Positions 1 to 64,000 of a stretch of DNA of 64,000 nucleotides are shown one piece after another. A program made the position numbers and the translations under genes. The number at the start of each line of letters is the position of its first letter. The first letter of the stretch is position 1. The DNA lies in NCBI RefSeq assembly GCF_000184345.1, contig NC_017583.1, positions 1,364,001-1,428,000 on the forward strand. Direction: 5' to 3'. The stretch is from Spirochaeta thermophila DSM 6578 (GTDB lineage: Bacteria; Spirochaetota; Spirochaetia; Winmispirales; Winmispiraceae). The notes beneath the pieces were generated by a model. It searched no databases, was not told the origin of the DNA, and saw only the letters and a program-made list of their open reading frames with translations.

Positions 1-1
1 G

Positions 2-412
2 GCGTTTTCAGAACTGCTGGAAGCGGCGCTCAGGAAGTACCACAACCGTGCCATTGCTGCAGCGGAAGTGATTGAGGAGTTGATCGCCCTGGCCAGGGAA
101 ATGCGCGAAGCGCAACGGCGCGGCGAAAAACTCGGCCTGTCTGAAGAGGAAGCCGCCTTCTACGATGCGCTGGCCGCCAACGAAAGCGCCGTGCAAGTGC
201 TGGGCGATGAGACGCTGAAGCAAATTGCTCAGGAGTTGGTGGAGCGCGTGCGCAGGAGCGTGACCGTGGACTGGAGCAAGCGGGAGAGTGCGCGGGCGAA
301 ATTGCGTGTGTTGGTGAAACGTATCCTGCGTAAATATGGCTATCCGCCTGACAAGCAAGAACAGGCCACTGAGCTTGTATTGGCGCAAACTGAGGTGCTG
401 TGTAATGAGTGA
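2..412 (+). CDS. hsdR: Type I restriction enzyme R subunit, C-terminal part (cut by window edge)
   Basis: The reading frame is open from base 2 and ends at TGA 410-412. The 136 visible residues look like the helical C-terminal domain (DUF3387-like) of HsdR, the ATP-dependent translocase and endonuclease subunit of type I restriction systems. Typical features are the Glu/Ala-rich helices, a 'SVTVDWS' turn and a 'RKYGYPPDK' stretch near the end. The ATPase and nuclease domains lie outside the window, so it cannot be told whether the gene is whole. An ATG at 405 overlaps the stop and opens a 40-codon frame (405-527) that I cannot identify; in intact loci this is where the next operon gene often starts. 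Everything just downstream is broken, so this may be the edge of a decayed defence island. Confidence 0.7.
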
Positions 413-527
413 GTCATCTCGCGAAGGTTACGGCTCTGTTGTCATCCGCACGGAGAAGCGCCGAGCCACCGACGTGGGGGCGGTCGCTTTTCATCCCTCG
501 GTACTGAGACCCACGTCGCTGCCCTGA

Positions 528-890
528 GAGAAGCGCAAGCGGGTTCAGGACGCATTCGCCAAGGATGCCCGCATCCTCATCTCGACGGACTCCAGAGGTG
601 AGGATCTCAACCTCCAGTTCTGCCATGTGATCATCAACTACGACATCCCCTGTAACCCGATGCGCCTGGAACAACGCATCGGCCGGGTGGACCGCATCGG
701 CCAGACCCACACGGTGCGCGCCATCAACTTCGTGTTCGAGGACTCGGTGGAACACCGCGTCCTCGAGGTCCTGGAGGAGAAACTGGCGGTCATCTTCGAA
801 GAGTTCGGCATCGACAAGACCGGTGACGTGCTCGACTCTGCCCAAGTGGAGAAGATCTTCAGCGGGTGGTCTATGGGGCCATCCTCATAA
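528..890 (+). pseudogene. SNF2-type helicase remnant (BREX type 3 BrxHII C-terminus)
   Basis: The frame begins directly after an in-frame stop at 525-527 and has no proper start, so only a C-terminal fragment of about 120 codons remains. It carries helicase C motifs V and VI: 'EDLNLQF' followed by 'RLEQRIGRVDRIGQ', the arginine-finger motif of SNF2/RapA-like translocases. The tail 'KTGDVLDSAQ' resembles helicases of BREX type 3 loci. The fragments that follow are pglZ and brxA, the order known for BREX type 3 (brxHII-pglZ-brxA). It fuses to the pglZ remnant near base 880-893, which implies an internal deletion that removed the end of this gene and the start of pglZ. A DISARM-type helicase is the main alternative. 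Confidence 0.65.
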
Positions 891-1370
891 ATCCTTGGTG
901 TCCTCGAAGGGATCCGGGAACGGGGCTTTGAGCTGATCCCGTTCGAGGATCATGTCGCCTTTCGCTATGCCTACGAATCCAAGTTCCACTCCCGCTGGGA
1001 CCGTGGCGAAGAAACCGACCTGGTGGTGGTGAGATCGCCGTCGAGCGATCTCGAGCCTTGCCCTACGACCTGCTGCAGGCTGGCCGCAAGCTTTCGTTCT
1101 CCGTAAGCGATCTCTTCCCGAATCTCAGCTATCCCATGGTCGCAGCGCTCGACCGGGCTGATCTCGACGCCTTGTTCGATGCGCAGACGAAGCACGCGCC
1201 GGGGCAGCTCGGCGACAACGCTACGAAGGAGTTCGTCCTTCGTCATGTGTTCAAGATCGCGCCGGAACTCATCAAGCAGCCATCGGACCTGCTCCGGGTC
1301 TTGCTGCGCCGCCATTACCGCGGCATGAGAATTCCGGCCATCCTCGATGAGCATTTTATCAAGATTATTT
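891..1370 (+). pseudogene. pglZ: PglZ remnant (BREX alkaline-phosphatase-like protein), frameshifted
   Basis: This is a fragment of a PglZ-family protein, the phosphatase-superfamily component shared by BREX systems. The first part (about 891-1057, 'LEGIRERGFELIPFEDHVAF') is in one frame. The second part (from about 1058, 'LPYDLLQAGRKLSFSVSDLF' through 'LLRRHYRGMRIP') is in another, so at least one single-base indel lies near 1056-1058. Homology appears to stop around 1365, before the catalytic phosphatase region would be expected, so the C-terminal half is missing. The protein cannot be made. Assignment rests on recalled similarity to BREX type 3 PglZ and on the brxA-like sequence that follows. 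Confidence 0.65.
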
Positions 1371-1445
1371 ATCACAAATCGGCAGGACAGCCGATTTGCA
1401 CGGCCCGAAGGCCGCCCGCAAAAGTGGCGCACAGGGGGGTACGCC

Positions 1446-1975
1446 ATGAACAGTCGCCTGACCCAGATCGGTTTCAGCCAGCGGGTCCGTCTTGAATGGC
1501 TGGAGAGAACGGCCAACCTGGTGCTTGCCGGAAACGACAAGGCGTCCATCGGGGGCGCCCTCCAAGCGCTGCTCGAAGACAAGCTGTCTGTCGGCGGGAA
1601 TGCCAAACGCGGCAATCGGGAGAAGGTGATCACCGTCCTGATGAAGATCTTGGTCCGCCCCCGCGCGACCTCCATCCCCCTCAGCGGGAAGGCCTCAAGC
1701 TTCTCTCACACCTGCCGCGTGAGGACCATATCGCGGTCCACTGGGGCATGGCCATGGCGGTTTATCCGTTCTGGGGGGCCGTAGTAGCGGCCCATGTGGG
1801 GCGACTGCTCAGGCACCAGGGAACGGCCACAGCCAGCAAGGTACAGCGCCGTGTGCGGGAGCAATATGGGGAACGCCACACGGTATCCAGAGCTGCACGA
1901 CTGGTGCTGCGGAGCTTCGTCGATTGGGAGGTCCTGAAGGAAACATCGGGAAAAGGCATCTCCACCTCCCCTGGC
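1446..1975 (+). pseudogene. brxA: BrxA (DUF1819) remnant with a one-base frameshift
   Basis: ATG 1446 opens 'MNSRLTQIGFSQRVRLEWLE', the N-terminus of the small BREX protein BrxA, which binds DNA and is needed for BREX function in studied systems. The frame is good to about 1660. The rest ('PREDHIAVHWGMAMAVYPFW', 'VQRRVREQYGERHTVSRAA', 'SFVDWEVLKETSGKG') continues in a second frame. The switch falls in the C-run 1658-1662; one extra C there would restore a single frame, so a one-base deletion explains the break. The 3' end is lost at about 1975, where sequence of an oppositely oriented gene fragment begins. The well-preserved codons on both sides suggest recent decay. Confidence 0.75.
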
Positions 1976-2181
1976 ATGCGCCGGCATACCGTCCAGGTCT
2001 TCGGCGTGAGCATGGGCCCCTCCTCCAGTATGAGCCGGTGGAGTCGCTCCGCCATGGTGCGGTCCGGTTCGCCCATCTCGGCGAGCTTCGCCCGCACTTC
2101 CTTCTCTCCGGCTCCCCTCCCTTTCTTTCTCCTCCTCGCCTCCTCCTTTGAGGACTTAGATGGGGCTCTTTCGTCAGCCAT
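1976..2181 (-). pseudogene. DUF1801/YdhG-like protein, 5' fragment, frameshifted and truncated
   Basis: ATG 2181 follows a strong ribosome binding site (GAGGAGG). The product begins with a Lys/Arg-rich stretch and then 'MGEPDRTMAERLHRLI' and 'LTPKTW', which match the N-terminal half of small DUF1801-family proteins (unknown or stress-related function). In intact members PKTW is followed by YGMPA. Here YGMPA-like 'GMPAHA' occurs in the next frame, so one base is missing near 2000. The gene then stops matching at about 1976 where it meets the tail of the brxA remnant on the opposite strand. This marks a rearrangement junction. Confidence 0.55.
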
Positions 2182-2222
2182 GGAAACCTCCTCGTTACCA
2201 GTATACGCCATAATTCCCTCCC

Positions 2223-3134
2223 CTATGCCCGCTGGGTCACGTCCTTCTGCGTGAGTCTCCGTATGTCCTCCCGTGGAGGAAGGCCGAAGAGGCGCTTGTA
2301 CTCGCGGGAGAACTGGGAGAGGCTCTCGTATCCCACCTGAAAGGCGGCGCTCGAGGCATCGAGCCCCTGGAGCATGAGCCGACGCGCCTCGTTGAGCCTG
2401 AGGCGCTTCTGGTACTGGAGGGGACTCAGGCCGGTGAGGGTACGGAAGTGCTGGTGGAAACTGGAAGGACTCATACCAATCAGAGCGGCGAGCTCCGGGA
2501 TTCGCAGAGGTTCGGCGAAGTGTTCCTTGAGCCAGGCAACGGCCCGGCCGATCTGGTGGGAGTGACTCCCTATGGTGGCGATCTGCCTGAGGCGTGCGCC
2601 CCGGCCGCTCAGGATGAGCCGATAGAGGATCTCCCGGTGAACGAGAGGCGCGAGAACGGGGATGTGGTCGGGTTCCTCCAGGAGGTCCACGAGGCGCTCG
2701 AAGGAGGAAAGGAGCGGAGCGGTCATCTCACCTATGGCCATGGCCCTCGAGGAACGGACTTCGGCGAGCGAGACGACGCCGGGGTCATAGACCACCTCGA
2801 GGAGGGCCTCCATGTCGAGTTCGAGCCGCATCCCGAGGTAGGGGGATTCCTCCGATGCCTCCACAATACTCGCCACCACCGGCAGGTCCAGGGATGAGAT
2901 GAGAAAGTGGTGCGCGTCGTACTGATACTCCTCCTCACCGAGGAGTACACGTTTGGCTCCACTCACCACCATGCAGAGACTGGGAGGAAGCAGGTAGCTC
3001 ACCGGCTCGGTGGGCTGGGTGACCCTGTGGATGAGGAGCCCAGGGATCTCGTACTCGATGTGCTCCCGATCTGCGGTATACCGGAGAAGCTTTTTGGAGA
3101 GTCGCGACCGTATCTCTTCGAACCTTTCGCCCAT
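2223..3134 (-). CDS. AraC-family transcriptional regulator
   Basis: This 303-residue regulator has an AraC_N-type cupin-like N-terminal domain (about 20-170, with 'YEIPGLLIHRVTQPT' and 'PPSLCMVVSGAKRVLLGEE') and a C-terminal AraC/XylS double helix-turn-helix (about 200-300, with 'LIGMSPSSFHQHFRTLTGLS' and 'QVGYESLSQFSREYKRLFG'). The start at 3134 is chosen because GGAGGA lies eight bases upstream; longer frames lack one. Relatives with this N-terminal domain usually sit beside, and control, oxidoreductase genes. Here the divergent neighbour is an aldo/keto reductase, with flavin reductase, SDR and wrbA genes beyond, so control of this redox group is a reasonable inference. The inducer cannot be read from the sequence. 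Confidence 0.9.
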   Translation of the reverse strand: MGERFEEIRSRLSKKLLRYTADREHIEYEIPGLLIHRVTQPTEPVSYLLPPSLCMVVSGAKRVLLGEEEYQYDAHHFLISSLDLPVVASIVEASEESPYLGMRLELDMEALLEVVYDPGVVSLAEVRSSRAMAIGEMTAPLLSSFERLVDLLEEPDHIPVLAPLVHREILYRLILSGRGARLRQIATIGSHSHQIGRAVAWLKEHFAEPLRIPELAALIGMSPSSFHQHFRTLTGLSPLQYQKRLRLNEARRLMLQGLDASSAAFQVGYESLSQFSREYKRLFGLPPREDIRRLTQKDVTQRA

Positions 3135-3261
3135 GTCTTCCTCCCGGCAGGCGGCGGCCATTCCTCTCGTCTCGTATGAAGGGTACCTCCTCTTCCTCCA
3201 TTGTTCAACCAATCCTCCCATCTTCTGGAGAATCAGGCAAATAGTTCCCATTATTAGAGTA

Positions 3262-3289
3262 TCCCTCGCGCAGGGACTATCTCTATACT
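3262..3289 (+). promoter_or_regulatory. Putative activator-dependent promoter with dyad, AraC-aldo/keto reductase intergenic
   Basis: A TCCCT-N5-AGGGA inverted repeat (3262-3276) is followed by a TATACT -10 box (3284-3289). No good -35 box lies 16-19 bases upstream of the -10; the dyad sits where it would be. This layout fits a promoter that needs an activator, possibly the divergent AraC protein, although AraC sites are more often direct repeats. Confidence 0.4.
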
Positions 3290-3292
3290 TGA

Positions 3293-4347
<1,055 letters not shown>

Positions 4348-4372
4348 TTATGTGGCTCCAGGAGAGATATCT

Positions 4373-4891
4373 ATGGAATATCGTGCGATCGCCCCTGAGA
4401 AGGCGTACACCATCTTCAACGGGGGAGGGATACTCCTGGTATGTACGCGATCTCCAGAAAGCAGATACAACCTTGCCCCCATTGCATGGACATGCCCACT
4501 CGACTACGAGCCGGTGACACAGCTCCTCTTTGTGTGCGATCCCTCGCATGCGACGTTTCACAACATCGAGGCCACAGGGACCTTCATCGCCGCCCTCCCC
4601 ACCTTCCGGCAAAAGGAACTCGTGCTGAAAACGGGCGAGGTCTCGGGGAAAAATATCGACAAGTTCGAAAGATTCGGTATTCCCTCACGGCGAGGAGAGG
4701 TTGTGGACGCGCTTGTTCCAGAAGGGGTAGCCGGGTGGGCGGAGTGCGAGGTGAGTCAGATCTACCGGCCGGGGGAGGTGGCGATAGTGTGCGGTACGGT
4801 GAAGGCAGCCTTTGCGGTGCCCGAGGCCTGGAAACTCGTGCTCCATCACGTGGAGAGAGACTTGTTCTATCGACCGGGGGAGTCCGTGTAG
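4373..4891 (+). CDS. Flavin reductase-like FMN-binding protein
   Basis: This 172-residue protein belongs to the flavin reductase-like, FMN-binding split-barrel family. Characteristic segments are 'ILLVCTRSPESRYNLAPIAW' near the N-terminus, 'FHNIEATGTFIAALPT' in the middle, and a C-terminal 'YRPGEVAIVCGTVKAA'. Members reduce free or bound flavin with NAD(P)H, or act as small flavoenzymes in stress responses. The start at 4373 is preceded at eight bases by AGGAGAG; a GTG at 4352 is in frame but lacks a site. It lies downstream of the aldo/keto reductase gene and may be cotranscribed. The exact reaction is not determinable. Confidence 0.85.
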   Translation: MEYRAIAPEKAYTIFNGGGILLVCTRSPESRYNLAPIAWTCPLDYEPVTQLLFVCDPSHATFHNIEATGTFIAALPTFRQKELVLKTGEVSGKNIDKFERFGIPSRRGEVVDALVPEGVAGWAECEVSQIYRPGEVAIVCGTVKAAFAVPEAWKLVLHHVERDLFYRPGESV

Positions 4892-4966
4892 GGTATCATA
4901 ACACACTTTAATATATATACTTGTGCATACGCATAACTATGAACTCTCGCTTGTTTGAAGGGAGCC

Positions 4967-5758
4967 TCAGAAGAGCCCCCTCACTGCACCGCCGTCCACC
5001 GGGACGGTGGTACCGGTGATGAAGCCTGCACGTTCCGAGCACAGGAAGGCCACCAGGTCAGCGAGTTCCTCCGGCTTCCCAAGCCTTCTCATGGGTATGT
5101 CGCTGATCCACTGTGAGAGTGCCTCTTGCGGGGAGAGCCCCTCGCGGGAGATCGCGTGCTGGATGAGCTGCTCCATCCTGCCGGTCGAGATGGGGCCGGG
5201 CGCCACAGTGTTGAAGGTGATCCTCCGGGAGGCATAGACAGTGGAAAGGGTCTTCACGAGGGCGGTGAGGGCCGACCTCGTTGCATTACTCAACACGAGG
5301 GTATCGATGGGCTGTTTCACCGAAATGGAGGTGATGGACACCACCCTCCCCCATTTTTGCGCCTCCATGTCCGGGAGCACAGCTCGGATGAGCCTGAGGG
5401 CGCTGTAGAAGATGAGACCGAAAGCGGCCTCCCAGTCATCGTCGGAAAATGAGAGAGGCGGACCGGAAGGAGGCCCTCCGGTATTCGTCACCAGGATGGA
5501 TACAGGCCCCAGTTCCCGACGGGCCGTTTCCACGAAGCGAGCCACATCTTCTCTCCTGCTGAGGTCCGCGACCACGGGGAGCACGTGGGATCCGGTCTCT
5601 CCCTGAATCCGTTCGGCTGCTTCTGTGATGCGTTTCTCCGAGCGGGCACAGATCGCCACACGTGCCCCCTCGGCGGCGAGACGCAGTGCCACCGCAAACC
5701 CCAGTCCCGAGCTCGCCGCAGCCACGAGGGCCGTCTTTCCTCTAAGGCCGAGTTCCAT
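4967..5758 (-). CDS. SDR-family protein lacking the catalytic Tyr-x3-Lys
   Basis: This 263-residue short-chain dehydrogenase/reductase fold protein has a Rossmann glycine motif 'AAASSGLG' (13-20), 'NTGGPP' in place of NNAG, and a C-terminal 'ITGTTVPVDGGA'. The active-site Ser is kept in 'SITSISV', but the position of the Tyr-x3-Lys pair reads 'SNATR', so Tyr is Ser and Lys is Arg. The same change is known in a FabG-like SDR subgroup with the NTGGPP motif, so it is a family feature and not damage. Classical SDR chemistry is doubtful. It has an AGGAGG site just before ATG 5758 and a possible promoter TTGTGG-17-TATCAT further upstream. Confidence 0.88.
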   Translation of the reverse strand: MELGLRGKTALVAAASSGLGFAVALRLAAEGARVAICARSEKRITEAAERIQGETGSHVLPVVADLSRREDVARFVETARRELGPVSILVTNTGGPPSGPPLSFSDDDWEAAFGLIFYSALRLIRAVLPDMEAQKWGRVVSITSISVKQPIDTLVLSNATRSALTALVKTLSTVYASRRITFNTVAPGPISTGRMEQLIQHAISREGLSPQEALSQWISDIPMRRLGKPEELADLVAFLCSERAGFITGTTVPVDGGAVRGLF

Positions 5759-5857
5759 GTGACCTCCTCATCGGGGAATGCCGTATGATACTCCCCGTCC
5801 CGCACGCCCACAAGAGAGGGGCGCATGGCAGCGCATGCGCCCCGATCATGCCAAACC

Positions 5858-6472
5858 TTATCCCTTGAGGGCTCGTGCCACCCGGGCAAGCCGCGCTCCC
5901 AGGAAGCGGGCCCCCTCGAGCTCGTTTGGGGTGGGCTCCCTGCTCCCCTCCTCTCCTGCGAGCGCAATGGTGGAGGCACCGTAGGGAGAGCCACCGGATA
6001 TCTCGTTCCTTTCCATCTGGCCCTGGAAGGTGTACGGAAGACCCACCAGGATCATACCATGGTGGAGGAGCACGGTGTGGAAACTCAGTATGGTGGACTC
6101 CTGACCCCCGTGCTGGGTGCTGGAACTCGTGATCACCGCCGCGGGCTTGTCTACCAGGGCACCTTTCGCCCAGAGAGGGCCGGTTGCGTCGAGAAAAGCC
6201 TTCATCTGAGCCGCCATGTTCCCGAATCTGGTGGGACTCCCGAAAATGAAGCCATCGGCTTCGGTGAGCTCTTCCACCGTGGCGACAGGTACGTGGGCCT
6301 GCGCCTTGTAGAAGTCAAGGGCCCCCATCTGGGAGAGAATCTCCTCCGAGACCGTCTCCGGTACGCGTCGGATCACCGCATCTCCACCCTCGGACTTCAC
6401 CCCTTCGGCTGCTGCCTGGATCATCTTATAGGTGTGACCGTACGTCGAATAGTATACGAGATAGATCTTCAT
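5858..6472 (-). CDS. wrbA: WrbA-type NAD(P)H:quinone oxidoreductase
   Basis: This 204-residue flavodoxin-fold protein matches the WrbA family, which reduces quinones by two electrons using FMN and NAD(P)H and so limits redox cycling. It opens with the FMN phosphate loop 'VYYSTYGHTYKM' (7-18). It contains 'GSPTRFGNMAAQMKAFLD' (78-95) and 'TSSSTQHGGQESTILSFH' (115-132), the usual FMN and active-site loops, and ends with the family signature 'GGSPYGASTIAG'-like segment ('GGSPYGASTIAL'). Length is normal. A GGAGG site precedes the ATG. It probably belongs functionally to the AraC, aldo/keto reductase and flavin reductase group to its left. Confidence 0.95.
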   Translation of the reverse strand: MKIYLVYYSTYGHTYKMIQAAAEGVKSEGGDAVIRRVPETVSEEILSQMGALDFYKAQAHVPVATVEELTEADGFIFGSPTRFGNMAAQMKAFLDATGPLWAKGALVDKPAAVITSSSTQHGGQESTILSFHTVLLHHGMILVGLPYTFQGQMERNEISGGSPYGASTIALAGEEGSREPTPNELEGARFLGARLARVARALKG

Positions 6473-6507
6473 AAAACCTCCGTGGCTCTCTATATAACCA
6501 TGCTAAT

Positions 6508-6572
6508 ATATTATTAAAAAGGTAAGGAATCGACAAGGCCTTGCTCGACCATGGGGAACCGATTACCCCATG
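6508..6572 (-). promoter_or_regulatory. wrbA promoter with upstream inverted repeat
   Basis: Reading leftward, TTGTCG (6531-6536), 17 bases, TAATAT (6508-6513) form a promoter that gives a leader of about 30 bases before wrbA. Fourteen bases upstream of the -35 lies a perfect CATGGGG-N9-CCCCATG inverted repeat (6550-6572). It is a candidate regulator site; no regulator can be named. Confidence 0.45.
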
Positions 6573-6660
6573 ACGCGGGTGCAAACGCAGGCCTCGCCTG
6601 TGGGAAGCCCGGCGGGGGACTCGTATGGAGGAGGGACCTGCTCATGTGAGGGGGTCCGGC

Positions 6661-7503
6661 TCACCTTCCAGGGAGATGAGTGCGTATCCAGAGGAGCACT
6701 TCCTCCAGGACATGTTGCCGGGCAAGGTCGTGCTCGAGCTTGTGCAACCCCTCATCGACCCATAGGAGCCGCTTGTCAGGGCTCCCTACGTGCTGGAAAA
6801 AGCGTTCGGTGGCGGGTGGAGACACCACATGGTCTCTACGCCCCTGAAGCACGAGGAGGGGGATCGTGAGACCTGGCGCCCGCTCATGGCAGCGGGTGAT
6901 GGCACCCTCCATCTCAACAACGAGTCGCGGACTCCCGAGTCCGTGGGAGAGAGGATCGGAGAGAAGGCGCTTCAACATCACCGGATCCCTGGTGAGGCCA
7001 CCTGTATCGAGTCCCGAGGGGATACGGAGCCCGGGAAGAAGGGCGGCCAGAAGGCGTCCGAGCGTCCTTCGCCAGGGGGGAATCCCCTCCAGAGAGAGGG
7101 CAGGAGCCGAGGCGACCACACCGGCGAGGCCCTCACCCTCGGTCACGGCGTACTCGAGCACGATCGTGCCGCCCATGCTGTGTCCGTAGAGGAACACGGG
7201 CCGGTCGGGGAAGTCACGTGCGGCCTTCTCCCTGAAGAGGGAGAGCTCCCCGTGGAAGACGTCCCACGAAGGGATGTAGCCGCGGGATCCCCCCGATTGT
7301 CCGTGACCGTAGTGATCCGGCGCATAGACGGCACACCCTTCGTCGGCAAGCCGTCCCGCGAGTTCCACGAAGTTGCCCGAATGCTCCCCAAAACCATGGG
7401 CCACGATGACCACCGCCTTCACCTGGTCCGGAATCCAGAGCCGGTAAAAGAGTCGAACACCTGCATGGTCCACCACGTGTTCTTCGTACGAACGCAACGC
7501 CAT
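6661..7503 (-). CDS. Alpha/beta hydrolase, monoacylglycerol lipase / lysophospholipase type
   Basis: This 280-residue serine hydrolase resembles bacterial monoacylglycerol lipases (Hydrolase_4 group). The oxyanion segment 'AHGFGEHSGNF' (35-45), nucleophile elbow 'GHSMGG' (Ser109), acid 'GRRDHVVSP' (Asp224) and catalytic His in 'EGLHKLEHD' (His254) are all present. It lacks a signal peptide, so it should act in the cytoplasm or at the inner face of the membrane on lipid esters. AAGGAGG precedes ATG 7503. The 188 bases between its stop and wrbA hold the wrbA promoter and a CAGGC-CTC-GCCTG mini-hairpin but no gene that I can support. Confidence 0.93.
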   Translation of the reverse strand: MALRSYEEHVVDHAGVRLFYRLWIPDQVKAVVIVAHGFGEHSGNFVELAGRLADEGCAVYAPDHYGHGQSGGSRGYIPSWDVFHGELSLFREKAARDFPDRPVFLYGHSMGGTIVLEYAVTEGEGLAGVVASAPALSLEGIPPWRRTLGRLLAALLPGLRIPSGLDTGGLTRDPVMLKRLLSDPLSHGLGSPRLVVEMEGAITRCHERAPGLTIPLLVLQGRRDHVVSPPATERFFQHVGSPDKRLLWVDEGLHKLEHDLARQHVLEEVLLWIRTHLPGR

Positions 7504-7588
7504 CTCTGCCCTCCTTTCACTCTCAATATAATGAATTTCTCACATTCTGTTCACGCCGGACTGACCCATTCGGTGTACCTCTCGTGAT

Positions 7589-8617
7589 ATGAAACCACGA
7601 AAGACCATCGCCCTGGGGATAAACGGAGAAGGAAGGGGACATGCATCCAGAGCCCTCAGCCTCCTCCCCTCTCTCGTCGAGCGGTATCGGGTGATCGTCT
7701 ACACACCACACACCATCCGTTCCCTCTTCCAGCCGTTCACCCGGGAAGGAGTGGTGCTCCGGGACCTTCCCCACATCCACTATATCACGGAGGAGTTCAA
7801 AATCAACTATCCGGCAACCATACGGTCCAACATCCCCCTCTTCCTGCGTTTTCCCAAGATCCTCGGTGGACTCCGCGCATCCCTGCGTGAGGAACGCGTG
7901 GGCCTCGTGGTAAGCGACTACGAGCCGTTCCTCTCGAGGGCGGCAGTGGCGGAGAGGATCCCCTGTCTGCTCCTCAACCACCCGGGAGTGGTGCTGAGGA
8001 GCTTCTCTCTCTTCCCCGATGCGTTGGCGGCCAAACTGGTGTCCCTCTTCATGATGCCCTCCGGCGGGACCCCCCTCCTCTCCTCGTTCTACCGAGGCAC
8101 GGTGGGACCACTCATCCGGAAGGAGATACGCGAGCAGGCCCCCACACCGGGGGAGCGCTTCCTCGTGTACGCGAAACCATGCTTCAAGGCACAGGTGCTG
8201 GACATCCTGGAAGAATTGCAGGTCCCTTACGATCTCTTCCCGGACCCGCACAAAGATTTTCCCACTCATCTCGCCCGATGCAGAGGTGTGATCACCGGAG
8301 CAGGCCACCAGATCATCGCGGAATCCCTCTATCTGGGAAAGCCTGTGTGTGCCATCCCCTTCAAGGGACAATACGAACAGAGGCTCAACGCGATCATGCT
8401 GGAACGATCGGGCCGGGGACTCCACGCCCCACCCTCCCGACTGAAGGAGAAGCTCACCGAGTTCATCCATCAGATAGAGACATTTCCCCGGCAACCCTCT
8501 ACGTCCGAGCCTATCTGCACCGAGGACTCCACCGGGGCGGTACTGAGATACATCCGGGCTGCCCTCGCGAGGCGGCCCGTCGGAGTCTCACCCGTACCGG
8601 TGAAGGTGAACCCGTAA
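7589..8617 (+). CDS. GT-B glycosyltransferase-like protein (MJ1255/VC2487 type)
   Basis: This 342-residue protein resembles the MJ1255/VC2487 family of predicted UDP-sugar glycosyltransferases related to MurG and family 28. The N-terminus 'GINGEGRGHASRALSLL' (9-25) is the glycine-rich acceptor loop typical of these enzymes. 'ITGAGHQIIAESLYLGKPV' (about 232-250) is the donor-binding GT-B signature, followed by 'QYEQRLNA'. The substrate is unknown; lipid or cell-surface glycosylation is likely from the family. No clear Shine-Dalgarno site precedes ATG 7589. The next gene, an ABC ATPase, has its own promoter in the 40-base gap. Confidence 0.82.
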   Translation: MKPRKTIALGINGEGRGHASRALSLLPSLVERYRVIVYTPHTIRSLFQPFTREGVVLRDLPHIHYITEEFKINYPATIRSNIPLFLRFPKILGGLRASLREERVGLVVSDYEPFLSRAAVAERIPCLLLNHPGVVLRSFSLFPDALAAKLVSLFMMPSGGTPLLSSFYRGTVGPLIRKEIREQAPTPGERFLVYAKPCFKAQVLDILEELQVPYDLFPDPHKDFPTHLARCRGVITGAGHQIIAESLYLGKPVCAIPFKGQYEQRLNAIMLERSGRGLHAPPSRLKEKLTEFIHQIETFPRQPSTSEPICTEDSTGAVLRYIRAALARRPVGVSPVPVKVNP

Positions 8618-8622
8618 AGTTT

Positions 8623-8657
8623 TTGACAGATGATCGGATACAGTATATACTCATAGT
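8623..8657 (+). promoter_or_regulatory. Near-consensus promoter for a leaderless GTG-start gene
   Basis: TTGACA (8623-8628), a 17-base spacer and TATACT (8646-8651) form an almost ideal sigma-70 promoter. The expected transcription start, about seven bases on, coincides with GTG 8658. No ribosome binding site is present, so the mRNA is predicted to be leaderless. Confidence 0.75.
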
Positions 8658-9800
8658 GTGGCAGAGATAAACCTCGTCCACGTGTACAAGTATTTCTACC
8701 CATCGTTCAGTTTCAAGAACTTCTTCCGGAAGAAGGGGGCCCTCCTCGGCCCCAGAGAGCCTCACTTCGCCCTTACGGACGTGAATCTCACCATCCCCGA
8801 TGCGCGAACGACCGTGGTCCTCGGTCCGACGGGATGCGGAAAGAGCACGCTCCTCCGCATCATCGGTGGGCTCCTCCCCCCCGACCAGGGGAAAGTGCTC
8901 TTCGACGGAAAGGACATCACAGAGCTCCCACCGGGCGAGAGACGGATCGGCATGGTGTTCCAGGATTACGCACTCTACCCCCACCTCACCGTCAAGACGA
9001 ACATCCTCTCCTACTTCTTCTTCAAGAAATGGACGAAGCAGTGGTCGGACGAGATGGAAATGGAAGCGGAAGAGAAGTACCGCCGTACGAGCCAACTCCT
9101 GGGGGTGAAGCTCGAACACCTCTCCGGCCGGTTTCCTCCCAACCTCTCCAGCGGGGAGAAACAGCGCGTCGCCATAGGAAGGTGCATCACCCGTGATCCC
9201 TCCCTCTTCCTCATGGATGAACCGTTCTCCCATCTCGACCAGCCTCTCAGGGAGGAATACCGGCGTCAGCTCAAGGCCCTCCTCTCCTACTTCGACGTGA
9301 CCACGGTCTACGTGACCCACGACCAGCACGAGGCCCTCCTGCTCGCGGACCGGCTCGTGGTCATGCGCGAGGGGAAGATCGAGCAGGCCGGGACCCCCGA
9401 GGAGATCTACCAGGCGCCCCGAAACCTCTTCGTGGCCGAATTCTTCCATCCACACCCCTTTCTCCCGGCCATCAACCTGATCCCGGGGGATCTCATGGGT
9501 CCCGAATACCGGGAGAAGGTGATAGGCATACGGCCCGAAGACTTTTCCCTCAGGTCTCCGCGTGTCGCCGGTGACTACATCCTGCCCGCCCAGGTGGTCT
9601 CGGTCTTCAAGAGCCCCCTCGCCATGGAAGCAGCCATGCGGCTCAAAGTGAAGGACCGGGTGTTCGTGGAAGTGCCGGTCCCCTCGGGCACTTCCCCTTC
9701 GGAGGGCGATGAGGTCGGCCTCGTCCCCTCACGGATGCACATCTTCGATCCTCTCACAGGTGAGAGGACCGCAACCCATCACCTGCAGGTCCACCTCTGA
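8658..9800 (+). CDS. ABC transporter ATP-binding protein (MalK/UgpC-like)
   Basis: This 380-residue ABC ATPase of the carbohydrate-importer type has Walker A 'GPTGCGKST' (56-64), Q-loop 'VFQDYALYP', signature 'LSSGEKQRVAIGR', Walker B 'LFLMDEPFSHLD' and switch 'VTHDQHEA'. A C-terminal TOBE/OB region (about 280-380) contains 'VIGIRPEDFSL' as in MalK. An unusual insertion rich in aromatic and lysine residues (about 10-30 and 115-135, 'SYFFFKKWTKQW') sits outside the core. No permease or binding-protein gene lies in the window, so it may be a shared ATPase for distant sugar transporters. The GTG start is set by the promoter just upstream. Confidence 0.9.
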   Translation: MAEINLVHVYKYFYPSFSFKNFFRKKGALLGPREPHFALTDVNLTIPDARTTVVLGPTGCGKSTLLRIIGGLLPPDQGKVLFDGKDITELPPGERRIGMVFQDYALYPHLTVKTNILSYFFFKKWTKQWSDEMEMEAEEKYRRTSQLLGVKLEHLSGRFPPNLSSGEKQRVAIGRCITRDPSLFLMDEPFSHLDQPLREEYRRQLKALLSYFDVTTVYVTHDQHEALLLADRLVVMREGKIEQAGTPEEIYQAPRNLFVAEFFHPHPFLPAINLIPGDLMGPEYREKVIGIRPEDFSLRSPRVAGDYILPAQVVSVFKSPLAMEAAMRLKVKDRVFVEVPVPSGTSPSEGDEVGLVPSRMHIFDPLTGERTATHHLQVHL

Positions 9801-9824
9801 ACACCCTGAGCTCAGACAAAACAC

Positions 9825-9981
9825 TTGACGGGTGAGACGAATGAGGCTACTATACAATCTGAGTAGCAGGAAACAGAATGTAGGATGATGAGAGCTTCTT
9901 CGCCTTTCTCCATTCCTCACTGCTTCCGTATACTCCCCTATCGTAGATAGGGTGAATGATGACCCCGTTAGGGGAAAGAGG
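9825..9981 (+). promoter_or_regulatory. Promoter and structured 5' leader of the RRM gene
   Basis: TTGACG (9825-9830), 17 bases, TACTAT (9848-9853) give a predicted leader of about 130 bases. It holds two perfect hairpins: CCCTATC-gta-GATAGGG (9936-9952) and CCCC-gtta-GGGG (9963-9974). The second ends three bases before the AGAGG ribosome binding site (9977-9981), which is then separated from ATG 9991 by a run of T. The arrangement suggests translational control, perhaps by the encoded RNA-binding protein or by temperature. Confidence 0.5.
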
Positions 9982-9990
9982 TTTTTTTGT

Positions 9991-10293
9991 ATGTCTTTCA
10001 AGATTTATGTGGGTAATCTCAATTACCAGACCACGGAGGACACTCTCCGCCAGCTCTTCGAGCAGTACGGAGAGGTCGAGTCGGTGAAGATCATCACCGA
10101 TCGCGATTCGGGTTTTTCCAAGGGCTTTGGCTTTGTGGAAATGGCAAGCGAAGAGGCAGGAGAAGCAGCCATCAGTGCACTCAACCAGCATGAACTCGAA
10201 GGCAGACAACTGAGAGTCAACAAGGCTCATGAGCGCCGTCGGTCTTCTTTCGGCGGCGATCGCTCCCGGAGCTCTTCATATCGCTATTACTAA
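9991..10293 (+). CDS. RRM-domain RNA-binding protein
   Basis: This 100-residue single-RRM protein is like the Rbp proteins of cyanobacteria and spirochaetes. RNP2 is 'KIYVGNL' (4-10) and RNP1 is 'KGFGFVEM' (about 46-53); the RRM covers residues 3-78. The tail is Arg/Ser/Tyr-rich ('RRRSSFGGDRSRSSSYRYY') and may add RNA affinity. ATG 9991 is preferred over an in-frame ATG at 9952 because the latter lies inside a leader hairpin. Related proteins bind RNA as chaperones and can be cold-induced. A predicted small RNA is encoded convergently just beyond its terminator, which makes an RNA-chaperone role attractive but unproven. Confidence 0.93.
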   Translation: MSFKIYVGNLNYQTTEDTLRQLFEQYGEVESVKIITDRDSGFSKGFGFVEMASEEAGEAAISALNQHELEGRQLRVNKAHERRRSSFGGDRSRSSSYRYY

Positions 10294-10313
10294 CCCCTGA
10301 GAGTGATCGAGAA

Positions 10314-10338
10314 GGCCGGCTGTCGCCGGCCTTTTTCT
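10314..10338 (+). terminator. Rho-independent terminator of the RRM gene
   Basis: GGCCGGC (10314-10320), loop TGTC and GCCGGCC (10325-10331) make a seven-pair GC stem followed by TTTTT (10332-10336). It lies 20 bases after the RRM stop codon. Confidence 0.9.
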
Positions 10339-10359
10339 GTTCTGCCTGGATCCGGGACG

Positions 10360-10429
10360 AAAAAAAGGCTCCCAGAGAAAGGAGGAAAACTCTGGAAGCC
10401 AGTATCAAAAGGGGGGGACTGGAGGTTGT
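10360..10429 (-). ncRNA. Predicted small RNA of about 70 nt with C-rich loops
   Basis: On the minus strand a complete promoter (see 10436-10464) leads to a transcript predicted to start near 10429 and to end at a strong terminator. The terminator stem is GGCT plus CCAGAG paired with CTCTGG plus AGCC (one mismatch, 10367-10400), followed by seven T (10366 to 10360). A 5' hairpin CCAGT/ACTGG (10399-10422) exposes a loop with seven C followed by TTTT. The terminator loop exposes CCTCC. Both loops could pair with purine-rich ribosome binding sites. No open reading frame fits in the transcript. I recognise no known RNA family. Its two hairpins overlap by two bases. Confidence 0.7.
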
Positions 10430-10435
10430 GTCTTT

Positions 10436-10464
10436 ACTATACACAGCGAACCTCGGATTGTCAA
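10436..10464 (-). promoter_or_regulatory. Promoter of the predicted small RNA
   Basis: Reading leftward: TTGACA (10459-10464), exactly 17 bases, TATAGT (10436-10441). The start is expected at about 10429, 70 bases before the T-run of the terminator. No coding gene lies downstream on this strand before the terminator. Confidence 0.75.
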
Positions 10465-10583
10465 GGGAAATTAAAGATTTTCGAGGTTTTTGAGATATTT
10501 GAGATTTACTGCTCGTCCAAAGCCCAGGATCGGGTATTGAAAAAAGGGGGGAAGTTCCCCATCATGATGGGTTGAAGCCACAG

Positions 10584-11879
10584 ATGAACGACGTGAAGCC
10601 TGAACGAGACTGGTTTCCTCTGGACAATGCGGCAAAAATTTTCCCTCCGATCACAGGCAGGAGGAAGACCACCGTATTCCGGATCTCCGCCACGCTGAAG
10701 AAACCAGTGGTCTATGAATCCATACGCGAAGCCCTCCGCCTCACTCTGCACAGATTCCCCTACTTTCAGGTCAGGATCCGAAGGGGATTCTTCTGGTATT
10801 ACTTCGATCGGATCCCTTACCTCCCGCCCATCGAACGCGATCCGGAGTATCCTTGCATGTGGGACCCCACGAGGACTCCCGGGATCCCCCTCCGCATCCG
10901 TCTCTCCCATGAGAGGATCGCCCTCGAGGTGGCCCACGCACTCACCGATGGAATGGGCGCCCTCGAGTTCCTCAAGACCCTCATGGCATCCTATCTTTCC
11001 ATAGAGGAGGGGCTGTCCATTCCATCATCCCCTCACCTGCTTTCTCCTTTCTCCGTACCACATCCGGAAGAGATCGAAGACAGTTTCGCACGACACTATC
11101 AGGCCGGAGTTCCGAGTTCCTCGATTCCTCCCCGAGCCTTCCACGTTCCGGGGCACCTCATACCTCCCGGTCGTTACTATATCACCACAGGGCTCGTCCC
11201 CTCCGATGGGCTCAGAGAACTCGCACGATCATACCACACCACGGTCACCGCTTTCCTCACCGCCCTCTACTTCCTGTCGTTTTATACGATCATCCAGGAG
11301 GGCAAGGCCAAGGGATCGAAACCCATCATCATTCAGATTCCCGTCAACCTAAGGCGCCTCTTTCCCTCCAAGACAATGCGCAACTTCTTCCTCCTCATGT
11401 TCCCCAGGATCGATCCTCGGTTGGGTGAGTACGACTTCGAGGAGATCCTCACCTACGTCACTCATTTCATGAAGATGGAGAGCACCAAGAAGGCCCTCGC
11501 TCCACAGATAAAAAGGAACGTAGGAGGAGAACGGAATCCCTTCGCCCGATTCGTACCGGTGTTTCTCAAGGACCTCGTGCTCAGCAGGATGTACGAGATC
11601 ATGGGAGACAGGAGAGCCACGAGCAGCCTCTCCAATCTCGGCGTGGTGCAGGTTCCCGAGGAGATGCAACCGTACATCGAACGCTTCGACTTCTACCCTC
11701 CTCCCGATCCCATCATGAAGGTCTGTGCCGGGGTGGTCACCTATGGAAACACAGTGTCCTTGAGTTTCGGAAGGCTCATCCATGAACCGATGGTGGAGCG
11801 GGTGTTCTTCCGATGGCTCACGGAGAGGGGACTCCCCGTGAGCATAGAGACCAATGTCCAGGAGGATTATCGCTCGTGA
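10584..11879 (+). CDS. Condensation-domain-like / alcohol acyltransferase family protein
   Basis: This protein of about 431 residues belongs to the CoA-dependent acyltransferase fold (COG4908-type, NRPS condensation-like). The diagnostic 'AHALTDGMG' corresponds to HxxxDG (His118 and Asp122 from ATG 10584), where His is the catalytic base. The C-terminal half has 'IPVNLRRLFPSKTMRNFF', the family's second conserved block. Such stand-alone proteins transfer acyl groups to alcohols or lipids; the acceptor is unknown. The start is uncertain: TTG 10572 and ATG 10584 are in frame and neither has a good ribosome binding site. The next gene overlaps its stop codon, which indicates coupling. Confidence 0.8.
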   Translation: MNDVKPERDWFPLDNAAKIFPPITGRRKTTVFRISATLKKPVVYESIREALRLTLHRFPYFQVRIRRGFFWYYFDRIPYLPPIERDPEYPCMWDPTRTPGIPLRIRLSHERIALEVAHALTDGMGALEFLKTLMASYLSIEEGLSIPSSPHLLSPFSVPHPEEIEDSFARHYQAGVPSSSIPPRAFHVPGHLIPPGRYYITTGLVPSDGLRELARSYHTTVTAFLTALYFLSFYTIIQEGKAKGSKPIIIQIPVNLRRLFPSKTMRNFFLLMFPRIDPRLGEYDFEEILTYVTHFMKMESTKKALAPQIKRNVGGERNPFARFVPVFLKDLVLSRMYEIMGDRRATSSLSNLGVVQVPEEMQPYIERFDFYPPPDPIMKVCAGVVTYGNTVSLSFGRLIHEPMVERVFFRWLTERGLPVSIETNVQEDYRS

Positions 11880-12580
11880 AACGATGTAGCTCCTGTGGGA
11901 TCGTGACGAGAGAGGACAGGGACACCTGTCCTCTCTGCGGAAGGTCGTTCTCCGAGAGCAGCGCACCTCCCGAGGAAGGGATACGCCCTACTTCCCCCAA
12001 CGCTGAGCCTCTTCCCGCCTCAGACACTGCTCCCATCGTCCTGCCACTGGTGACGGTGTTCTCCCTCATGGCGAGTATGGTGGTGGCGGCGGTGGATCTC
12101 ATCTTGAACGAGGGGATCACCTGGTCTCGTTATCCTCTGGTCTCCATTCTCTTCGTCTGGTCCCTCACCCTCTCGGCCGCGGCACTCCACAGGAGACCGC
12201 TGCTTTTTTCAGGATCCATCCCGGTAGCCGCTTCTGCGTTTCTCCTCGTACTGGATCTTCTCGACGACGGGACACTCTCATGGGCGCTCAGTCTCGGCCT
12301 TCCGCTCATAGTGGTGAGCGCCCTTGCGCTCCTCGGTCTCACCGCCTTCATCATCAAGGGGAAACACTATGGATACCTGGTCCTGGGAACTATCCTCGTG
12401 ATCGTGGCCTTCGTGACTACCGCCATCAATCTCATCACCAACCGGTATCTCGCCGTCCCGAGGATACTTGACTGGGCACTCATCGTGGATGCGATCACCC
12501 TTCCGCTCTCATGGTTCTTCTTCTATCTCCACTTCGGACTCAAGAAGGAACTCCACCTCGAGAAGTTCTTCCATCTCTAG
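11876..12580 (+). CDS. Zinc-ribbon multi-pass membrane protein (DUF6320-like)
   Basis: This 234-residue protein starts with a zinc ribbon, CSSC-x12-CPLC (residues 4-22), a hydrophilic linker rich in Pro and Ser (about 25-55), and then about six hydrophobic segments (from about 58 to 225). GTG 11876 overlaps the TGA of the acyltransferase gene (GTGA) and has AGGAGG ten bases upstream, so translation is probably coupled. From memory, acyltransferase plus zinc-ribbon membrane protein pairs recur in Firmicutes and treponemes under the name DUF6320; that link is not verified here. The likely role is as the membrane partner of the acyltransferase. Confidence 0.72.
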   Translation: MKRCSSCGIVTREDRDTCPLCGRSFSESSAPPEEGIRPTSPNAEPLPASDTAPIVLPLVTVFSLMASMVVAAVDLILNEGITWSRYPLVSILFVWSLTLSAAALHRRPLLFSGSIPVAASAFLLVLDLLDDGTLSWALSLGLPLIVVSALALLGLTAFIIKGKHYGYLVLGTILVIVAFVTTAINLITNRYLAVPRILDWALIVDAITLPLSWFFFYLHFGLKKELHLEKFFHL

Positions 12581-12599
12581 TGCGCTCCTATGCAAAAGA

Positions 12600-12621
12600 G
12601 GCCCTCCCCGCAGGGAGGGCC
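12600..12621. terminator. Bidirectional terminator between convergent genes
   Basis: A perfect nine-pair stem, GGCCCTCCC (12600-12608), loop CGCA, GGGAGGGCC (12613-12621). On the minus strand it is followed by TCTTTTG, so it fits best as terminator of the HEAT-repeat gene, and may also stop the rightward operon. Confidence 0.7.
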
Positions 12622-12647
12622 TGGAGGACCTTGCACATGGTCGTGGC

Positions 12648-13367
12648 CTATCGCTTCCTTTCCACCGCGATCCTCCGCAGCTCCTCCAGAACAGCAAGGG
12701 CTTTGAGCTTGACCATCCTCACGTAATTGCCTTGGGTGATCACTTCCCCGATGGCGTTGATGAGTTCGGGGTTCGTGACCCCGTCATTGGCCTGGGCGAG
12801 CTTCTCGATGGAGAGGAGGGTGGAGAACGCGAGATTGTTGTCGGGAACGGGCTTGATGTTCTCCTGATGGAGCCTGTACGCGAGCACATTCGTCACCTCT
12901 TCGTTCTCGTTGAGACCTATCCTCCCGAGTGCGTAGACCGCCTCGGCCACGACCATGGGTTCCTCTTCCTTCAATACCACCGTCAGGAGGGAATCCTTGG
13001 CCTTTTCTCCGCCTATACGACCAAGGAGGTTGCAGGCCTGCCGTCTCACCTCGGGGAAATTGTTCACCTTTCGGTTTCCCACCCTCACCTCTCGCGAAAT
13101 GGTCTCGGTGGCAAGGGTTTCGAGGATCGCAAATGCGGCATCCTCGTCGCTCATCCGGCCTTCGTCCACCATTCGCTCGAGGTTCCTGAGGGCCAGGAGT
13201 TTGAGTTCCTCGCTGTTGGAGAAGGCTTCATCCTGTATGAGTCTGAGCTCAATATCCTGACTGAGATAGTATTCCTCGATCGTCGCCTCGTCACCCCCTG
13301 CCTCCTGACCGTGCAGGAGGAGAGCGGAGAACACACATACCGCCAGAAACACCCCTTTTCGTTTCAT
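12648..13367 (-). CDS. Exported HEAT-repeat protein
   Basis: This 239-residue protein has a cleavable signal peptide ('MKRKGVFLAVCVFSALLLHG', likely cut before QEAGG). The mature part is a string of helical repeats, for example 'VRRQACNLLGRIGGEKAKDS' and 'VVAEAVYALGRIGLNENEEV', typical of HEAT/PBS-lyase-like repeats. Proteins like this in spirochaetes are periplasmic scaffolds of unknown function. It is followed on the minus strand by the terminator at 12600-12621 and preceded 13 bases upstream by a lipoprotein gene in the same direction, so the two probably form an operon. Confidence 0.75.
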   Translation of the reverse strand: MKRKGVFLAVCVFSALLLHGQEAGGDEATIEEYYLSQDIELRLIQDEAFSNSEELKLLALRNLERMVDEGRMSDEDAAFAILETLATETISREVRVGNRKVNNFPEVRRQACNLLGRIGGEKAKDSLLTVVLKEEEPMVVAEAVYALGRIGLNENEEVTNVLAYRLHQENIKPVPDNNLAFSTLLSIEKLAQANDGVTNPELINAIGEVITQGNYVRMVKLKALAVLEELRRIAVERKR

Positions 13368-13380
13368 GCCGTACTCCTCG

Positions 13381-13911
13381 TTAATAGATTTTCCATCCCC
13401 CCTCCTCCCGCCTGAGTCTGTAGAGGAGATAGGGGGTTTCGTTGATCACCATATAGGCCTTCACTATATCCTTGGTCACGAACTCTATTTTGTCCAGCCG
13501 CACACGCGACCGGCTCGGCACCACCACCTGCTGAAAGTAGTCCTCGAGCGTACGGAGTACCACCCCTCTCTTCTTGAGTTTCGGCTCTTCCGAGACCCTG
13601 GCGAGATACGAGGGATCACTCACCCTCGCGATGTACTCCTGGGAGAGGTAGCTCCTCCAGGCTTCGAAATCACGCTTCTGGATGATGAGGGTGAGTTCCT
13701 CGAGGAATGCCTCGATCTCGACGAAGGTACGTTCATACACTTCCTGGGAGACTTCTATCGTCCCTTCCGACTCGGAAACCACTTCTTCTTCCACGACGAC
13801 AGGAGGGGTCGACGTGGGGGATGGAGAGACAGGAGCATCCTGTCCAGAGACACACCCCGCCAGCAGCAAGACGACCGAGAACACTAGCACACCCCAGTCT
13901 CTGCTCTTCAT
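13381..13911 (-). CDS. Putative lipoprotein of unknown function
   Basis: From ATG 13911 the 176-residue product has a lipoprotein signal peptide ending in 'LLLAGC' (Cys20), then a Ser/Pro/Thr-rich linker, then a helical region (about 60-110) and a compact C-terminal domain ending 'LLYRLRREEGGWKIY'. The latter resembles SnoaL/NTF2-like or DUF4440-type folds, in which a terminal 'WKI' strand is common; this is tentative. A promoter TTGACA-17-TTACAC places the transcription start only a few bases before the start codon. Confidence 0.65.
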   Translation of the reverse strand: MKSRDWGVLVFSVVLLLAGCVSGQDAPVSPSPTSTPPVVVEEEVVSESEGTIEVSQEVYERTFVEIEAFLEELTLIIQKRDFEAWRSYLSQEYIARVSDPSYLARVSEEPKLKKRGVVLRTLEDYFQQVVVPSRSRVRLDKIEFVTKDIVKAYMVINETPYLLYRLRREEGGWKIY

Positions 13912-13921
13912 CTCACTTAGA

Positions 13922-13988
13922 GTGTAAGTGGTGATCTCGGGTTTTGTCAACATTCTTCCTTGCAAGACAAGGAAAAGCAGGATACTAT
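13922..13988. promoter_or_regulatory. Divergent overlapping promoters
   Basis: Leftward: TTGACA (13945-13950), 17 bases, TTACAC (13922-13927), ten bases before ATG 13911. Rightward: TTGCAA (13960-13965), 17 bases, TACTAT (13983-13988), six bases before ATG 13995. The -35 boxes are nine bases apart. The rightward transcript is predicted to be leaderless. Confidence 0.65.
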
Positions 13989-13994
13989 TATTCC

Positions 13995-16007
13995 ATGAGC
14001 ACAGAGGAAGGGAAACGACAGACAGACGAGTTCAGGCGGCTCGTGGAGGCCTACTTTAGCAGATTCCGGCATACCGAGATCCCCTTCAACCACTTCGCGG
14101 CCTACGCCATCCGGGAGGCCCAGAGGAACAGAGACGAATTCCCGTCCTTCTCCGCTCTCACCTCGCTGGAATCCCTCTCCCGGGAGGTCGTCCGGCTCGC
14201 GAAACCGCTCGAACGGGAGGGGATGCTGATCGTCGATGCAGATCCCCACGGTACGATCAACATGCTCTACTATCTCTCGCCCTATTACGAGCGTATCGAG
14301 GCCCACTATCAGGAGATGTCCCTCACACAGGATCTCCCGTTCCCCGACACCGGGCTTCTCGGTATATCCCTCTCTGAACGTTTCTTCCTCACCCTCTCGG
14401 TAAAGGACGATTTCCTCCACTGGTTCGAACGCCACGAGGAGACGGGCGAGGGAAACACGCTCATACGTCTCACGTTCCCGGACGGTCTCCCCGTCGTGGT
14501 CATCACCGAGAGGATCCTGCTTCAGAAGCTCTGTGAGCTCTGCGTCATCAAACTGCGTGCCTACCTCACCAATGAACGGAACTCGGCCTACCTCCTCCAG
14601 AAGATACGGCCCTTCTTCCGCCAGAACGAAACCATGCTCAGGAACATGCTCCATGCGGCCCTCACGCGGACCGATCAGACACTCAGAGAGATACGGGAAC
14701 CCTCCGACACCGTGTACTACTTCTGGAACCAGCTCGCCAATTTCCTCTACAAGGACATCATCTCGAAAAAGGATCGACAGGAGGTGGAGACTTCCTACTG
14801 CCACGCCGCCTATCTTCTCACCTATTTCCTGCTCTACTACAAAAGCAAGGTGAGGAAGAAGAAGGAGAAGGAACGAGCCCTCCAGATCCTCGAGCGTCAA
14901 CTCAAGAAGCGGCCCTACGCGTTCACGCTGGGGGAGATCCTCTCCTTCACGGACGATCGAGGGATCCCGCTCCTCAAGTTCTGTGAGAGGAACGACATCG
15001 TGGACCATGTGAAGGAGCATTCCACGGCACCCGACCCCCTCTCCCTCCCCCCTCTCGTGAAGCTCAAGGGAGCCGACGACCAGGACTACTACATCAGGAG
15101 GGAACTCCTGCTCCCCGTGTTCGAGGAACGGCGATTCCTCCTCTCCATGGAGCTGAAGAGGGAATACACCAACCAGTGGTACCTCTTCCTCAAGAAGGAC
15201 GAAGAGCTCCCCGAGATGTTCGACGACGAGGAATTCGCACGCGACGTGAGGGAGCGTGTGGCGAGGAAAGACCCCGTGTTTCCGGGCTTCCTCCAGTTCC
15301 ACCTCCTCTATCTGGCATGGGAGGGAACCGACCTCCCTGCCGCTCAGAAGGGTGAGCTCCAGAAGATCTTCGACGAACGGAACCGGCGTCTCAGGCCGCT
15401 CCCCGAAATCCTCGACCTCGACCGGGAGAAGCTCCTGAAGGACGCAAGACTCATGCTCCCCTTCTGGAAGGTGATACCGGTGGTGAGCACCATCATCAGA
15501 TTCCTCAAGCGTCTCTTCCTGGGAAAGCCGGCCCGTCCCCACAAGAAGAAGAAATCCTTACTGGTCCTCTCACCTTCCTCCGCACCTCCCCGACAGAAAG
15601 CCCCTCCGGTCCCGACCGACCGCGGCGAGGCGTCTCTCCCTCCGCCCACCCCCGCCTCGCAGCCGTATACCCCCCATCAATTCCGTGCGAGGATCCAGGA
15701 GTTGACGAAGGCATTCCTCCCGCCCGGCATGCGGATCGACGAAGCGCTCGAGTCACTCATCGAGCGGTGGAATCCGCTCATCGACGAAGAGTCGAAGGAG
15801 ATCCTCGTGGAGGATGTGAACAATTTCGCGAAGGACTTCCTGCGGAAGATGCGTATTCTCAACAGGAGAAGGCCCCCGACCAAGGAGCAGATCCGGACCA
15901 TGGCCCAGACCCTCTCGGAGAACAAGGCCTTCGAACGCATCAAGGAGAAAGAGGCCTTCCGCGAATACCTCGAACTCTACATGCTCAAGATACTCGGCAA
16001 GCTCTAA
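13995..16007 (+). CDS. Large hypothetical protein, spirochaete type
   Basis: I do not recognise this 670-residue protein. It has no signal peptide. Residues 1-500 are mostly charged and helical, with aromatic-rich segments such as 'SYCHAAYLLTYFLLYYKSK' (about 270-290) followed by a very basic 'KVRKKKEKE'. One hydrophobic patch 'LPFWKVIPVVSTIIRFLKRL' lies near 480-500. A Lys-rich, then Pro-rich low-complexity linker (about 505-555) leads to a C-terminal helical domain (about 560-670). The start is set by a promoter whose -10 box ends six bases before ATG 13995. The stop overlaps the convergent exonuclease gene by four bases. It is probably a cytoplasmic or peripheral membrane protein. Confidence 0.7.
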   Translation: MSTEEGKRQTDEFRRLVEAYFSRFRHTEIPFNHFAAYAIREAQRNRDEFPSFSALTSLESLSREVVRLAKPLEREGMLIVDADPHGTINMLYYLSPYYERIEAHYQEMSLTQDLPFPDTGLLGISLSERFFLTLSVKDDFLHWFERHEETGEGNTLIRLTFPDGLPVVVITERILLQKLCELCVIKLRAYLTNERNSAYLLQKIRPFFRQNETMLRNMLHAALTRTDQTLREIREPSDTVYYFWNQLANFLYKDIISKKDRQEVETSYCHAAYLLTYFLLYYKSKVRKKKEKERALQILERQLKKRPYAFTLGEILSFTDDRGIPLLKFCERNDIVDHVKEHSTAPDPLSLPPLVKLKGADDQDYYIRRELLLPVFEERRFLLSMELKREYTNQWYLFLKKDEELPEMFDDEEFARDVRERVARKDPVFPGFLQFHLLYLAWEGTDLPAAQKGELQKIFDERNRRLRPLPEILDLDREKLLKDARLMLPFWKVIPVVSTIIRFLKRLFLGKPARPHKKKKSLLVLSPSSAPPRQKAPPVPTDRGEASLPPPTPASQPYTPHQFRARIQELTKAFLPPGMRIDEALESLIERWNPLIDEESKEILVEDVNNFAKDFLRKMRILNRRRPPTKEQIRTMAQTLSENKAFERIKEKEAFREYLELYMLKILGKL

Positions 16008-16600
16008 CCGACCAGTATCCCTTCGAGCGGGAGGGACCCCTCTCCGGACGAGCGCTCTGCCAGGGCGTAGAAGAGATCCCCGCAGGCCCATGCGTCACTC
16101 AATGCCCTGTGATGCTGCTGCAGGGGGATATCCAGGGCTCGGGTGAGGGATGCGAGGCTGTACCTGCCCAGATGAGGGAGGACGCTCCTGGCAAGGAGCC
16201 GGGTGTCGATGGCGCGGAACCCAGGATAGGGACGTCCACAACGGGCGTATTCTATTCTCAGGAAAGAGAGGTCGAAGGGAGCGTTGTGGGCCACCAGGAG
16301 GTGCGTCCCCACGAAGGACTCGAGCATGGGAAGCACGGACGGGAGGGGAGGTGCTTCCTCCACATCCTGATCGCCGATCCCGTGGATCTTCGTCACCTCG
16401 GCAGGAATGGGATGGGGAGGCTTCACGAGCAGGGAGAAGAAGGCACGGGGTTCTCCGCCCTGGAACTTCACGCACGCGATCTCCACCACCGAATGGCGCA
16501 CAGGATCGAGCCCGGTGGTCTCGAGATCGAAGGCCACCACCACCTCCTTGCGCCAATCGATCGATACGGGATCTCTTCCAGGATCAGTCGAGGTTGACAT
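16004..16600 (-). CDS. DEDDh 3'-5' exonuclease (DnaQ-like)
   Basis: This 198-residue exonuclease domain protein resembles the DNA polymerase III epsilon proofreading subunit and RNase T-type enzymes. All five metal and catalytic residues are visible: Asp25 and Glu27 in 'FDLETTG', Asp110 in 'HNAPFDLSFL', and His164 and Asp169 in 'HHRALSDA'. Nothing beyond the nuclease domain is present, so it may be a free-standing repair or RNA-processing nuclease and not the replicative epsilon subunit. GGAAGGAGA precedes ATG 16600. The divergent small gene's -35 box overlaps this start codon. Confidence 0.92.
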   Translation of the reverse strand: MSTSTDPGRDPVSIDWRKEVVVAFDLETTGLDPVRHSVVEIACVKFQGGEPRAFFSLLVKPPHPIPAEVTKIHGIGDQDVEEAPPLPSVLPMLESFVGTHLLVAHNAPFDLSFLRIEYARCGRPYPGFRAIDTRLLARSVLPHLGRYSLASLTRALDIPLQQHHRALSDAWACGDLFYALAERSSGEGSLPLEGILVG

Positions 16601-16622
16601 GCAGGGTCTCCTTCCCTACCAT
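16594..16622 (+). promoter_or_regulatory. Promoter for leaderless small gene
   Basis: TTGACA (16594-16599), 17 bases, TACCAT (16617-16622), then seven bases to ATG 16630. No ribosome binding site. The -35 box overlaps the start codon of the divergent exonuclease gene, so the two transcripts may interfere. Confidence 0.65.
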
Positions 16623-16629
16623 CCGACAC

Positions 16630-16914
16630 ATGGATATCCACAGGCTACTCCAGGAACACGATGTGGCGATCGATGATATCCGATGGTATCTCGCACTCAC
16701 CACGGCCGAGCGTTTCCTCTCATACCAGGAAGTCCCGGAAGAACTCGCCCTCCTCATCTGGAGAGGTACGATCGCGGACGAACTCTACGAGATGGAAGAA
16801 CGGTGGCTCTCGCTCCAGAACCAGAAGCTCTCGGACGGCAGACTCGACGAAGCCGGGATCCGAGAGCTCATCAGGGAGATAAAGTCCGCCGCGGAGAGGA
16901 GGCCCCTCTCCTAG
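16630..16914 (+). CDS. Small hypothetical protein
   Basis: This 94-residue acidic, helical protein begins MDIHRLL and has no signal peptide, membrane segment or known motif. Three Trp residues ('IRWYLAL', 'LIWRGTI', 'ERWLSLQ') and the absence of Cys are notable. Support comes from the strong promoter placed exactly for a leaderless start and from normal codon use for this genome. It converges with the phosphosugar mutase gene, 14 bases away. I cannot assign a function. Confidence 0.7.
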   Translation: MDIHRLLQEHDVAIDDIRWYLALTTAERFLSYQEVPEELALLIWRGTIADELYEMEERWLSLQNQKLSDGRLDEAGIRELIREIKSAAERRPLS

Positions 16915-16928
16915 GGGCCCCCTCGACA

Positions 16929-18677
16929 CTATGCGGGGATCCACCCGTCGATCTGCCGTTGGACGACCTCCAGTTTCTCCTTGACCTCCCGCTTCGCCTC
17001 TTCCAGCGAGTCCTTCACCGGCGAGGTGCAGGAGGCATAGAACTTGATCTTGGGCTCCGTACCGCTCGGGCGAGCGCTCACCACACTTCCGTCCTCGAGC
17101 ACGAACTGGAGCACGTTGGATGAGGGGAGATCGATGTTCTTCTTCCGCTCTCCCAAGGGGAGGTAGAGGGTGGTGCCGTCCAGGTAGTCGCGTATCTCCA
17201 CCACCTTGAGGTCACCGAAGGCGAGAGGAGGATCGGTGCGGAGTCGTTCCATGATCCCTCTCATGACCTGAATGCCTTTTTCACCGGGGAACGTCTTCGT
17301 GGTGAGGATCTCTTCGAAGTAGCCGTGTTGCCTGTAGAGTTCCTCCAGCCTCTGCAGGAGCGTCTTCCCCTGAACCCTGTGGTAGAGGGTCATCTCGACG
17401 GTGAGGATCGAGGCGGAGACGGCGTCCTTGTCCCTCACATCGGTCCCGACGAGGAATCCGTAGCTCTCCTCGGTACCGAAGACGTACTGGGGACCGCCCT
17501 TCTCCTCGAACTCGCGTATCTTGGCGGCGAAGTACTTGAATCCGGTGAGCACCTCATGGCACTCCACGCCGTACGATTCGACGATCTTCCGCTGAAGATT
17601 GGTGGTGACGATGCTCTTGACGAAGGCAGGCCGCTCGGGAAGGGAACCCATCTCTTTTTTCGAAGAGAAGATGTAGTCGGCCAACAACGCGCCGAGCTGG
17701 TTCCCCGTGATGAGGACATAGTCGTGTCCGTCGGGAACGGCGATGCCGAGTCGGTCGGAATCGGGGTCCGTGGCCATCACCACGTCGGCCTTCCGTTTCC
17801 GCGCGTACGAGAGCGCCAGTTCCAGAGCCGAGGCCTCCTCGGGATTGGGGTACTCCACCGTAGGGAAGTCCCCGTCAGGATCGGCCTGTTCGGGCACGGT
17901 GAAGACGTCGATCCCGAACCCTCTCAACACGGTCTCCACCGGCATCCTCCCGGTACCATGGAGAGGGGTGTAGACCACCGAGACCTCTCCTCCGTGTTCC
18001 TCGAAGAGGTCGGGACGGATCACCTGTCGTCTCACGGCGTCGAAGTAAGCCCGATCCACGTCCTCCCCGATGTAGGTGAGCAGTCCTCGGGCAAGGGCTT
18101 CCTCTTCCGGCATCGACCTGATCTCGGAGATCACCTTCCGGACTTCCTCTATGATCCCCTTGTCGTGTGGAGGCACCACTTGCCCCCCATCCGACCAGTA
18201 GACCTTGTATCCGTTATACTGGGGAGGGTTGTGACTCGCCGTGATCACGATACCGGCGGTGGTGCCGAGATGGCGAACCGTGAAGGACAGCTCCGGCGTG
18301 GGCCTCAGGTCCTCGAAAAGGTAGGTCTTTATCCCGTTGCCGCAGAGCACGAGCGCCGCTTCACGGGCGAACACGCGGGAGTATCGTCTCGAGTCGTAGG
18401 CGATGGCTGCGGATGGATCCTTCACCCCCTGGGAGAGGATGTAGTTGGCGAGGCCCTGGGTGGCCCTGCGCACCATGAGAGGATTCATGCGAAAGAATCC
18501 TCCCCCGATGATTCCACGCATCCCCCCTGTTCCGAATTCGAGGTCGGCGAAGAAACGGTCGTTGAGCGCTTCCCAGTCCTCTCTCTCGAGGAGTTCCTCT
18601 ACTTCTCTCCTGAACTCCTCCCCGGTCTCGAGCTGAATATACATCCTGGCTTTCCTCTCCAGTTCACGCAGATCCAT
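16929..18677 (-). CDS. Phosphoglucomutase/phosphomannomutase family phospho-sugar mutase
   Basis: This 582-residue alpha-D-phosphohexomutase interconverts hexose 1- and 6-phosphates. The phosphoserine loop is 'TASHNPP' (Ser148), the Mg loop 'DPDSDRLG', the sugar-specificity loop 'GTEESYG' and the phosphate loop 'RPSGTEPKIK' near the C-terminus. The length and the N-terminal 'FGTGGMRG' match the PgcA-like bacterial PGM type that also serves phosphomannose or phosphopentose in some species. The start at 18677 follows AGGAGGAG; an upstream in-frame ATG at 18707 lacks a site. It stands alone, divergent from the RNA methyltransferase gene. Confidence 0.95.
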   Translation of the reverse strand: MDLRELERKARMYIQLETGEEFRREVEELLEREDWEALNDRFFADLEFGTGGMRGIIGGGFFRMNPLMVRRATQGLANYILSQGVKDPSAAIAYDSRRYSRVFAREAALVLCGNGIKTYLFEDLRPTPELSFTVRHLGTTAGIVITASHNPPQYNGYKVYWSDGGQVVPPHDKGIIEEVRKVISEIRSMPEEEALARGLLTYIGEDVDRAYFDAVRRQVIRPDLFEEHGGEVSVVYTPLHGTGRMPVETVLRGFGIDVFTVPEQADPDGDFPTVEYPNPEEASALELALSYARKRKADVVMATDPDSDRLGIAVPDGHDYVLITGNQLGALLADYIFSSKKEMGSLPERPAFVKSIVTTNLQRKIVESYGVECHEVLTGFKYFAAKIREFEEKGGPQYVFGTEESYGFLVGTDVRDKDAVSASILTVEMTLYHRVQGKTLLQRLEELYRQHGYFEEILTTKTFPGEKGIQVMRGIMERLRTDPPLAFGDLKVVEIRDYLDGTTLYLPLGERKKNIDLPSSNVLQFVLEDGSVVSARPSGTEPKIKFYASCTSPVKDSLEEAKREVKEKLEVVQRQIDGWIPA

Positions 18678-18781
18678 GTACTCCTCCTCGGGTCTGTTTG
18701 GTCTCATAATAGAAATAACGGATCAACGTATCAAGGCGGAAGATTTTCATTCTTCGGGAAATATACTACTCTTGGTGTGGT

Positions 18782-20377
18782 ATGAAGAAGATAGGCAAGA
18801 AACCCAAGGGAGAAGAGGGCTTCCACGAGTACTATCGATCGCTCTTCGGGGAACGGTGGGATGGTCTCGTGGCCTCGATGAGGATGGAATCACCCTACCA
18901 TACCCTCTCCGAGGGGCTCCTCGTTCCCTATCACCTCGACCCCGCCTCCCTCTACCCCCCCACCCTCCTCGCCCCCGAACCGGGCCATCGCGTCCTCGAC
19001 CTCTGCGCCGCCCCCGGAGGGAAGACCCTCCTCCTCGCCCTCGCCCTCAAGGGCCGTGGGCTCCTCGTGGCCAACGAGTACTCCTCCTCCAGGAGAGCCC
19101 GGCTCAAACAGGTACTCACCCTGCACCTGCCCACACACCTCCTCGCCCCCATCCGCGTCGCCGGGAGGGACGGACGGACCTGGGGCATCCACGAGCCCGA
19201 GGCCTACGACCGCATCCTGGCGGACGTTCCCTGCTCCTCCGAGGCCCACCTCCTCTCCTCCCCTTCCCACCTCTCCCGCTGGACCCCCGCCCGCATCCGC
19301 AACCTCACACACACCCAGTTCGCCCTTCTCTCCTCCGCCTTCCTCGCCCTCGCCCCCGGCGGCCTCCTCGTCTACGCCACCTGCGCCCTCACCCCTCAGG
19401 AGAACGACGGCGTGGTGGAGAAACTCGTCACACGACGCGGGAACGCCCTCGAGATCGTCCGGGACCCGCCCCCGCTCCCCGCATCCCTCCCTACCCTCAC
19501 CCTTGAGCCGACCCGCTACGGCTTTCACATCCTCCCCGACACCTCACGAGGAGCCGGACCTCTCTACATGGCCCTCATACGAAAGACCCGGTCCATCCCC
19601 CCGCACGCCCCTGAGCGCTTGCGAAACCCCGCGAAACCGCACTACACTGAGTGTGAGGACCCTGTCGCGATACACCCATACGGGAGGCCCCATGAACGAG
19701 ATCCGCGTCATGCTTCCGAACGGCCACGTACTGGAAGTCCCCTACGGCACCCGGGTAGGAGACCTCTTGAAGACCCACCTCCCGGACATCCATCCCGTGG
19801 CGGCACGCGTCAACAACGAGCTCACCAGCCTCACCTACAAGCTCGAGTTCAACAGCAGCATAGAGCCCGTCACCTTCGATCAGCCCGAAGGCATGATCAT
19901 ATACCGCGCGAGCCTCTGCTTCCTCCTCGCCATGGCTGCCCACAGGAGAGGCCTCAGACTCATCATAGGACACTCCCTGGGCGACGGATACTTCTACACC
20001 CTCAGGGACCGCGAGGATGTCACCCCGAGAGAGGTGGCCCTCCTCCAGGAGGAGATGCAGGATCTCATCCGCAGCGACATCCCCATACAACGGAAGGTCC
20101 TCTCCTATCAGGACGCCATCTGGGAGTTCCAAGGAAGGGACCAGATGCAGACCGTCAAGCTTCTCACGTTCAAGAACGAGAACAAGATCCCCGTCTTCTT
20201 CTGCGATACCTACTGCGACCTCGCCACCATCCCCCTGGTACCCCGCACCGGCCTGCTCAACGGTTTCCGCCTTCAGCACTTCCCCCCCGGTTTCGTCCTC
20301 AGGTTTCCCCGACATCCCGAACAGCCCGTACCCGAGTCCTACGCACCTCCCCTCAAGCTCTTCCAGGTCTACCGTGA
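18782..20377 (+). CDS. RsmB/NOP2-type RNA cytosine-5 methyltransferase with no normal stop
   Basis: Residues 1-270 (to about 19592) are a complete SAM-dependent m5C methyltransferase of the NOL1/NOP2/Sun family: SAM loop 'LDLCAAPGGKT' (72-82), 'ADVPCSSEAH' (Cys151, product release) and 'YATCALTPQEND' (Cys201, nucleophile). The target is likely rRNA or tRNA. No stop follows the domain. The frame stays open to 20377 and would add about 260 residues of Arg/His/Pro-rich sequence that are the shifted translation of the next gene. One extra C in the run 19597-19602 would bring TGA 19612 into frame. So either a recent frameshift, a sequence error, or a genuine long overlap exists. The functional end is probably near 19612. 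Confidence 0.8.
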   Translation: MKKIGKKPKGEEGFHEYYRSLFGERWDGLVASMRMESPYHTLSEGLLVPYHLDPASLYPPTLLAPEPGHRVLDLCAAPGGKTLLLALALKGRGLLVANEYSSSRRARLKQVLTLHLPTHLLAPIRVAGRDGRTWGIHEPEAYDRILADVPCSSEAHLLSSPSHLSRWTPARIRNLTHTQFALLSSAFLALAPGGLLVYATCALTPQENDGVVEKLVTRRGNALEIVRDPPPLPASLPTLTLEPTRYGFHILPDTSRGAGPLYMALIRKTRSIPPHAPERLRNPAKPHYTECEDPVAIHPYGRPHERDPRHASERPRTGSPLRHPGRRPLEDPPPGHPSRGGTRQQRAHQPHLQARVQQQHRARHLRSARRHDHIPREPLLPPRHGCPQERPQTHHRTLPGRRILLHPQGPRGCHPERGGPPPGGDAGSHPQRHPHTTEGPLLSGRHLGVPRKGPDADRQASHVQEREQDPRLLLRYLLRPRHHPPGTPHRPAQRFPPSALPPRFRPQVSPTSRTARTRVLRTSPQALPGLP

Positions 20378-21338
20378 ATACAAGGAGTGGGGACGGACCC
20401 TCTCCGTGGCCTCGGTGGGCGACCTGAACACCCTCGTCGAGGCGAGGAAGGAACGCGAATTCATCCAGATCGCCGAGGCCCTCCACGAGCAACGGATCTC
20501 CCAGATCGCCTCCCGTATCGCCGCCGAGGCACCCCGGATCAAACTCGTGCTCGTGGCGGGCCCCTCCTCTTCGGGCAAGACCACGTTTGCAAAGAAGCTC
20601 TCCATGTATCTCAAAGTCTTCGGACTCCGCCCCCTCGCCATAAGCCTCGACAACTACTTCAGACCTCGGGAGGAGACCCCCCTGGACGAGGAGGGAAACT
20701 ACGATTTCGAGGCACTCGAAGCCCTCGATATAGAAGTCCTCAACCGTGATCTGGTCGCCCTCTTCGAAGGCGGATCCATACGGGAACGCCTCTTCAACTT
20801 CAAGACAGGACGCTCCCTGCATACGGAGCGGACCATCACCCTTCCTGAAAAGGGAATCGTCGTCATAGAGGGCATCCACGGCCTCAACGAGGCACTCACC
20901 TCCCAGATTCCGAGGGAACAGAAGTACAAGATCTACGTCTCCGCCCTCACCCAACTCAACCTCGACGACCACAACCGCATTCCCACCACGGACAACCGCC
21001 TCATCCGGCGTATGGTGAGGGACGCCCGGTTCAGGGGAAAGACCGCCCTCGAGACCATCCAGATGTGGCCCTCGGTCCGCAGGGGTGAGGAACGGCACAT
21101 CTTCCCCTTCCAGGAGGAGGCCGACATCCTCTTCAACTCGGCACTCGATTACGAGCTCGGCGTACTCAAGGTCTTCGCCGAACCCCTCCTGAGGACCATA
21201 AAGCCGTACCATCGGGAATACGCCGAGGCGATCCGTCTCCTCGGATTCCTGGAAAACTTCCTTCCCATCTCCTCCCAACACGTCCCCGGGCGTTCCATCC
21301 TCAGGGAGTTCATCGGCGACAGTGAATTCCACTACTGA
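19692..21338 (+). CDS. TGS-domain uridine kinase-like protein
   Basis: This 548-residue cytoplasmic protein has three parts: a TGS-like domain (1-65), a threonyl-tRNA-synthetase-like second additional domain (about 70-230, with 'HSLGDGYFY') and a uridine kinase/phosphoribulokinase domain (about 280-490). The Walker A loop is 'GPSSSGKTT' (290-298), followed by 'ISLDNYF' and 'IEGIHGLNE'. This fusion is known in spirochaetes, Bacteroidetes and Firmicutes; its substrate is usually annotated as uridine but is not established. GGGAGG (19682-19687) precedes ATG 19692. A possible promoter TTGCGA-18-TACACT lies just upstream, inside the extended frame of the methyltransferase gene. Confidence 0.93.
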   Translation: MNEIRVMLPNGHVLEVPYGTRVGDLLKTHLPDIHPVAARVNNELTSLTYKLEFNSSIEPVTFDQPEGMIIYRASLCFLLAMAAHRRGLRLIIGHSLGDGYFYTLRDREDVTPREVALLQEEMQDLIRSDIPIQRKVLSYQDAIWEFQGRDQMQTVKLLTFKNENKIPVFFCDTYCDLATIPLVPRTGLLNGFRLQHFPPGFVLRFPRHPEQPVPESYAPPLKLFQVYREYKEWGRTLSVASVGDLNTLVEARKEREFIQIAEALHEQRISQIASRIAAEAPRIKLVLVAGPSSSGKTTFAKKLSMYLKVFGLRPLAISLDNYFRPREETPLDEEGNYDFEALEALDIEVLNRDLVALFEGGSIRERLFNFKTGRSLHTERTITLPEKGIVVIEGIHGLNEALTSQIPREQKYKIYVSALTQLNLDDHNRIPTTDNRLIRRMVRDARFRGKTALETIQMWPSVRRGEERHIFPFQEEADILFNSALDYELGVLKVFAEPLLRTIKPYHREYAEAIRLLGFLENFLPISSQHVPGRSILREFIGDSEFHY

Positions 21339-21372
21339 AAGACCTTCCTCAAGAGAAACCGCCGCCCCTCCT

Positions 21373-24300
21373 CTAGAACTGGAACGCCGCGTCCTCGTAG
21401 TCGAGATTCGTCTCTATCTCGGGGATGGGTTTCCAGGCGAGTGTGAGCGAAAAGCTGGAGTCCCAGTACGTCTCGAGTATCCCTGCATCCGTGGTTCGGG
21501 TGGCCGGTTCACCCGAATACGAGAACGAGAGGTACCAGTCGCTCAGGTGATGGGTCACCGAGAGATCGAGGCTCTGCAGCTTGAAGAGCGCCTCCTCCCG
21601 GTCGTCGACCGAAAAGAAATTGAACGACCGGGCGATGTCCACGAGGGGGTTGACCCACTCGAGCCCCACCTTCTCCGGGAGTCCGGGGATGTACCGATAG
21701 GCGGCCCTGTTGACCGATACGGAGGAGAGCGAGACCTCCACGAACTCCTGGATGAAGAAGGACAACCCGAAGGAGAGATCCCACCTCGAGTCGGTGACCC
21801 GAATGGGTGTGATGGTGTAGGTGGAGCTCGTGGTCGCCCTGATTCCCATGCGGTTCTTCCAGAGATAGGTATCGGGAGAGGTGTAGCCGAGTCTCGCACT
21901 CACCTTCGAGAGGAGGAACTCCTTTTCGTCCTCCCGGATCCACCCCACCCCGTATCCACCGAAGGTATAGGGATAGGTGTGGAGCCAGGTCGCCTGAATG
22001 GTGAGGGGGTACAGTTTCGCCGTGAGCACATGCTGCTCGGGCCTGATCCTCGACGCATCGTCTTCGTCCGGAACGAGCTTGAGGTTCTCCGTGAACTGGA
22101 GGTTGTTTTCCAGGAACGAGAGTTTCTGGGTGAAGGAGAGGGACTCGAACTCCCAGGAATCCCCGTCCCCCCTCTGGTAATTGAGTGCGGTGGTCTGGGT
22201 CCACGGTCCCATGGTGTCGGACAGTCCGAACGACACCTCCTCGTCGAGAGGAGGGAGCACATAGGAGGCGGAGAGGGTGTGCCTCGTCCCGAGCACCGAG
22301 AGGACGAGCGAAGACTGCACCTTGTGTTCCTTTATGTAGTCATCCTCCCATTCCACGAAGTGGTAGTCGTAGCGGGGGAGGCCGTCTGGTGAGATATCGG
22401 TCACCTCCTCGTCGACGATCCTTGCACGGATGGTATAGGAGATCGAGGAATCCTTGAGCGGGAGGAAGAGGAGGAAGGGTTTGGAGACGGCCTGCACCCT
22501 CTGTTCGAGATAGAGATCGTTCTGCCTGAGGATGGGGTCTCGTATCCCCTCCCATGTGTCGTCGGACATCTCGTCGTCGAGTCTCATGGGATAGTAGCGA
22601 TTCACGGAAAACGTGGTCTGCGCGGAAAGCTGCCCGAACCCGTCATAGAAGGTGGCGGTGTTGGTGAAGGTGTCGGTGAACCGCAGGTTGTGCTTCCCGT
22701 AGGAGGGGGACGAGAGCTCGACATCTTCCGGGGAATCGATGTCTGAGGGGTAGTAGTAGGTCGATACCCACTGAGGGGTCATGGCGTATGCCGAGGAGAG
22801 ACGGAGCGGGGTGAGGGAGGACGAGAGGGAAAGATCATCGAAGAGGGAAGGAAGGAGGTACTGCCCGAACGGCCCTTCCGGCGGTCCTTCCGAGGTCTCC
22901 TCCGACTCATCGGTCTCCCAGGGCGGGAGGAAGCCCTCCGGCAGTTCGGGAGACGTCTCGCTGGCGCGTCCTCCGCCGGGATACGAGAGGAGCGTTCCGG
23001 AAAAGGAGAGGGAGAGGGAGGGGAGCACCAGGCTGGTGGGATAGAAGTAGGTCCGTTCAGGGGAGGTCGAGGGCACGTCGGAACGGCTCTTCACTCCCCA
23101 CAGGAGGGTATTGGAAAGCGACACGCTGGTCCACCGGAAGAGGGTGCCCAGAGAGAGGCCCGGACTCACGCTCCCCCTCAGGAGCCACGAGATGGAGGGC
23201 TCTTCCGAAGGAGTCGTATCCGCATCGGTTCCGTCGGAGAAGCCGAAGACCTGTTTCCAGGCGATATCCTCCTTCCGGTCGAGGAAGTCGGGCGCCACGT
23301 ACGGGTCCGAGAGGGCCATGATCTTCCAGGAAAGGGACCCACGAGGAATATTGAGCCTCCCTTCCGAGGAGAGACGGTATCTGAGAGGCAATTCCGTGCT
23401 TCCGAAATACGACTCGTCCCATCTGCTCACCACCTCTCCCTCTTCAAGGGTATAGGGGGTGTAGCCGTCTCCCGAGGGGAAGAGGGTTCTGCTGCGCGCC
23501 AGGCCGATCTGGAGATCGAGCCCCGAGAGGGGACCGAGGGACTTCCAGTTTCCTTCCATTCCGGCGAACAGGCCCAGTCCCGTATAGTAGTCGAGCATGA
23601 GTTTGAGCCGATCCTCCCGGAGACCGGCCTCCTCCTCTGAATCCGCTTCTTGGTCACCCAAAGGGGCGACAGGGATTCTGTGTATGAAAAGGCCGTGGCG
23701 CACATACTTGAACGACTGATCTTCCGAGGGCGCCATGAAGGAGAAGGCGCCTTCGGTGGAGAGCGGTTTATGGCCGACCACATAAGTGGTGGTCTGGAGA
23801 AAGGTGCCCCTCCTTTCGTCGATACCGAAGACGGGATGGAACACCAGTTCGTCACCCGCATAGAAGAAGAAAGGGATGTAGAGGACCGGGATCTCCCCCA
23901 CCTTGAGGACGGCATGTTCCACCGCCCAGTCGCTCTGCCCGAAGAGCCACAGGCGGGAAGCGGCGAGCTGGTAATAGGGAGGATCCCCCCGGGAGGAGGA
24001 GATCCTCACATCACGGGAGATCACAGCCTCGTCCTCCCCCACGATGTAACGGGAGGCCTCGTCCGCGGTCGTACCGAAGGTGAGGGGTTCATCCTCTATC
24101 TTCTTTTCCTGAGAGAAGGTGCCCGAGAGAAAGAGGCCGCTCGCATCCTCCACTTTCACCAGGAGGAAGTTCCCCGAGAAGCGCTCCACCTCCTTTCCCG
24201 CCCGTCTCTTCACATAACCCACGTTGCCGTAGGCGGAAAGGGTCTTGAGGGCCGCGTTGTACACGACCAGGTCGGCCATGATGGTGTGCTCCCCCTGATC

Positions 24301-24737
24301 ATCGGAGAACTCCAGGACGACCCCCCCACCGAGTTCCACGTATTCCTCGTCCACCTCGGTGCGTGTGGTGTAGCGGGCGACCCTGGCAGAGGAGAGGGTG
24401 ATGCGTCTTCCGGCCGGAGGAGGGGTCTCGGGAGGGGTGATCCCGTAGTAGGAAAAGAGACGGGCCTTGAGGGTCTCCCTGTCACCGGTGGCGGGGAGGC
24501 CGAGTCTCCTGCACCAGGCGGCGAGTTCGAAGAAGGATGCCGTCACGATATCCTGGATGATGGTGCGTGTGAGGAGGTCATCGGGCTCACCGGCAGACCC
24601 CTGCGAGTCTGTCTCCAGGGACTGTACGGCGGGAGGGGGGATCGTAGGAGGAGTGGTTTCCTGAGCAGGAAGAAACGTGAGAACCATGGAGCAGAGTACG
24701 AACAGGACACCACGCCGCTCCGGCACTCGCCTCTCCC

Positions 24738-24741
<4 letters not shown>
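21373..24741 (-). CDS. lptD: LptD-like outer-membrane LPS/glycolipid assembly protein
   Basis: This 1122-residue exported protein has an N-terminal signal ('[17 protein letters not shown]'), an OstA/LptA-like beta-jellyroll region (about 110-270, with '[20 protein letters not shown]') and a long C-terminal beta-barrel (about 300-1122) of alternating aromatic strands ending in '[11 protein letters not shown]' with a terminal Phe. Spirochaete homologues (the TP0515 type) are thought to deliver glycolipid to the outer membrane. An odd N-terminal insert (70-100, '[19 protein letters not shown]') looks like a SAP helix-turn-helix motif. GTG 24741 overlaps the stop of uvrA (GTGA), so translation is coupled. 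The stop converges with the kinase gene at 34 bases without a clear terminator. Confidence 0.85.
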
Positions 24742-27569
<2,828 letters not shown>

Positions 27570-27578
27570 ACCCACGCT

Positions 27579-27607
27579 ACTGTACGGACAAACCACGGAG
27601 GTTTCAA
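27579..27607 (-). promoter_or_regulatory. Internal uvrA promoter
   Basis: Leftward TTGAAA (27602-27607), 17 bases, TACAGT (27579-27584), nine bases before ATG 27569. The transcript would have a leader of about two bases. It lies between the DUF72 stop and uvrA and could give uvrA-lptD separate expression. Confidence 0.5.
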
Positions 27608-27620
27608 GGTGAGACATCGC

Positions 27621-28349
27621 TCAGGAGGCGTCGAGGAAACCCATGAGTCGTCTCGCATCGTGGAGTGCATGTCCTTCCGCATCGTTGTCGAAGTAGCAGA
27701 AGACATCCCTCCCCTCGCCGCGCCATGTCGCCATCTTCTCTGCAAGTTCAGCGAGGTACTCGTCCGAATATGATCCCCGATAACGGCCAAGTGCCCCGTG
27801 GAGTCTCACATAGACCGTAGGCGAGGTGACCACCCAAGGGGCGTGAAGGGGATGAAAGTGGAAGATGCAGAAGGAGACCCCGTAGGAAGAAAAGAGATCG
27901 TAGACATCCTGATCGAACCAGGACTCGTGTCGCACTTCGATCGCGTACCTGAAGCCCCGCGGGAGCAGACGGAAGAATCGTTCGAGCCGATCGAGGTCCT
28001 TATGGAGAGAAGGAGGAAGCTGGAAGAGCACCACACCCAGTCGGTCACCCAGGAGGGCCGCACGGGAGAGGAACCGCTCGACTTCCTCCTCCACGTCTCC
28101 GAGCTTCCGCAGATGCGTGATCAACCGACTCGCCTTCATGGAAAAGAGGAACCCCTCGGGAACCCTCCCCGCCCAGTTCCTGCAGGTGTTCTCTCGGGGG
28201 AGATGATAGAACGAGGAGTTTATCTCCACCGTACAGAAATGTCTGCTGTAGAATTCGAGGAGCTGAGAGGAAGGAAGGTCCTCGGGATAGAAGAGACCCG
28301 CCCAGTGGCGATAGGTCCAGCCGGACGTACCCACGTAGACCCCTTCCAT
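27621..28349 (-). CDS. DUF72-family protein
   Basis: This 242-residue DUF72 (YecE-like) protein has a TIM-barrel-related fold of unknown biochemical function. Recognisable blocks are 'VYVGTSGWTYRHWAG' (4-18), 'VEINSSFYHLP' (40-50), 'FSMKASRLITHL' (68-79), 'VVLFQLPPSLHKD' and 'YAIEVRHESWF'. Many DUF72 genes sit near repair genes, as here beside uvrA, but no role has been shown. It starts nine bases after the TPR gene and ends 51 bases before uvrA on the same strand, so it belongs to this operon. Confidence 0.9.
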   Translation of the reverse strand: MEGVYVGTSGWTYRHWAGLFYPEDLPSSQLLEFYSRHFCTVEINSSFYHLPRENTCRNWAGRVPEGFLFSMKASRLITHLRKLGDVEEEVERFLSRAALLGDRLGVVLFQLPPSLHKDLDRLERFFRLLPRGFRYAIEVRHESWFDQDVYDLFSSYGVSFCIFHFHPLHAPWVVTSPTVYVRLHGALGRYRGSYSDEYLAELAEKMATWRGEGRDVFCYFDNDAEGHALHDARRLMGFLDAS

Positions 28350-28358
28350 GACATCCTC

Positions 28359-29264
28359 CTAGCGCACGCCTTCCTCCGGCGGAGCCACCCGGGGCTCCCT
28401 GAGCTGACTGAAGGCGAGGTACTTCCATCGCCCCTCGGGCGCCCGGGCGGCGACGAACGACCACCACTTCACCGCCTCCTCCCGGTGAGCCAGGCCATAG
28501 AGGGCGTTGGCGAGCCAGTAGAGGAGGCGGTAGATCTCGCGATCCTCGAGATAGGAGAGGAAGAGATCTTCCTGTTGGATCTTCCTCCACAGTGCCTCCA
28601 TCGACGAGAAGATGTAGAGGTAGTCCTCTTCACGTATGGTATCGACAAGGGTGGTGACCACCATCATCACTCCGACCGTGGCGTGCTCGAGGGCTTTGTC
28701 CATACGTCCGTTCTCTCCATAGAACTCGGAGAGCAGGAGATGGGCCCGGTAGGAGGCGTTCTCAGGACAGCGATAGAGCACGAGCAAGCGATCGAGCCCT
28801 TTCTCCTTGAGGGTCGTGGTCCACACCTCCCGGTTCTTCCGGTTGCGTTCGCCGATGTAGGACTCATCCTCCGAGAGGATATAGGTGAAGAGAGTCTCCT
28901 CGAATTCGTGATACTTTCGCTCTTCGAGATAGACCTCGGCGAGGGTGTAGGCGATGGGATAGAACGATGCCTCCACCGCAAGGTACTGTCTCTGCGCGAG
29001 GGCTTTGAGGAGATGCCGTTCGGCGAGGGTGAACTCCCCTTCCCGGAAGAACAGCCGCCCCAGCTCGTACTCGGCCTCGGGGAAGGTGATTTCCCTGTCG
29101 ATGGCCTCTTCAAGGAGGACGATGGCTTCGGCGATCCGGCCTTCCTGCGCGAGATCACGTGCGCGTTCGTACATCACCCAGCTCGGCACCTCTTCCTGGG
29201 CGGACAGCGAGGAGAGGCACAAGAAGAGGCTAAAGGAGATGCTGAATTTCTTCGAGAAACGCAT
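28359..29264 (-). CDS. Exported TPR-repeat protein
   Basis: This 301-residue protein has a signal peptide ('FSISFSLFLCLSSLSA', cut before QEEVP) and tetratricopeptide-type helical repeats, for example 'EGRIAEAIVLLEEAID' and 'FREGEFTLAERHLLKALAQR'. It should sit in the periplasm or on a membrane as a scaffold. The start at 29264 has GAGG seven bases upstream and overlaps the 3' end of ispG by 35 bases, so it is translated after ispG in the same transcript. The C-terminal half ('WLANALYGLAHREEAVKWWS') continues the repeat pattern. No specific function can be assigned. Confidence 0.8.
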   Translation of the reverse strand: MRFSKKFSISFSLFLCLSSLSAQEEVPSWVMYERARDLAQEGRIAEAIVLLEEAIDREITFPEAEYELGRLFFREGEFTLAERHLLKALAQRQYLAVEASFYPIAYTLAEVYLEERKYHEFEETLFTYILSEDESYIGERNRKNREVWTTTLKEKGLDRLLVLYRCPENASYRAHLLLSEFYGENGRMDKALEHATVGVMMVVTTLVDTIREEDYLYIFSSMEALWRKIQQEDLFLSYLEDREIYRLLYWLANALYGLAHREEAVKWWSFVAARAPEGRWKYLAFSQLREPRVAPPEEGVR

Positions 29265-30330
29265 CGACTGCCTCATCGGGAGCAACCTCTCGGATCTTCT
29301 CTCCCTTCCTATAGAGAAAAATACCTCGACCGGTTCCAGTGATGGCCAGATCGGCATACCGGGCTTCGCCGGGTCCGTTCACCACACACCCCATCACCGC
29401 GACCGTGATCGGACGCTCTATCGAGAGCAGGTAGGGGTACACTCGCTCGATGAAGCCCATCACGTCGAAGCTGTACCTGCTACATCGAGGACAAGAGACG
29501 AGATTCACGCCCGTATTCCTGCGACCGCTCGCCCGTGCGATCTCCATCCCCACGAGTACCTCTTTCTCGCACGAATCCGAGAGGGAGACGCGGATGGTAT
29601 CGCCTATCCCCTCCGAAAGCAGGGGTACGAGGGCCGCCGTGGACTTCACGATACCGGGAATGAGCGGTCCCGCCTCGGTGACGCCCAGATGGAGGGGAAT
29701 CTCGTATCTCTGTGCGAAGACCCTGTTCGCACGCACCGTGGTTTCTATATCGGACGCCTTGAGCGAAACGATGACCCTCTCAAACCCAAGAGAACCGAGG
29801 ATCTCGAGCTCTTCCTCCGCCGCCTTCACCAGGGCAGCCGCCACATCGGGATCATGACGAAGGTGTTTCGGGAGGGATCCGGAATTGACCCCCACTCGTA
29901 TGGCGACTCCCTTCTCCTCGGCCTTTCTCACCACTTCTTCGACCTTCCATCGGGCCCCGATGTTACCCGGGTTGATCCGTACCTTGGCCACGGGGAAATC
30001 CATGACCCTGAGCGCGAGACGCCAGTCGAAGTGGATGTCGGCCACTACCGGCATGAGACTTCGCTCGGCGATGCGGCCCACCACCTCCGCTGCTGTCATG
30101 TCGGGCACGGCGAAGCGCATGAGCCCGCACCCCATCTTCGAGAGCCGCTCGAGTTCCTCAACGATCGTGGACACCGTCTCAGGGGTGAGAGGCCCCTTCC
30201 ACATGGTCTGGACCACGAGCGGGGCGCCGCCTCCTATCACGAGGGATCCCACCGGTACGGCCTTGGTGGTATATACCTCACGTCCGCCTTCGGGCGGGAC
30301 GAAATGTTCTCTCTGACTCATGTCACCCAT
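29230..30330 (-). CDS. ispG: 4-hydroxy-3-methylbut-2-enyl diphosphate synthase
   Basis: IspG (GcpE) makes HMBPP from MEcPP, the penultimate step of the MEP isoprenoid pathway, using a 4Fe-4S cluster. The 366-residue protein shows the bacterial TIM-barrel plus reductase-like arrangement. Cluster ligands are in 'SCPRCSR' and 'GCVVNGPGE'. Other family blocks are 'VADIHFDWRLAL', 'KVRINPGNIG' and 'RVGVNSGSL'. ATG 30330 lies seven bases after a TATAGT -10 box (30342-30347 by position), which favours it over ATG 30321 and GTG 30339; a matching -35 is weak. It heads the ispG-TPR-DUF72-uvrA-lptD operon. Confidence 0.96.
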   Translation of the reverse strand: MGDMSQREHFVPPEGGREVYTTKAVPVGSLVIGGGAPLVVQTMWKGPLTPETVSTIVEELERLSKMGCGLMRFAVPDMTAAEVVGRIAERSLMPVVADIHFDWRLALRVMDFPVAKVRINPGNIGARWKVEEVVRKAEEKGVAIRVGVNSGSLPKHLRHDPDVAAALVKAAEEELEILGSLGFERVIVSLKASDIETTVRANRVFAQRYEIPLHLGVTEAGPLIPGIVKSTAALVPLLSEGIGDTIRVSLSDSCEKEVLVGMEIARASGRRNTGVNLVSCPRCSRYSFDVMGFIERVYPYLLSIERPITVAVMGCVVNGPGEARYADLAITGTGRGIFLYRKGEKIREVAPDEAVDAFLEEIQHLL

Positions 30331-30367
30331 ACATCTCACTATAACGAGGAACGGGACGAAAGGAAAA

Positions 30368-30387
30368 GCCCGTGCATCCGCACGGGC
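30368..30387 (-). terminator. Terminator of the V-ATPase operon
   Basis: A perfect eight-pair stem GCCCGTGC (30368-30375), loop ATCC, GCACGGGC (30380-30387). Leftward it is followed by TTTTCCTTT. It lies 47 bases after the atpK stop. Confidence 0.85.
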
Positions 30388-30433
30388 CCGGATTCACTGC
30401 AGGGCGAGTCCATCCCGAGGAGATCGACTCTCC

Positions 30434-30865
30434 TCAACCGGTCACACCCATCATGAAAACCAGCACGAACACCGCCACGGTTTCCACGATTCCCAGGACG
30501 ATGAGGTACTGGGCGGTTCCCTTACCTGTCTCGGCCAGTGCATCCGCGGCGGCAGCACCGGCCTTTCCCTGGAAGGCCGCCGAGTAGCCCATGGCGAGAC
30601 CTCCAAGCACACCGAGACCGAGAAGCAGCCCCGGATCCATGGTCCCGAGCTTGTCTCGGAGGCTGTTCATGAGGATGAACCCGTAGAGGGTCTGGGTGAG
30701 AGGCGCGCCCGTGAAGGCGATGAGCATGAAGGGCGCCGGCTTGTTCTGGGCATAGCACTTTTTCCACGCGCCTATGGCGGCCATACCCGCCGTTCCGATA
30801 CCGATCGCAGAACCTGCCGCAGCGAGTGCGAGCGCCCCGCCGATTCCTATGAGTCCCCAGTTCAT
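30434..30865 (-). CDS. atpK: V/A-type ATP synthase subunit K (proteolipid)
   Basis: This 143-residue proteolipid has four membrane helices and forms the rotor ring of the V/A-ATPase. The ion-carrying carboxylate is Glu128 ('GIVETVAVF'). Thr57-Gln58 ('PLTQTLYGF') and Gln99 ('AAFQGKAG') correspond to Thr64, Gln65 and Gln110 of the Enterococcus hirae NtpK sodium site, whose fourth ligand is Glu139. That set of side chains suggests Na+ coupling, although position 61 differs. GAAAGGAG precedes ATG 30865. ATG overlaps the stop of atpI (ATGA). It is the last gene of the operon before the terminator. Confidence 0.95.
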   Translation of the reverse strand: MNWGLIGIGGALALAAAGSAIGIGTAGMAAIGAWKKCYAQNKPAPFMLIAFTGAPLTQTLYGFILMNSLRDKLGTMDPGLLLGLGVLGGLAMGYSAAFQGKAGAAAADALAETGKGTAQYLIVLGIVETVAVFVLVFMMGVTG

Positions 30866-32766
30866 ACTGCACTCCTTTCTCGGATTGTTGTGTCCTTATA
30901 TGTTCCCTCATCCCCCGCATCGTCTGCAGGAGTGGTGGGCTCCTTAAACGGGGTATAGTGAATCCCCGTCCATTCCATGCCGAGATGACCCGCGAACTCC
31001 AGGAGGTTGAGCCTCACGCCGTGTACCACCACGGAGAGGGCGGACATCACCAGATTGAGACCGTGTCCTATGAGAAGGATGATCCCTGCGATCAGGATTC
31101 CCACCACGCTCCCTCCTGCGCCGAGTGCCATGGTGTTGAAGGCCTCGGCGAGGGCGACCGTGGCGAGTCCCACGGCGAAGAGCCTGATATAGGAGATGAG
31201 ATCCCCGAACGACCCGATCACATCCAGAACGGTGGTGAAGAGTCCGGCGAATCCTCGTCCGAGACCCTTGAAGAAGCCGTCCCCTTCCTGGCTGCCGAAG
31301 AGCACCACCAGGAGGAGCCCGGTCGCTATCCCGTACACCGAGACCGGGAGTATGGGATACCGTGCGGCATCCACTACAAGGTTGAGAACCACGTTGAAGA
31401 GCCCCCAGATGATGGAGAGCCATCCCAGCTGCGAGAAGGAACGGAGCACCATTCCCTCGCGGATCTCCCTCACGAACCGCCACAGATGGGCGATCGAGAG
31501 GTGCACCAACCCCAGTCCGAAGCTCAGAAGCTGTACGGTCTGGGTGGCCTCGGGCTCCCATGAGGAGATCCCCTCCACCACGAACCACGAGAAGGGCGCC
31601 GTGCGGGCGAACCCTTCGTAGCCGAACCACGTCCCGGTGAGCGCCCCCCACACCACGGTACAGAGACTCATCCAGGCGATGAGCACTCCCGCATCGGTCA
31701 CCTTTCCGGTGAGGCGGTACTCGCGCCGGAGAATGTAGAGGGAACTGGCGAGGAAGATGAGCCCGTATCCGGCGTCCCCCACGATCATGGCGAAGAAGAC
31801 CGAGAGAAAGGCGAGGAAAACGAAGCTGATGTCGAACTCCCGGTAGCCGGGTACGATGTCGAGGAAGTCGAAGAGCGGTCTGATGATCCGTATCGCCCTG
31901 GGGTTCTCCACCAAGGTGGGGACGGGATCGTCCTCATCCGGGTCGAGGAAGAGCGCACCCCAGGCCTGTTTCCTCGCATAGTCGGCGAGTCGGGCCTTCT
32001 CCCGTTCGGGCAAGAAACCCGTGAGCCACACGAGCGGTCCCTCTCCCTCGAGCGACGCAGCCACCCGCTCGAATTCCCACGCAGGCCGCACCACCTCGTC
32101 TCTCATCCGGACGAGCTCCTCGTACGATCCTGCAGCGTCGAGGAGCGCCTCCTCCACCTCTCTCACACGCTCCCTCACCCTCATGAGGGCCCGTCGCACG
32201 CCGGCAAGCCCTCCCTTCGGGATCCTCACCACCTCCACTCCCTCGGGCAGCGCCGGCTCCTCCCCTCTCCCCACCACTACGCACATCCGTCTCCCCCCCC
32301 GCATCCCCACCTCCACGCACACCGGATCCTTCCCGAGGCGCGCACGCTGTTCCCCTGTCATGAAACAGAGCTCCACATAGACGCCGTGTTCACGGAGGAA
32401 GGCGATGTCCTCGTCCGAGACATCGCCCCACGGCCCGAGCTCCTCGAGACGGGAAGAGAGCCCCGCCGCTTCCTCCTCGAGCCTCCGTCGCTCCTCGGCG
32501 AGGGAGAGGACGCGATCCACCAGGCTGCAGGCTTCCTCCTTGCCGAGCCGGCTCCCGCTCCGCCCCTTCCTCTGCGTGCGATACTCGGCCAGCACACCCA
32601 ACGCCCGTTCGCACCGCTCCAGCTCCCTGCGCCGCGCCTCCACCTCGTCCGTCTCGCGGTCCTGTACGTGGACGTGGACCGCGCCGAAACGACGGAGCGC
32701 CGCGAGGGCTTCCCGCGCCTCGGAGGCCTTCATCACCAGGAACACCTTCGTCATCGGTACGATCAT
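30862..32766 (-). CDS. atpI: V/A-type ATP synthase subunit I
   Basis: This 634-residue subunit I (subunit a homologue) is the membrane stator that forms the ion half-channels. The N-terminal half (1-330) is hydrophilic and coiled-coil-rich; the C-terminal half has about seven or eight membrane helices, beginning near 'FDISFVFLAFLSVFFAMIVG'. The conserved buried Arg region is in 'LISYIRLFAVGLA', where the Arg faces the proteolipid Glu. ATG 32766 overlaps the atpD stop (ATGA) and is read as MIVPMTKV. The length fits the family. Confidence 0.94.
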   Translation of the reverse strand: MIVPMTKVFLVMKASEAREALAALRRFGAVHVHVQDRETDEVEARRRELERCERALGVLAEYRTQRKGRSGSRLGKEEACSLVDRVLSLAEERRRLEEEAAGLSSRLEELGPWGDVSDEDIAFLREHGVYVELCFMTGEQRARLGKDPVCVEVGMRGGRRMCVVVGRGEEPALPEGVEVVRIPKGGLAGVRRALMRVRERVREVEEALLDAAGSYEELVRMRDEVVRPAWEFERVAASLEGEGPLVWLTGFLPEREKARLADYARKQAWGALFLDPDEDDPVPTLVENPRAIRIIRPLFDFLDIVPGYREFDISFVFLAFLSVFFAMIVGDAGYGLIFLASSLYILRREYRLTGKVTDAGVLIAWMSLCTVVWGALTGTWFGYEGFARTAPFSWFVVEGISSWEPEATQTVQLLSFGLGLVHLSIAHLWRFVREIREGMVLRSFSQLGWLSIIWGLFNVVLNLVVDAARYPILPVSVYGIATGLLLVVLFGSQEGDGFFKGLGRGFAGLFTTVLDVIGSFGDLISYIRLFAVGLATVALAEAFNTMALGAGGSVVGILIAGIILLIGHGLNLVMSALSVVVHGVRLNLLEFAGHLGMEWTGIHYTPFKEPTTPADDAGDEGTYKDTTIRERSAV

Positions 32767-33359
32767 GCTCTGGCCTCCAGCTTCTTCTTCGCGATCTTGC
32801 CGCGCACCACCGCCGCGGTCTGCTGATCCCCCAGATAGATGGTGATCCTGCGGATGTGATCCCGGGTCTCGGGGATCTTCACCTTCTCGAAGAGGTTCAC
32901 CCTCTGACTGGTGATCCGCAGTTCCTCCGAGAGCCTGCGCTTTTGCTCCTCCAGCACCATGATCTCCGCCTCCACCGCGAGGAGCTCCCTGAGGAAGAGC
33001 ACCGCATCGTCCACCCACACGGGGAGGGCGTACAGGTCGTAGGCGGGGGGCTCCCAGTCGACCCCCTCGAAGGTGGGTATATCCACCCCCGCGATGTTCG
33101 TCTCTCCGGTACGAACCTCCCTCACCTTCACCAGGTTCTCGAGACGCACGTCCTCTCCGAAGAGACGACGCCAGGCTCTCACCCCTTCCAGAAGTGACTG
33201 TTTCCTGTCCCAGGCCTCCGCAACCCGCGCCTCCACCTGGGTGATCACCAGTTGCAGCTGTTGCTTCTTGAGCTGAAGCGTCGGCAGGTAGCGTTCGTAG
33301 CGCTTGAGGGCGTCCTTCTGACGCTTGAGCTCATTCTTGGTGAGCTTGATCTTGGCCAT
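32763..33359 (-). CDS. atpD: V/A-type ATP synthase subunit D
   Basis: This 198-residue subunit D forms the central rotor shaft. The N-terminal '[20 protein letters not shown]' and the long C-terminal helix '[20 protein letters not shown]' form the antiparallel coiled coil typical of the family, and '[12 protein letters not shown]' is its best-conserved segment. The start overlaps the 3' end of atpB by 29 bases. No separate subunit F gene is seen in the operon, as in other spirochaetes. Confidence 0.95.
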
Positions 33360-34665
33360 GCGCCACCTCTTGTTTCTTCGGCCAGAACGTACGGACGAGA
33401 TCGGACCGGAGTCCCGTCTCCTCGGGAGTGAAACACTCCGCCAGGATCTGCCACCCCTTGTCGAGGGCCTTCTCGAGCGGAATATTCACCGAGAGGTCCA
33501 TGAGTTCCCTCTCGAACAACTGGCCGTAGGTGAGGAGCTTGTTGTCCCACTCCGACATCCTGAAGCCCATGGCCTTCTTCTCGAGGGTCTCCTTGTAGGC
33601 CGCGTAGAGTTTGATCATGCCGTCCATGATGGCCCTGTGGTCCTCCCGTGTGTTCTTGTTCACGAGCTGCTTGAGCCTCGAGAGCGAACCGAAGGGCTCG
33701 ATACGCCCGTTCCTCAGGTAGAACTGACCCTCGGTGATGTAACCTGTGTTGTCGGGAATCGGGTGGGTCACGTCGTCGCCCGGCATGGTGGTGACCGCGA
33801 GGATGGTGATCGAACCAGCCCCCTCGAAGTCGACCGCCTTCTCGTAGCGGGCCGCGAGCTGACTGTAGAGGTCACCCGGGTATCCACGGTTGGACGGCAC
33901 CTGCTCCATGGTGATGGCGATCTCCTTGAGGGCGTCCGCGAAGTTGGTCATGTCGGTGAGGAGCACGAGCACCCGTCTTCCCTTCAGGGCGAACCGCTCC
34001 GCCACTGCGAGCGAGATATCCGGCACCAACAGGGCCTCCACCACGGGGTCCGAGGCGGTGTGCACGAAGAAGATCGTCCGGGAGAGGGCTCCGCCCTCTT
34101 CGAGCGTGTTCCTGAAGAAGAGGTAGTCGTCGTACTTGAGGCCGATACCCCCCAGTATGATCACGTCCGCCTCGGCCTGAAGCGCGATACGGGCGAGGAG
34201 CTGGTTGTACGGTTCCCCGGAGACCGAGAAGATGGGAAGCTTCTGGGACTCCACCAGTGTGTTGAAGACGTCGATCATGGGGATACCCGTGCGGATCATG
34301 TTACGGGGAATGATACGCTTGGCCGGGTTGACCGAAGGCCCGCCGATCTCGATGAGCTCGTCCACGAGGTCGGGGCCGTTGTCCCGAGGCCTCCCGCTCC
34401 CGTCGAAGATCCGCCCCAACAGGTTGTCGGAGAAGGAGACCTGCATGGGGTGCCCCAGGAACCGCACCTCGTCGCCGGTCGATATCCCCCGCGTCCCTCC
34501 GTACACCTGGAGGGCCACGAGATCCCCATCGAGGCGGATCACCTCGGCCAGGGTCTTTCCTTGCCGTGAGACCACCTCGGCGAGATGCCCGTACCGCACG
34601 CCCTGCGCCCGCACCGTGATCACGTTCCCGGCTATGGACTCTATCCTGCTGTATATCTTACGCAT
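33331..34665 (-). CDS. atpB: V/A-type ATP synthase subunit B
   Basis: This 444-residue non-catalytic B subunit of the A3B3 headpiece has the B-type replacement of the Walker A loop ('[18 protein letters not shown]'), which keeps no GK[TS]. '[19 protein letters not shown]' and '[17 protein letters not shown]' are the conserved regulatory-nucleotide regions. Codon use and spacing match the operon. It overlaps the end of atpA by eight bases. Confidence 0.97.
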
Positions 34666-36433
34666 GGCTCTCCACCTTTCTGGAAAGGATGTATTCCGCC
34701 TCCTCGTCCCTGCCCGTCGTCTTCTCTTCCACCATGGCCCGTATCTCGCTCTCGAGCCTCCTGAAATCGGCCGAATCCCACTCGGAGGTGTTGTAGTCCT
34801 TGAACTTCTGCGTGAGCAACGCGAAGAACCTGCGCGCCTCCTCCTTGGAAGTGAAGGAATAGAGGGCGCTCAGGATGTCGAAGACGATGTCGAAGGTGTG
34901 GCGTTGCCGTTCCACGCCCACCGCCGCGTCCACAGGATCGAAGGCGTCCTGCTGGAGGTAGACGTTGTCCAGGAACTCCGCCTTGAGATAGGTGACGAAG
35001 TCTTCGAGCGTGGTTCCCTCCTCACCCACCACCTTCATCATCTGGGCCACCTCGTTCCCGTCGAAGAGGACCTTGCGCGCATACTCGGTCTTCGCCGGAT
35101 CGGTCACCCCCCGGTACTTGCTCCAGCTCTCGAGGGGATGAATCGCAGGATACTTACGGGCATCGGAGCGCTCCCGCGAGAGACCGTGGAAGGCCCCCAC
35201 GACCTTGAGGGTGGCCTGTGTCACCGGCTCTTCGAAGTTCCCTCCCGCCGGGCTCACCGTGCCCCCGATGGTCACCGAACCGAGGGAACCGTCCTTGAGC
35301 CGGACGACCCCCGCCCGCTCGTAGAAGCTCGCGATCACCGACTCGAGATAGGCGGGGAAGGCCTCCTCTCCCGGGATCTCCTCGAGCCTGCCCGACATCT
35401 CGCGCATGGCCTGCGCCCAGCGCGAGGTGGAGTCCGCGAGGAGCAGACAGTTGAGCCCCATCTGCCGGTAGTACTCGGCGAGCGTGACCGCGGTGTACAC
35501 CGAGGCCTCCCTGGCCGCCACCGGCATGGAGCTGGTGTTGCACACGATCACGGTGCGCTCCATGAGGGTTCGTCCGGTACGCGGATCGATGAGTTCTGGA
35601 AACTCCCGCAGGGTCTCCACGACCTCGCCCGCCCGCTCGCCGCAGGCCGCGATGATCACGATATCGACCTCGGCGTTCCGGCTGGTGATCTGCTGGAGGA
35701 CCGTCTTCCCTGCTCCGAACGGCCCGGGAATACAGTAGGTACCACCGCGCGCCACGGGGAAGAAGGTGTCGATGATGCGGATCTTGGTCACCATGGGTTC
35801 AGTGGGCTGGAGACGTTCCACATAGGCAGTGATGGGTACCTTCACCGGCCAGTAGAACGACATCGTGAGGGGGTACACCTCGCCCTGCGGGTCTTCCACC
35901 TCGGCCACCACGTCGTTCACCGTGTAGTCGCCGGCAGGCACCACCCGTCTGACGGTGTACTGCTCCCTCATATTGAAGGGGACCATGATCCGATGCTGGA
36001 AGATGCCCTCGGGCACCGTACCGAGGGTATCCCCCCCGGTCACCACATCTCCCGGCTTCGCCACAGGGGTGAATGCCCACCGCTTCTCGGGATCGAGGGG
36101 ATCCACATACACCCCCCGCTCGAGGAAGAACCCGCACTTCTGGGCGAGTTCGGGAAGGGGGTTCTGGAGCCCGTCGTAGATCTGGGCGAGGAGGCCGGGT
36201 CCGAGCTTTACGGAGAGGAGTTCCCCCGTGAACTCCACCAGGTCTCCCACGCCGATCCCCCTGGTGATCTCGAAGACCTGGAGCTCGGCGTGCTTCCCCC
36301 TGATCCGGATGACCTCGGACTTGAGTTTCTTGTCCTCCACACACACGTACGCCACCTCGTTCATGCGGACGTTGCCGTCCACCTCCACGCGCACCATGTT
36401 TCCGTTGACGCCCACGACTCTTCCTGTAATCAT
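34658..36433 (-). CDS. atpA: V/A-type ATP synthase catalytic subunit A
   Basis: This 591-residue catalytic subunit has Walker A 'GPFGAGKT' (237-244), the A-type non-homologous region between 110 and 200, '[14 protein letters not shown]' with the catalytic Glu, and '[20 protein letters not shown]'. It works with atpB to hydrolyse or make ATP while ions cross the membrane. The start at 36433 ([11 protein letters not shown]) is supported by GGAGAG upstream and by the ATGA overlap with the DUF2764 gene; the open frame further upstream is spurious. Confidence 0.98.
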
Positions 36434-37002
36434 TGTCTCTCTCCAAAGGGTAGTTTTTCCACTATGTCCTGGGTCCTCAGGTGCTGGAAGACCCTGTCGA
36501 AGATGTCGCTCCCCCGCTCCTCGGTCCTCTCTGCTCGAGCCGCAAGAAGCCGGAGTTTGAGAGCGTATACAATGAGACTCTCGAGATCGAAGGCATGCCC
36601 TGTCCCGCACTCCTCGAGGAACTCCCAGACCATCCTGTCGTACGCGTCCTGCTTACCCGTGGGACTTTCGTGCTGGAAGACGGATTTCACCCGTTCGGCG
36701 TAGTACCCGTCGACCATGCCTCGTGTCCAGGAAAGGCCGTTCACCCCGAGCCTCTGCCCACGAAGGAGGGCGAGGTTGTTGTGCACCCCCTTCATCCATT
36801 CCCTGATCCTGAGGACGAGAGGGTGGTCCGTCTCCTCCCTTTCGTCGAGAGCGGCGAGCAGGACCGCACGGTCCTCGGGTGTGAGGTGCTGAGCGGCGAG
36901 GACGAGGAACTGGGTCTCCGAAAAAGGGGGCTCACCTTCGAACTGGAGGAGGGGGAGGGAGGCGCAGAAATAGTAGTATCGTGCCACGTCTCGCCCCTTC
37001 AT
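36430..37002 (-). CDS. DUF2764 protein of the V-ATPase operon
   Basis: This 190-residue protein is the spirochaete/Bacteroidetes-type DUF2764 gene product found between atpE and atpA in operons that lack recognisable subunits C and F. It has no membrane segment. It starts 'MKGRDVARYYYFCASLPLLQ' and is rich in helices, with 'AYDRMVWEFLEECG' near 120-135. It overlaps both neighbours by ATGA, so its product is made in step with subunits E and A. Because the usual C subunit (central stalk cap) is absent from the operon, a structural role replacing it is a common suggestion, not proven. Confidence 0.88.
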   Translation of the reverse strand: MKGRDVARYYYFCASLPLLQFEGEPPFSETQFLVLAAQHLTPEDRAVLLAALDEREETDHPLVLRIREWMKGVHNNLALLRGQRLGVNGLSWTRGMVDGYYAERVKSVFQHESPTGKQDAYDRMVWEFLEECGTGHAFDLESLIVYALKLRLLAARAERTEERGSDIFDRVFQHLRTQDIVEKLPFGERQ

Positions 37003-37607
37003 TTCACCGCTTCTTTGAGGAGGGAAGCCACCTTGGGATTGAGATACGCGGCAAGGACCTCGGCGATCCCCTCTGCGGTGAAGTCATAGTAGGCCGACCC
37101 GTCCTTGAGCTGGATGCGGAACCCCCTGTCGAGACCTTTCACCGGCCGTATCTCGAGACCGGCGGCCACCTTCTCGGCGACACGACGCTTGAGCGAGGAG
37201 AGGACCTGCTCCTCCACGTCCTCGGGGAGCTGAAGGACCACATCGCCCACCGTATCCTTGTCCCAACTGTTCACCACGGCCACGACGGCCTCTTCGAGGG
37301 CCTTACCGGAATAGGACTCCTTCGCCATCTCTTCCAGTACATGAGAGAAGAGGCGTTCGAGTTCGCGCTGCACGGAGAGGATGACGTCCCTTCCCGCCTG
37401 GCGGATGGCCTCCTCCGCGCTCTGTCGGAACTGAGCCGCGGCCCGCTCCGCCTCTTCCCTCATGGACCTCGCCTGTTCTTTCGCCTTCTCTATGATCTGC
37501 TCGGCCTTTATCTCGGCGCTCCGGACGATCTCCTGGGCCCTCTTCTCTCCGGCCTCCACACCGTCCCTTTTGAGCGATTCGATGAGCTCCTGAATCACTG
37601 ATTCCAT
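36999..37607 (-). CDS. atpE: V/A-type ATP synthase subunit E
   Basis: This 202-residue subunit E is the peripheral stalk. The N-terminal 100 residues form one long charged helix ('EIVRSAEIKAEQIIEKAKEQ'); the C-terminal domain ('LDRGFRIQLKDGSAYYDFTA') caps the A3B3 head. It is the first gene of the operon. A CAGGAGCGA site precedes ATG 37607. A likely promoter lies at about 37630-37672 on the minus strand: TTGACT followed at 16 bases by TAAATA, or at 20 bases by TATGAT. The expected partner G/H subunit gene is not visible. Confidence 0.93.
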   Translation of the reverse strand: MESVIQELIESLKRDGVEAGEKRAQEIVRSAEIKAEQIIEKAKEQARSMREEAERAAAQFRQSAEEAIRQAGRDVILSVQRELERLFSHVLEEMAKESYSGKALEEAVVAVVNSWDKDTVGDVVLQLPEDVEEQVLSSLKRRVAEKVAAGLEIRPVKGLDRGFRIQLKDGSAYYDFTAEGIAEVLAAYLNPKVASLLKEAVK

Positions 37608-37898
37608 GGGTCGCTCCTGTTGTGATGAGGTGATACTATCATATTTAGAGGTGAGGAGAAAAAAGTCAAGAGGTTATATGGATAAAAAACTATTTATTAT
37701 CGACGAGGAGACTCCTGGCGATCGGATCGCGTACACCCCATCGCGTCGACACACGACCAGATTTTTCCCAGGCGTGAACCATACGAGGCATTCCGCTCTC
37801 GAATGTGAGCACCCCCCATTCCAATCGGTCATATCTGATATTTATTTATATTATAAAATTTTCTTGACATACGATCAGGGCGGGGGTATGCTTCGAAT
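37608..37898. promoter_or_regulatory. Divergent intergenic region: V-ATPase promoter and leaderless cyclase promoter
   Basis: Of these 291 bases, the left 70 hold the V-ATPase promoter (minus strand). At the right end TTGACA (37864-37869), 17 bases, TATGCT (37887-37892) stands six bases before the cyclase ATG 37899, again without a ribosome binding site. The middle (37690-37850) is AT-rich at its right end and holds no gene or hairpin that I can support. Confidence 0.65.
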
Positions 37899-39338
37899 AT
37901 GAAAGGCATCGTTCCCATCACCAGGAAGGTGACCCTCCTCATATCGGGATCGCTCATCGTGGGAATCGGGCTCATCGTAGGGATCTTCACCACCAACATC
38001 GTGAACCTCATACGCGAGACCACGGCCGAGAGCCTTGTGACACAGAGCGAACTCCTCTACAACGCCATAGAGAACTTCATGATGCCGGGGGAGGCGCCCC
38101 TCGCGGTGAACTACTTCATGGACATTTCGGAGGACCAGCCGGGCACGAGAATCCGCCTCTTCCGGTCCGACGGCACCCCGGCCTTCAGTGACACCACCAC
38201 CCTTCTTCAGGTGAACACGCGTCTGGGCGGCCAGCGGTTCTCACCTTCGAGCCCACGGGCGTTCGTGGGAGTGCCCCCTCTCTCCGGCGATCTCCTCGCC
38301 CGCATCGGTTCGCCCTACCCCCATCCCGTTCAGGTGCAGGACGAGGAGGGGGGCCGGGCATACCTCACGGTCTACTCCCCTCTCATCAACCTCCCCAAGT
38401 GTACGGTCTGCCACGGAGAAGACCACACCGTCCGTGGGATCGTCGAGATACAGGACGACATCACTTCCTCGGTGCAGACGCAGCGGGCGAACGTGATCTT
38501 CGCAGGGAGCGCCTTCCTCACCATCGTGATCATCCTGGGGTGGGCCCTTACCTTCTTCCTCAGGCGATCGGTCCTCGAGCCGGTGAAGAAGATCGGCGAG
38601 GTGTGCGCCGCCGTCACCAACGGGAACTTCCACGTTCGGGTGGATCTTCGCCCACGGGACGAGATCGGGCTCCTCGGGGAGACGGTGAACACCATGGTAA
38701 AGGGCCTCTACGAACGCTTCGAGCTCTCGAAGTTCGTCTCCAGGAGTACCATACGGGCGGTACAGGACGCGAGCGAGGAAGGGATCCGCACCACGATGGT
38801 GCTCCTCTTCTCCGACGTGCGGGGATTCACCTCGTTCGCCGACAGGGAGGATCCCGCCCGGGTGGTGCATGCGCTCAACGAACTCCTGTCCCTCCAGACA
38901 TCGATCATCCATGCCCACGAGGGCGACATCGACAAGTACGTGGGCGACGAGGTCTTCGCCTTCTTCCAGGGATCCGATGCCCCGGTGCGGGCGGCCCGCG
39001 CCGCCCTCGACATCCAGCGCGTGATCGAGGAGAGGAAGGATCAGGTGGCGGGCCTTTCGGTGGGGATAGGGATCCACTCCGGGGAGGTGATACTGGGGAA
39101 GATAGGGAGCGCCGACAGGGCCGATTTCACGGTGATAGGCGACAGCGTGAACCTGGCATCGAGGCTCTGCGATGTGGCGCCTCCGGGCAAGGTGGTGATC
39201 TCCGATGCCTTCCACCAACTCCTTGTCGAGGAAGCCGTAGTGGAAGGCCCCTACCGTCTCTCGGTGAAGGGCAAGGAGGAAGATCAGAAGGTGTACATGC
39301 TCGTAGGCCTGAGAGGAGGAGACGATGCAGAGACGTGA
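37899..39338 (+). CDS. Adenylate cyclase with periplasmic c-type haem sensor domain
   Basis: This 479-residue inner-membrane class III cyclase has TM1 (about 10-35), a periplasmic sensor (36-198) with a CTVCH haem c motif (168-172), TM2 (199-222), HAMP (about 223-275) and a cyclase domain (290-475). Metal ligands are Asp306 ('LFSDVRGF') and Asp350 ('KYVGDEVF'). Lys346 and Asp409 predict ATP rather than GTP as substrate, and Asn418 and Arg422 ('DSVNLASRL') are the transition-state residues. The haem domain resembles PAS-like haem sensors of Geobacter chemoreceptors. The likely signal is redox state, NO or O2, read as cAMP. The start is set by the promoter six bases upstream. The next gene overlaps its end. 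Confidence 0.9.
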   Translation: MKGIVPITRKVTLLISGSLIVGIGLIVGIFTTNIVNLIRETTAESLVTQSELLYNAIENFMMPGEAPLAVNYFMDISEDQPGTRIRLFRSDGTPAFSDTTTLLQVNTRLGGQRFSPSSPRAFVGVPPLSGDLLARIGSPYPHPVQVQDEEGGRAYLTVYSPLINLPKCTVCHGEDHTVRGIVEIQDDITSSVQTQRANVIFAGSAFLTIVIILGWALTFFLRRSVLEPVKKIGEVCAAVTNGNFHVRVDLRPRDEIGLLGETVNTMVKGLYERFELSKFVSRSTIRAVQDASEEGIRTTMVLLFSDVRGFTSFADREDPARVVHALNELLSLQTSIIHAHEGDIDKYVGDEVFAFFQGSDAPVRAARAALDIQRVIEERKDQVAGLSVGIGIHSGEVILGKIGSADRADFTVIGDSVNLASRLCDVAPPGKVVISDAFHQLLVEEAVVEGPYRLSVKGKEEDQKVYMLVGLRGGDDAET

Positions 39339-39873
39339 GATGTCCCTCACGGGCGTGTTCGCAGCCGTACTTCTCGTTCTCTCGGTGATCACGGGATGCG
39401 GAAAGGGTGCGCCCGCCTATCGGGTAACGGAGGGGTATCGCTCGTGGAAACGAACCACCACGGTGGAACTCGACTACCCCATTCCCGGACACGGGACCGC
39501 CTATCGGAGGATCTACATAAGTCCGGAGGGGGAGAACCCTCAACGGGGGATCGACGGTTCGTACGTGTACCCTGAGGGGACCATGGTGGTGAAGGAGGTC
39601 TACCGGCAGCGGCCCACCAGTCCGGAGCAGGAGCCGGACATGTTCACCGTGATGATAAAGGTTCCCCACGATCCGAGGAGCCGCGGAGGATGGGTATGGC
39701 TCGTGCAATCGGGCGAAGAGGTGATGGTGATACCCGATGCCTTTTGCGAGAGCTGCCACGAGAATGCAAACGAACCGCATCCCTACGGGGACGGTAATCC
39801 CAGAGGAGTCTTCCGTGACTACCTGTTTTTCCCCTACCCACCACCTCAAGGGAATGGGGGGCCAGATCAGTAG
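39325..39873 (+). CDS. Cytochrome P460-like haem lipoprotein
   Basis: This 182-residue lipoprotein has a lipobox 'VITGC' (Cys25), a cytochrome P460-type beta fold with 'YPEGTMVVKEVY' (Lys90 is a candidate for the haem-lysine crosslink of this family) and 'GGWVWLVQSG', and a haem c motif CESCH (141-145). True P460 proteins oxidise hydroxylamine or bind NO; several homologues are c'-type gas sensors. It overlaps the cyclase gene by 14 bases with AGGAGGAG upstream, so it is made from the same mRNA. It probably supplies or senses the ligand for the cyclase, or lets haem proteins report periplasmic NO. It converges with ccsA, overlapping by seven bases. Confidence 0.8.
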   Translation: MQRREMSLTGVFAAVLLVLSVITGCGKGAPAYRVTEGYRSWKRTTTVELDYPIPGHGTAYRRIYISPEGENPQRGIDGSYVYPEGTMVVKEVYRQRPTSPEQEPDMFTVMIKVPHDPRSRGGWVWLVQSGEEVMVIPDAFCESCHENANEPHPYGDGNPRGVFRDYLFFPYPPPQGNGGPDQ

Positions 39874-40601
39874 GAGTGCAGACCTCTGAAGAGGAAAGGC
39901 ACGCCCACGAGGGTGAAGAGGAGCAGGAGGGCACCCACCAGGGGCATGAGGCGAAAGGGGGTGCGTCGGCGGAGCGAGGCCGGGAGGTGGAGGTAGGCGG
40001 TGTACCAGAGCCAGACGATGAGCGACCAGGTCTCCTTTGGATCCCACCCCCAGAAGCGTCCCCAGGCGAAGAAAGCCCATACCGCGCCGAAGACGAGCGC
40101 CCCGAGAGTGAAGAGGCCATAGCCCGCTCGGAGAAGTCCCTCCATAGTCGATGCCGTGGTGTCTGAGGAGGAGCGCCGGAGCGAGAGGACTGCGCCCACA
40201 AAAAGGAGTACCTCGCCCACCGCAGTGGTGACTACATGGAGGACCAACCACGCGGAGAGGAGGATGGGCCGAGCGGAAGAAGGAGGAGGGGCCATGGGGG
40301 AGAGGGCGAGGGAGGCGAGGGCCCACCCGAGGAAGAGGAGAAGTGGTTCAGAACTACGGAGGAGGAGCCAGGCGGCAATGAGCCCCATAGAGAGGAAGAG
40401 GAGGAGGTGGAAGAGGGAGAGGAAGGCGGGTAGGCCCGTACGCACGGATTCATAGCCCCAGGCGAGGAGGAGGAGGGAGAGGGAGAAGCCCGCGCCCCAG
40501 CGCCCCACCCTCCCCGCCTTCCCCCGAAGGCGGCCGAGGCCCACGGCCACCATCGAGGCGAGGAGCACCCCCCACCCCGCGATCATCAGTATACGTGTCA
40601 T
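39867..40601 (-). CDS. ccsA: Cytochrome c maturation protein CcsA (ResC)
   Basis: This 244-residue protein has about eight membrane helices and carries the tryptophan-rich haem-handling WWD signature 'WGRFWGWDPKETWSLIVWLW' (about 180-200). Conserved His residues occur in 'LLHVVTTAVGEV'-like ('LVLHVVTTA') and 'AYLHLPASLR' segments. With ResB it forms system II synthase, which exports haem and ligates it to CXXCH apoproteins. ATG 40601 overlaps the resB stop (ATGA). The two CXXCH proteins opposite are its obvious local clients. It is the third gene of bioB-resB-ccsA. Confidence 0.93.
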   Translation of the reverse strand: MTRILMIAGWGVLLASMVAVGLGRLRGKAGRVGRWGAGFSLSLLLLAWGYESVRTGLPAFLSLFHLLLFLSMGLIAAWLLLRSSEPLLLFLGWALASLALSPMAPPPSSARPILLSAWLVLHVVTTAVGEVLLFVGAVLSLRRSSSDTTASTMEGLLRAGYGLFTLGALVFGAVWAFFAWGRFWGWDPKETWSLIVWLWYTAYLHLPASLRRRTPFRLMPLVGALLLLFTLVGVPFLFRGLHSY

Positions 40602-41350
40602 GTGCGCCTCCTTCCGGGAATCCCGAGCACCACCACCCCCGCCCCCACTGCCACCAACCCCCCCATCACCACCCACACCCCCTGCACCCTCCGTACCACC
40701 AGCCCCACGAACCGCCCCTTTTGTACCCCCACCACCTCCACATCCCCCAGCCGCTCACCGGCACGCACCACCCTCCACTCCTCTCCAACTCTCAGCCTCC
40801 CCGCCCCTTCGAACCACACCTCCAGCCCCCCCACCGGCGCCCCCTGTCCGGGGTACAGCACATGATACCTATCCTGCACCCTGAGGACGAGTCGCTCTTC
40901 CTTCAAATCTCCCAGAAAGACCCACCACACCCCCATCCTCAGAGGTCTGTTCAGACTCACCCGGCCTTCCCCTTTGCCCAGACGCATCCGCACGCCCTGC
41001 GCCTCACCTCCCACCCCCACCACCTCTTCCACCGTCACCTCCTCACCCTCCACCGCGAACCCTTCCTCCTCACCCACCCACACCACCCCGCCCCTCTCCC
41101 CTACCGCCCATACCACTCCACCCACTAAAACCACCACGACCCCCACATGCACCAGATCGGCCCCCATCCCCCGCCATCCCCTGAACGCCCTCCCCTTCCA
41201 CAGCCGGTACCCCACACACCCGGCCACCATCACCCCCAACCCCATCATCGCACCCGAGAGAAAGGGACTCGGGAGACCCAAGACCACTCCCACGAGCACC
41301 ATGCCCCCCACCACACCTACCCCGACCGCCCCTAGAAGGAGGGCCTTCAC
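40598..41350 (-). CDS. ResB-like cytochrome c maturation protein (short form)
   Basis: This 250-residue membrane protein lies between bioB and ccsA with ATGA overlaps on both sides. Hydrophobic segments near 1-30, 32-50, 65-85 and 225-245 flank a periplasmic domain (about 90-215) with 'LNRPLRMGVWWVFLGDL' and 'VWFEGAGRL', as in ResB. It is shorter than ResB of Bacillus (about 540 residues), so it is a minimal version. The coding strand is very G-rich (Val, Gly and Glu codons dominate), unlike its neighbours. Assignment relies partly on adjacency to ccsA. Confidence 0.75.
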   Translation of the reverse strand: MKALLLGAVGVGVVGGMVLVGVVLGLPSPFLSGAMMGLGVMVAGCVGYRLWKGRAFRGWRGMGADLVHVGVVVVLVGGVVWAVGERGGVVWVGEEEGFAVEGEEVTVEEVVGVGGEAQGVRMRLGKGEGRVSLNRPLRMGVWWVFLGDLKEERLVLRVQDRYHVLYPGQGAPVGGLEVWFEGAGRLRVGEEWRVVRAGERLGDVEVVGVQKGRFVGLVVRRVQGVWVVMGGLVAVGAGVVVLGIPGRRRT

Positions 41351-42348
41351 CTCATCCCTCCGACTCTTTCTCCCCCCACCTCTCTCACGACCTCACACCC
41401 CAATGCCTCGAGCATCCTCAGGTCCTTCTCCACCTCCCGCCCGGCCACGGTGAGCAGATCACCCACCATCATCCCCGTCGCCCCGGCGTAGAAGATCATG
41501 GACTGCAGATCCCCCAGGAGGAGCCGGCCCGCACACACCTTGAGCTCAGCCGCAGGATGGACGAGGCGCACCATCGCGATGCAGCGCAGGATCTCCACCG
41601 GCTCCATGGCCTTCATCCCGCCGAGCCTTGTCCCCGGAACGGGGATGAGAAAGTTGAGCGGTACCGAATCGACCCGCTCTTCGTAGAGGATGCGGGCAAA
41701 GGCTACCCGCTCCTCGGGCGACTCCCCCATCCCGAAGATCCCCCCACTGCACACCTCCAATCCCACCGCCTTCGCCGCCCGTACCGTGGCAAGACGCTCC
41801 TCGAACGAGTGCGTCGAACAGATCCTGGGAAAGAACGAGGGAGCGGTCTCGAGATTGTGGTGGAACCGTGTGAGCCCCGCCTCCTTCAGCCTGAGGAGCG
41901 CCGCCTTCGACAGGGCCCCGAGCGAGGCACACCAGCGCACCCCTTCCTTCACCGAGAGGGCCTCTGCCACCTCTTCGAGCTCCTCGTCCGAGAGGCGCTC
42001 CCCGCTCGTCACCACCCCGAAGTGCCGTACGGGAAGCCGTCGTGCCGCCTCCCGATACTGTTCCTGAATCACCCCCGCACGCCTGAGGGGATACACCTCC
42101 ACCTCCGTGCGGTGGTGGGCCGACTGAGCACAGAAGGCACAGTCCTCGGTGCAGGCCCCGCTCCGCGCGTTCATGATGGAACAGAGGTGCACCCTGTGGC
42201 CGAAACGTGCGAGCCTCAGTCGATTGGTGTGCACGAAGAGCTCGGGAAGCCGCGAGGCCGGCACCTCCAGCACCCTAAGGGCATACTCGTCGGGCAGGCT
42301 CTCACCCGCCTCCACATGGTCACCTATCGCCCTGAAGAGTCGTTCCAT
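41347..42348 (-). CDS. bioB: Biotin synthase
   Basis: BioB is the radical-SAM enzyme that inserts sulphur into dethiobiotin. This 333-residue protein has the 4Fe-4S/SAM motif CTEDCAFC (Cys66, Cys70, Cys73), the 2Fe-2S ligand regions 'CASLGALSK' and 'VCSGGIFGMGES', and 'FLIPVPGTRLG' near the C-terminus. ATG 42348 is six bases after a -10-like CATCAT and lacks a strong ribosome binding site (only GGGG). No other bio gene is nearby. Its stop overlaps resB, so biotin synthesis and cytochrome maturation genes share a transcript. A BirA-type operator covers its promoter. Confidence 0.95.
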   Translation of the reverse strand: MERLFRAIGDHVEAGESLPDEYALRVLEVPASRLPELFVHTNRLRLARFGHRVHLCSIMNARSGACTEDCAFCAQSAHHRTEVEVYPLRRAGVIQEQYREAARRLPVRHFGVVTSGERLSDEELEEVAEALSVKEGVRWCASLGALSKAALLRLKEAGLTRFHHNLETAPSFFPRICSTHSFEERLATVRAAKAVGLEVCSGGIFGMGESPEERVAFARILYEERVDSVPLNFLIPVPGTRLGGMKAMEPVEILRCIAMVRLVHPAAELKVCAGRLLLGDLQSMIFYAGATGMMVGDLLTVAGREVEKDLRMLEALGCEVVREVGGERVGGMR

Positions 42349-42354
42349 GCCCCG

Positions 42355-42405
42355 ATGATGCGATACGTGGAGGGGTTCGTCAACCAGGCTACACAAATGG
42401 TTAAC
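42355..42405 (-). promoter_or_regulatory. bioB promoter with BirA-type operator
   Basis: On the minus strand GTTAAC (42400-42405), 15 bases, GTTGAC (42379-42384) matches the two-half-site biotin repressor operator (GTTAAC-N15-GTTAAC type). The second half overlaps the -35 TTGACG (42378-42383), followed by 17 bases and CATCAT (42355-42360), six bases before ATG 42348. Binding of biotinyl-AMP-BirA would block RNA polymerase. The -10 is weak. Confidence 0.7.
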
Positions 42406-42420
42406 ACTACCCGCCTGTAT

Positions 42421-42746
42421 GCCCCTGAACCGATGGAAACCATGGACACAGGATACATGTAAAAAAGCCCCCGAGCAGCGACACATCCCCCGCAGCCACC
42501 ATCGGGAACTGAACACGGGCAGTCCACTCCCCACACCGTAAAGGCATGGAACCCCAATAGCGGAAACGACTTATAGTATAATCCCCATCGGATCGCCCCC
42601 CCGCAACTGAACATCCGTTGTTGCACGACACCACTTCTGATATCATGGGTGTACGTGATACACTGAAGAGCCCCGTCATCCCCGGAGATCCACTTCAGTC
42701 CCGGGCTCGCCGGAGTGAATACCCGGATCGGAGAGGGGAAGGGGGC
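42421..42746. other. Intergenic region without a recognised gene
   Basis: These 326 bases hold a plus-strand TATAAT (near 42579-42584) without a good -35, which may serve the exported-protein gene with a leader of about 155 bases. An ACTGAACA sequence occurs twice (42504-42511 and 42606-42613). A run of six A after position 42463 gives a minus-strand T-run after GGGGGC but no strong stem. I searched for riboswitch and tRNA signatures and saw none. Confidence 0.4.
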
Positions 42747-43241
42747 ATGATGGGACAGAGAGTCTCTCCAGGAGTTGCGATCGTCAATACCGTGCTGGGG
42801 TTGTGCGTGCTACTAGGAGGCATCCAGCCCCTCTCAGCCACAGAAACGCCTCCCGTGTATCCTGAAATCGGTCTCGTCCTCTCCGGCTGTCTCGTGAATC
42901 TCACGCTGGGCCTCTGGTGGGGCCCGGTAGGGATCCGTGCCTCCGGCATGTACTGGGGGAGTAACTGTCATCAGCTCACCTTGAGCCTGGGATATACCCT
43001 TTCCGACACCCCCATGTTCCATCACAGTATCAACCTCACCACAAGCCAGGTGACAGGCGAGGATCCGGGGGCACGGTATCGTTACTGGGCGACCGGCCTC
43101 TCGTACAGCCTCGTTTACAGAGGGCTCTTCCTGGAACTGGGCCTCCTCCACCCGTGGAGGGATGAGGTGGGGAACCTCGGACACACGCCCGTAGTGCCAC
43201 ACGGTGCCGTGGGATACCTGTACCGGTTCAGGTCGGAGTGA
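42747..43241 (+). CDS. Exported protein of unknown function, probably outer-membrane barrel
   Basis: This 164-residue product has a signal peptide (hydrophobic core 'VLGLCVLLGG', likely cut after 'PLSA'). The mature part alternates hydrophobic and polar residues ('LTLGLWWGPVGIRASGMYWG', 'HQLTLSLGYTLSD', 'GLFLELGLLHPW') and ends 'HGAVGYLYRFRSE', which is typical of a small beta-barrel. A purine-rich stretch (GAGAGGGGAAGGGGG) precedes ATG 42747. The 275 bases after it (43242-43516) contain only a 48-codon frame (43309-43455) that I do not consider supported. Confidence 0.6.
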   Translation: MMGQRVSPGVAIVNTVLGLCVLLGGIQPLSATETPPVYPEIGLVLSGCLVNLTLGLWWGPVGIRASGMYWGSNCHQLTLSLGYTLSDTPMFHHSINLTTSQVTGEDPGARYRYWATGLSYSLVYRGLFLELGLLHPWRDEVGNLGHTPVVPHGAVGYLYRFRSE

Positions 43242-43516
43242 ACCCGGGAAACCGGATCCACTTCCGAGCCCCATCTCGACCACGGGGTCTCCTCACGGAG
43301 AACTACGAATGCTCCCACTGCAGGGAAAAAGAGAATATCCGACCTGGAAACGGGTTCGAGGGGAAGAAGTTGTGCTTCCGGGAAACGCCGGTGGACGAGG
43401 GGGCGTTCTGAGATGGGGCCCCCACAAGGCGGCCTCGTTGCGGGATACCAGGTGACGATCCGCCTTTCCACGTTGTTCAGGAAGACGATATGGAGGCACA
43501 CACGGAACAAGGATCT

Positions 43517-44449
43517 TCACCCCATCCGGATCGAGGAGAATTTTTCCACCAGGTGGACGAGCCGGGAGAGCTCTTCGGGCTCACCTGCAGAGAACCAGTG
43601 CACTCCGGGAAAAGACCGGAAGAAGGTGAGCTGTCGTTTGGCGAACTGGCGGGTATGGAGCACGATGGCGGCGGCGATCTCCTCGAGGGGTGCACCTTCA
43701 TGGTCGAAGAACTCTCGATATCCTATGGCGCGCATGCCAGGAGTCTCTGCGGTGTAGCCTCGGGCACGGAGACGGGCCACCTCGTCGGCAAGGCCCTCTT
43801 CGAACATCCGCCACACACGTCGCTCGATCCGCTCCCGGAGCTCTTCGCGCGCACGGGAGAGCCCCACGAGGAGCACGTCGTACTCCTGCCGAGGTCCCTG
43901 CATCATCGGAAAGCTGGAGAGAGGACGGCCGGTCTGCTCCCACACCTCAAGAGCGCGGGAGATGCGATACCCATCCTGAGGTGAGATGCGGGAGGCGGAG
44001 AGAGGGTCGACCTCTTTGAGGCGTTCGTAGGCGCGCTCGATGCCTGCCTCTTCCATGAACGCAGCGACGCGGCTCCTCGCCTCCTCGTCCACCGGCGGGG
44101 TGGCAGGCAGGCCGAAGAGGAAGTGGCGGAGGTAGTAGGCAGTGCCTCCGCTCACCACGGGGAGCTTCCCTCGACGAACGATTTCCGGGATGACCGCATC
44201 GGCTTCCTTCACGAAATCGCCCACAGTGTACTGTTCGTGTGGATCACGGATATCGATGAGATGGTGGGATACGCGTTTCCTGAGCTCGGGAGAGGGCTTG
44301 GCGGTGCCGATGTCCATGCCCCGATACACCTGAAAGGCATCGGCGCTCACCACCTCTATGGCACCGGGAAGGAGATCTGCCAGAAGGTCGGTCTTTCCCA
44401 CCCCCGTGGGGCCCAGAAGGACCACCACGGGGATACGGGGCCTCTTCAT
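43517..44449 (-). CDS. miaA: tRNA dimethylallyltransferase
   Basis: MiaA adds an isopentenyl group to A37 of tRNAs that read UNN codons, using DMAPP. The 310-residue protein has the P-loop '[11 protein letters not shown]' (13-23), 'SADAFQVYRGMDIGTAKPS' (35-53), 'HHLIDIRDPHEQYTVGDF', 'VVSGGTAYYL' and 'FAKRQLTFFR' at the C-terminus, all family signatures. ATG 44449 overlaps the rpoZ stop (ATGA). DMAPP is supplied by the MEP pathway, of which ispG is elsewhere in this window. Confidence 0.97.
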   Translation of the reverse strand: MKRPRIPVVVLLGPTGVGKTDLLADLLPGAIEVVSADAFQVYRGMDIGTAKPSPELRKRVSHHLIDIRDPHEQYTVGDFVKEADAVIPEIVRRGKLPVVSGGTAYYLRHFLFGLPATPPVDEEARSRVAAFMEEAGIERAYERLKEVDPLSASRISPQDGYRISRALEVWEQTGRPLSSFPMMQGPRQEYDVLLVGLSRAREELRERIERRVWRMFEEGLADEVARLRARGYTAETPGMRAIGYREFFDHEGAPLEEIAAAIVLHTRQFAKRQLTFFRSFPGVHWFSAGEPEELSRLVHLVEKFSSIRMG

Positions 44450-44646
44450 GCAGAGAGGTCTTCGAGCTGGTATTGCACCTTGTGGGTGAGCACCTGCCTG
44501 AGGGCAAGGGACACGATCTTGAACTTTGCTTCCTGTACTTCCTTGTCTTTCAGCTTGGCGAGCTGATCTGCGCGCTTTACCACCGCCACCGTGAGTTCGT
44601 ACACATTACCATCAAAATTGATGAGTTCTTCGAGAGGGAGTATCAT
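44446..44646 (-). CDS. rpoZ: RNA polymerase omega subunit
   Basis: This 66-residue omega subunit helps assemble and stabilise RNA polymerase. It is recognised by 'NVYELTVAVVKRADQLAKLK' (14-33) and the short conserved 'KIVSLALRQVL' (about 43-53). AAAGGAGC precedes ATG 44646, and the promoter TTTACA (44695-44700), 18 bases, TAATAT (44671-44676) gives a leader of about 18 bases, so this gene is not leaderless. It is coupled to miaA. Confidence 0.85.
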   Translation of the reverse strand: MILPLEELINFDGNVYELTVAVVKRADQLAKLKDKEVQEAKFKIVSLALRQVLTHKVQYQLEDLSA

Positions 44647-44707
44647 AGCCGGCTCCTTTCGTCACGTATAATATTAGCAAAAACCGTGCCGGTATGTAAA
44701 GTCGAGG

Positions 44708-45226
44708 CTAAGCCCCTTTCTGTACACCAGCGACGATCCGCTCCGTGATCTCCTCCGGGGTGAGTTCGGTGGTGTCGATCACCAGGTCGGCGACCTCTTC
44801 GTACCGGTCTATGTCGATGCCGTAGAGGGCGAGGTAGCGTCCGGCGTCCCTTCTGTCACGTTCCCGGGTCTCCTCGAGTATCTCTTCGAACCTGCCGCCT
44901 TCTCGCTTCTGGATGCGCCGGGCTCGCACCTCGAGTGGGGCGTAGAGGTACACCTTGAAAGCCTCCGGTGGGGCGAGCCAGATGGCGAGACGGGAACCCA
45001 ACACACAGGTTCCCTCTTGGAGGAGGTTCTTCTGGCGTTCGTCGAGGTAGAGGTCCCACCTGGGGCTCTCCTGGGCCTCTTTGAGGATCTGCTCGAAGGG
45101 CACGCCCTGTTCCTGTGAGATGTTACGGAAGGTGTAGTTGATCCAACGGAGGCCGAGGCGTTCGGCCACCATGCGGCTCACGGTGGAGTTTCCGCATCCG
45201 CTCTTTCCGGAGATGGCAACGATCAT
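44708..45226 (-). CDS. Cytidylate kinase-like protein with Asn in Walker A
   Basis: This 172-residue P-loop nucleotide kinase belongs to the cytidylate-kinase-like group. The Walker A loop reads 'GKSGCGNST' (7-15), with Asn where Lys is normal; the following 'VSRMVAERLGLRWINYTFR' is typical of the family. The same replacement is common in spirochaete homologues as I recall them, and archaeal CMP kinases also lack this Lys, so the protein is probably active. 'GSRLAIWLA' and 'RERDRRDAGRYLALYGID' match LID and CMP-binding regions. The start at 45226 lies eight bases after the yicC stop. Confidence 0.85.
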   Translation of the reverse strand: MIVAISGKSGCGNSTVSRMVAERLGLRWINYTFRNISQEQGVPFEQILKEAQESPRWDLYLDERQKNLLQEGTCVLGSRLAIWLAPPEAFKVYLYAPLEVRARRIQKREGGRFEEILEETRERDRRDAGRYLALYGIDIDRYEEVADLVIDTTELTPEEITERIVAGVQKGA

Positions 45227-45234
45227 GGTCTCCC

Positions 45235-46101
45235 TCACTCTATGTTTCGAACCTGCTCGCGGATGTTTTCGACGGCGTCCTTCATGCGGACCACCGCTTG
45301 GCTTATCACCACGAGGGGAGTCTTGGAACCTATGGTGTTCACCTCCCTGTGCATCTCCTGACAAAGGAAGTCCATCTTCTTTCCCACAGGGCCCTGGGTG
45401 TCAAAGAGCTCTCTGAAGTGTGAGAGGTGGGCGTCGAGGCGCACGATCTCTTCATCAATAGAGAAGCGCGTGAGGAGGACGGCGAGCTCGGTGAGAAGGC
45501 GCTGCTCATCTATTCCTTCACCGACGAGTTCTCTCATCCGTTGCTCCAGCTGAGCCTTGAGATAGGCTTCCATCTCTCCGGCGTGTGCCTTCACCACCTG
45601 AAAGGCTTCTTCGATCTCTCTGAGGAGTTGCTCGATGTGCTCTTTGGTCTTCTGGCCTTCGCGTTCGCGGGTGGCTTTGAAGTCGGCAATAGCGGCGTCC
45701 AGAAGTGGGGAAACGGCCTGCCAGTAACGCTCCGGGTCCTGGAGCTTCTCCACTTTGATGAGGCCGTTGAGGCCGAGAAGGTGTTCGAGGCGGATGGATC
45801 CTTTTACCTTGGCGCGCTTCTTGAGCCGGTTGAGGGCCTCCACATAGGCGTCCACCGCGGCTTCGTCGAGGTGGATCTCCACCTGTTCCCGGTACTCACG
45901 CATCCTCAGGTAGCACTCTACTTTGCCCCGGGAGATCTCTGCGGTGAGGCGTTCCCTGATGCGGGGTTCAAGGGGGCTCACGTATGAGGGGATGTTCACG
46001 TAGAGTTCGAGAAATCGGTTGTTGTAGCCTTTGAGCTCTATAGACAGGTTCCACTCGTCCGTGGTGTGTTCGCGGTAGGCGTAGCCTGTCATGCTTCGCA
46101 T
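45235..46101 (-). CDS. YicC-family endoribonuclease-like protein
   Basis: This 288-residue YicC/YloC-family protein has the N-terminal 'MRSMTGYAYRE' and C-terminal 'PVGKKMDFLCQEMHREVNTI', the two hallmark blocks, with a helical coiled-coil region (about 90-200) in between. Members are single-strand-specific endoribonucleases that affect small-RNA turnover in some bacteria. It overlaps the end of murC by 13 bases and precedes the kinase gene by eight bases, so murC-yicC-cmk form an operon. It is of interest beside the predicted small RNA at 10.4 kb. Confidence 0.93.
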   Translation of the reverse strand: MRSMTGYAYREHTTDEWNLSIELKGYNNRFLELYVNIPSYVSPLEPRIRERLTAEISRGKVECYLRMREYREQVEIHLDEAAVDAYVEALNRLKKRAKVKGSIRLEHLLGLNGLIKVEKLQDPERYWQAVSPLLDAAIADFKATREREGQKTKEHIEQLLREIEEAFQVVKAHAGEMEAYLKAQLEQRMRELVGEGIDEQRLLTELAVLLTRFSIDEEIVRLDAHLSHFRELFDTQGPVGKKMDFLCQEMHREVNTIGSKTPLVVISQAVVRMKDAVENIREQVRNIE

Positions 46102-47558
46102 GTGGGTGCTCCTTCCTTGTTGGCGTAGTGCTGGTAGAGGGCGCGGCCGAGTTTCCAGTTGTCGCCTGCGCCCATGGTGATGAAGAGGTCTCCCGGTCGC
46201 AGGATACGGGTGCAGAGGTCAAAGGCATCCATCACTTCATGTGTATAGTACACAAAGGGATGCATGGCCGAGGCAGCCCGGTAGAGGTCTTCTCCGGTGA
46301 CAGCACCAGAGGTCTCCCGCGCAGAGGCGTAAATTTTGTGGAGTATGACGATGTCGGCTGGCTCGAAGGACCTGGCGAACTCGTGAAGGAGGGCTGCGGT
46401 GCGCGAGTAGGTGTGGGACATGAAGTCGAGGATGATGCGTCTGCCGGGGTAAAAGGTCCGGTAGCCTTCAAGAGTGGCGCGGATGGCGGTGGGGTGATGG
46501 CCGTAGTCGTCTATGAAGATGATGCCCCCTGCCTGGCCCACCACCTCGCTCCGCCTCCGGGTGCCGGTATACGAGGCAAGAGCTGCACAGAGGGGCCCAG
46601 CGTGATCTGAGAGAAAGGCTTCGGGCGAGGGGGCAAGGCCTGCGTCCTGCGCGATGAGGGCGGTGAGGGCGAGGGCGGCGGTGGCATTGAGGAGCATGTG
46701 GGCGCCGGGTACGTGGAGCGTGAAGGAGAGGCCGGCTGCGAGTCGTGCGGTCTGGGCGCCGGGGTGCTGGCTGATATCTGTGATGCGGAAGGGGCCGGGT
46801 GCAGTCCGGCCGTAGGGGATGAGGGCCAGGTCGGGGCGCTCGGCGGCAAGGGTGCGGGCCGCCTGGACGGCGCCGGGCTGGTCGGCGCAGTAGATGAGGG
46901 CGCCGTCAGGGGGGAGGAGGTGGGCGTATTCCAGAAAGGCGGCGAAGATGTCCTCATAGGTGGGATAGTAGTCCAGGTGGTCTTCCTCCACGCTGGTGAG
47001 GACGATCCAGGTGGGGTTGAAGTGCAGGAAGTGGCGGCGGTACTCACAGGTTTCGGCCACGAAGTAGCGGGGAGAAGGGTGTGTGAGGGTGGCGCGGCCT
47101 CCCCAGAGGGGGACGGCGCTGCCGGTGAGCGTGGCGGCGGGGAGGGAGAGGGCGCGGAGGAGGGTGCCGGTGAGGGCGGTGGTGCTGGTCTTGCCGTGCA
47201 CGCCTGCGATGCCCGCGGAGCGGAAGTGGCGGGAGTAGGCGCCGAGGGCATGGGGGTAGGGGTAGCAGGGGATGCCGAGGCGGCGGGCTTCGGCGAGCTG
47301 GGGGTGGGTGGGGGGGTAGGCGGCGGAGTGGACGACGGCGTGCCAGGGGGCGTGGAGGTGGTGGTGGGAAAAGTCGTGTACCCGAATTCCCAGTGAGGCA
47401 AGGATCTCGTCGGTGTAGAAGGTATCGTCGACGTCCGATCCTTCTATCACAGCCCCTGCTGCCGAGAACAGCTCGGCGAGGGCGGTCATTCCCGTGCCCT
47501 TTATGCCCACGAAGAAAAGCCGGGCGGATGCAAGTCCCTCAGGGCTGAACAACTCCAT
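46089..47558 (-). CDS. murC: UDP-N-acetylmuramate--L-alanine ligase
   Basis: MurC adds the first amino acid, L-Ala, to UDP-MurNAc in the cytoplasm. This 489-residue Mur ligase has the UDP-binding 'VGIKGTGMTALAELF' (17-31), the ATP loop 'GVHGKTSTTALTG' (about 119-131), 'TSVEEDHLDYY' and 'IDDYGHHPTAI' with the Mur-family His. It is unusually rich in Ala, Pro and Thr from GC-rich codons but complete. ATG 47558 has no ribosome binding site; a -10 box ends five bases upstream. Confidence 0.92.
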   Translation of the reverse strand: MELFSPEGLASARLFFVGIKGTGMTALAELFSAAGAVIEGSDVDDTFYTDEILASLGIRVHDFSHHHLHAPWHAVVHSAAYPPTHPQLAEARRLGIPCYPYPHALGAYSRHFRSAGIAGVHGKTSTTALTGTLLRALSLPAATLTGSAVPLWGGRATLTHPSPRYFVAETCEYRRHFLHFNPTWIVLTSVEEDHLDYYPTYEDIFAAFLEYAHLLPPDGALIYCADQPGAVQAARTLAAERPDLALIPYGRTAPGPFRITDISQHPGAQTARLAAGLSFTLHVPGAHMLLNATAALALTALIAQDAGLAPSPEAFLSDHAGPLCAALASYTGTRRRSEVVGQAGGIIFIDDYGHHPTAIRATLEGYRTFYPGRRIILDFMSHTYSRTAALLHEFARSFEPADIVILHKIYASARETSGAVTGEDLYRAASAMHPFVYYTHEVMDAFDLCTRILRPGDLFITMGAGDNWKLGRALYQHYANKEGAPTCEA

Positions 47559-47563
47559 ACGGT

Positions 47564-47593
47564 ATAATAGGGAATTACCAGCTCTCTATGCAA
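47564..47593 (-). promoter_or_regulatory. murC promoter, leaderless type
   Basis: Leftward TTGCAT (47588-47593), 18 bases, TATTAT (47564-47569), five bases before ATG 47558. The -35 overlaps the last codons of the upstream TOPRIM-like gene. Confidence 0.55.
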
Positions 47594-48209
47594 GATCTTG
47601 AGGCGGGAACCATCTTCGGAGTGTTGCCTTAAATTTTTTGAAGGCCCGATCCTGACATTTTGTGAGGCTTACGTCTTTTGCCAAGCTGTCAAAGATGCTG
47701 GAAGAGAAAGGACGGGTACTTCTGCGTAAAGCCTCCTTAAGCGCCTCTTTGGGACGTAAAGGTTTCTTCAGAGCATTGCATGGAACCTCCTTGAGAAGAC
47801 TGTCAAGCTCTTGTTCGGAGAGGCCTATTACCTTACTCACATGAGATGAACCACTCCATACCCATATCTCAAGCTCAGGGTCAAGGACGATCACTGAGAC
47901 ACTCTCGCGGCTCCAACCGTTGCGGTGTAGCTGGGCCTCCATCTCCTCTTCTAATCTTTCGGCCGAAAGGTGCTCTCTCCCACACCCCTCCCGGTCGAAA
48001 AGTACCAAAGCATGACTACACTTTCCCACGAAGTTTCTCAGAAAATTCACCCCATCATTCAGAACACCCGGATCTCTCTGAGGATGGGTATGCACCGCAA
48101 ATGTGATGTTCCCCCGGATTTTCAATGAATCGGCTCGACATTGGAGGAGTCTCCGTATGGCAACTTCCATGTCTTTATCAGCCACCAGCACTACAAGATC
48201 TACCCGCAT
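47586..48209 (-). CDS. TOPRIM-like partner of AAA ATPase (possible defence effector)
   Basis: This 207-residue protein shows conserved acidic pairs placed as in TOPRIM or DUF4276/DUF4435-like nucleases: 'VLVADKDMEVAI' (Asp11, Asp13), 'ALVLFDREGCGRE' (Asp72, Glu74) and 'VIVLDPELEIWVW' (Asp110, Glu112). The C-terminal 70 residues are basic. It overlaps the ATPase stop by one base (TGATG). From memory it resembles MAD4 of the methylation-associated defence system and is laid out like AriB of PARIS, but I cannot verify either. Codon use is less GC-biased than in neighbours, which suggests acquisition. Confidence 0.6.
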   Translation of the reverse strand: MRVDLVVLVADKDMEVAIRRLLQCRADSLKIRGNITFAVHTHPQRDPGVLNDGVNFLRNFVGKCSHALVLFDREGCGREHLSAERLEEEMEAQLHRNGWSRESVSVIVLDPELEIWVWSGSSHVSKVIGLSEQELDSLLKEVPCNALKKPLRPKEALKEALRRSTRPFSSSIFDSLAKDVSLTKCQDRAFKKFKATLRRWFPPQDLA

Positions 48210-49480
48210 CACCCCAACACTCCTGAGGCAAAAAGAACGTCGAGAGAGTCCTGCTTCCTCCAATCTTTGAGTGCAGGATGATCATCACCGCGGACTATCA
48301 CGGTGGCCCCTGAAGAAGTCTTCGAAAATATGAGGAGGTCTTTGGGCTCAGCAAGGGCCATGAACAAAGGCGAGTGTGTAGCAACGAGAATCTGACCCTT
48401 GTACACTGAGCTCAAAGCCTGATATACGGAGTGGATGGCCTTTGGATGCATGCCGTTTTCTGGTTCTTCTACAAGCACTATTCTTTCTTTCGGAGGAAGG
48501 TAGGCAAGTAGAGTGAGGGCAAGCATTCGCAACGTACCGTCGGAAAGCATCCAAGCGGGGATCACACTGCCATTCGAATATTTTGCTACAATATAACGAG
48601 ACCTGTCCTCAGGCCGTTCTCTCACCTCGATCCCTTCGAGATCTTGAAGCGTGGTCTTCACATGGTCTACCCACCATTCATACCGCTCTCGATACTCTTT
48701 CTGAAGTTTTTCCACCATCACAGGGAGATTGGAACCATCCGATTGAAAGGAGAGAGGTGCATCGATAGGAGAAGACCTCCGCATCGAGAGACTATTCAGG
48801 CGTAGTATTTGTATACCTTCTCGTAGCATATCTCTAAACCAAAGGGCTATAGGGAAACGCTCTTTGTCTTCTGGAATCCCTGAAAGGGAGAGTCGCTTTG
48901 GGGAAAGCCGAAAAGCTATGTTCCATTTTGTAGACTCTGATTTGAAATAATTATTGCTATTCCAATGCTTTTTTCTGATCACCAGGCGGTATCCCTCTGG
49001 AGTATGTCCATTATGCAGGATATGCGTATCCTGGAGCTCAAAAATCTCAGGGATAAAAAGCTCCGCCTCCTTTTCGGTGTTCTTTTGAAAGGAGGAGCGA
49101 CGTCCTGTCCCTTTTGAGAGGAGCCAGAGATTCTCGGAGTGGACGACTACCTCTCTCTCTTCAGAAAGTCCAACAGCAACCTCATAACGGAGTTTTGTGT
49201 ATCCATTTCTATGAAGCTCTTGGGGAACCTCGGCTTCGAGTCCAATCTCAAATCCCTCTTTGCTTTCTCCCTGTTTCCATACAAGATCTTCGAAGGAAGA
49301 GGTTCTTCGGGTAACGGCCTTATCCACATCATCTTCCAATGATTCTTGGAGAAACTGAAATACATCGAGTAAAGAACTCTTGCCACTCGCATTAGGGCCT
49401 ATGAGGATGTTGAACGGATGGAGTCGCACATCTACTCTCTTCAGACACTTATAGTGCCGGACTTCCACCCGAGTAATCAT
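48209..49480 (-). CDS. AAA (RecF/OLD-like) ATPase, putative defence sensor
   Basis: This 423-residue ABC-type ATPase has Walker A 'GPNASGKSS' (28-36), a long divergent insertion (about 60-290), signature-like 'LSDGTLRMLALTLLAYL', Walker B 'IVLVEEPENGMHP' and 'ATHSPLFMALA'. It is of the AAA_15/AAA_21 type found in OLD, Septu, PARIS and similar immunity systems. AGGAGG lies six bases before ATG 49480, a classical leadered start, unlike many neighbours. With the TOPRIM-like gene it forms a two-gene unit between the murC operon and an MFS gene. The moderately AT-rich sequence (for example around 48940-48970) points to horizontal transfer. Confidence 0.8.
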   Translation of the reverse strand: MITRVEVRHYKCLKRVDVRLHPFNILIGPNASGKSSLLDVFQFLQESLEDDVDKAVTRRTSSFEDLVWKQGESKEGFEIGLEAEVPQELHRNGYTKLRYEVAVGLSEEREVVVHSENLWLLSKGTGRRSSFQKNTEKEAELFIPEIFELQDTHILHNGHTPEGYRLVIRKKHWNSNNYFKSESTKWNIAFRLSPKRLSLSGIPEDKERFPIALWFRDMLREGIQILRLNSLSMRRSSPIDAPLSFQSDGSNLPVMVEKLQKEYRERYEWWVDHVKTTLQDLEGIEVRERPEDRSRYIVAKYSNGSVIPAWMLSDGTLRMLALTLLAYLPPKERIVLVEEPENGMHPKAIHSVYQALSSVYKGQILVATHSPLFMALAEPKDLLIFSKTSSGATVIVRGDDHPALKDWRKQDSLDVLFASGVLG

Positions 49481-49548
49481 CAACGCCTCCTGCTTTGTCC
49501 ATGATAGTTCCAAACTGGATATGGATCAAGCTTGCCTCTTAGACATTG

Positions 49549-49577
49549 ATGACAGACGTGCGTCGTTGTGCCATACT
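49549..49577 (+). promoter_or_regulatory. MFS gene promoter, leaderless type
   Basis: ATGACA (49549-49554), 17 bases, CATACT (49572-49577), six bases before ATG 49584. No ribosome binding site for this ATG. Confidence 0.5.
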
Positions 49578-49583
49578 CCCCGT

Positions 49584-50777
49584 ATGCGTGGTGTGATGGA
49601 TAATCGGCTGTTTGCGGGTCTTTTCGGCGTGATGCTCATGATGGGGATAGCCCTCACTCTCTTCGGGGCCACACTCCCCCTCCTCATCAGGACCTTCGGC
49701 TGGAGCTATCTGGAGAGCGGCCTGGTGATGGGTGCAGGGTCGGTGAGCTTCTTCATCGCCACCTTTTTCGCGGGCAGGATCGCCTCCACGGTGGGACTTT
49801 CCCGGCTCTTCAGAGGGGGGTTCGTCCTCGCAGCAGGGGGGCTCCTCCTCTTCGCGAGGTGGCCGTCCATGTGGGTGAACGTGTTCGTGAACGCGCTCAT
49901 GTCGCTGGGGTTCGGTGCGGTGGAGATAGGAGCGAACCTCACCATGCTCCAGCTCGAGAAGGACGGGTCCGGGAGGGCGATGAACGTGCTGCACGCGGCC
50001 TTCGCCATAGGGGCGATCCTCGGTCCCGTGGCAACTGGCGCCCTGCTTCAGGCCGGGATCCCCTGGAACCTGGTGTACCGGGGCATGGCGGTGCTCTTTC
50101 TGGTCCTGTGGATGGTGATGGAGCGGCTCAATCCCTCCAGGTTCGACATTCCGCGTGCCGACCACGACATCCACCCACGGGAGGCCCTCATTCGCGAGCC
50201 GGTCTACTGGCTTGGCTTCCTCACCCTGTGTCTCTACGTAGGGGCGGAGTTGGGGGTATCCAACTGGGTGGCGGAGTACGGGGTGCAGGTGTTCAGGATA
50301 CCGGAACGGTACGCGGTGTTTCTGGTCTCCACGTTCTGGGTGGGACTTCTTGCAGGCAGGTTCCTCGCGCCCCTGGTGCTCACACCGACACGGCAGCGTC
50401 GCGTACTTCTGGGGAGTGCCGTGCTCTTTGCCGCGGCCGTGGCCCTCACGGCCCTTCTGGGGATGGTGCTCCCCTCCCCTCTCCTCCTGGTCGTCCTGGT
50501 GCTCGCCTCGGGCCTCGGCGCTGCGGTGATCTTCCCCACCACGGTCTCGCTCGTGGGTACCGCACTCGCGCGCTGGCAGGGTGATGCCGTGGGATTCGCC
50601 ACCACAGGAGGCGGTGTGGGCTCGTTCGTCTTCCCGTTCGTCATGTCTGCCATATCAGAGGCGTGGGGGATCCGGATCGGCTTCGCCTTCTACAGTGTGA
50701 GCGCTTTCCTCCTACTCGGGTCGCTCGGCCTGCTCATTGCAGCGGCCGCTCACCGCGCGGGACGAGGAAAGGGCTGA
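49584..50777 (+). CDS. MFS transporter
   Basis: This 397-residue major facilitator transporter has 12 predicted membrane helices. The loop 2-3 motif is divergent ('FAGRIASTVGLSRLFRGG'), and 'GANLTMLQLEK' and 'NVLHAAFAIGAILGP' in helices 4 and 5 resemble the FucP/glucose-transporter-like subgroup, so a sugar substrate is possible. The start at 49584 (MRGVMDNRLF) is set by the promoter; ATG 49596 (MDNRLF) is a close alternative. The gene is divergent from the ATPase pair. Confidence 0.85.
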   Translation: MRGVMDNRLFAGLFGVMLMMGIALTLFGATLPLLIRTFGWSYLESGLVMGAGSVSFFIATFFAGRIASTVGLSRLFRGGFVLAAGGLLLFARWPSMWVNVFVNALMSLGFGAVEIGANLTMLQLEKDGSGRAMNVLHAAFAIGAILGPVATGALLQAGIPWNLVYRGMAVLFLVLWMVMERLNPSRFDIPRADHDIHPREALIREPVYWLGFLTLCLYVGAELGVSNWVAEYGVQVFRIPERYAVFLVSTFWVGLLAGRFLAPLVLTPTRQRRVLLGSAVLFAAAVALTALLGMVLPSPLLLVVLVLASGLGAAVIFPTTVSLVGTALARWQGDAVGFATTGGGVGSFVFPFVMSAISEAWGIRIGFAFYSVSAFLLLGSLGLLIAAAAHRAGRGKG

Positions 50778-50822
50778 CTTAAACGAAATTTCATCGGTCC
50801 CTCACACGCATTTCACCGTCCG

Positions 50823-50853
50823 CCTCCAGGATGGAGCAACACCATCCTGGAGG
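50823..50853 (+). promoter_or_regulatory. Perfect hairpin masking the alkaline phosphatase ribosome binding site
   Basis: CCTCCAGGATGG (50823-50834), seven-base loop, CCATCCTGGAGG (50842-50853): a 12-pair perfect stem. GGAGG at its 3' end is the ribosome binding site, eight bases before ATG 50862. It is not followed by a T-run, so it is not a simple terminator. It predicts control of translation. Confidence 0.7.
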
Positions 50854-50861
50854 TACGTGGA

Positions 50862-52322
50862 ATGAAGAGACTCATCGTATCCCTGTTACTACTCGTCTCC
50901 CTGCTACCCATGGGGGCAGGGGGAACGAGGGAGACCGGATCCGCTCCCAAGGTCTCCCCAGAGCCTTCTCAGCCGAAGGCGAAGTACATCTTCTTCTTCA
51001 TCGGGGACGGTATGGGCCTTCCGCAGATCAATGCGGCCGAGGCCTACCTCATGGCCCGGGAGCAGAAGGATGCCCCGCTACGGCTCTCGTTCACCACGTT
51101 CCCCGCCACCGGCATGGCGACCACCTATTCCTCGGACAGCTACATCACGGACTCGGCAGCCGCGGGCACTGCACTCGCGGCGGGTAGGAAGACTGCCAAC
51201 GGGGTGATCAACATGGACCCGGGGAAAACCCGGACCTTCACCACGATTGCAGAGCGGCTCTATGAAAGAGGCCTCAAAGTGGGTATCATCTCCACGGTCT
51301 CCATCGACCACGCCACCCCTGCCTCTTTCTACGCCCATCAACCCAGTAGAAGCAACTACTACGAGATCGGTCTGGAGCTCGCAAAGAGCGGGTTCGAGTT
51401 CTTCGGTGGAGGGGGATTCCGCGATCCGGAGGGAAAGAGAAGTAAGAGGGAAGGAGGGAAGCCCAACGTGCTCGAAGAGGCGAGGAAGGCCGGCTATACC
51501 ATCCTCACCACCGAGGAGGAGATCCTGGGTCTCTCTCCTGGGTCGGCGCAGAAGGTGATCGCGATCAATCCCGTGCTCCCTTCATCCGCTGCGATGCCCT
51601 ACAAGATCGATAGGGACGAGGAGTCTCTCGATCTTGCCGACTTCACACGAAAGGCCGTGGAGTTCCTCGAGAATCCAGAGGGCTTCTTCATCATGGTGGA
51701 GGGGGGTAAGATCGACTGGGCCTGTCATGCGAACGATGCAGTGGCGGCCATACAGGACGTCCTCGACTTCGACGAGGCGGTGCAGGTGGCCGTGGAGTTC
51801 GCACGACGGCATCCGGATGAGACCCTCATCGTGGTCACCGGCGACCATGAGACAGGGGGACTCACCATAGGGTTCGCCGGCACGAGATACGAGAATGCCT
51901 TCCCGGTGCTCCTCAACCAGAAGGTCTCGTTCGAGGGGTTCAATGCGGTCTTCGAATCATACAAGAGTAAAAAGGGCCTCACGCTCGACGATGTGATGCC
52001 CCTGGTGAGGGAATACTTCGGGATCGAGTCCCTCACTCCCTACGAGGAAGAGGTGCTCTCGCGCGCCCTCCGGGCGAGTCTGGAAGGGGTTCCTGAGGAT
52101 GATCCTCAGTCCTACCTCCTCTACGGCGGGTACGAACCGTTCACCGTGACCCTCACCCATGTGGTGAACAACCGTGCCGGCCTCGGCTGGACGACCTGGA
52201 GCCACACGGGAGTTCCTGTGCCGGTCTATGCCACAGGACCCGGGGCTCACCTCTTCACAGGTTACTACGACAATACCGATATCCCGAAGCGGATCGCCCG
52301 GTTGGCGGGTGTGGACCTGTAG
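50862..52322 (+). CDS. Alkaline phosphatase
   Basis: This 486-residue exported PhoA-family phosphomonoesterase has a signal peptide ('RLIVSLLLLVSLLPMGAG'), metal ligand Asp49 ('FIGDGMG'), nucleophile Ser98 ('ITDSAAAGTA'), 'SIDHATPASFYAH', 'MVEGGKIDWACHAND', 'VTGDHETGG' and the C-terminal His in 'WSHTGVPVPVYA'. It would release phosphate in the periplasm. The 5' leader hairpin sequesters its ribosome binding site. No Pho box was recognised in the 84 bases upstream. The gene ends before a GC-rich stem at 52334-52356. Confidence 0.95.
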   Translation: MKRLIVSLLLLVSLLPMGAGGTRETGSAPKVSPEPSQPKAKYIFFFIGDGMGLPQINAAEAYLMAREQKDAPLRLSFTTFPATGMATTYSSDSYITDSAAAGTALAAGRKTANGVINMDPGKTRTFTTIAERLYERGLKVGIISTVSIDHATPASFYAHQPSRSNYYEIGLELAKSGFEFFGGGGFRDPEGKRSKREGGKPNVLEEARKAGYTILTTEEEILGLSPGSAQKVIAINPVLPSSAAMPYKIDRDEESLDLADFTRKAVEFLENPEGFFIMVEGGKIDWACHANDAVAAIQDVLDFDEAVQVAVEFARRHPDETLIVVTGDHETGGLTIGFAGTRYENAFPVLLNQKVSFEGFNAVFESYKSKKGLTLDDVMPLVREYFGIESLTPYEEEVLSRALRASLEGVPEDDPQSYLLYGGYEPFTVTLTHVVNNRAGLGWTTWSHTGVPVPVYATGPGAHLFTGYYDNTDIPKRIARLAGVDL

Positions 52323-52333
52323 ACCCGTTCGAA

Positions 52334-52356
52334 GGGGCGGGGATCCCCCCCGCCCC
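52334..52356 (+). terminator. Probable terminator after alkaline phosphatase
   Basis: GGGGCGGGG (52334-52342), loop ATCCC, CCCCGCCCC (52348-52356), followed by TCTTC. The stem is strong but the T-run is poor, so read-through to the YibE/F gene is possible. Confidence 0.5.
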
Positions 52357-52382
52357 TCTTCACTCTGCCACAAGGAGGGGAC

Positions 52383-53600
52383 GTGACACGCGTACTCCAT
52401 CTCCTGAGATCGAAGGACGGGCTCGTCACTCTCTCTTCCGTCCTTTGTATAGGGGTGTTGCTCCTGCTTCCAACGACGACGAGGTTCGACCGTCCCCGGC
52501 CTGACGAGGTGAGGGCAAAAGGCCTCGTGGTGACGACCGATGACAGCAACCTCCACCAGTTCGGCCTGGTCCGTCAGGGTGAACAGGTCCTGGAGGTGGA
52601 GGTGACATCGGGTCCATGGAAAGGAGAGCGCGTCCGAGCCACCAACATCCTCCAGGGAAGCCTCGAACTGGACAAGGTCTTCTCCCCCGGGGATGCGGTG
52701 TTGGTGGTGCTCACCGTACAGGACGGGGTGCTCTCGTCATGGGCCTCGGTGCCGGACTTCTGGAGGCTCGATGTGGAGCTCATCCTCGCCCTCGCCTTTT
52801 CGGCATCGCTCCTCGTGTTCGCGGGATGGACGGGCTTCAGGGCCCTCGTATCCTTCGTACTCACGGCAGTGAGTTTCTGGAAGCTCCTCCTTCCCGCCTA
52901 CCTCGCAGGATATGCCCCCGTCCCGGTGGCCGTGGCCGTGGTGTCCTGCCTCACGGGACTCATCCTCCTTCTCATAGGGGGGTGGAGGAGGAAGACTCTG
53001 GTCGCGTTCCTCGGTGCGGTGGTGGGGATGGGGGCCATCCTGGCCGTGATCGGGTTGTGGGGAGGGGGATTCAGGCTGCACGGAGCGGTCCGCCAGTTCG
53101 CCGAGAGCCTCCTCTATTCCGGGTTTCCCTACCTGGACCTCACCGGCATCCTCTACGCGAGCATCTTCATGGGGGCCATGGGGGCGATCATGGATCTCGC
53201 GATGGACATCGCCTCAGCCCAGGAGGAGCTCGTACGACACAGGCCCGATATCGGGAGGATGGCGATCGTGCGCTCGGGCATGCGGGTGGGGAGGGCGGTA
53301 CTGGGGACCATGAGCACCACCCTCCTCTTCGCCTATTCCGGGTCGTACCTTCCCCTCCTCCTCGTCTTCATGGCGCAGGGGGTTCCCCTCCTGAATGCCC
53401 TCAACCTGCAGTACGTGGCCGTGGAGGTGCTCCACACCCTCGCGGGGTCAATGGGTCTGGTCCTGGTGGCCCCGGCCACGGCGGTGATGGGGGGACTTCT
53501 CTTCCCGGGGGTGCGCGATGCGGCGATGATCCCCTCTCCTCTTCCGGCGCTTCCTCACGAGATCCCTCAGGTTGAAGAGGAGGCTGAGGCCGAGGCTTGA
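52383..53600 (+). CDS. YibE/F-like membrane protein
   Basis: This 405-residue protein has an N-terminal anchor (about 15-32), an extracytoplasmic OB-like segment (about 40-115), then about seven helices including 'FMGAMGAIMDLAMDIAS' (about 255-275), the best-conserved block of the YibE/F family (COG5438). Function is unknown. GTG 52383 follows AGGAGGGG. The C-terminus ('EIPQVEEEAEAEA') is acidic and is encoded by DNA that on the other strand encodes the basic tail of the next gene; the convergent overlap is 153 bases. Confidence 0.88.
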   Translation: MTRVLHLLRSKDGLVTLSSVLCIGVLLLLPTTTRFDRPRPDEVRAKGLVVTTDDSNLHQFGLVRQGEQVLEVEVTSGPWKGERVRATNILQGSLELDKVFSPGDAVLVVLTVQDGVLSSWASVPDFWRLDVELILALAFSASLLVFAGWTGFRALVSFVLTAVSFWKLLLPAYLAGYAPVPVAVAVVSCLTGLILLLIGGWRRKTLVAFLGAVVGMGAILAVIGLWGGGFRLHGAVRQFAESLLYSGFPYLDLTGILYASIFMGAMGAIMDLAMDIASAQEELVRHRPDIGRMAIVRSGMRVGRAVLGTMSTTLLFAYSGSYLPLLLVFMAQGVPLLNALNLQYVAVEVLHTLAGSMGLVLVAPATAVMGGLLFPGVRDAAMIPSPLPALPHEIPQVEEEAEAEA

Positions 53601-53927
53601 GAGGTAGACGCCGAGGGTGGCGCGGATGACCAGATCGACGTCTGCGTCGATGCCGGTGAGGGTGCGCACGAGGAAGTGGATGTAGGTGGGCGAGTCGATG
53701 GGCCTTCCGAGGGCCTCGCGGACCTGCCAGTGCCAGTCGGTACAAGGGCAGTAGCCAAAGCCGTACCAGATACCGAGGATGCCCCAGGAGGCGCCGGTGA
53801 GGAGGAGGGTAGCGAGGTTGAGGCGGCGCGTGGCACGGAAGGCCCAGCCGGTGCAGTTGAAGAGGGTAAAGAGAGTGTGAAACACGAGGAAGAACCAGTC
53901 CAGTATCACGAGGAGTGTCCTGGTCAC
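53448..53927 (-). CDS. DUF2784-like membrane protein
   Basis: This 159-residue protein has about four helices. Its central blocks 'LLLTGASWGILGIWYGFGYC' and 'CTDWHWQVREALG' followed by 'YIHFLVRTLTGID' match DUF2784 proteins of Bacteroidetes and spirochaetes. The family domain ends near residue 118 ('LLFNLRDLV'). The remaining 40 residues are very basic (Arg, His) and lie entirely in the overlap with the convergent YibE/F gene, so they may be an extension acquired by stop loss. The start overlaps the stop of the upstream gene (ATGA). Confidence 0.8.
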   Translation of the reverse strand: MTRTLLVILDWFFLVFHTLFTLFNCTGWAFRATRRLNLATLLLTGASWGILGIWYGFGYCPCTDWHWQVREALGRPIDSPTYIHFLVRTLTGIDADVDLVIRATLGVYLSSLGLSLLFNLRDLVRKRRKRRGDHRRIAHPREEKSPHHRRGRGHQDQTH

Positions 53928-54964
53928 GGCTCGAGTCCGAGGCGGCGGGCCACGTCCTCGTACCGGGGGTCTTCCGCGTAGAGGGCCTCGAGGTCGGCAC
54001 GGGCACGCGCGGGAAGGTCTGCCTCCTCGAAGGCGAGGGCGCGTTCGTACCTGAGGGCCTTGAGGAGCTCGGGCGGTCGGTCTTTCCGCCTCGCGAGGGC
54101 GCGGGTGAGGATGCGGGCGGCGAGACGGGGGAGCCCCTTGGCCCTGAGGGCCCGGGCACGGTAGAGGAGGAGGCAGGCGTGCACCGGGGTCTCGTTGGCG
54201 ACTTCTTCAGTGAGGGTGAGGATCCTCTCGAGGTGCTGTTCGTCTCCGGGGTCCATGTCCCACAGGAGTTCCACAAGAGAAAGGGCCACCACGGGGTCTG
54301 TAGGCCGCTCTCCCTGAAGGCGGGTGAGAACCTGAAGCGCTTCCTGGTGCTTTCCCTGCTCCTGGAGGGCTTCCACCAGGCCGAGGAGCACGCCGTGCGC
54401 CGAAGGTTCCACTATGGCGGAGAGTTCCTCGGTGATAGGGAGGGAAAAGACCGGCTTTATCCCATGTCGCGCACACCAGGCGCCGATCTGTTCGGGACGT
54501 CGGAGCGCGCGTCGGAAGGCCTCTTCTGCCTCGGCAGGGCGTTCATGCTTGAGCAGGAGGAACCCCTCCAGGTAGGCGGCGTCGGGGATCGATCCCGCCC
54601 GGCCGAGGGCCTCGAGGGCCGCCGTCTCGTCTCCCCGGCCGAGGGCCTTGCAGGCCTCGAGGAGGGCCTGCTCTTCCGGCGGTACGGTAAGGGCGTCCCA
54701 GAAGGAAGGGGTAAGCGAGTCCTCTCGGGATGCGGATGCCCGGCGCCGGGAGGGTCTTCCCCTCCGTCCGGTGGTGCCCGTGCCGAGGGTGGTGGTGTAG
54801 GAGAGGCCTGTACCGGGAAGGCCGAAGGTGAGCCGGGCTCCCGTGCGACCTCCGAGGGTGAGTCTGGCCCCCCGGGGACCGAGGGAGACGGAGGCGCCCG
54901 ACCGTGAGAGGTTGAGGGTGATGCCTGGGGCGAGACGGATCCGACGGAAGAACCTGAAGGCCAT
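53924..54964 (-). CDS. DUF4236 and TPR-repeat protein
   Basis: This 346-residue protein starts with a DUF4236 domain (about 1-60: 'MAFRFFRRIRLAPGITLNLS', 'GLPGTGLSYTT'), a short motif usually found on small bacterial proteins of unknown role. An Arg/Ser-rich linker (65-85) precedes helical TPR-type repeats (about 100-346, for example 'AYLEGFLLLKHERPAEAEEAFRRAL' in part and 'QEALQVLTRLQGERP'). There is no signal peptide. It is the first gene of a two-gene operon with the DUF2784 gene. The 98 bases upstream carry TTGACA and a GGCCTCC/GGAGGCC palindrome (55027-55041). Confidence 0.8.
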   Translation of the reverse strand: MAFRFFRRIRLAPGITLNLSRSGASVSLGPRGARLTLGGRTGARLTFGLPGTGLSYTTTLGTGTTGRRGRPSRRRASASREDSLTPSFWDALTVPPEEQALLEACKALGRGDETAALEALGRAGSIPDAAYLEGFLLLKHERPAEAEEAFRRALRRPEQIGAWCARHGIKPVFSLPITEELSAIVEPSAHGVLLGLVEALQEQGKHQEALQVLTRLQGERPTDPVVALSLVELLWDMDPGDEQHLERILTLTEEVANETPVHACLLLYRARALRAKGLPRLAARILTRALARRKDRPPELLKALRYERALAFEEADLPARARADLEALYAEDPRYEDVARRLGLEP

Positions 54965-55052
54965 GGTCCCCTCGTGGAAAGGGATGGTCCGCTCGTATTG
55001 TTGCCGATATGCCGGGATTTGTCAAAGGCCTCCCGGAGGCCCGAGACGAATG

Positions 55053-55081
55053 GTGACAGAGGATGAAAATCCCACTACTCT
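55053..55081 (+). promoter_or_regulatory. CapA gene promoter, near-leaderless
   Basis: GTGACA (55053-55058), 17 bases, TACTCT (55076-55081), eight bases before ATG 55090. An earlier in-frame ATG (55063) would lie inside this promoter. Confidence 0.45.
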
Positions 55082-55089
55082 TAAGGGAG

Positions 55090-56478
55090 ATGGAAAGGAG
55101 GGAAGGATCCGGCTCCTGGATGGGAGCGGTGCTGCTGCTAGTCCTCGTCTCGGGCGGGTGTAGCGGGGGGGTGGGAGGGTCGTCCGGCACGGCGCTACCG
55201 GTGGGGGAGATGCTGCGGGAGGAGGTGGTCTCGCGTCTTCGGCCGCCTGAGGGGGTGGAGGTGCGGGTGACTCCGGGGGAAGGGGTCCCGGAGGGGCGTC
55301 TTCTCTGGAAGCCCGTGGCCTCGCTCCTCTATGGGGTGCCGGTGCGGCTCGAGACGGCGCTCACGGAGAGCCTTCCGGAGGGAGAGGCGTGGGGGCGGGC
55401 GGTGCGTCTCGAAGAGATCGTCCTGCCGCATCTTGCGGCACGGGTGGAGGGGCGGTATCCGGGTGAGAAGGGATACCCCCTGGAGGTGCGGGTGTGGGTG
55501 GGGGTGCGGGCGGATCTCCTCGCGGATACGGGGGTTCGTGCGTGGTGGGAGAGGGTGGGGTTCGAGGCGGACGGGGTGAGCTGGGTGGGGGTGGTGGGGG
55601 ATGTGGGGCCGTTCGGGGCACTGGGGGAGGTGCTGGCGGGGCCAGGGGGTGCGCAAAGGGTGGCAGGGGAGGTGTGGGAGGCGCTCAGGGGGGTGGAGGT
55701 GCTCCTCGGCAACCTGGAAGGGGCGGTGACATCACGCACGGGGGCGTATCCCAAGCCGTATATCTTCCGGATACCCGAGGGGGCGCTCCGGGGGCTGAGG
55801 GAGCTGGGGTTCGATTGGCTGTCGCTGGCGAACAACCACTCGTGGGACTTCTTCGAGCCGGGGTTCCTCGATACCTTGCGCGCGCTCGCGAGGGTGGGGC
55901 TGGCAACGTCGGGGGCGGGGAGAAGCCTGGAGGAGGCGCAGGTGTGGTGGCGGGTGCGGCTGCGGGAGGGGTGGGTGGGGGTGCTGGGGGTGGGGGCGTA
56001 CCTGCGGGAGGACAGCGGGTTCGACGGGGAGGCGTTCGCGGCTGCACGGCCGGGGAAGCCGGGGATCCTGTGGGCGGACGAGAGGTTGTGGGGGGCGATG
56101 GAGGGGGAGAGGGAGGGCCTCCGTCTCCTGATGGTGCACGGAGGGCTCGAGTACACCGACGCGCCCAGAGAAGACTTCGTCCGCCTCTATCGTACGATGG
56201 TGGACCATGGTGCCGATGTGGTGATCGGCGCCCACCCTCATGTCCTCCAAGGGGGCGAAACCTACAAGAAGGGCATCATCTTCTATTCGCTCGGCAATTT
56301 CCTCTTCCCCGATGATGTGGACGATCCCCGTGCCTTCAGATCGGTCCTCCTGAGGCTCGGGATCCATAAAGGGGAGGTGAGGATTCTCTCCCCCCTCCCC
56401 GTGGTGTTCGAGTCCGGCCGGCTCTGGATTGGCGAAGGGGGGATCATCCATGCCCTAATCGGCGCCCCCCCACGATGA
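55090..56478 (+). CDS. CapA-family lipoprotein (PGA_cap metallophosphatase fold)
   Basis: This 462-residue protein starts with a lipoprotein signal ('MGAVLLLVLVSGGC'). The C-terminal 280 residues are a CapA/PGA_cap domain with metal-binding motifs 'VVGDVGPFG', 'LLGNLEGAVTS', 'LANNHSWDF', 'MVHGGLEY' and 'IGAHPHVLQG'. CapA proteins are calcineurin-like and take part in poly-gamma-glutamate capsule synthesis in Bacillus, but many stand-alone relatives have other roles; no capB or capC is here. The N-terminal 170 residues are unassigned. The first two thirds of the coding strand are extremely G-rich. Start 55090 is chosen for the signal peptide, the GGGAG site and the promoter position. Confidence 0.85.
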   Translation: MERREGSGSWMGAVLLLVLVSGGCSGGVGGSSGTALPVGEMLREEVVSRLRPPEGVEVRVTPGEGVPEGRLLWKPVASLLYGVPVRLETALTESLPEGEAWGRAVRLEEIVLPHLAARVEGRYPGEKGYPLEVRVWVGVRADLLADTGVRAWWERVGFEADGVSWVGVVGDVGPFGALGEVLAGPGGAQRVAGEVWEALRGVEVLLGNLEGAVTSRTGAYPKPYIFRIPEGALRGLRELGFDWLSLANNHSWDFFEPGFLDTLRALARVGLATSGAGRSLEEAQVWWRVRLREGWVGVLGVGAYLREDSGFDGEAFAAARPGKPGILWADERLWGAMEGEREGLRLLMVHGGLEYTDAPREDFVRLYRTMVDHGADVVIGAHPHVLQGGETYKKGIIFYSLGNFLFPDDVDDPRAFRSVLLRLGIHKGEVRILSPLPVVFESGRLWIGEGGIIHALIGAPPR

Positions 56479-56484
56479 TCAGCG

Positions 56485-58068
56485 TCAACCCCGTGTACCG
56501 CCCTCACCGGCATATTTCATGAGCAGGGTTTTCGACGTCCTGGGGTGTGCGATGGCACACGGCCCCCCCACACACCCACCTTCACACGCCATCACCTCCA
56601 CGAGGGTCCTTTCCGGTGGATCCATACTCCATCGAGCGATCTCCTTGAGGGAGTCGGGGGAGAGCCCGTCTATCACCCTGTGCTCGATCTTCATCCCCTC
56701 CCCCAACTCCTCCATGGCATGGAGCACCGCACGGCTCACCCCCGAGGAAGCACCGAACCCCCTTCCATAGGACGATACACTCTCCTCCAAAGGAAGCGCT
56801 TCCTCTTCCCCCACCTCTATCTCCAGGGCGACGAGGAGGGCACCGAGTTCTTCTATGGTAAGGACGGCGTCCACTGCAGGTTCCTCCCTCCTCTCTTGTT
56901 TCTTGGCGAGACACGGACCCACGAACACCACGAAGGCGTCGGGATCCTCCTCCTTCAGGATTCGGGCACCCAGCACCATAGGGCTTGGGGTGTGCGAGAC
57001 GTGATCGGAGATCCCTTCCAGTCTCGAGGCCGCGAGGACCCAAGACGGACAACATGAGGTGGCCACGAAAGCCTCTCCGGCGGAGAGTCTCTCTACGACC
57101 TCCCGGGCCTCCGCTTCCGCCACGCGATCGGCAGCAGCCGCCACCTCCACTACCCGAGAGAACCCGACTCGACGAAGGGCGGAGAGGAGTCGTCCGGGAG
57201 AAGTGGGAAACTGGGCCATCGCTGCAGGTGCCAGCATGGCGATCACCGTCCTTCCTGCGTGGAGGGCGGTCACCACACTGAAGAGATCCGACTGTTCCTG
57301 TGGGGCACCGAAGGGACAGGCCTTGAGACACTTGCCGCAGAGAATGCACGCTCCACGGTCAATGCGAGCCACCCCGTCTTCCCCCTTCTCGATCGCGCCT
57401 ACAGGGCACACCTCTTCACACGGCACCGGTATTCTCACGATGGCGTGAAACGGGCACACCCGTTCACAGAGTCCACAGTTGATACATCGTTCGTAATCGA
57501 TGGAGGCCCGCCCTCGGACGATGGAGATGGCGCCCTTGGGGCATCCCGTCTTACATGGACGGGCCACACAGCCCTGACAGACCTCCGTCACCATGAAACG
57601 GGCTCCCTCACAGGCGTTGCAGGCCTCGGTGATCATATGGAGGGGGAACCCATCGTCCAGTTCGAACGGCACGGCGAGGTCGACCGAACCCCTGATACCC
57701 GACGAGGGACGCCCGGAGCCGTGACCACTCCCTGTCACACCCACCGCTTCCGGTTCCTCCACCCGGGAGAAGGCGCGCTCTCCTCTCACCCTGCGCGCCA
57801 CATCTTCCATGAGGATACGCGCGTAATGGGCGAGCGGTCGCGCCACGTCCTCCTTGCCCTCCACCTCAAAGCCCATGAGGGCCAGGAGCCGCAGCCGGAG
57901 GAGTGCCCGGTCGTGCTGTATACAGCATCGAACCTGTTCCCATCCCTCCCCTGTCATCTCGAAGGGGATCGCATCTATCTCTTCCTCGAGGGTCCCCTTG
58001 GTGAGAAGGCGTGCCACCCTCACGAGGAGATCCCTCCGGATCTTCGTCCGGTTATCCTCTCTCGGCAT
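56485..58068 (-). CDS. [FeFe]-hydrogenase, group B type
   Basis: This 527-residue iron-sulphur protein has an N-terminal helical part, Cys-rich segments (150-180) and three ferredoxin-type clusters ('CINCGLCERVCP', 'CEEVCP', 'CILCGKCLKACP', about 195-255), then an H-cluster domain. L1 is 'TSCCPSW' (Cys339, Cys340), L2 'VGPCLAKKQE' (Cys386) and L3 'ACEGGCVGGP' (Cys495, Cys499). Both L1 Cys residues are kept, so proton transfer should work. This architecture is that of group B monomeric hydrogenases. ATG 58068 follows AGGAGGGA and overlaps the ferredoxin gene by 17 bases. The operon also has a HydS-like gene, as in the hfs cluster of Thermoanaerobacterium. Confidence 0.88.
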   Translation of the reverse strand: MPREDNRTKIRRDLLVRVARLLTKGTLEEEIDAIPFEMTGEGWEQVRCCIQHDRALLRLRLLALMGFEVEGKEDVARPLAHYARILMEDVARRVRGERAFSRVEEPEAVGVTGSGHGSGRPSSGIRGSVDLAVPFELDDGFPLHMITEACNACEGARFMVTEVCQGCVARPCKTGCPKGAISIVRGRASIDYERCINCGLCERVCPFHAIVRIPVPCEEVCPVGAIEKGEDGVARIDRGACILCGKCLKACPFGAPQEQSDLFSVVTALHAGRTVIAMLAPAAMAQFPTSPGRLLSALRRVGFSRVVEVAAAADRVAEAEAREVVERLSAGEAFVATSCCPSWVLAASRLEGISDHVSHTPSPMVLGARILKEEDPDAFVVFVGPCLAKKQERREEPAVDAVLTIEELGALLVALEIEVGEEEALPLEESVSSYGRGFGASSGVSRAVLHAMEELGEGMKIEHRVIDGLSPDSLKEIARWSMDPPERTLVEVMACEGGCVGGPCAIAHPRTSKTLLMKYAGEGGTRG

Positions 58069-58327
58069 CGGTCCCTCCTGCAATGAGACGTGCTATCTCG
58101 GCCTTGAGACGCTCTGGAGTCACCCCCGCCAACAGGTTTCCGTCGACAAGGACGAAGGGGGCCCGCTCCGTCCCGAACTCCCGGCAGTGGTTGAGGCAGG
58201 GGGTCCCCTCCCACTCCAGGTGAGGGGCCCACTCCGGGGGAAGAGCGTCCCGGAGCGCCAGGAGGTCCGCCCCTCCCATGACGTAGCACGCGGTTCCTAC
58301 ACAGACCGTGATCCTGATCTTGCTCAT
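58052..58327 (-). CDS. Thioredoxin-like 2Fe-2S ferredoxin
   Basis: This 91-residue protein has the NuoE/HydC-like 2Fe-2S pattern: CVGTAC (9-14) and, 30 residues later, CLNHC (44-48). It is a stand-alone electron carrier and likely delivers electrons between HydS, the group B hydrogenase and other partners. It lies between the phosphatase gene and the group B hydrogenase gene with an overlap into the latter. A second paralogue opens the operon (61251-61505). Confidence 0.88.
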   Translation of the reverse strand: MSKIRITVCVGTACYVMGGADLLALRDALPPEWAPHLEWEGTPCLNHCREFGTERAPFVLVDGNLLAGVTPERLKAEIARLIAGGTDAERG

Positions 58328-58339
58328 TCCTTGACTCCC

Positions 58340-59530
58340 TCAGATGAATCGTACACTGGTCTTCTTCAAGTATCGCTGTTCCAACAGACCAGCGATCTTT
58401 CTCACCACATTTCTCCGGATCTCCAGCTCCACCGGCATAGAAGGATCCTGATGTGCCTCGTTTATCCTCGTCCCGACCAGGAATTCGATCACGTCGGAAT
58501 TAAGCATGAAACGAAGGATCTCCGCGGCCGGGTTGCGAGGAAGACGTTCCACCACTTCGTCCCTCTCGAGATACTCCGCCACCTTCCCGAGCGTGAGGAT
58601 CCCCTCGGTCACCAGGTCGGCCCCCTCCATCTCTCCCGGCGGGGGCAAGGCCGGATCGACACACTCCAGCCTCACCGAGAGCCGCTTGCCCAACTCCCGG
58701 GCGATGATGGTGGCAGTGGTTCCCCCACAGATGATACGCGTGCCTCTAAAATCCCTGAAGAGTGCGGCGAGGTCCCTGTCACGATCCCTCCGGAGCGGAG
58801 GGCCGGTCACCACGAGCAGCCGTCGTGCCTTTCTGAAATAGACGACCCCGCACGTGATGTCATCCTTGGCCTTGCCCTCGTCGATCATGAGGGCTCGCTG
58901 CACAACCACGCGGGCGAGGTCCCGCGCCGATATATCCGGCGTGACGGAAAGGATGTTCCCCACGTAGTCGATCACCCCCTCCAATCCCCATCCCAAGGGG
59001 AAACGACGGCTTCCCATACCGCACTGGGTCACCCCATCGGAGAAGAAGATGAGCCTGTCATCGAGGACGGCCTGGAAAGAGGAGAGCGCCACTTCCATGG
59101 AGGCAGGATGTCCCTTGCCCTGTCGACGAAGGATCCTCCGGTCCCGCCTCGTTTCAAGGAGCCGGTCCCCCCTCCACAGGAGATAGGGGGGATTGTCGTA
59201 TTCCAGGCAGGAAACCCTGTAGTCCGAATCTATATCCACGATGGTAAACGTCGCATAACTTATCTTGCGTTTCGAACATACGGGAAGTGTCCGCATGAGA
59301 AGCCCTCCCGTCCTTTCCAGGGAGAGCTTGTGAGCGATACACCCCGCTCCGATAGTGGCCGTGAGCGTGGCCAGGACAGATGCCTTTATCCCCGAACCAA
59401 GGCCGTCGGAGAGCACGGAGACGATGCGCTTGCCGTTGAGATCTTTCTTCGAGAAGAACACATCTCCCTCGGCATGTTCACCGTACTTGGGTATCTGGAA
59501 CGACCCGACTTCGACGAAGATGTCATCCAT
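58340..59530 (-). CDS. SpoIIE/PP2C-type serine phosphatase linked to hydrogenases
   Basis: This 396-residue protein has a PP2C-like (SpoIIE/RsbU) phosphatase domain in the N-terminal 240 residues. The metal-binding Asp residues are in 'VSVLSDGLGSG', 'LIFFSDGVTQCG' and 'AKDDITCGVVYF'. The C-terminal 150 residues ('IICGGTTATIIARELGKRL') form the extra domain seen in phosphatases encoded beside sensory [FeFe] hydrogenases. It would dephosphorylate an unknown protein according to redox or H2 state. It overlaps hydS by eight bases and the ferredoxin gene follows 12 bases after its stop. Confidence 0.9.
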   Translation of the reverse strand: MDDIFVEVGSFQIPKYGEHAEGDVFFSKKDLNGKRIVSVLSDGLGSGIKASVLATLTATIGAGCIAHKLSLERTGGLLMRTLPVCSKRKISYATFTIVDIDSDYRVSCLEYDNPPYLLWRGDRLLETRRDRRILRRQGKGHPASMEVALSSFQAVLDDRLIFFSDGVTQCGMGSRRFPLGWGLEGVIDYVGNILSVTPDISARDLARVVVQRALMIDEGKAKDDITCGVVYFRKARRLLVVTGPPLRRDRDRDLAALFRDFRGTRIICGGTTATIIARELGKRLSVRLECVDPALPPPGEMEGADLVTEGILTLGKVAEYLERDEVVERLPRNPAAEILRFMLNSDVIEFLVGTRINEAHQDPSMPVELEIRRNVVRKIAGLLEQRYLKKTSVRFI

Positions 59531-61247
59531 GATGCTCCCCCTCGAAGGACTCGACGATGGAACTCAAGGTCGCTTCCATCTCCGCTGCGTTTTCCCCCAG
59601 GAGATAGGCCACCTTCTGGACCGTACGGAGGTGATCCTTCATGACCTTCCTCGCCTGTTGGACGATCCTGTCCCGCTGTATCCAGGGCACCGTGATATCC
59701 TGGAAGAGTCCCCCCGCAACCGCACCCCGTTCGATCACGAAGATGCTCCCGTGGATGATCCGCTTTCCCACCCTGAAATCCTCCTCCACGAGCTCCGGTC
59801 CCTGATCGTCGAGCACGAGCTGGAAAACCTTCCAGAAGGGAACGATCTTTCTCAGATCGGCTCCTTCGAGACCGGGCCTCACTCCGTACATACCCTCTAT
59901 CTCTGCTCCCCAGAGGTGCGCGAAATTGGAATTACACTCCACCACCTTCAGATCCTGATCCACCACCACCGCGGCCGAGGGCATGGTCTTGAGGAGCGCA
60001 TTCGCCTTCTTCTGTGCCAATTTCCTCATGTAGGAAACACACATGGTCCGCTCCGCCCTCCCCCGCACCATGGCCTCGGCAAAGGCGCGACACGTATCAT
60101 AACCGCAGCCGGAACAGTTGAGCTCGTCCTCAGGGGAATACTTGCCTACCGAGCGGAGGGCCTCACGTATCTCCTCATCGGAGATCGGAGTCTCACGGTA
60201 TGGATCGCCGTGTACCTCCACCTCGAGCGGGAGCGCGCATCTCACCCACTCCCTGGAGGCCCCCTCGGCGTACGACAGGACCTTCAGATGACGGTCCAGG
60301 CTCCCTCTACGGCTGCCGAACGCCGGGCCGTTGATACATCCCCCCTCACAGGCGAGAAGTTCCAGGAAAAGCGGTACATCCAGGGAATCGATGTCCAGAC
60401 CGTCGAGGGCGCGGGCGATCTGTGTGATCCCGGAGAACGACTCGAAGATCCACGAGCCGGGAGTTCCCATACGCTCGAGGGTACGGATGGCCCCTCCCTG
60501 GACCGGGTACAAGGCGCCATAGGATGAACGTGAGGGATAGAAATCGCCGCCATCGGTCCTGAGATCGGAGGGGTAGACACCTGCCTCCTCCATCCAAGCG
60601 GCGAGCTCGGAGAAGGTGAGCGCGAGATCCACCACCCCTCCCGACTGTTCCGCCTCCCTCTTCTTCGCGATGCAAGGACCTGCAAAGACCACTGCGGTCT
60701 CATGCCCGAAGACCGATTTGAGGTATTCGGCATGCGCCCTCATGGGGGAGCCCACAGGTATCACACAAGGAAGGAGGTCCGGACGATACCTCGAAATGTA
60801 CTCCACGATCACCGGACAGGCCGAAGAGATGAGAAGACGCCCCTCTCCCTGTCCCTCGTGCCCCGAGAGCATCTCCCTTATCTTCTCGGACACGATATCC
60901 GCACCCACCGCGGTTTCGGAGACGGCATGGAACCCCAACTTTCTGCATGCGGCGATGAGCTCCTGAGGGGACGTATCCCTGAAGAACGCAGGGAAACTCG
61001 GTGCGAGAGAAAGCACGACCTTCGATCGGAGCGAAAGGATCGTCTTGGCCCTGTCGACGTCGGAGCGCACCCTCTTTGCGCCGGAAGGACACACCTCCAC
61101 ACAATGGCCGCAGTATAGGCACAACTCCTCTACCACCTCCGCACGACCGCTGGAGATGCGTATGGCCTTCACAGGACATTCGCGGATACACTTGTAGCAA
61201 TCGAAACAGTCGGACGTGACCGTATAGATGAGGCGCTGGAATGTCAT
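59523..61247 (-). CDS. hydS: Sensory [FeFe]-hydrogenase HydS (group C) with PAS domain
   Basis: This 574-residue protein has two N-terminal 4Fe-4S clusters (Cys14/17/20/24 and Cys43/46/49/53), an H-cluster domain, an extra cluster (Cys378, Cys381, Cys386, Cys403) and a PAS domain (about 415-530). L1 is 'SSACP' (Ala143, Cys144), L2 'AGPCIAKK' (Cys192) and L3 'LACEGGCINGP' (Cys300, Cys304). The proton-relay Cys that normally precedes the L1 ligand is Ala, as in Thermotoga HydS, which makes catalysis slow and favours sensing. The PAS domain probably passes the H2 signal to the phosphatase encoded next. GGAGG lies 11 bases upstream. Confidence 0.92.
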   Translation of the reverse strand: MTFQRLIYTVTSDCFDCYKCIRECPVKAIRISSGRAEVVEELCLYCGHCVEVCPSGAKRVRSDVDRAKTILSLRSKVVLSLAPSFPAFFRDTSPQELIAACRKLGFHAVSETAVGADIVSEKIREMLSGHEGQGEGRLLISSACPVIVEYISRYRPDLLPCVIPVGSPMRAHAEYLKSVFGHETAVVFAGPCIAKKREAEQSGGVVDLALTFSELAAWMEEAGVYPSDLRTDGGDFYPSRSSYGALYPVQGGAIRTLERMGTPGSWIFESFSGITQIARALDGLDIDSLDVPLFLELLACEGGCINGPAFGSRRGSLDRHLKVLSYAEGASREWVRCALPLEVEVHGDPYRETPISDEEIREALRSVGKYSPEDELNCSGCGYDTCRAFAEAMVRGRAERTMCVSYMRKLAQKKANALLKTMPSAAVVVDQDLKVVECNSNFAHLWGAEIEGMYGVRPGLEGADLRKIVPFWKVFQLVLDDQGPELVEEDFRVGKRIIHGSIFVIERGAVAGGLFQDITVPWIQRDRIVQQARKVMKDHLRTVQKVAYLLGENAAEMEATLSSIVESFEGEHHG

Positions 61248-61250
61248 CTA

Positions 61251-61505
61251 TTACATGTCCTCCGGGAATTCGAAGGAAAGGATGTCCGGCACCGCCTCCG
61301 GCTGGACACGCTCGTAGATCCTGTTACCTATCCGTACCACAGGACCTTCCTTGCACCTTCCGGAACACAGCTCACCTCTCACCTCGACATCCTGATCGAG
61401 GCCGTGTTCTTCGAGCCATGCCCTGATCACCTTCACCGTGAGGGCATTACCACGGGCATGGCAGGAGCTTCCCATACACACAACGATGGATCGGTCCTCA
61501 GTCAT
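61251..61505 (-). CDS. Thioredoxin-like 2Fe-2S ferredoxin
   Basis: This 84-residue protein has CMGSSCHARG and CSGRC motifs, the 2Fe-2S thioredoxin-like ferredoxin pattern. It is the first gene of the hydrogenase operon. Its stop is adjacent to the hydS start. ATG 61505 has no ribosome binding site and follows an AT-rich -10 region at nine bases, so the mRNA is probably leaderless or nearly so. Confidence 0.85.
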   Translation of the reverse strand: MTEDRSIVVCMGSSCHARGNALTVKVIRAWLEEHGLDQDVEVRGELCSGRCKEGPVVRIGNRIYERVQPEAVPDILSFEFPEDM

Positions 61506-61514
61506 CGATATGAA

Positions 61515-61541
61515 ATTATATATATTTTTATATCGTGTCAA
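61515..61541 (-). promoter_or_regulatory. Hydrogenase operon promoter
   Basis: Leftward TTGACA (61536-61541) with TATAAT at 15 bases (61515-61520) or TAATTT at 17 bases. The start is expected within two or three bases of ATG 61505. It abuts the clpC terminator. Confidence 0.6.
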
Positions 61542-61551
61542 GGGGGAAGAA

Positions 61552-61572
61552 GAGGCGGGCAACGCCCGCCTC
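61552..61572 (-). terminator. clpC terminator
   Basis: GAGGCGGGC (61552-61560), loop AAC, GCCCGCCTC (61564-61572): nine pairs. Leftward it is followed by TCTTCTTCC. It lies 35 bases after the clpC stop. Confidence 0.7.
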
Positions 61573-61607
61573 TTGCCTTGGGAGGTGTTCTATGAAACAG
61601 AGACCCC

Positions 61608-64000
61608 CTACCGGGTCTCCACCGTCACCTTTTCAGGGGGTTTCTTGGTCTGTTTCTGCTGGAACACGAGCTTCCCGCTCCGCACCGTCACCAGGATGTA
61701 CGATCCCGGCACGAAACGCTGCCTGAGGATCTCCATGGAGAGCGGGTCTTCGAGCTCGCGCTGTATGGTCCTCCTGAGGGGTCGCGCTCCATAGCGAGGA
61801 TCATACCCTTTGTCCAGGAGATACTCCCGAGCGCGCTTCGTGATCTCTATCTCCATCCCCTGCTCCCTCACCCGCTGGAACACCTCTTCCAGGAGGAGCC
61901 CCAATATCCGTTCGAGATCCGCCCTGCTGAGGCTCTTGAACACCACGATCTCATCGATTCGGTTGAGGAACTCGGGACGGAAGATGCGCCTCAACTCGTT
62001 CATCGCAGAGGCCTGGATCTCTCTGAAATCGAGGATCCCTTCCTTGGTCTGGAAGCCCACCGTGGACTCGCGGGTGATCTCCCTGGCACCCGCGTTCGAG
62101 GTCATGATGAGTACGGCGTTCCGGAAGGAGACCCTGTGTCCCAGGTTGTCCTGCAGTTCCCCCTCTTCGAGGATCTGAAGGAGGATGTTGAAGACATCCG
62201 GATGAGCCTTCTCTATCTCGTCGAAGAGTATCACCGAGTAGGGCCTGTGACGCACCTTCTCCGTGAGGAGGCCGCCCTCCTCGTAGCCCACATACCCTGG
62301 AGGGGCCCCCACGAGCCTCGAGACGTTGTGTTTCTCCATGAAGTCCGACATGTCGAGCCGGATGAGCGCGGAGGTGTCGCCGAAGAGATATTCGGCCAGG
62401 GTCTTCGCGAGAAGGGTCTTACCCACACCGGTCGGCCCGAGGAAGACGAACGACCCCATGGGACGGTTTGGAGAGCTCAGCCCCGTCCGCGCCCTGCGGA
62501 TGGCAGATGCCACCACTTTTATGGCCTCGTCCTGGCTTATCACTTTCCGGTGGAGCTCTTCCTCGATATGGAGGAGACGCTCCGATTCACTCTGCGCGAT
62601 CCTCACGAGCGGGATGCCGGTGATGTCGGAGACGACCTCCTGGATATCCTCCTGATCCACGATGTTCTGCGTCCGTTTGATCTCGAGCTTCCAGGCGGTC
62701 TTCAGCCTCTCGAGCTCCATCTTGAGCCGGTTCACCTGGTCCCTCACCGCAGCCGCCCGCTCGTAGTTCTGCGTGTTCACGAGCATGATCTTCTCGGAAT
62801 TGAGCTGGTCTATCTTTTTCTCAAGCTCCTCTATCTCCTGAGGCCGGTTGAGCACCTGCACGTGGGTCCGCGATCCCGCCTCGTCGAGCAGATCGATGGC
62901 CTTGTCGGGCAGGTGGCGTTCGGTGATGTAGCGAGCAGAGAGGACCACCGCCGCCTCCACGGCCTTGCGCGTATAGGTGACGTTGTGGAAATCCTCGTAC
63001 CTCGTCTTTATCCCTTCGAGGATCTGGATCGTCTCCTCGATGGTCGGCTCGCGAACGTACACGGGCTGGAACCTGCGCTCCAGTGCCGCATCCTTTTCGA
63101 TGTACTTCCGGTACTCGTCCAGGGTGGTGGCGCCGATGCACTGGATCTCCCCCCGTGAGAGCGCAGGCTTGAGCATGTTGGAGGCGTCGATGGCACCCTC
63201 GGCACCGCCCGCGCCAATGATGGTGTGGAGCTCGTCGATGAAGAGGACCACGTTCTTCACCGAGACGATCTCCCGCATCACCCGCTTGAGCCGTTCCTCG
63301 AACTCGCCCCGGTACTTGGTCCCCGCCACCAGGGCCGCAAGATCGAGGACGAGTATGCGCTTGCCCTCGAGCATCTCGGGCACCTCGCCGCGCACGATCC
63401 GCTGGGCGAGAGCCTCCACGATCGCCGTCTTCCCCACCCCCGGGTCACCGATGAGCACGGGGTTGTTCTTGGTGCGTCGGGCCAGGATCTGGACGATACG
63501 ACGAAGCTCACGCTCCCTCCCGATGACCGGATCGAGCTTACCCGTCCGGGCGAGCTCGGTGAGATCCCTGGAGAACTCGTCGAGCAATGGGGTATTCTTT
63601 CTGTAGGCAGCCGACTGGAAAGCCCCCCTCCGTTTCTCCTGTTCCTCCTTCCCCCCCCACGAGCTGTTGTACACCGATTCACTCCCCTTCACCTCGAGGA
63701 TGGCCTCCCTCAAGACTTCCAGGTCGATGCCCTTCTGGGCCAGGAACCGGGTGAACACCCCCTCGCCGTCGCGGGCACATCCCAGCATGAGATGCTCGGT
63801 CCCAATGTATTCGTCGTCCAAATGGCGGGCCTCCTCGGCTGCATACTCGAGAACCCTCCTGCTCCTGGAGGAAAGGGGTACATCCCCGAGGATGAAACTC
63901 CCCCTCTGTTTGGAGAGATTCTTCTCTACGAAGACCTGGATCTCCTCCGGCGCGATCTTGAGACGTTTTATCGCTCTATAGGCAACGCCCGCCCCTTCGC
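61608..64000 (-). CDS. clpC: ClpC-type AAA+ unfoldase (5' end beyond window)
   Basis: About 797 residues of a ClpC/ClpA-class Hsp100 are visible. They include part of the N-terminal double repeat ('[20 protein letters not shown]'), NBD1 with Walker A '[12 protein letters not shown]', '[20 protein letters not shown]', a UVR/middle domain with a coiled coil ('[20 protein letters not shown]'), and NBD2 with '[12 protein letters not shown]' and '[20 protein letters not shown]'. The C-terminus ends at 61608. The frame is open to the right edge, so the start is outside the window. ClpC unfolds proteins for ClpP in protein quality control. An internal ATG at 63821 is not the start. Confidence 0.96.

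Follow-up and report, generated by a model that had tools for sequence, protein, structure and literature searches.

The closest described relatives of the receptor considered here are the sCache_heme (DUF3365/Tll0287) receptors, which include GSU0935 and GSU0582 of Geobacter and were surveyed in a 2026 preprint (PMC12889525). According to this survey, Guanylate_cyc is among the frequent associations of sCache_heme, and a HAMP-bearing member binds NO tightly but does not form a stable O2 complex. The other systems that bear on this locus are cytochromes P460 and c'-beta (PF16694; PMC11928373) and system II cytochrome c maturation, which relies on CcsA and ResB.

Spirochaeta thermophila DSM 6578 is a heat-loving fermenting spirochaete. 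The window analyzed here, 64,000 nucleotides of its contig NC_017583.1 (positions 1,364,001 to 1,428,000), carries on the plus strand an adenylate cyclase gene (37899..39338, 479 aa), which shares 14 bp with the gene for a cytochrome P460-family lipoprotein (39325..39873, 182 aa). Directly opposite, on the minus strand, lie ccsA (39867..40601), overlapping the P460 gene tail to tail by 7 bp, and a short form of resB (40598..41350), overlapping ccsA by 4 bp. The first gene of that strand is bioB (41347..42348), which overlaps resB by another 4 bp. The earlier note had described a c-haem sensor cyclase with a CTVCH motif, a P460-like lipoprotein with CESCH beside it and resB and ccsA opposite the two, and each of these descriptions was borne out. 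We read the locus as a periplasmic haem-c signalling module, in which a receptor and its P460 partner would be matured by CcsA/ResB and the output would be cAMP; judging from sequence, we give this reading a probability of about 0.6. The locus is more than a chance assembly: dN/dS against a congener is 0.15-0.30 for all five genes, which amounts to purifying selection, and cyclase and P460 are found paired in genomes across the phylum.

The cyclase protein is composed of a transmembrane helix, a periplasmic Cache-type c-haem sensor, a second transmembrane helix, HAMP (aa 220-270, E = 2.5e-11) and a class III cyclase domain (aa 301-469, Guanylate_cyc E = 3.8e-22), the last two scoring above the Pfam cut-offs. 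Residues Asp306 and Asp350 (metal), Lys346, Asn418 and Arg422 are invariant in 19 sequences. HAMP, the catalytic domain and these residues are common to class III adenylate cyclases with HAMP, from which the present enzyme differs in its predicted control by a periplasmic c-haem domain. Lys346 with Thr411, which we take to be ATP-type substrate residues, suggests that the substrate is ATP.

The sensor domain, modelled as aa 31-210 (37989..38530, plus strand), is supported by profile and fold matches. Its haem c attachment motif, CTVCH (38400..38414), is conserved, and CXXCH is present without exception in the 19 cyclases and 28 sensors compared. Mcp40H-20_sensor (PF21563) matches weakly over this motif (23.3 bits against a cut-off of 27), and the domain stays below the Pfam cut-offs for both PF21563 and PF11845, whereas among its relatives the two families are matched at E≤0.1 in 15 and 13 of 18 cases, respectively. 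For this reason we assign the sensor, by its sequence, to the sCache_heme kind as a divergent relative. A profile search retrieved 3B47 (4.2e-6) and 3B42 (3.5e-5), and the same two structures rank first in a fold search with the sensor model, with modest TM-scores. Among proteins of solved structure, the c-haem sensors GSU0935 and GSU0582 are the best relatives in both profile and fold. The model contains strands 114-120 and 123-133, a helix carrying the motif (136-142) and a strand at 148-157, that is, a Cache-like fold in which two strands flank an inserted helix with CXXCH, as in sCache_heme receptors. Two transmembrane helices, HAMP and a signalling output are likewise common to both. His172 of the CTVCH motif and Met61 (codon 38079..38081, aligned with Met60 of GSU0935), the predicted sixth haem ligand, are invariant among aligned relatives and equivalent to the His and Met axial ligands of GSU0935. 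What sets the receptor apart from these sCache_heme proteins is its divergent sequence, a P460 lipoprotein partner (P460 goes unmentioned in PMC12889525) and, in this genome, an adjoining c-haem synthase. The fusion of a haem-c sensor with a cyclase, on the other hand, is not the unknown system that the earlier note took it for, because PMC12889525 already lists such fusions.

The receptor probably senses redox or nitric oxide via its covalent haem and answers with cAMP. The haem would be held by His172 and, when reduced, also by Met61. Oxidation or binding of NO would displace Met61 and shift the sensor dimer, and HAMP would relay the shift to the cyclase. The resulting change in cAMP level would be read by CRP-type proteins of the same genome, in which cNMP-binding regulators are present. 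The ligand may be NO or another oxidant. A tentative but serious alternative is that the receptor is a redox or oxidant sensor rather than NO-specific, responding to O2 or peroxide through Met61 going on and off the haem, while the P460 protein passes electrons or reacts with peroxide. GSU0935 and GSU0582 have been interpreted as redox-linked ligand switches (-251 and -156 mV), formation of the lysine cross-link in P460 reportedly involves peroxide, and the surroundings of the module in f38, f24 and f14 genomes include FUR-family, rubrerythrin or ferritin genes. However, such neighbours are absent from the window, and the sole HAMP-linked member tested in PMC12889525 acts as an NO sensor.

The partner protein belongs to PF16694 (54.7 bits against a cut-off of 27, E = 1.8e-14) and has a lipobox cysteine, Cys25. 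A PDB search with the single sequence gave no useful match, whereas a search with the family profile matched P460 and c'-beta structures; the best ten matches of a fold search were also all P460 or c'-beta. In addition to sequence profile and predicted fold, it shares with cytochromes P460 and c'-beta a CXXCH near the C-terminus (CESCH, 39745..39759, plus strand), conserved in the family. Lys90 (codon 39592..39594) aligns with NsP460 Lys106 and McP460 Lys78 at the position of the haem-lysine cross-link, as in P460; this residue is conserved in nearly all members, and the cross-link itself is predicted from its position. By contrast, the distal pocket carboxylate of hydroxylamine-oxidizing cytochrome P460 is missing: the corresponding position (NsP460 Ala131, NeP460 Glu96) is occupied by Thr108, and mostly by Thr in the family. 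Because of this substitution, and even though the cross-link lysine is kept, the lipoprotein is probably not a hydroxylamine oxidase. It differs from cytochromes P460 and c'-beta also in its lipid anchor, in its gene context, which is a receptor instead of nitrogen metabolism, and, in many members of its family, in an extra C-terminal segment (ANExHPYxDxN...FRD).

As for the co-occurrence that the earlier note proposed to check across spirochaetes, cyclase and P460 lipoprotein are paired in 20 of the 23 sensor-bearing genomes, in both gene orders, and the CcsA domain (PF01578) is found in all 23, compared with 139 of 393 genomes overall. A P460 gene also follows the same sensor where the output is a CheA-like kinase; therefore, P460 goes with the sensor, whatever the output domain, a wider pattern that the earlier note had missed. 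Given this association, the lipoprotein may sit beside the receptor as a ligand-binding or redox partner, capturing NO or another oxidant and either setting the state of the receptor haem or ending the signal. A bolder version of the signalling module, whose odds we put somewhat short of even, is a two-protein periplasmic haem relay: P460 would be the dedicated ligand or redox partner of the c-haem Cache receptor irrespective of output (cyclase or CheA-like kinase), and the cytochrome c synthase would be kept solely for signalling in this predicted haem-auxotrophic fermenter. Alternatively, the P460 protein could be an independent NO or hydroxylamine enzyme or scavenger, tied to the sensor in expression but without contact, so that detection of the toxin would fall to the sensor and its removal to P460. 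The chemistry of the family on hydroxylamine and NO (PMC11928373) and the placement of the genes in one operon fit this alternative, yet we consider it unlikely, since Thr108 is as in forms that do not oxidize hydroxylamine, and the lipid anchor and the consistent association with receptors that differ in output suggest sensing.

The products of ccsA and resB would attach haem to both the sensor and the lipoprotein. CcsA is clear (PF01578, E = 1.4e-19; TIGR03144, 105 bits, below cut-off) and has the tryptophan-rich motif WGRFWGWD. The direct match of ResB (ccs1) to its Pfam family is weak (PF05140, E = 0.0034), and its putative identity is based on homologues (26% identity to that of L134; 19% to that of L143, a clear ResB, over part of its length), gene order and the overlap with ccsA. 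Thus, CcsA motif, ResB partner and adjoining overlapping genes are as in system II maturation; the short ResB and the lack of evident clients beyond the sensor and its partner are not. The idea that the sensor is packaged with its own synthase stands in part: resB-ccsA adjoin the pair in three families or more, and for two of these (L143 and L139) all the genes form one apparent operon, but in most families ccsA/resB are located elsewhere.

A whole-genome scan restricted to CXXCH, as distinct from variants such as CX3CH and CX4CH, gave 95 coding sites, no excess over the 105 of the reversed control pattern. Only the cyclase sensor and P460 appear exported. The other in-frame motifs fall in UvrA, DnaG, class I lysyl-tRNA synthetase, radical SAM proteins, ferredoxins, a HIT protein and a zinc ribbon, names read from the sequences, some of them also searched; of the remaining two, the first belongs to the signal peptide of a lipoprotein, the second to a frame antisense to another gene. 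The many other c-type cytochromes that would have spoken against the earlier proposal that the maturation genes serve mainly these proteins were therefore not seen, and the proposal gains support. As the sensor and P460 seem to be the sole covalent-haem proteins, the attachment machinery seems to be kept for signalling, not respiration. A hidden respiratory chain as client of ccsA/resB was considered and rejected on the same scan. It is very unlikely that ccsA/resB serve other c-type cytochromes and stand beside the sensor incidentally: their location elsewhere in most families and the occurrence of PF01578 in 139 genomes would agree with it, but the genome yielded no other exported CXXCH protein, and in three families the genes again adjoin the pair, apparently forming an operon with it in two.

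The whole genome was searched for ferrochelatase, sirohaem decarboxylase and AhbD, none of which turned up at its cut-off; with these three terminal haem-synthesis enzymes missing, haem would have to be obtained from outside, which counts against the proposed module. That the locus is a decaying relic with an apo sensor, as the missing enzymes might imply, is hardly credible in view of the dN/dS values, the invariant haem motifs and ligand residues and the 22 of 23 sensor-bearing genomes that lack ferrochelatase and still keep the module.

A search of the open-access literature found no paper on P460 with adenylate cyclase and, for P460 with histidine kinase, no sign of the pair in titles and abstracts. 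Within this literature we found no description of a cyclase and a P460 lipoprotein as a conserved pair, of P460 following a sensor with CheA-like kinase output, of resB-ccsA adjoining a sensor-P460 pair, or of a genome whose sole evident exported CXXCH proteins are a sensor and P460. Cytochrome c maturation is usually explained by respiration or detoxification. If a receptor and its partner are indeed the sole c-type haem proteins here, signalling alone can keep this pathway in a genome, and the locus would offer a small natural system in which to study the control of a cyclase by covalent haem. Its P460 partner, being conserved, points to a likely, directly testable sensory role for the P460 fold outside nitrogen metabolism.

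Scanning the window with Rfam models and for tRNAs gave no hits. A weak promoter-like site precedes the cyclase gene (37864..37892, plus strand), a consensus match at 10 of 12 positions; two such sites were found in the region compared with 0.9 expected. The gene bioB (TIGR00433, 351 bits) is unlikely to have a role in the haem module; it was not seen near these genes in L134 and stays their neighbour in the congener (L133). The end given for the region in the earlier note, 42348, is the start of bioB, which was not named there.

The haem sensor of the cyclase lies between two membrane helices. Searched against all solved structures, the sensor family profile gave significant matches only to GSU0582 (3B47, E = 4.2e-6) and GSU0935 (3B42, E = 3.5e-5) of Geobacter, and both also ranked first, with modest TM-scores, in a fold search with the predicted sensor structure. 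In this predicted structure the CXXCH motif is placed in a short helix with a strand on either side, and a CXXCH helix between two strands is diagnostic of sCache_heme domains (PMC12889525). GSU0935 and GSU0582 crystallized as domain-swapped dimers, and the haem ligands of GSU0935 are Met60 and His144 (PMC8396549). By residue count in the profile alignment, these are positions 26 and 110 of the 3B42 chain; they align on Met61 and His172 of the window cyclase, which are invariant in 19 cyclases and 28 sensors. The earlier note regarded the fusion of a haem c sensor to a cyclase, packaged with its own cytochrome synthase, as a system not known to be described; however, both this kind of sensor and its fusion to Guanylate_cyc have already been described (PMC12889525). 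In the open-access literature searched we found no description of the partnership with P460, of its persistence whatever the output domain, or of the dedicated system II.

Of 393 genomes from the phylum, 23 carry the sensor, 35 carry PF16694 and 20 carry both (Fisher p about 3e-21, relatedness ignored). In genomes with both, the two genes are adjacent, in either order, most commonly with a 4 bp overlap. A scan of 84,980 species genomes with one short peptide pattern, which cannot show absence outside its matches, yielded 34 loci, by title 33 spirochaete and one from a deltaproteobacterial symbiont, most of them with a P460 gene alongside. In two of the DNA stretches examined (L182:3973-7612 and L183:1430-4979) the same sensor has a CheA-like kinase as its output, with Hpt and HATPase_c domains identified in L182, and the P460 lipoprotein is still encoded next downstream. 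P460 thus tracks the sensor, not the cyclase, and this constancy across outputs is the strongest clue that P460 participates in sensing. The kinase genes are preceded by CheX-like and CheY-like genes, possibly a haem-c chemotaxis-type pathway. In an Olavius-associated deltaproteobacterium (L181:4824-6428), a related haem sensor is joined through HAMP to a SpoIIE phosphatase output; the opposite strand encodes, at a distance of about 3.3 kb, a further protein that matches the P460 profile weakly.

Sequence, profile and predicted fold concur in assigning the window lipoprotein to the P460/c'-beta superfamily. In the profile alignment, read against the residues given in Table 2 of PMC11928373, Lys90 falls where NsP460 (Lys106) and McP460 (Lys78) have the cross-link lysine, and Thr108 occupies the distal carboxylate position (NsP460 Ala131, NeP460 Glu96). 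Like NsP460, the window protein has the lysine and lacks the carboxylate at these positions. NsP460 does not oxidize hydroxylamine (PMC11928373, Table 2), and by this likeness we predict the same for the window protein.

Within the window (bases 1364001-1428000 of the complete 2,560,222 bp genome), five genes occupy 37899-42348. The two on the + strand, encoding the cyclase and the P460 protein, share 14 bp. The - strand is led by bioB (41347-42348), which overlaps resB by 4 bp, as resB does ccsA, and ccsA meets the P460 gene tail to tail with a 7 bp overlap. Comparison with the congener's copies indicates purifying selection on all five genes. bioB adjoins resB in the congener too (L133), and was not seen there in L134, another homologue-bearing locus. 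A Cytochrom_C_asm protein is encoded in all 23 sensor-bearing genomes versus 139 of 393 overall. The proposal that the pair is packaged with its own synthase holds for the window's family (resB and ccsA adjoining the pair in three genomes) and for three other loci: L143 (cyclase-P460-resB-ccsA, genes overlapping or abutting), L139 (P460-cyclase-resB-ccsA, ResB scoring just under the Pfam cut-off) and L164 (resB-ccsA, one frame, cyclase-P460). It is not universal, neither gene being seen near the pair in the remaining loci examined.

According to the earlier note, many other c-type cytochromes would speak against a self-contained cluster. Genome-wide there are 95 potential CXXCH-coding sites versus 105 for the reversed pattern. 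At least 3.6 kb around the sites was read and codon usage scored in six frames, an 11-copy repeat being read in one or two representatives. About a dozen frames look coding; besides the window pair, one lies antisense to another gene, one falls in the signal peptide of a lipoprotein, and the others read as metal-binding or Fe-S proteins of the cytoplasm. Canonical motif and codon scoring thus reveal no further evident c-type protein in the genome, and within these limits the objection foreseen in the earlier note does not hold. The 15-mer TGCTATACTTGCCAT occurs in eleven identical copies (e.g. genome 315585-315599), which suggests a repeated element, with the motif outside coding-looking frames. 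Other module-bearing lineages do have more c-type cytochromes, since a frame with five CXXCH, by appearance a multihaem cytochrome, lies just upstream of the cyclase in L145 (6966-7500).

Haem supply counts against a functional haem sensor, though not decisively. hemA, hemL, hemB, hemC, cobA and hemD (L075:10161-15747, genome 1870000-1889999) lie beside frames reading as sulphate-assimilation genes, the arrangement expected for sirohaem. In searches of the whole genome no protein reached the cut-offs for ferrochelatase, sirohaem decarboxylase or AhbD, so the organism is a predicted haem auxotroph that should need external haem. A ferrochelatase match occurs in just one of the 23 genomes with the sensor, G020.

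In the cyclase's catalytic domain, the residues expected for adenylate cyclase activity are conserved. The genome encodes four class III cyclase domains and seven cyclic-nucleotide-binding domains; two of three cyclic-nucleotide-binding proteins checked have a CRP-type helix-turn-helix (one just under its cut-off), so cAMP probably has readers here. We propose that haem would be attached to both sensor and P460 protein, that Met61 would switch on and off the sensor haem, as proposed for GSU0935, and that the change would be relayed via HAMP to the cyclase, with P460 as a putative ligand or redox partner of the sensor. The candidate signal is NO or an oxidant: a HAMP-linked sCache_heme member binds NO tightly (PMC12889525), and GSU0935 and GSU0582 have been read as redox switches (PMC8396549). 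In several lineages, FUR-family, rubrerythrin and/or ferritin genes lie near the pair (L144:3681-8105; L145:2939-6639; L149:5252-7163; L143:11775-12293), which suggests an oxidative-stress setting.
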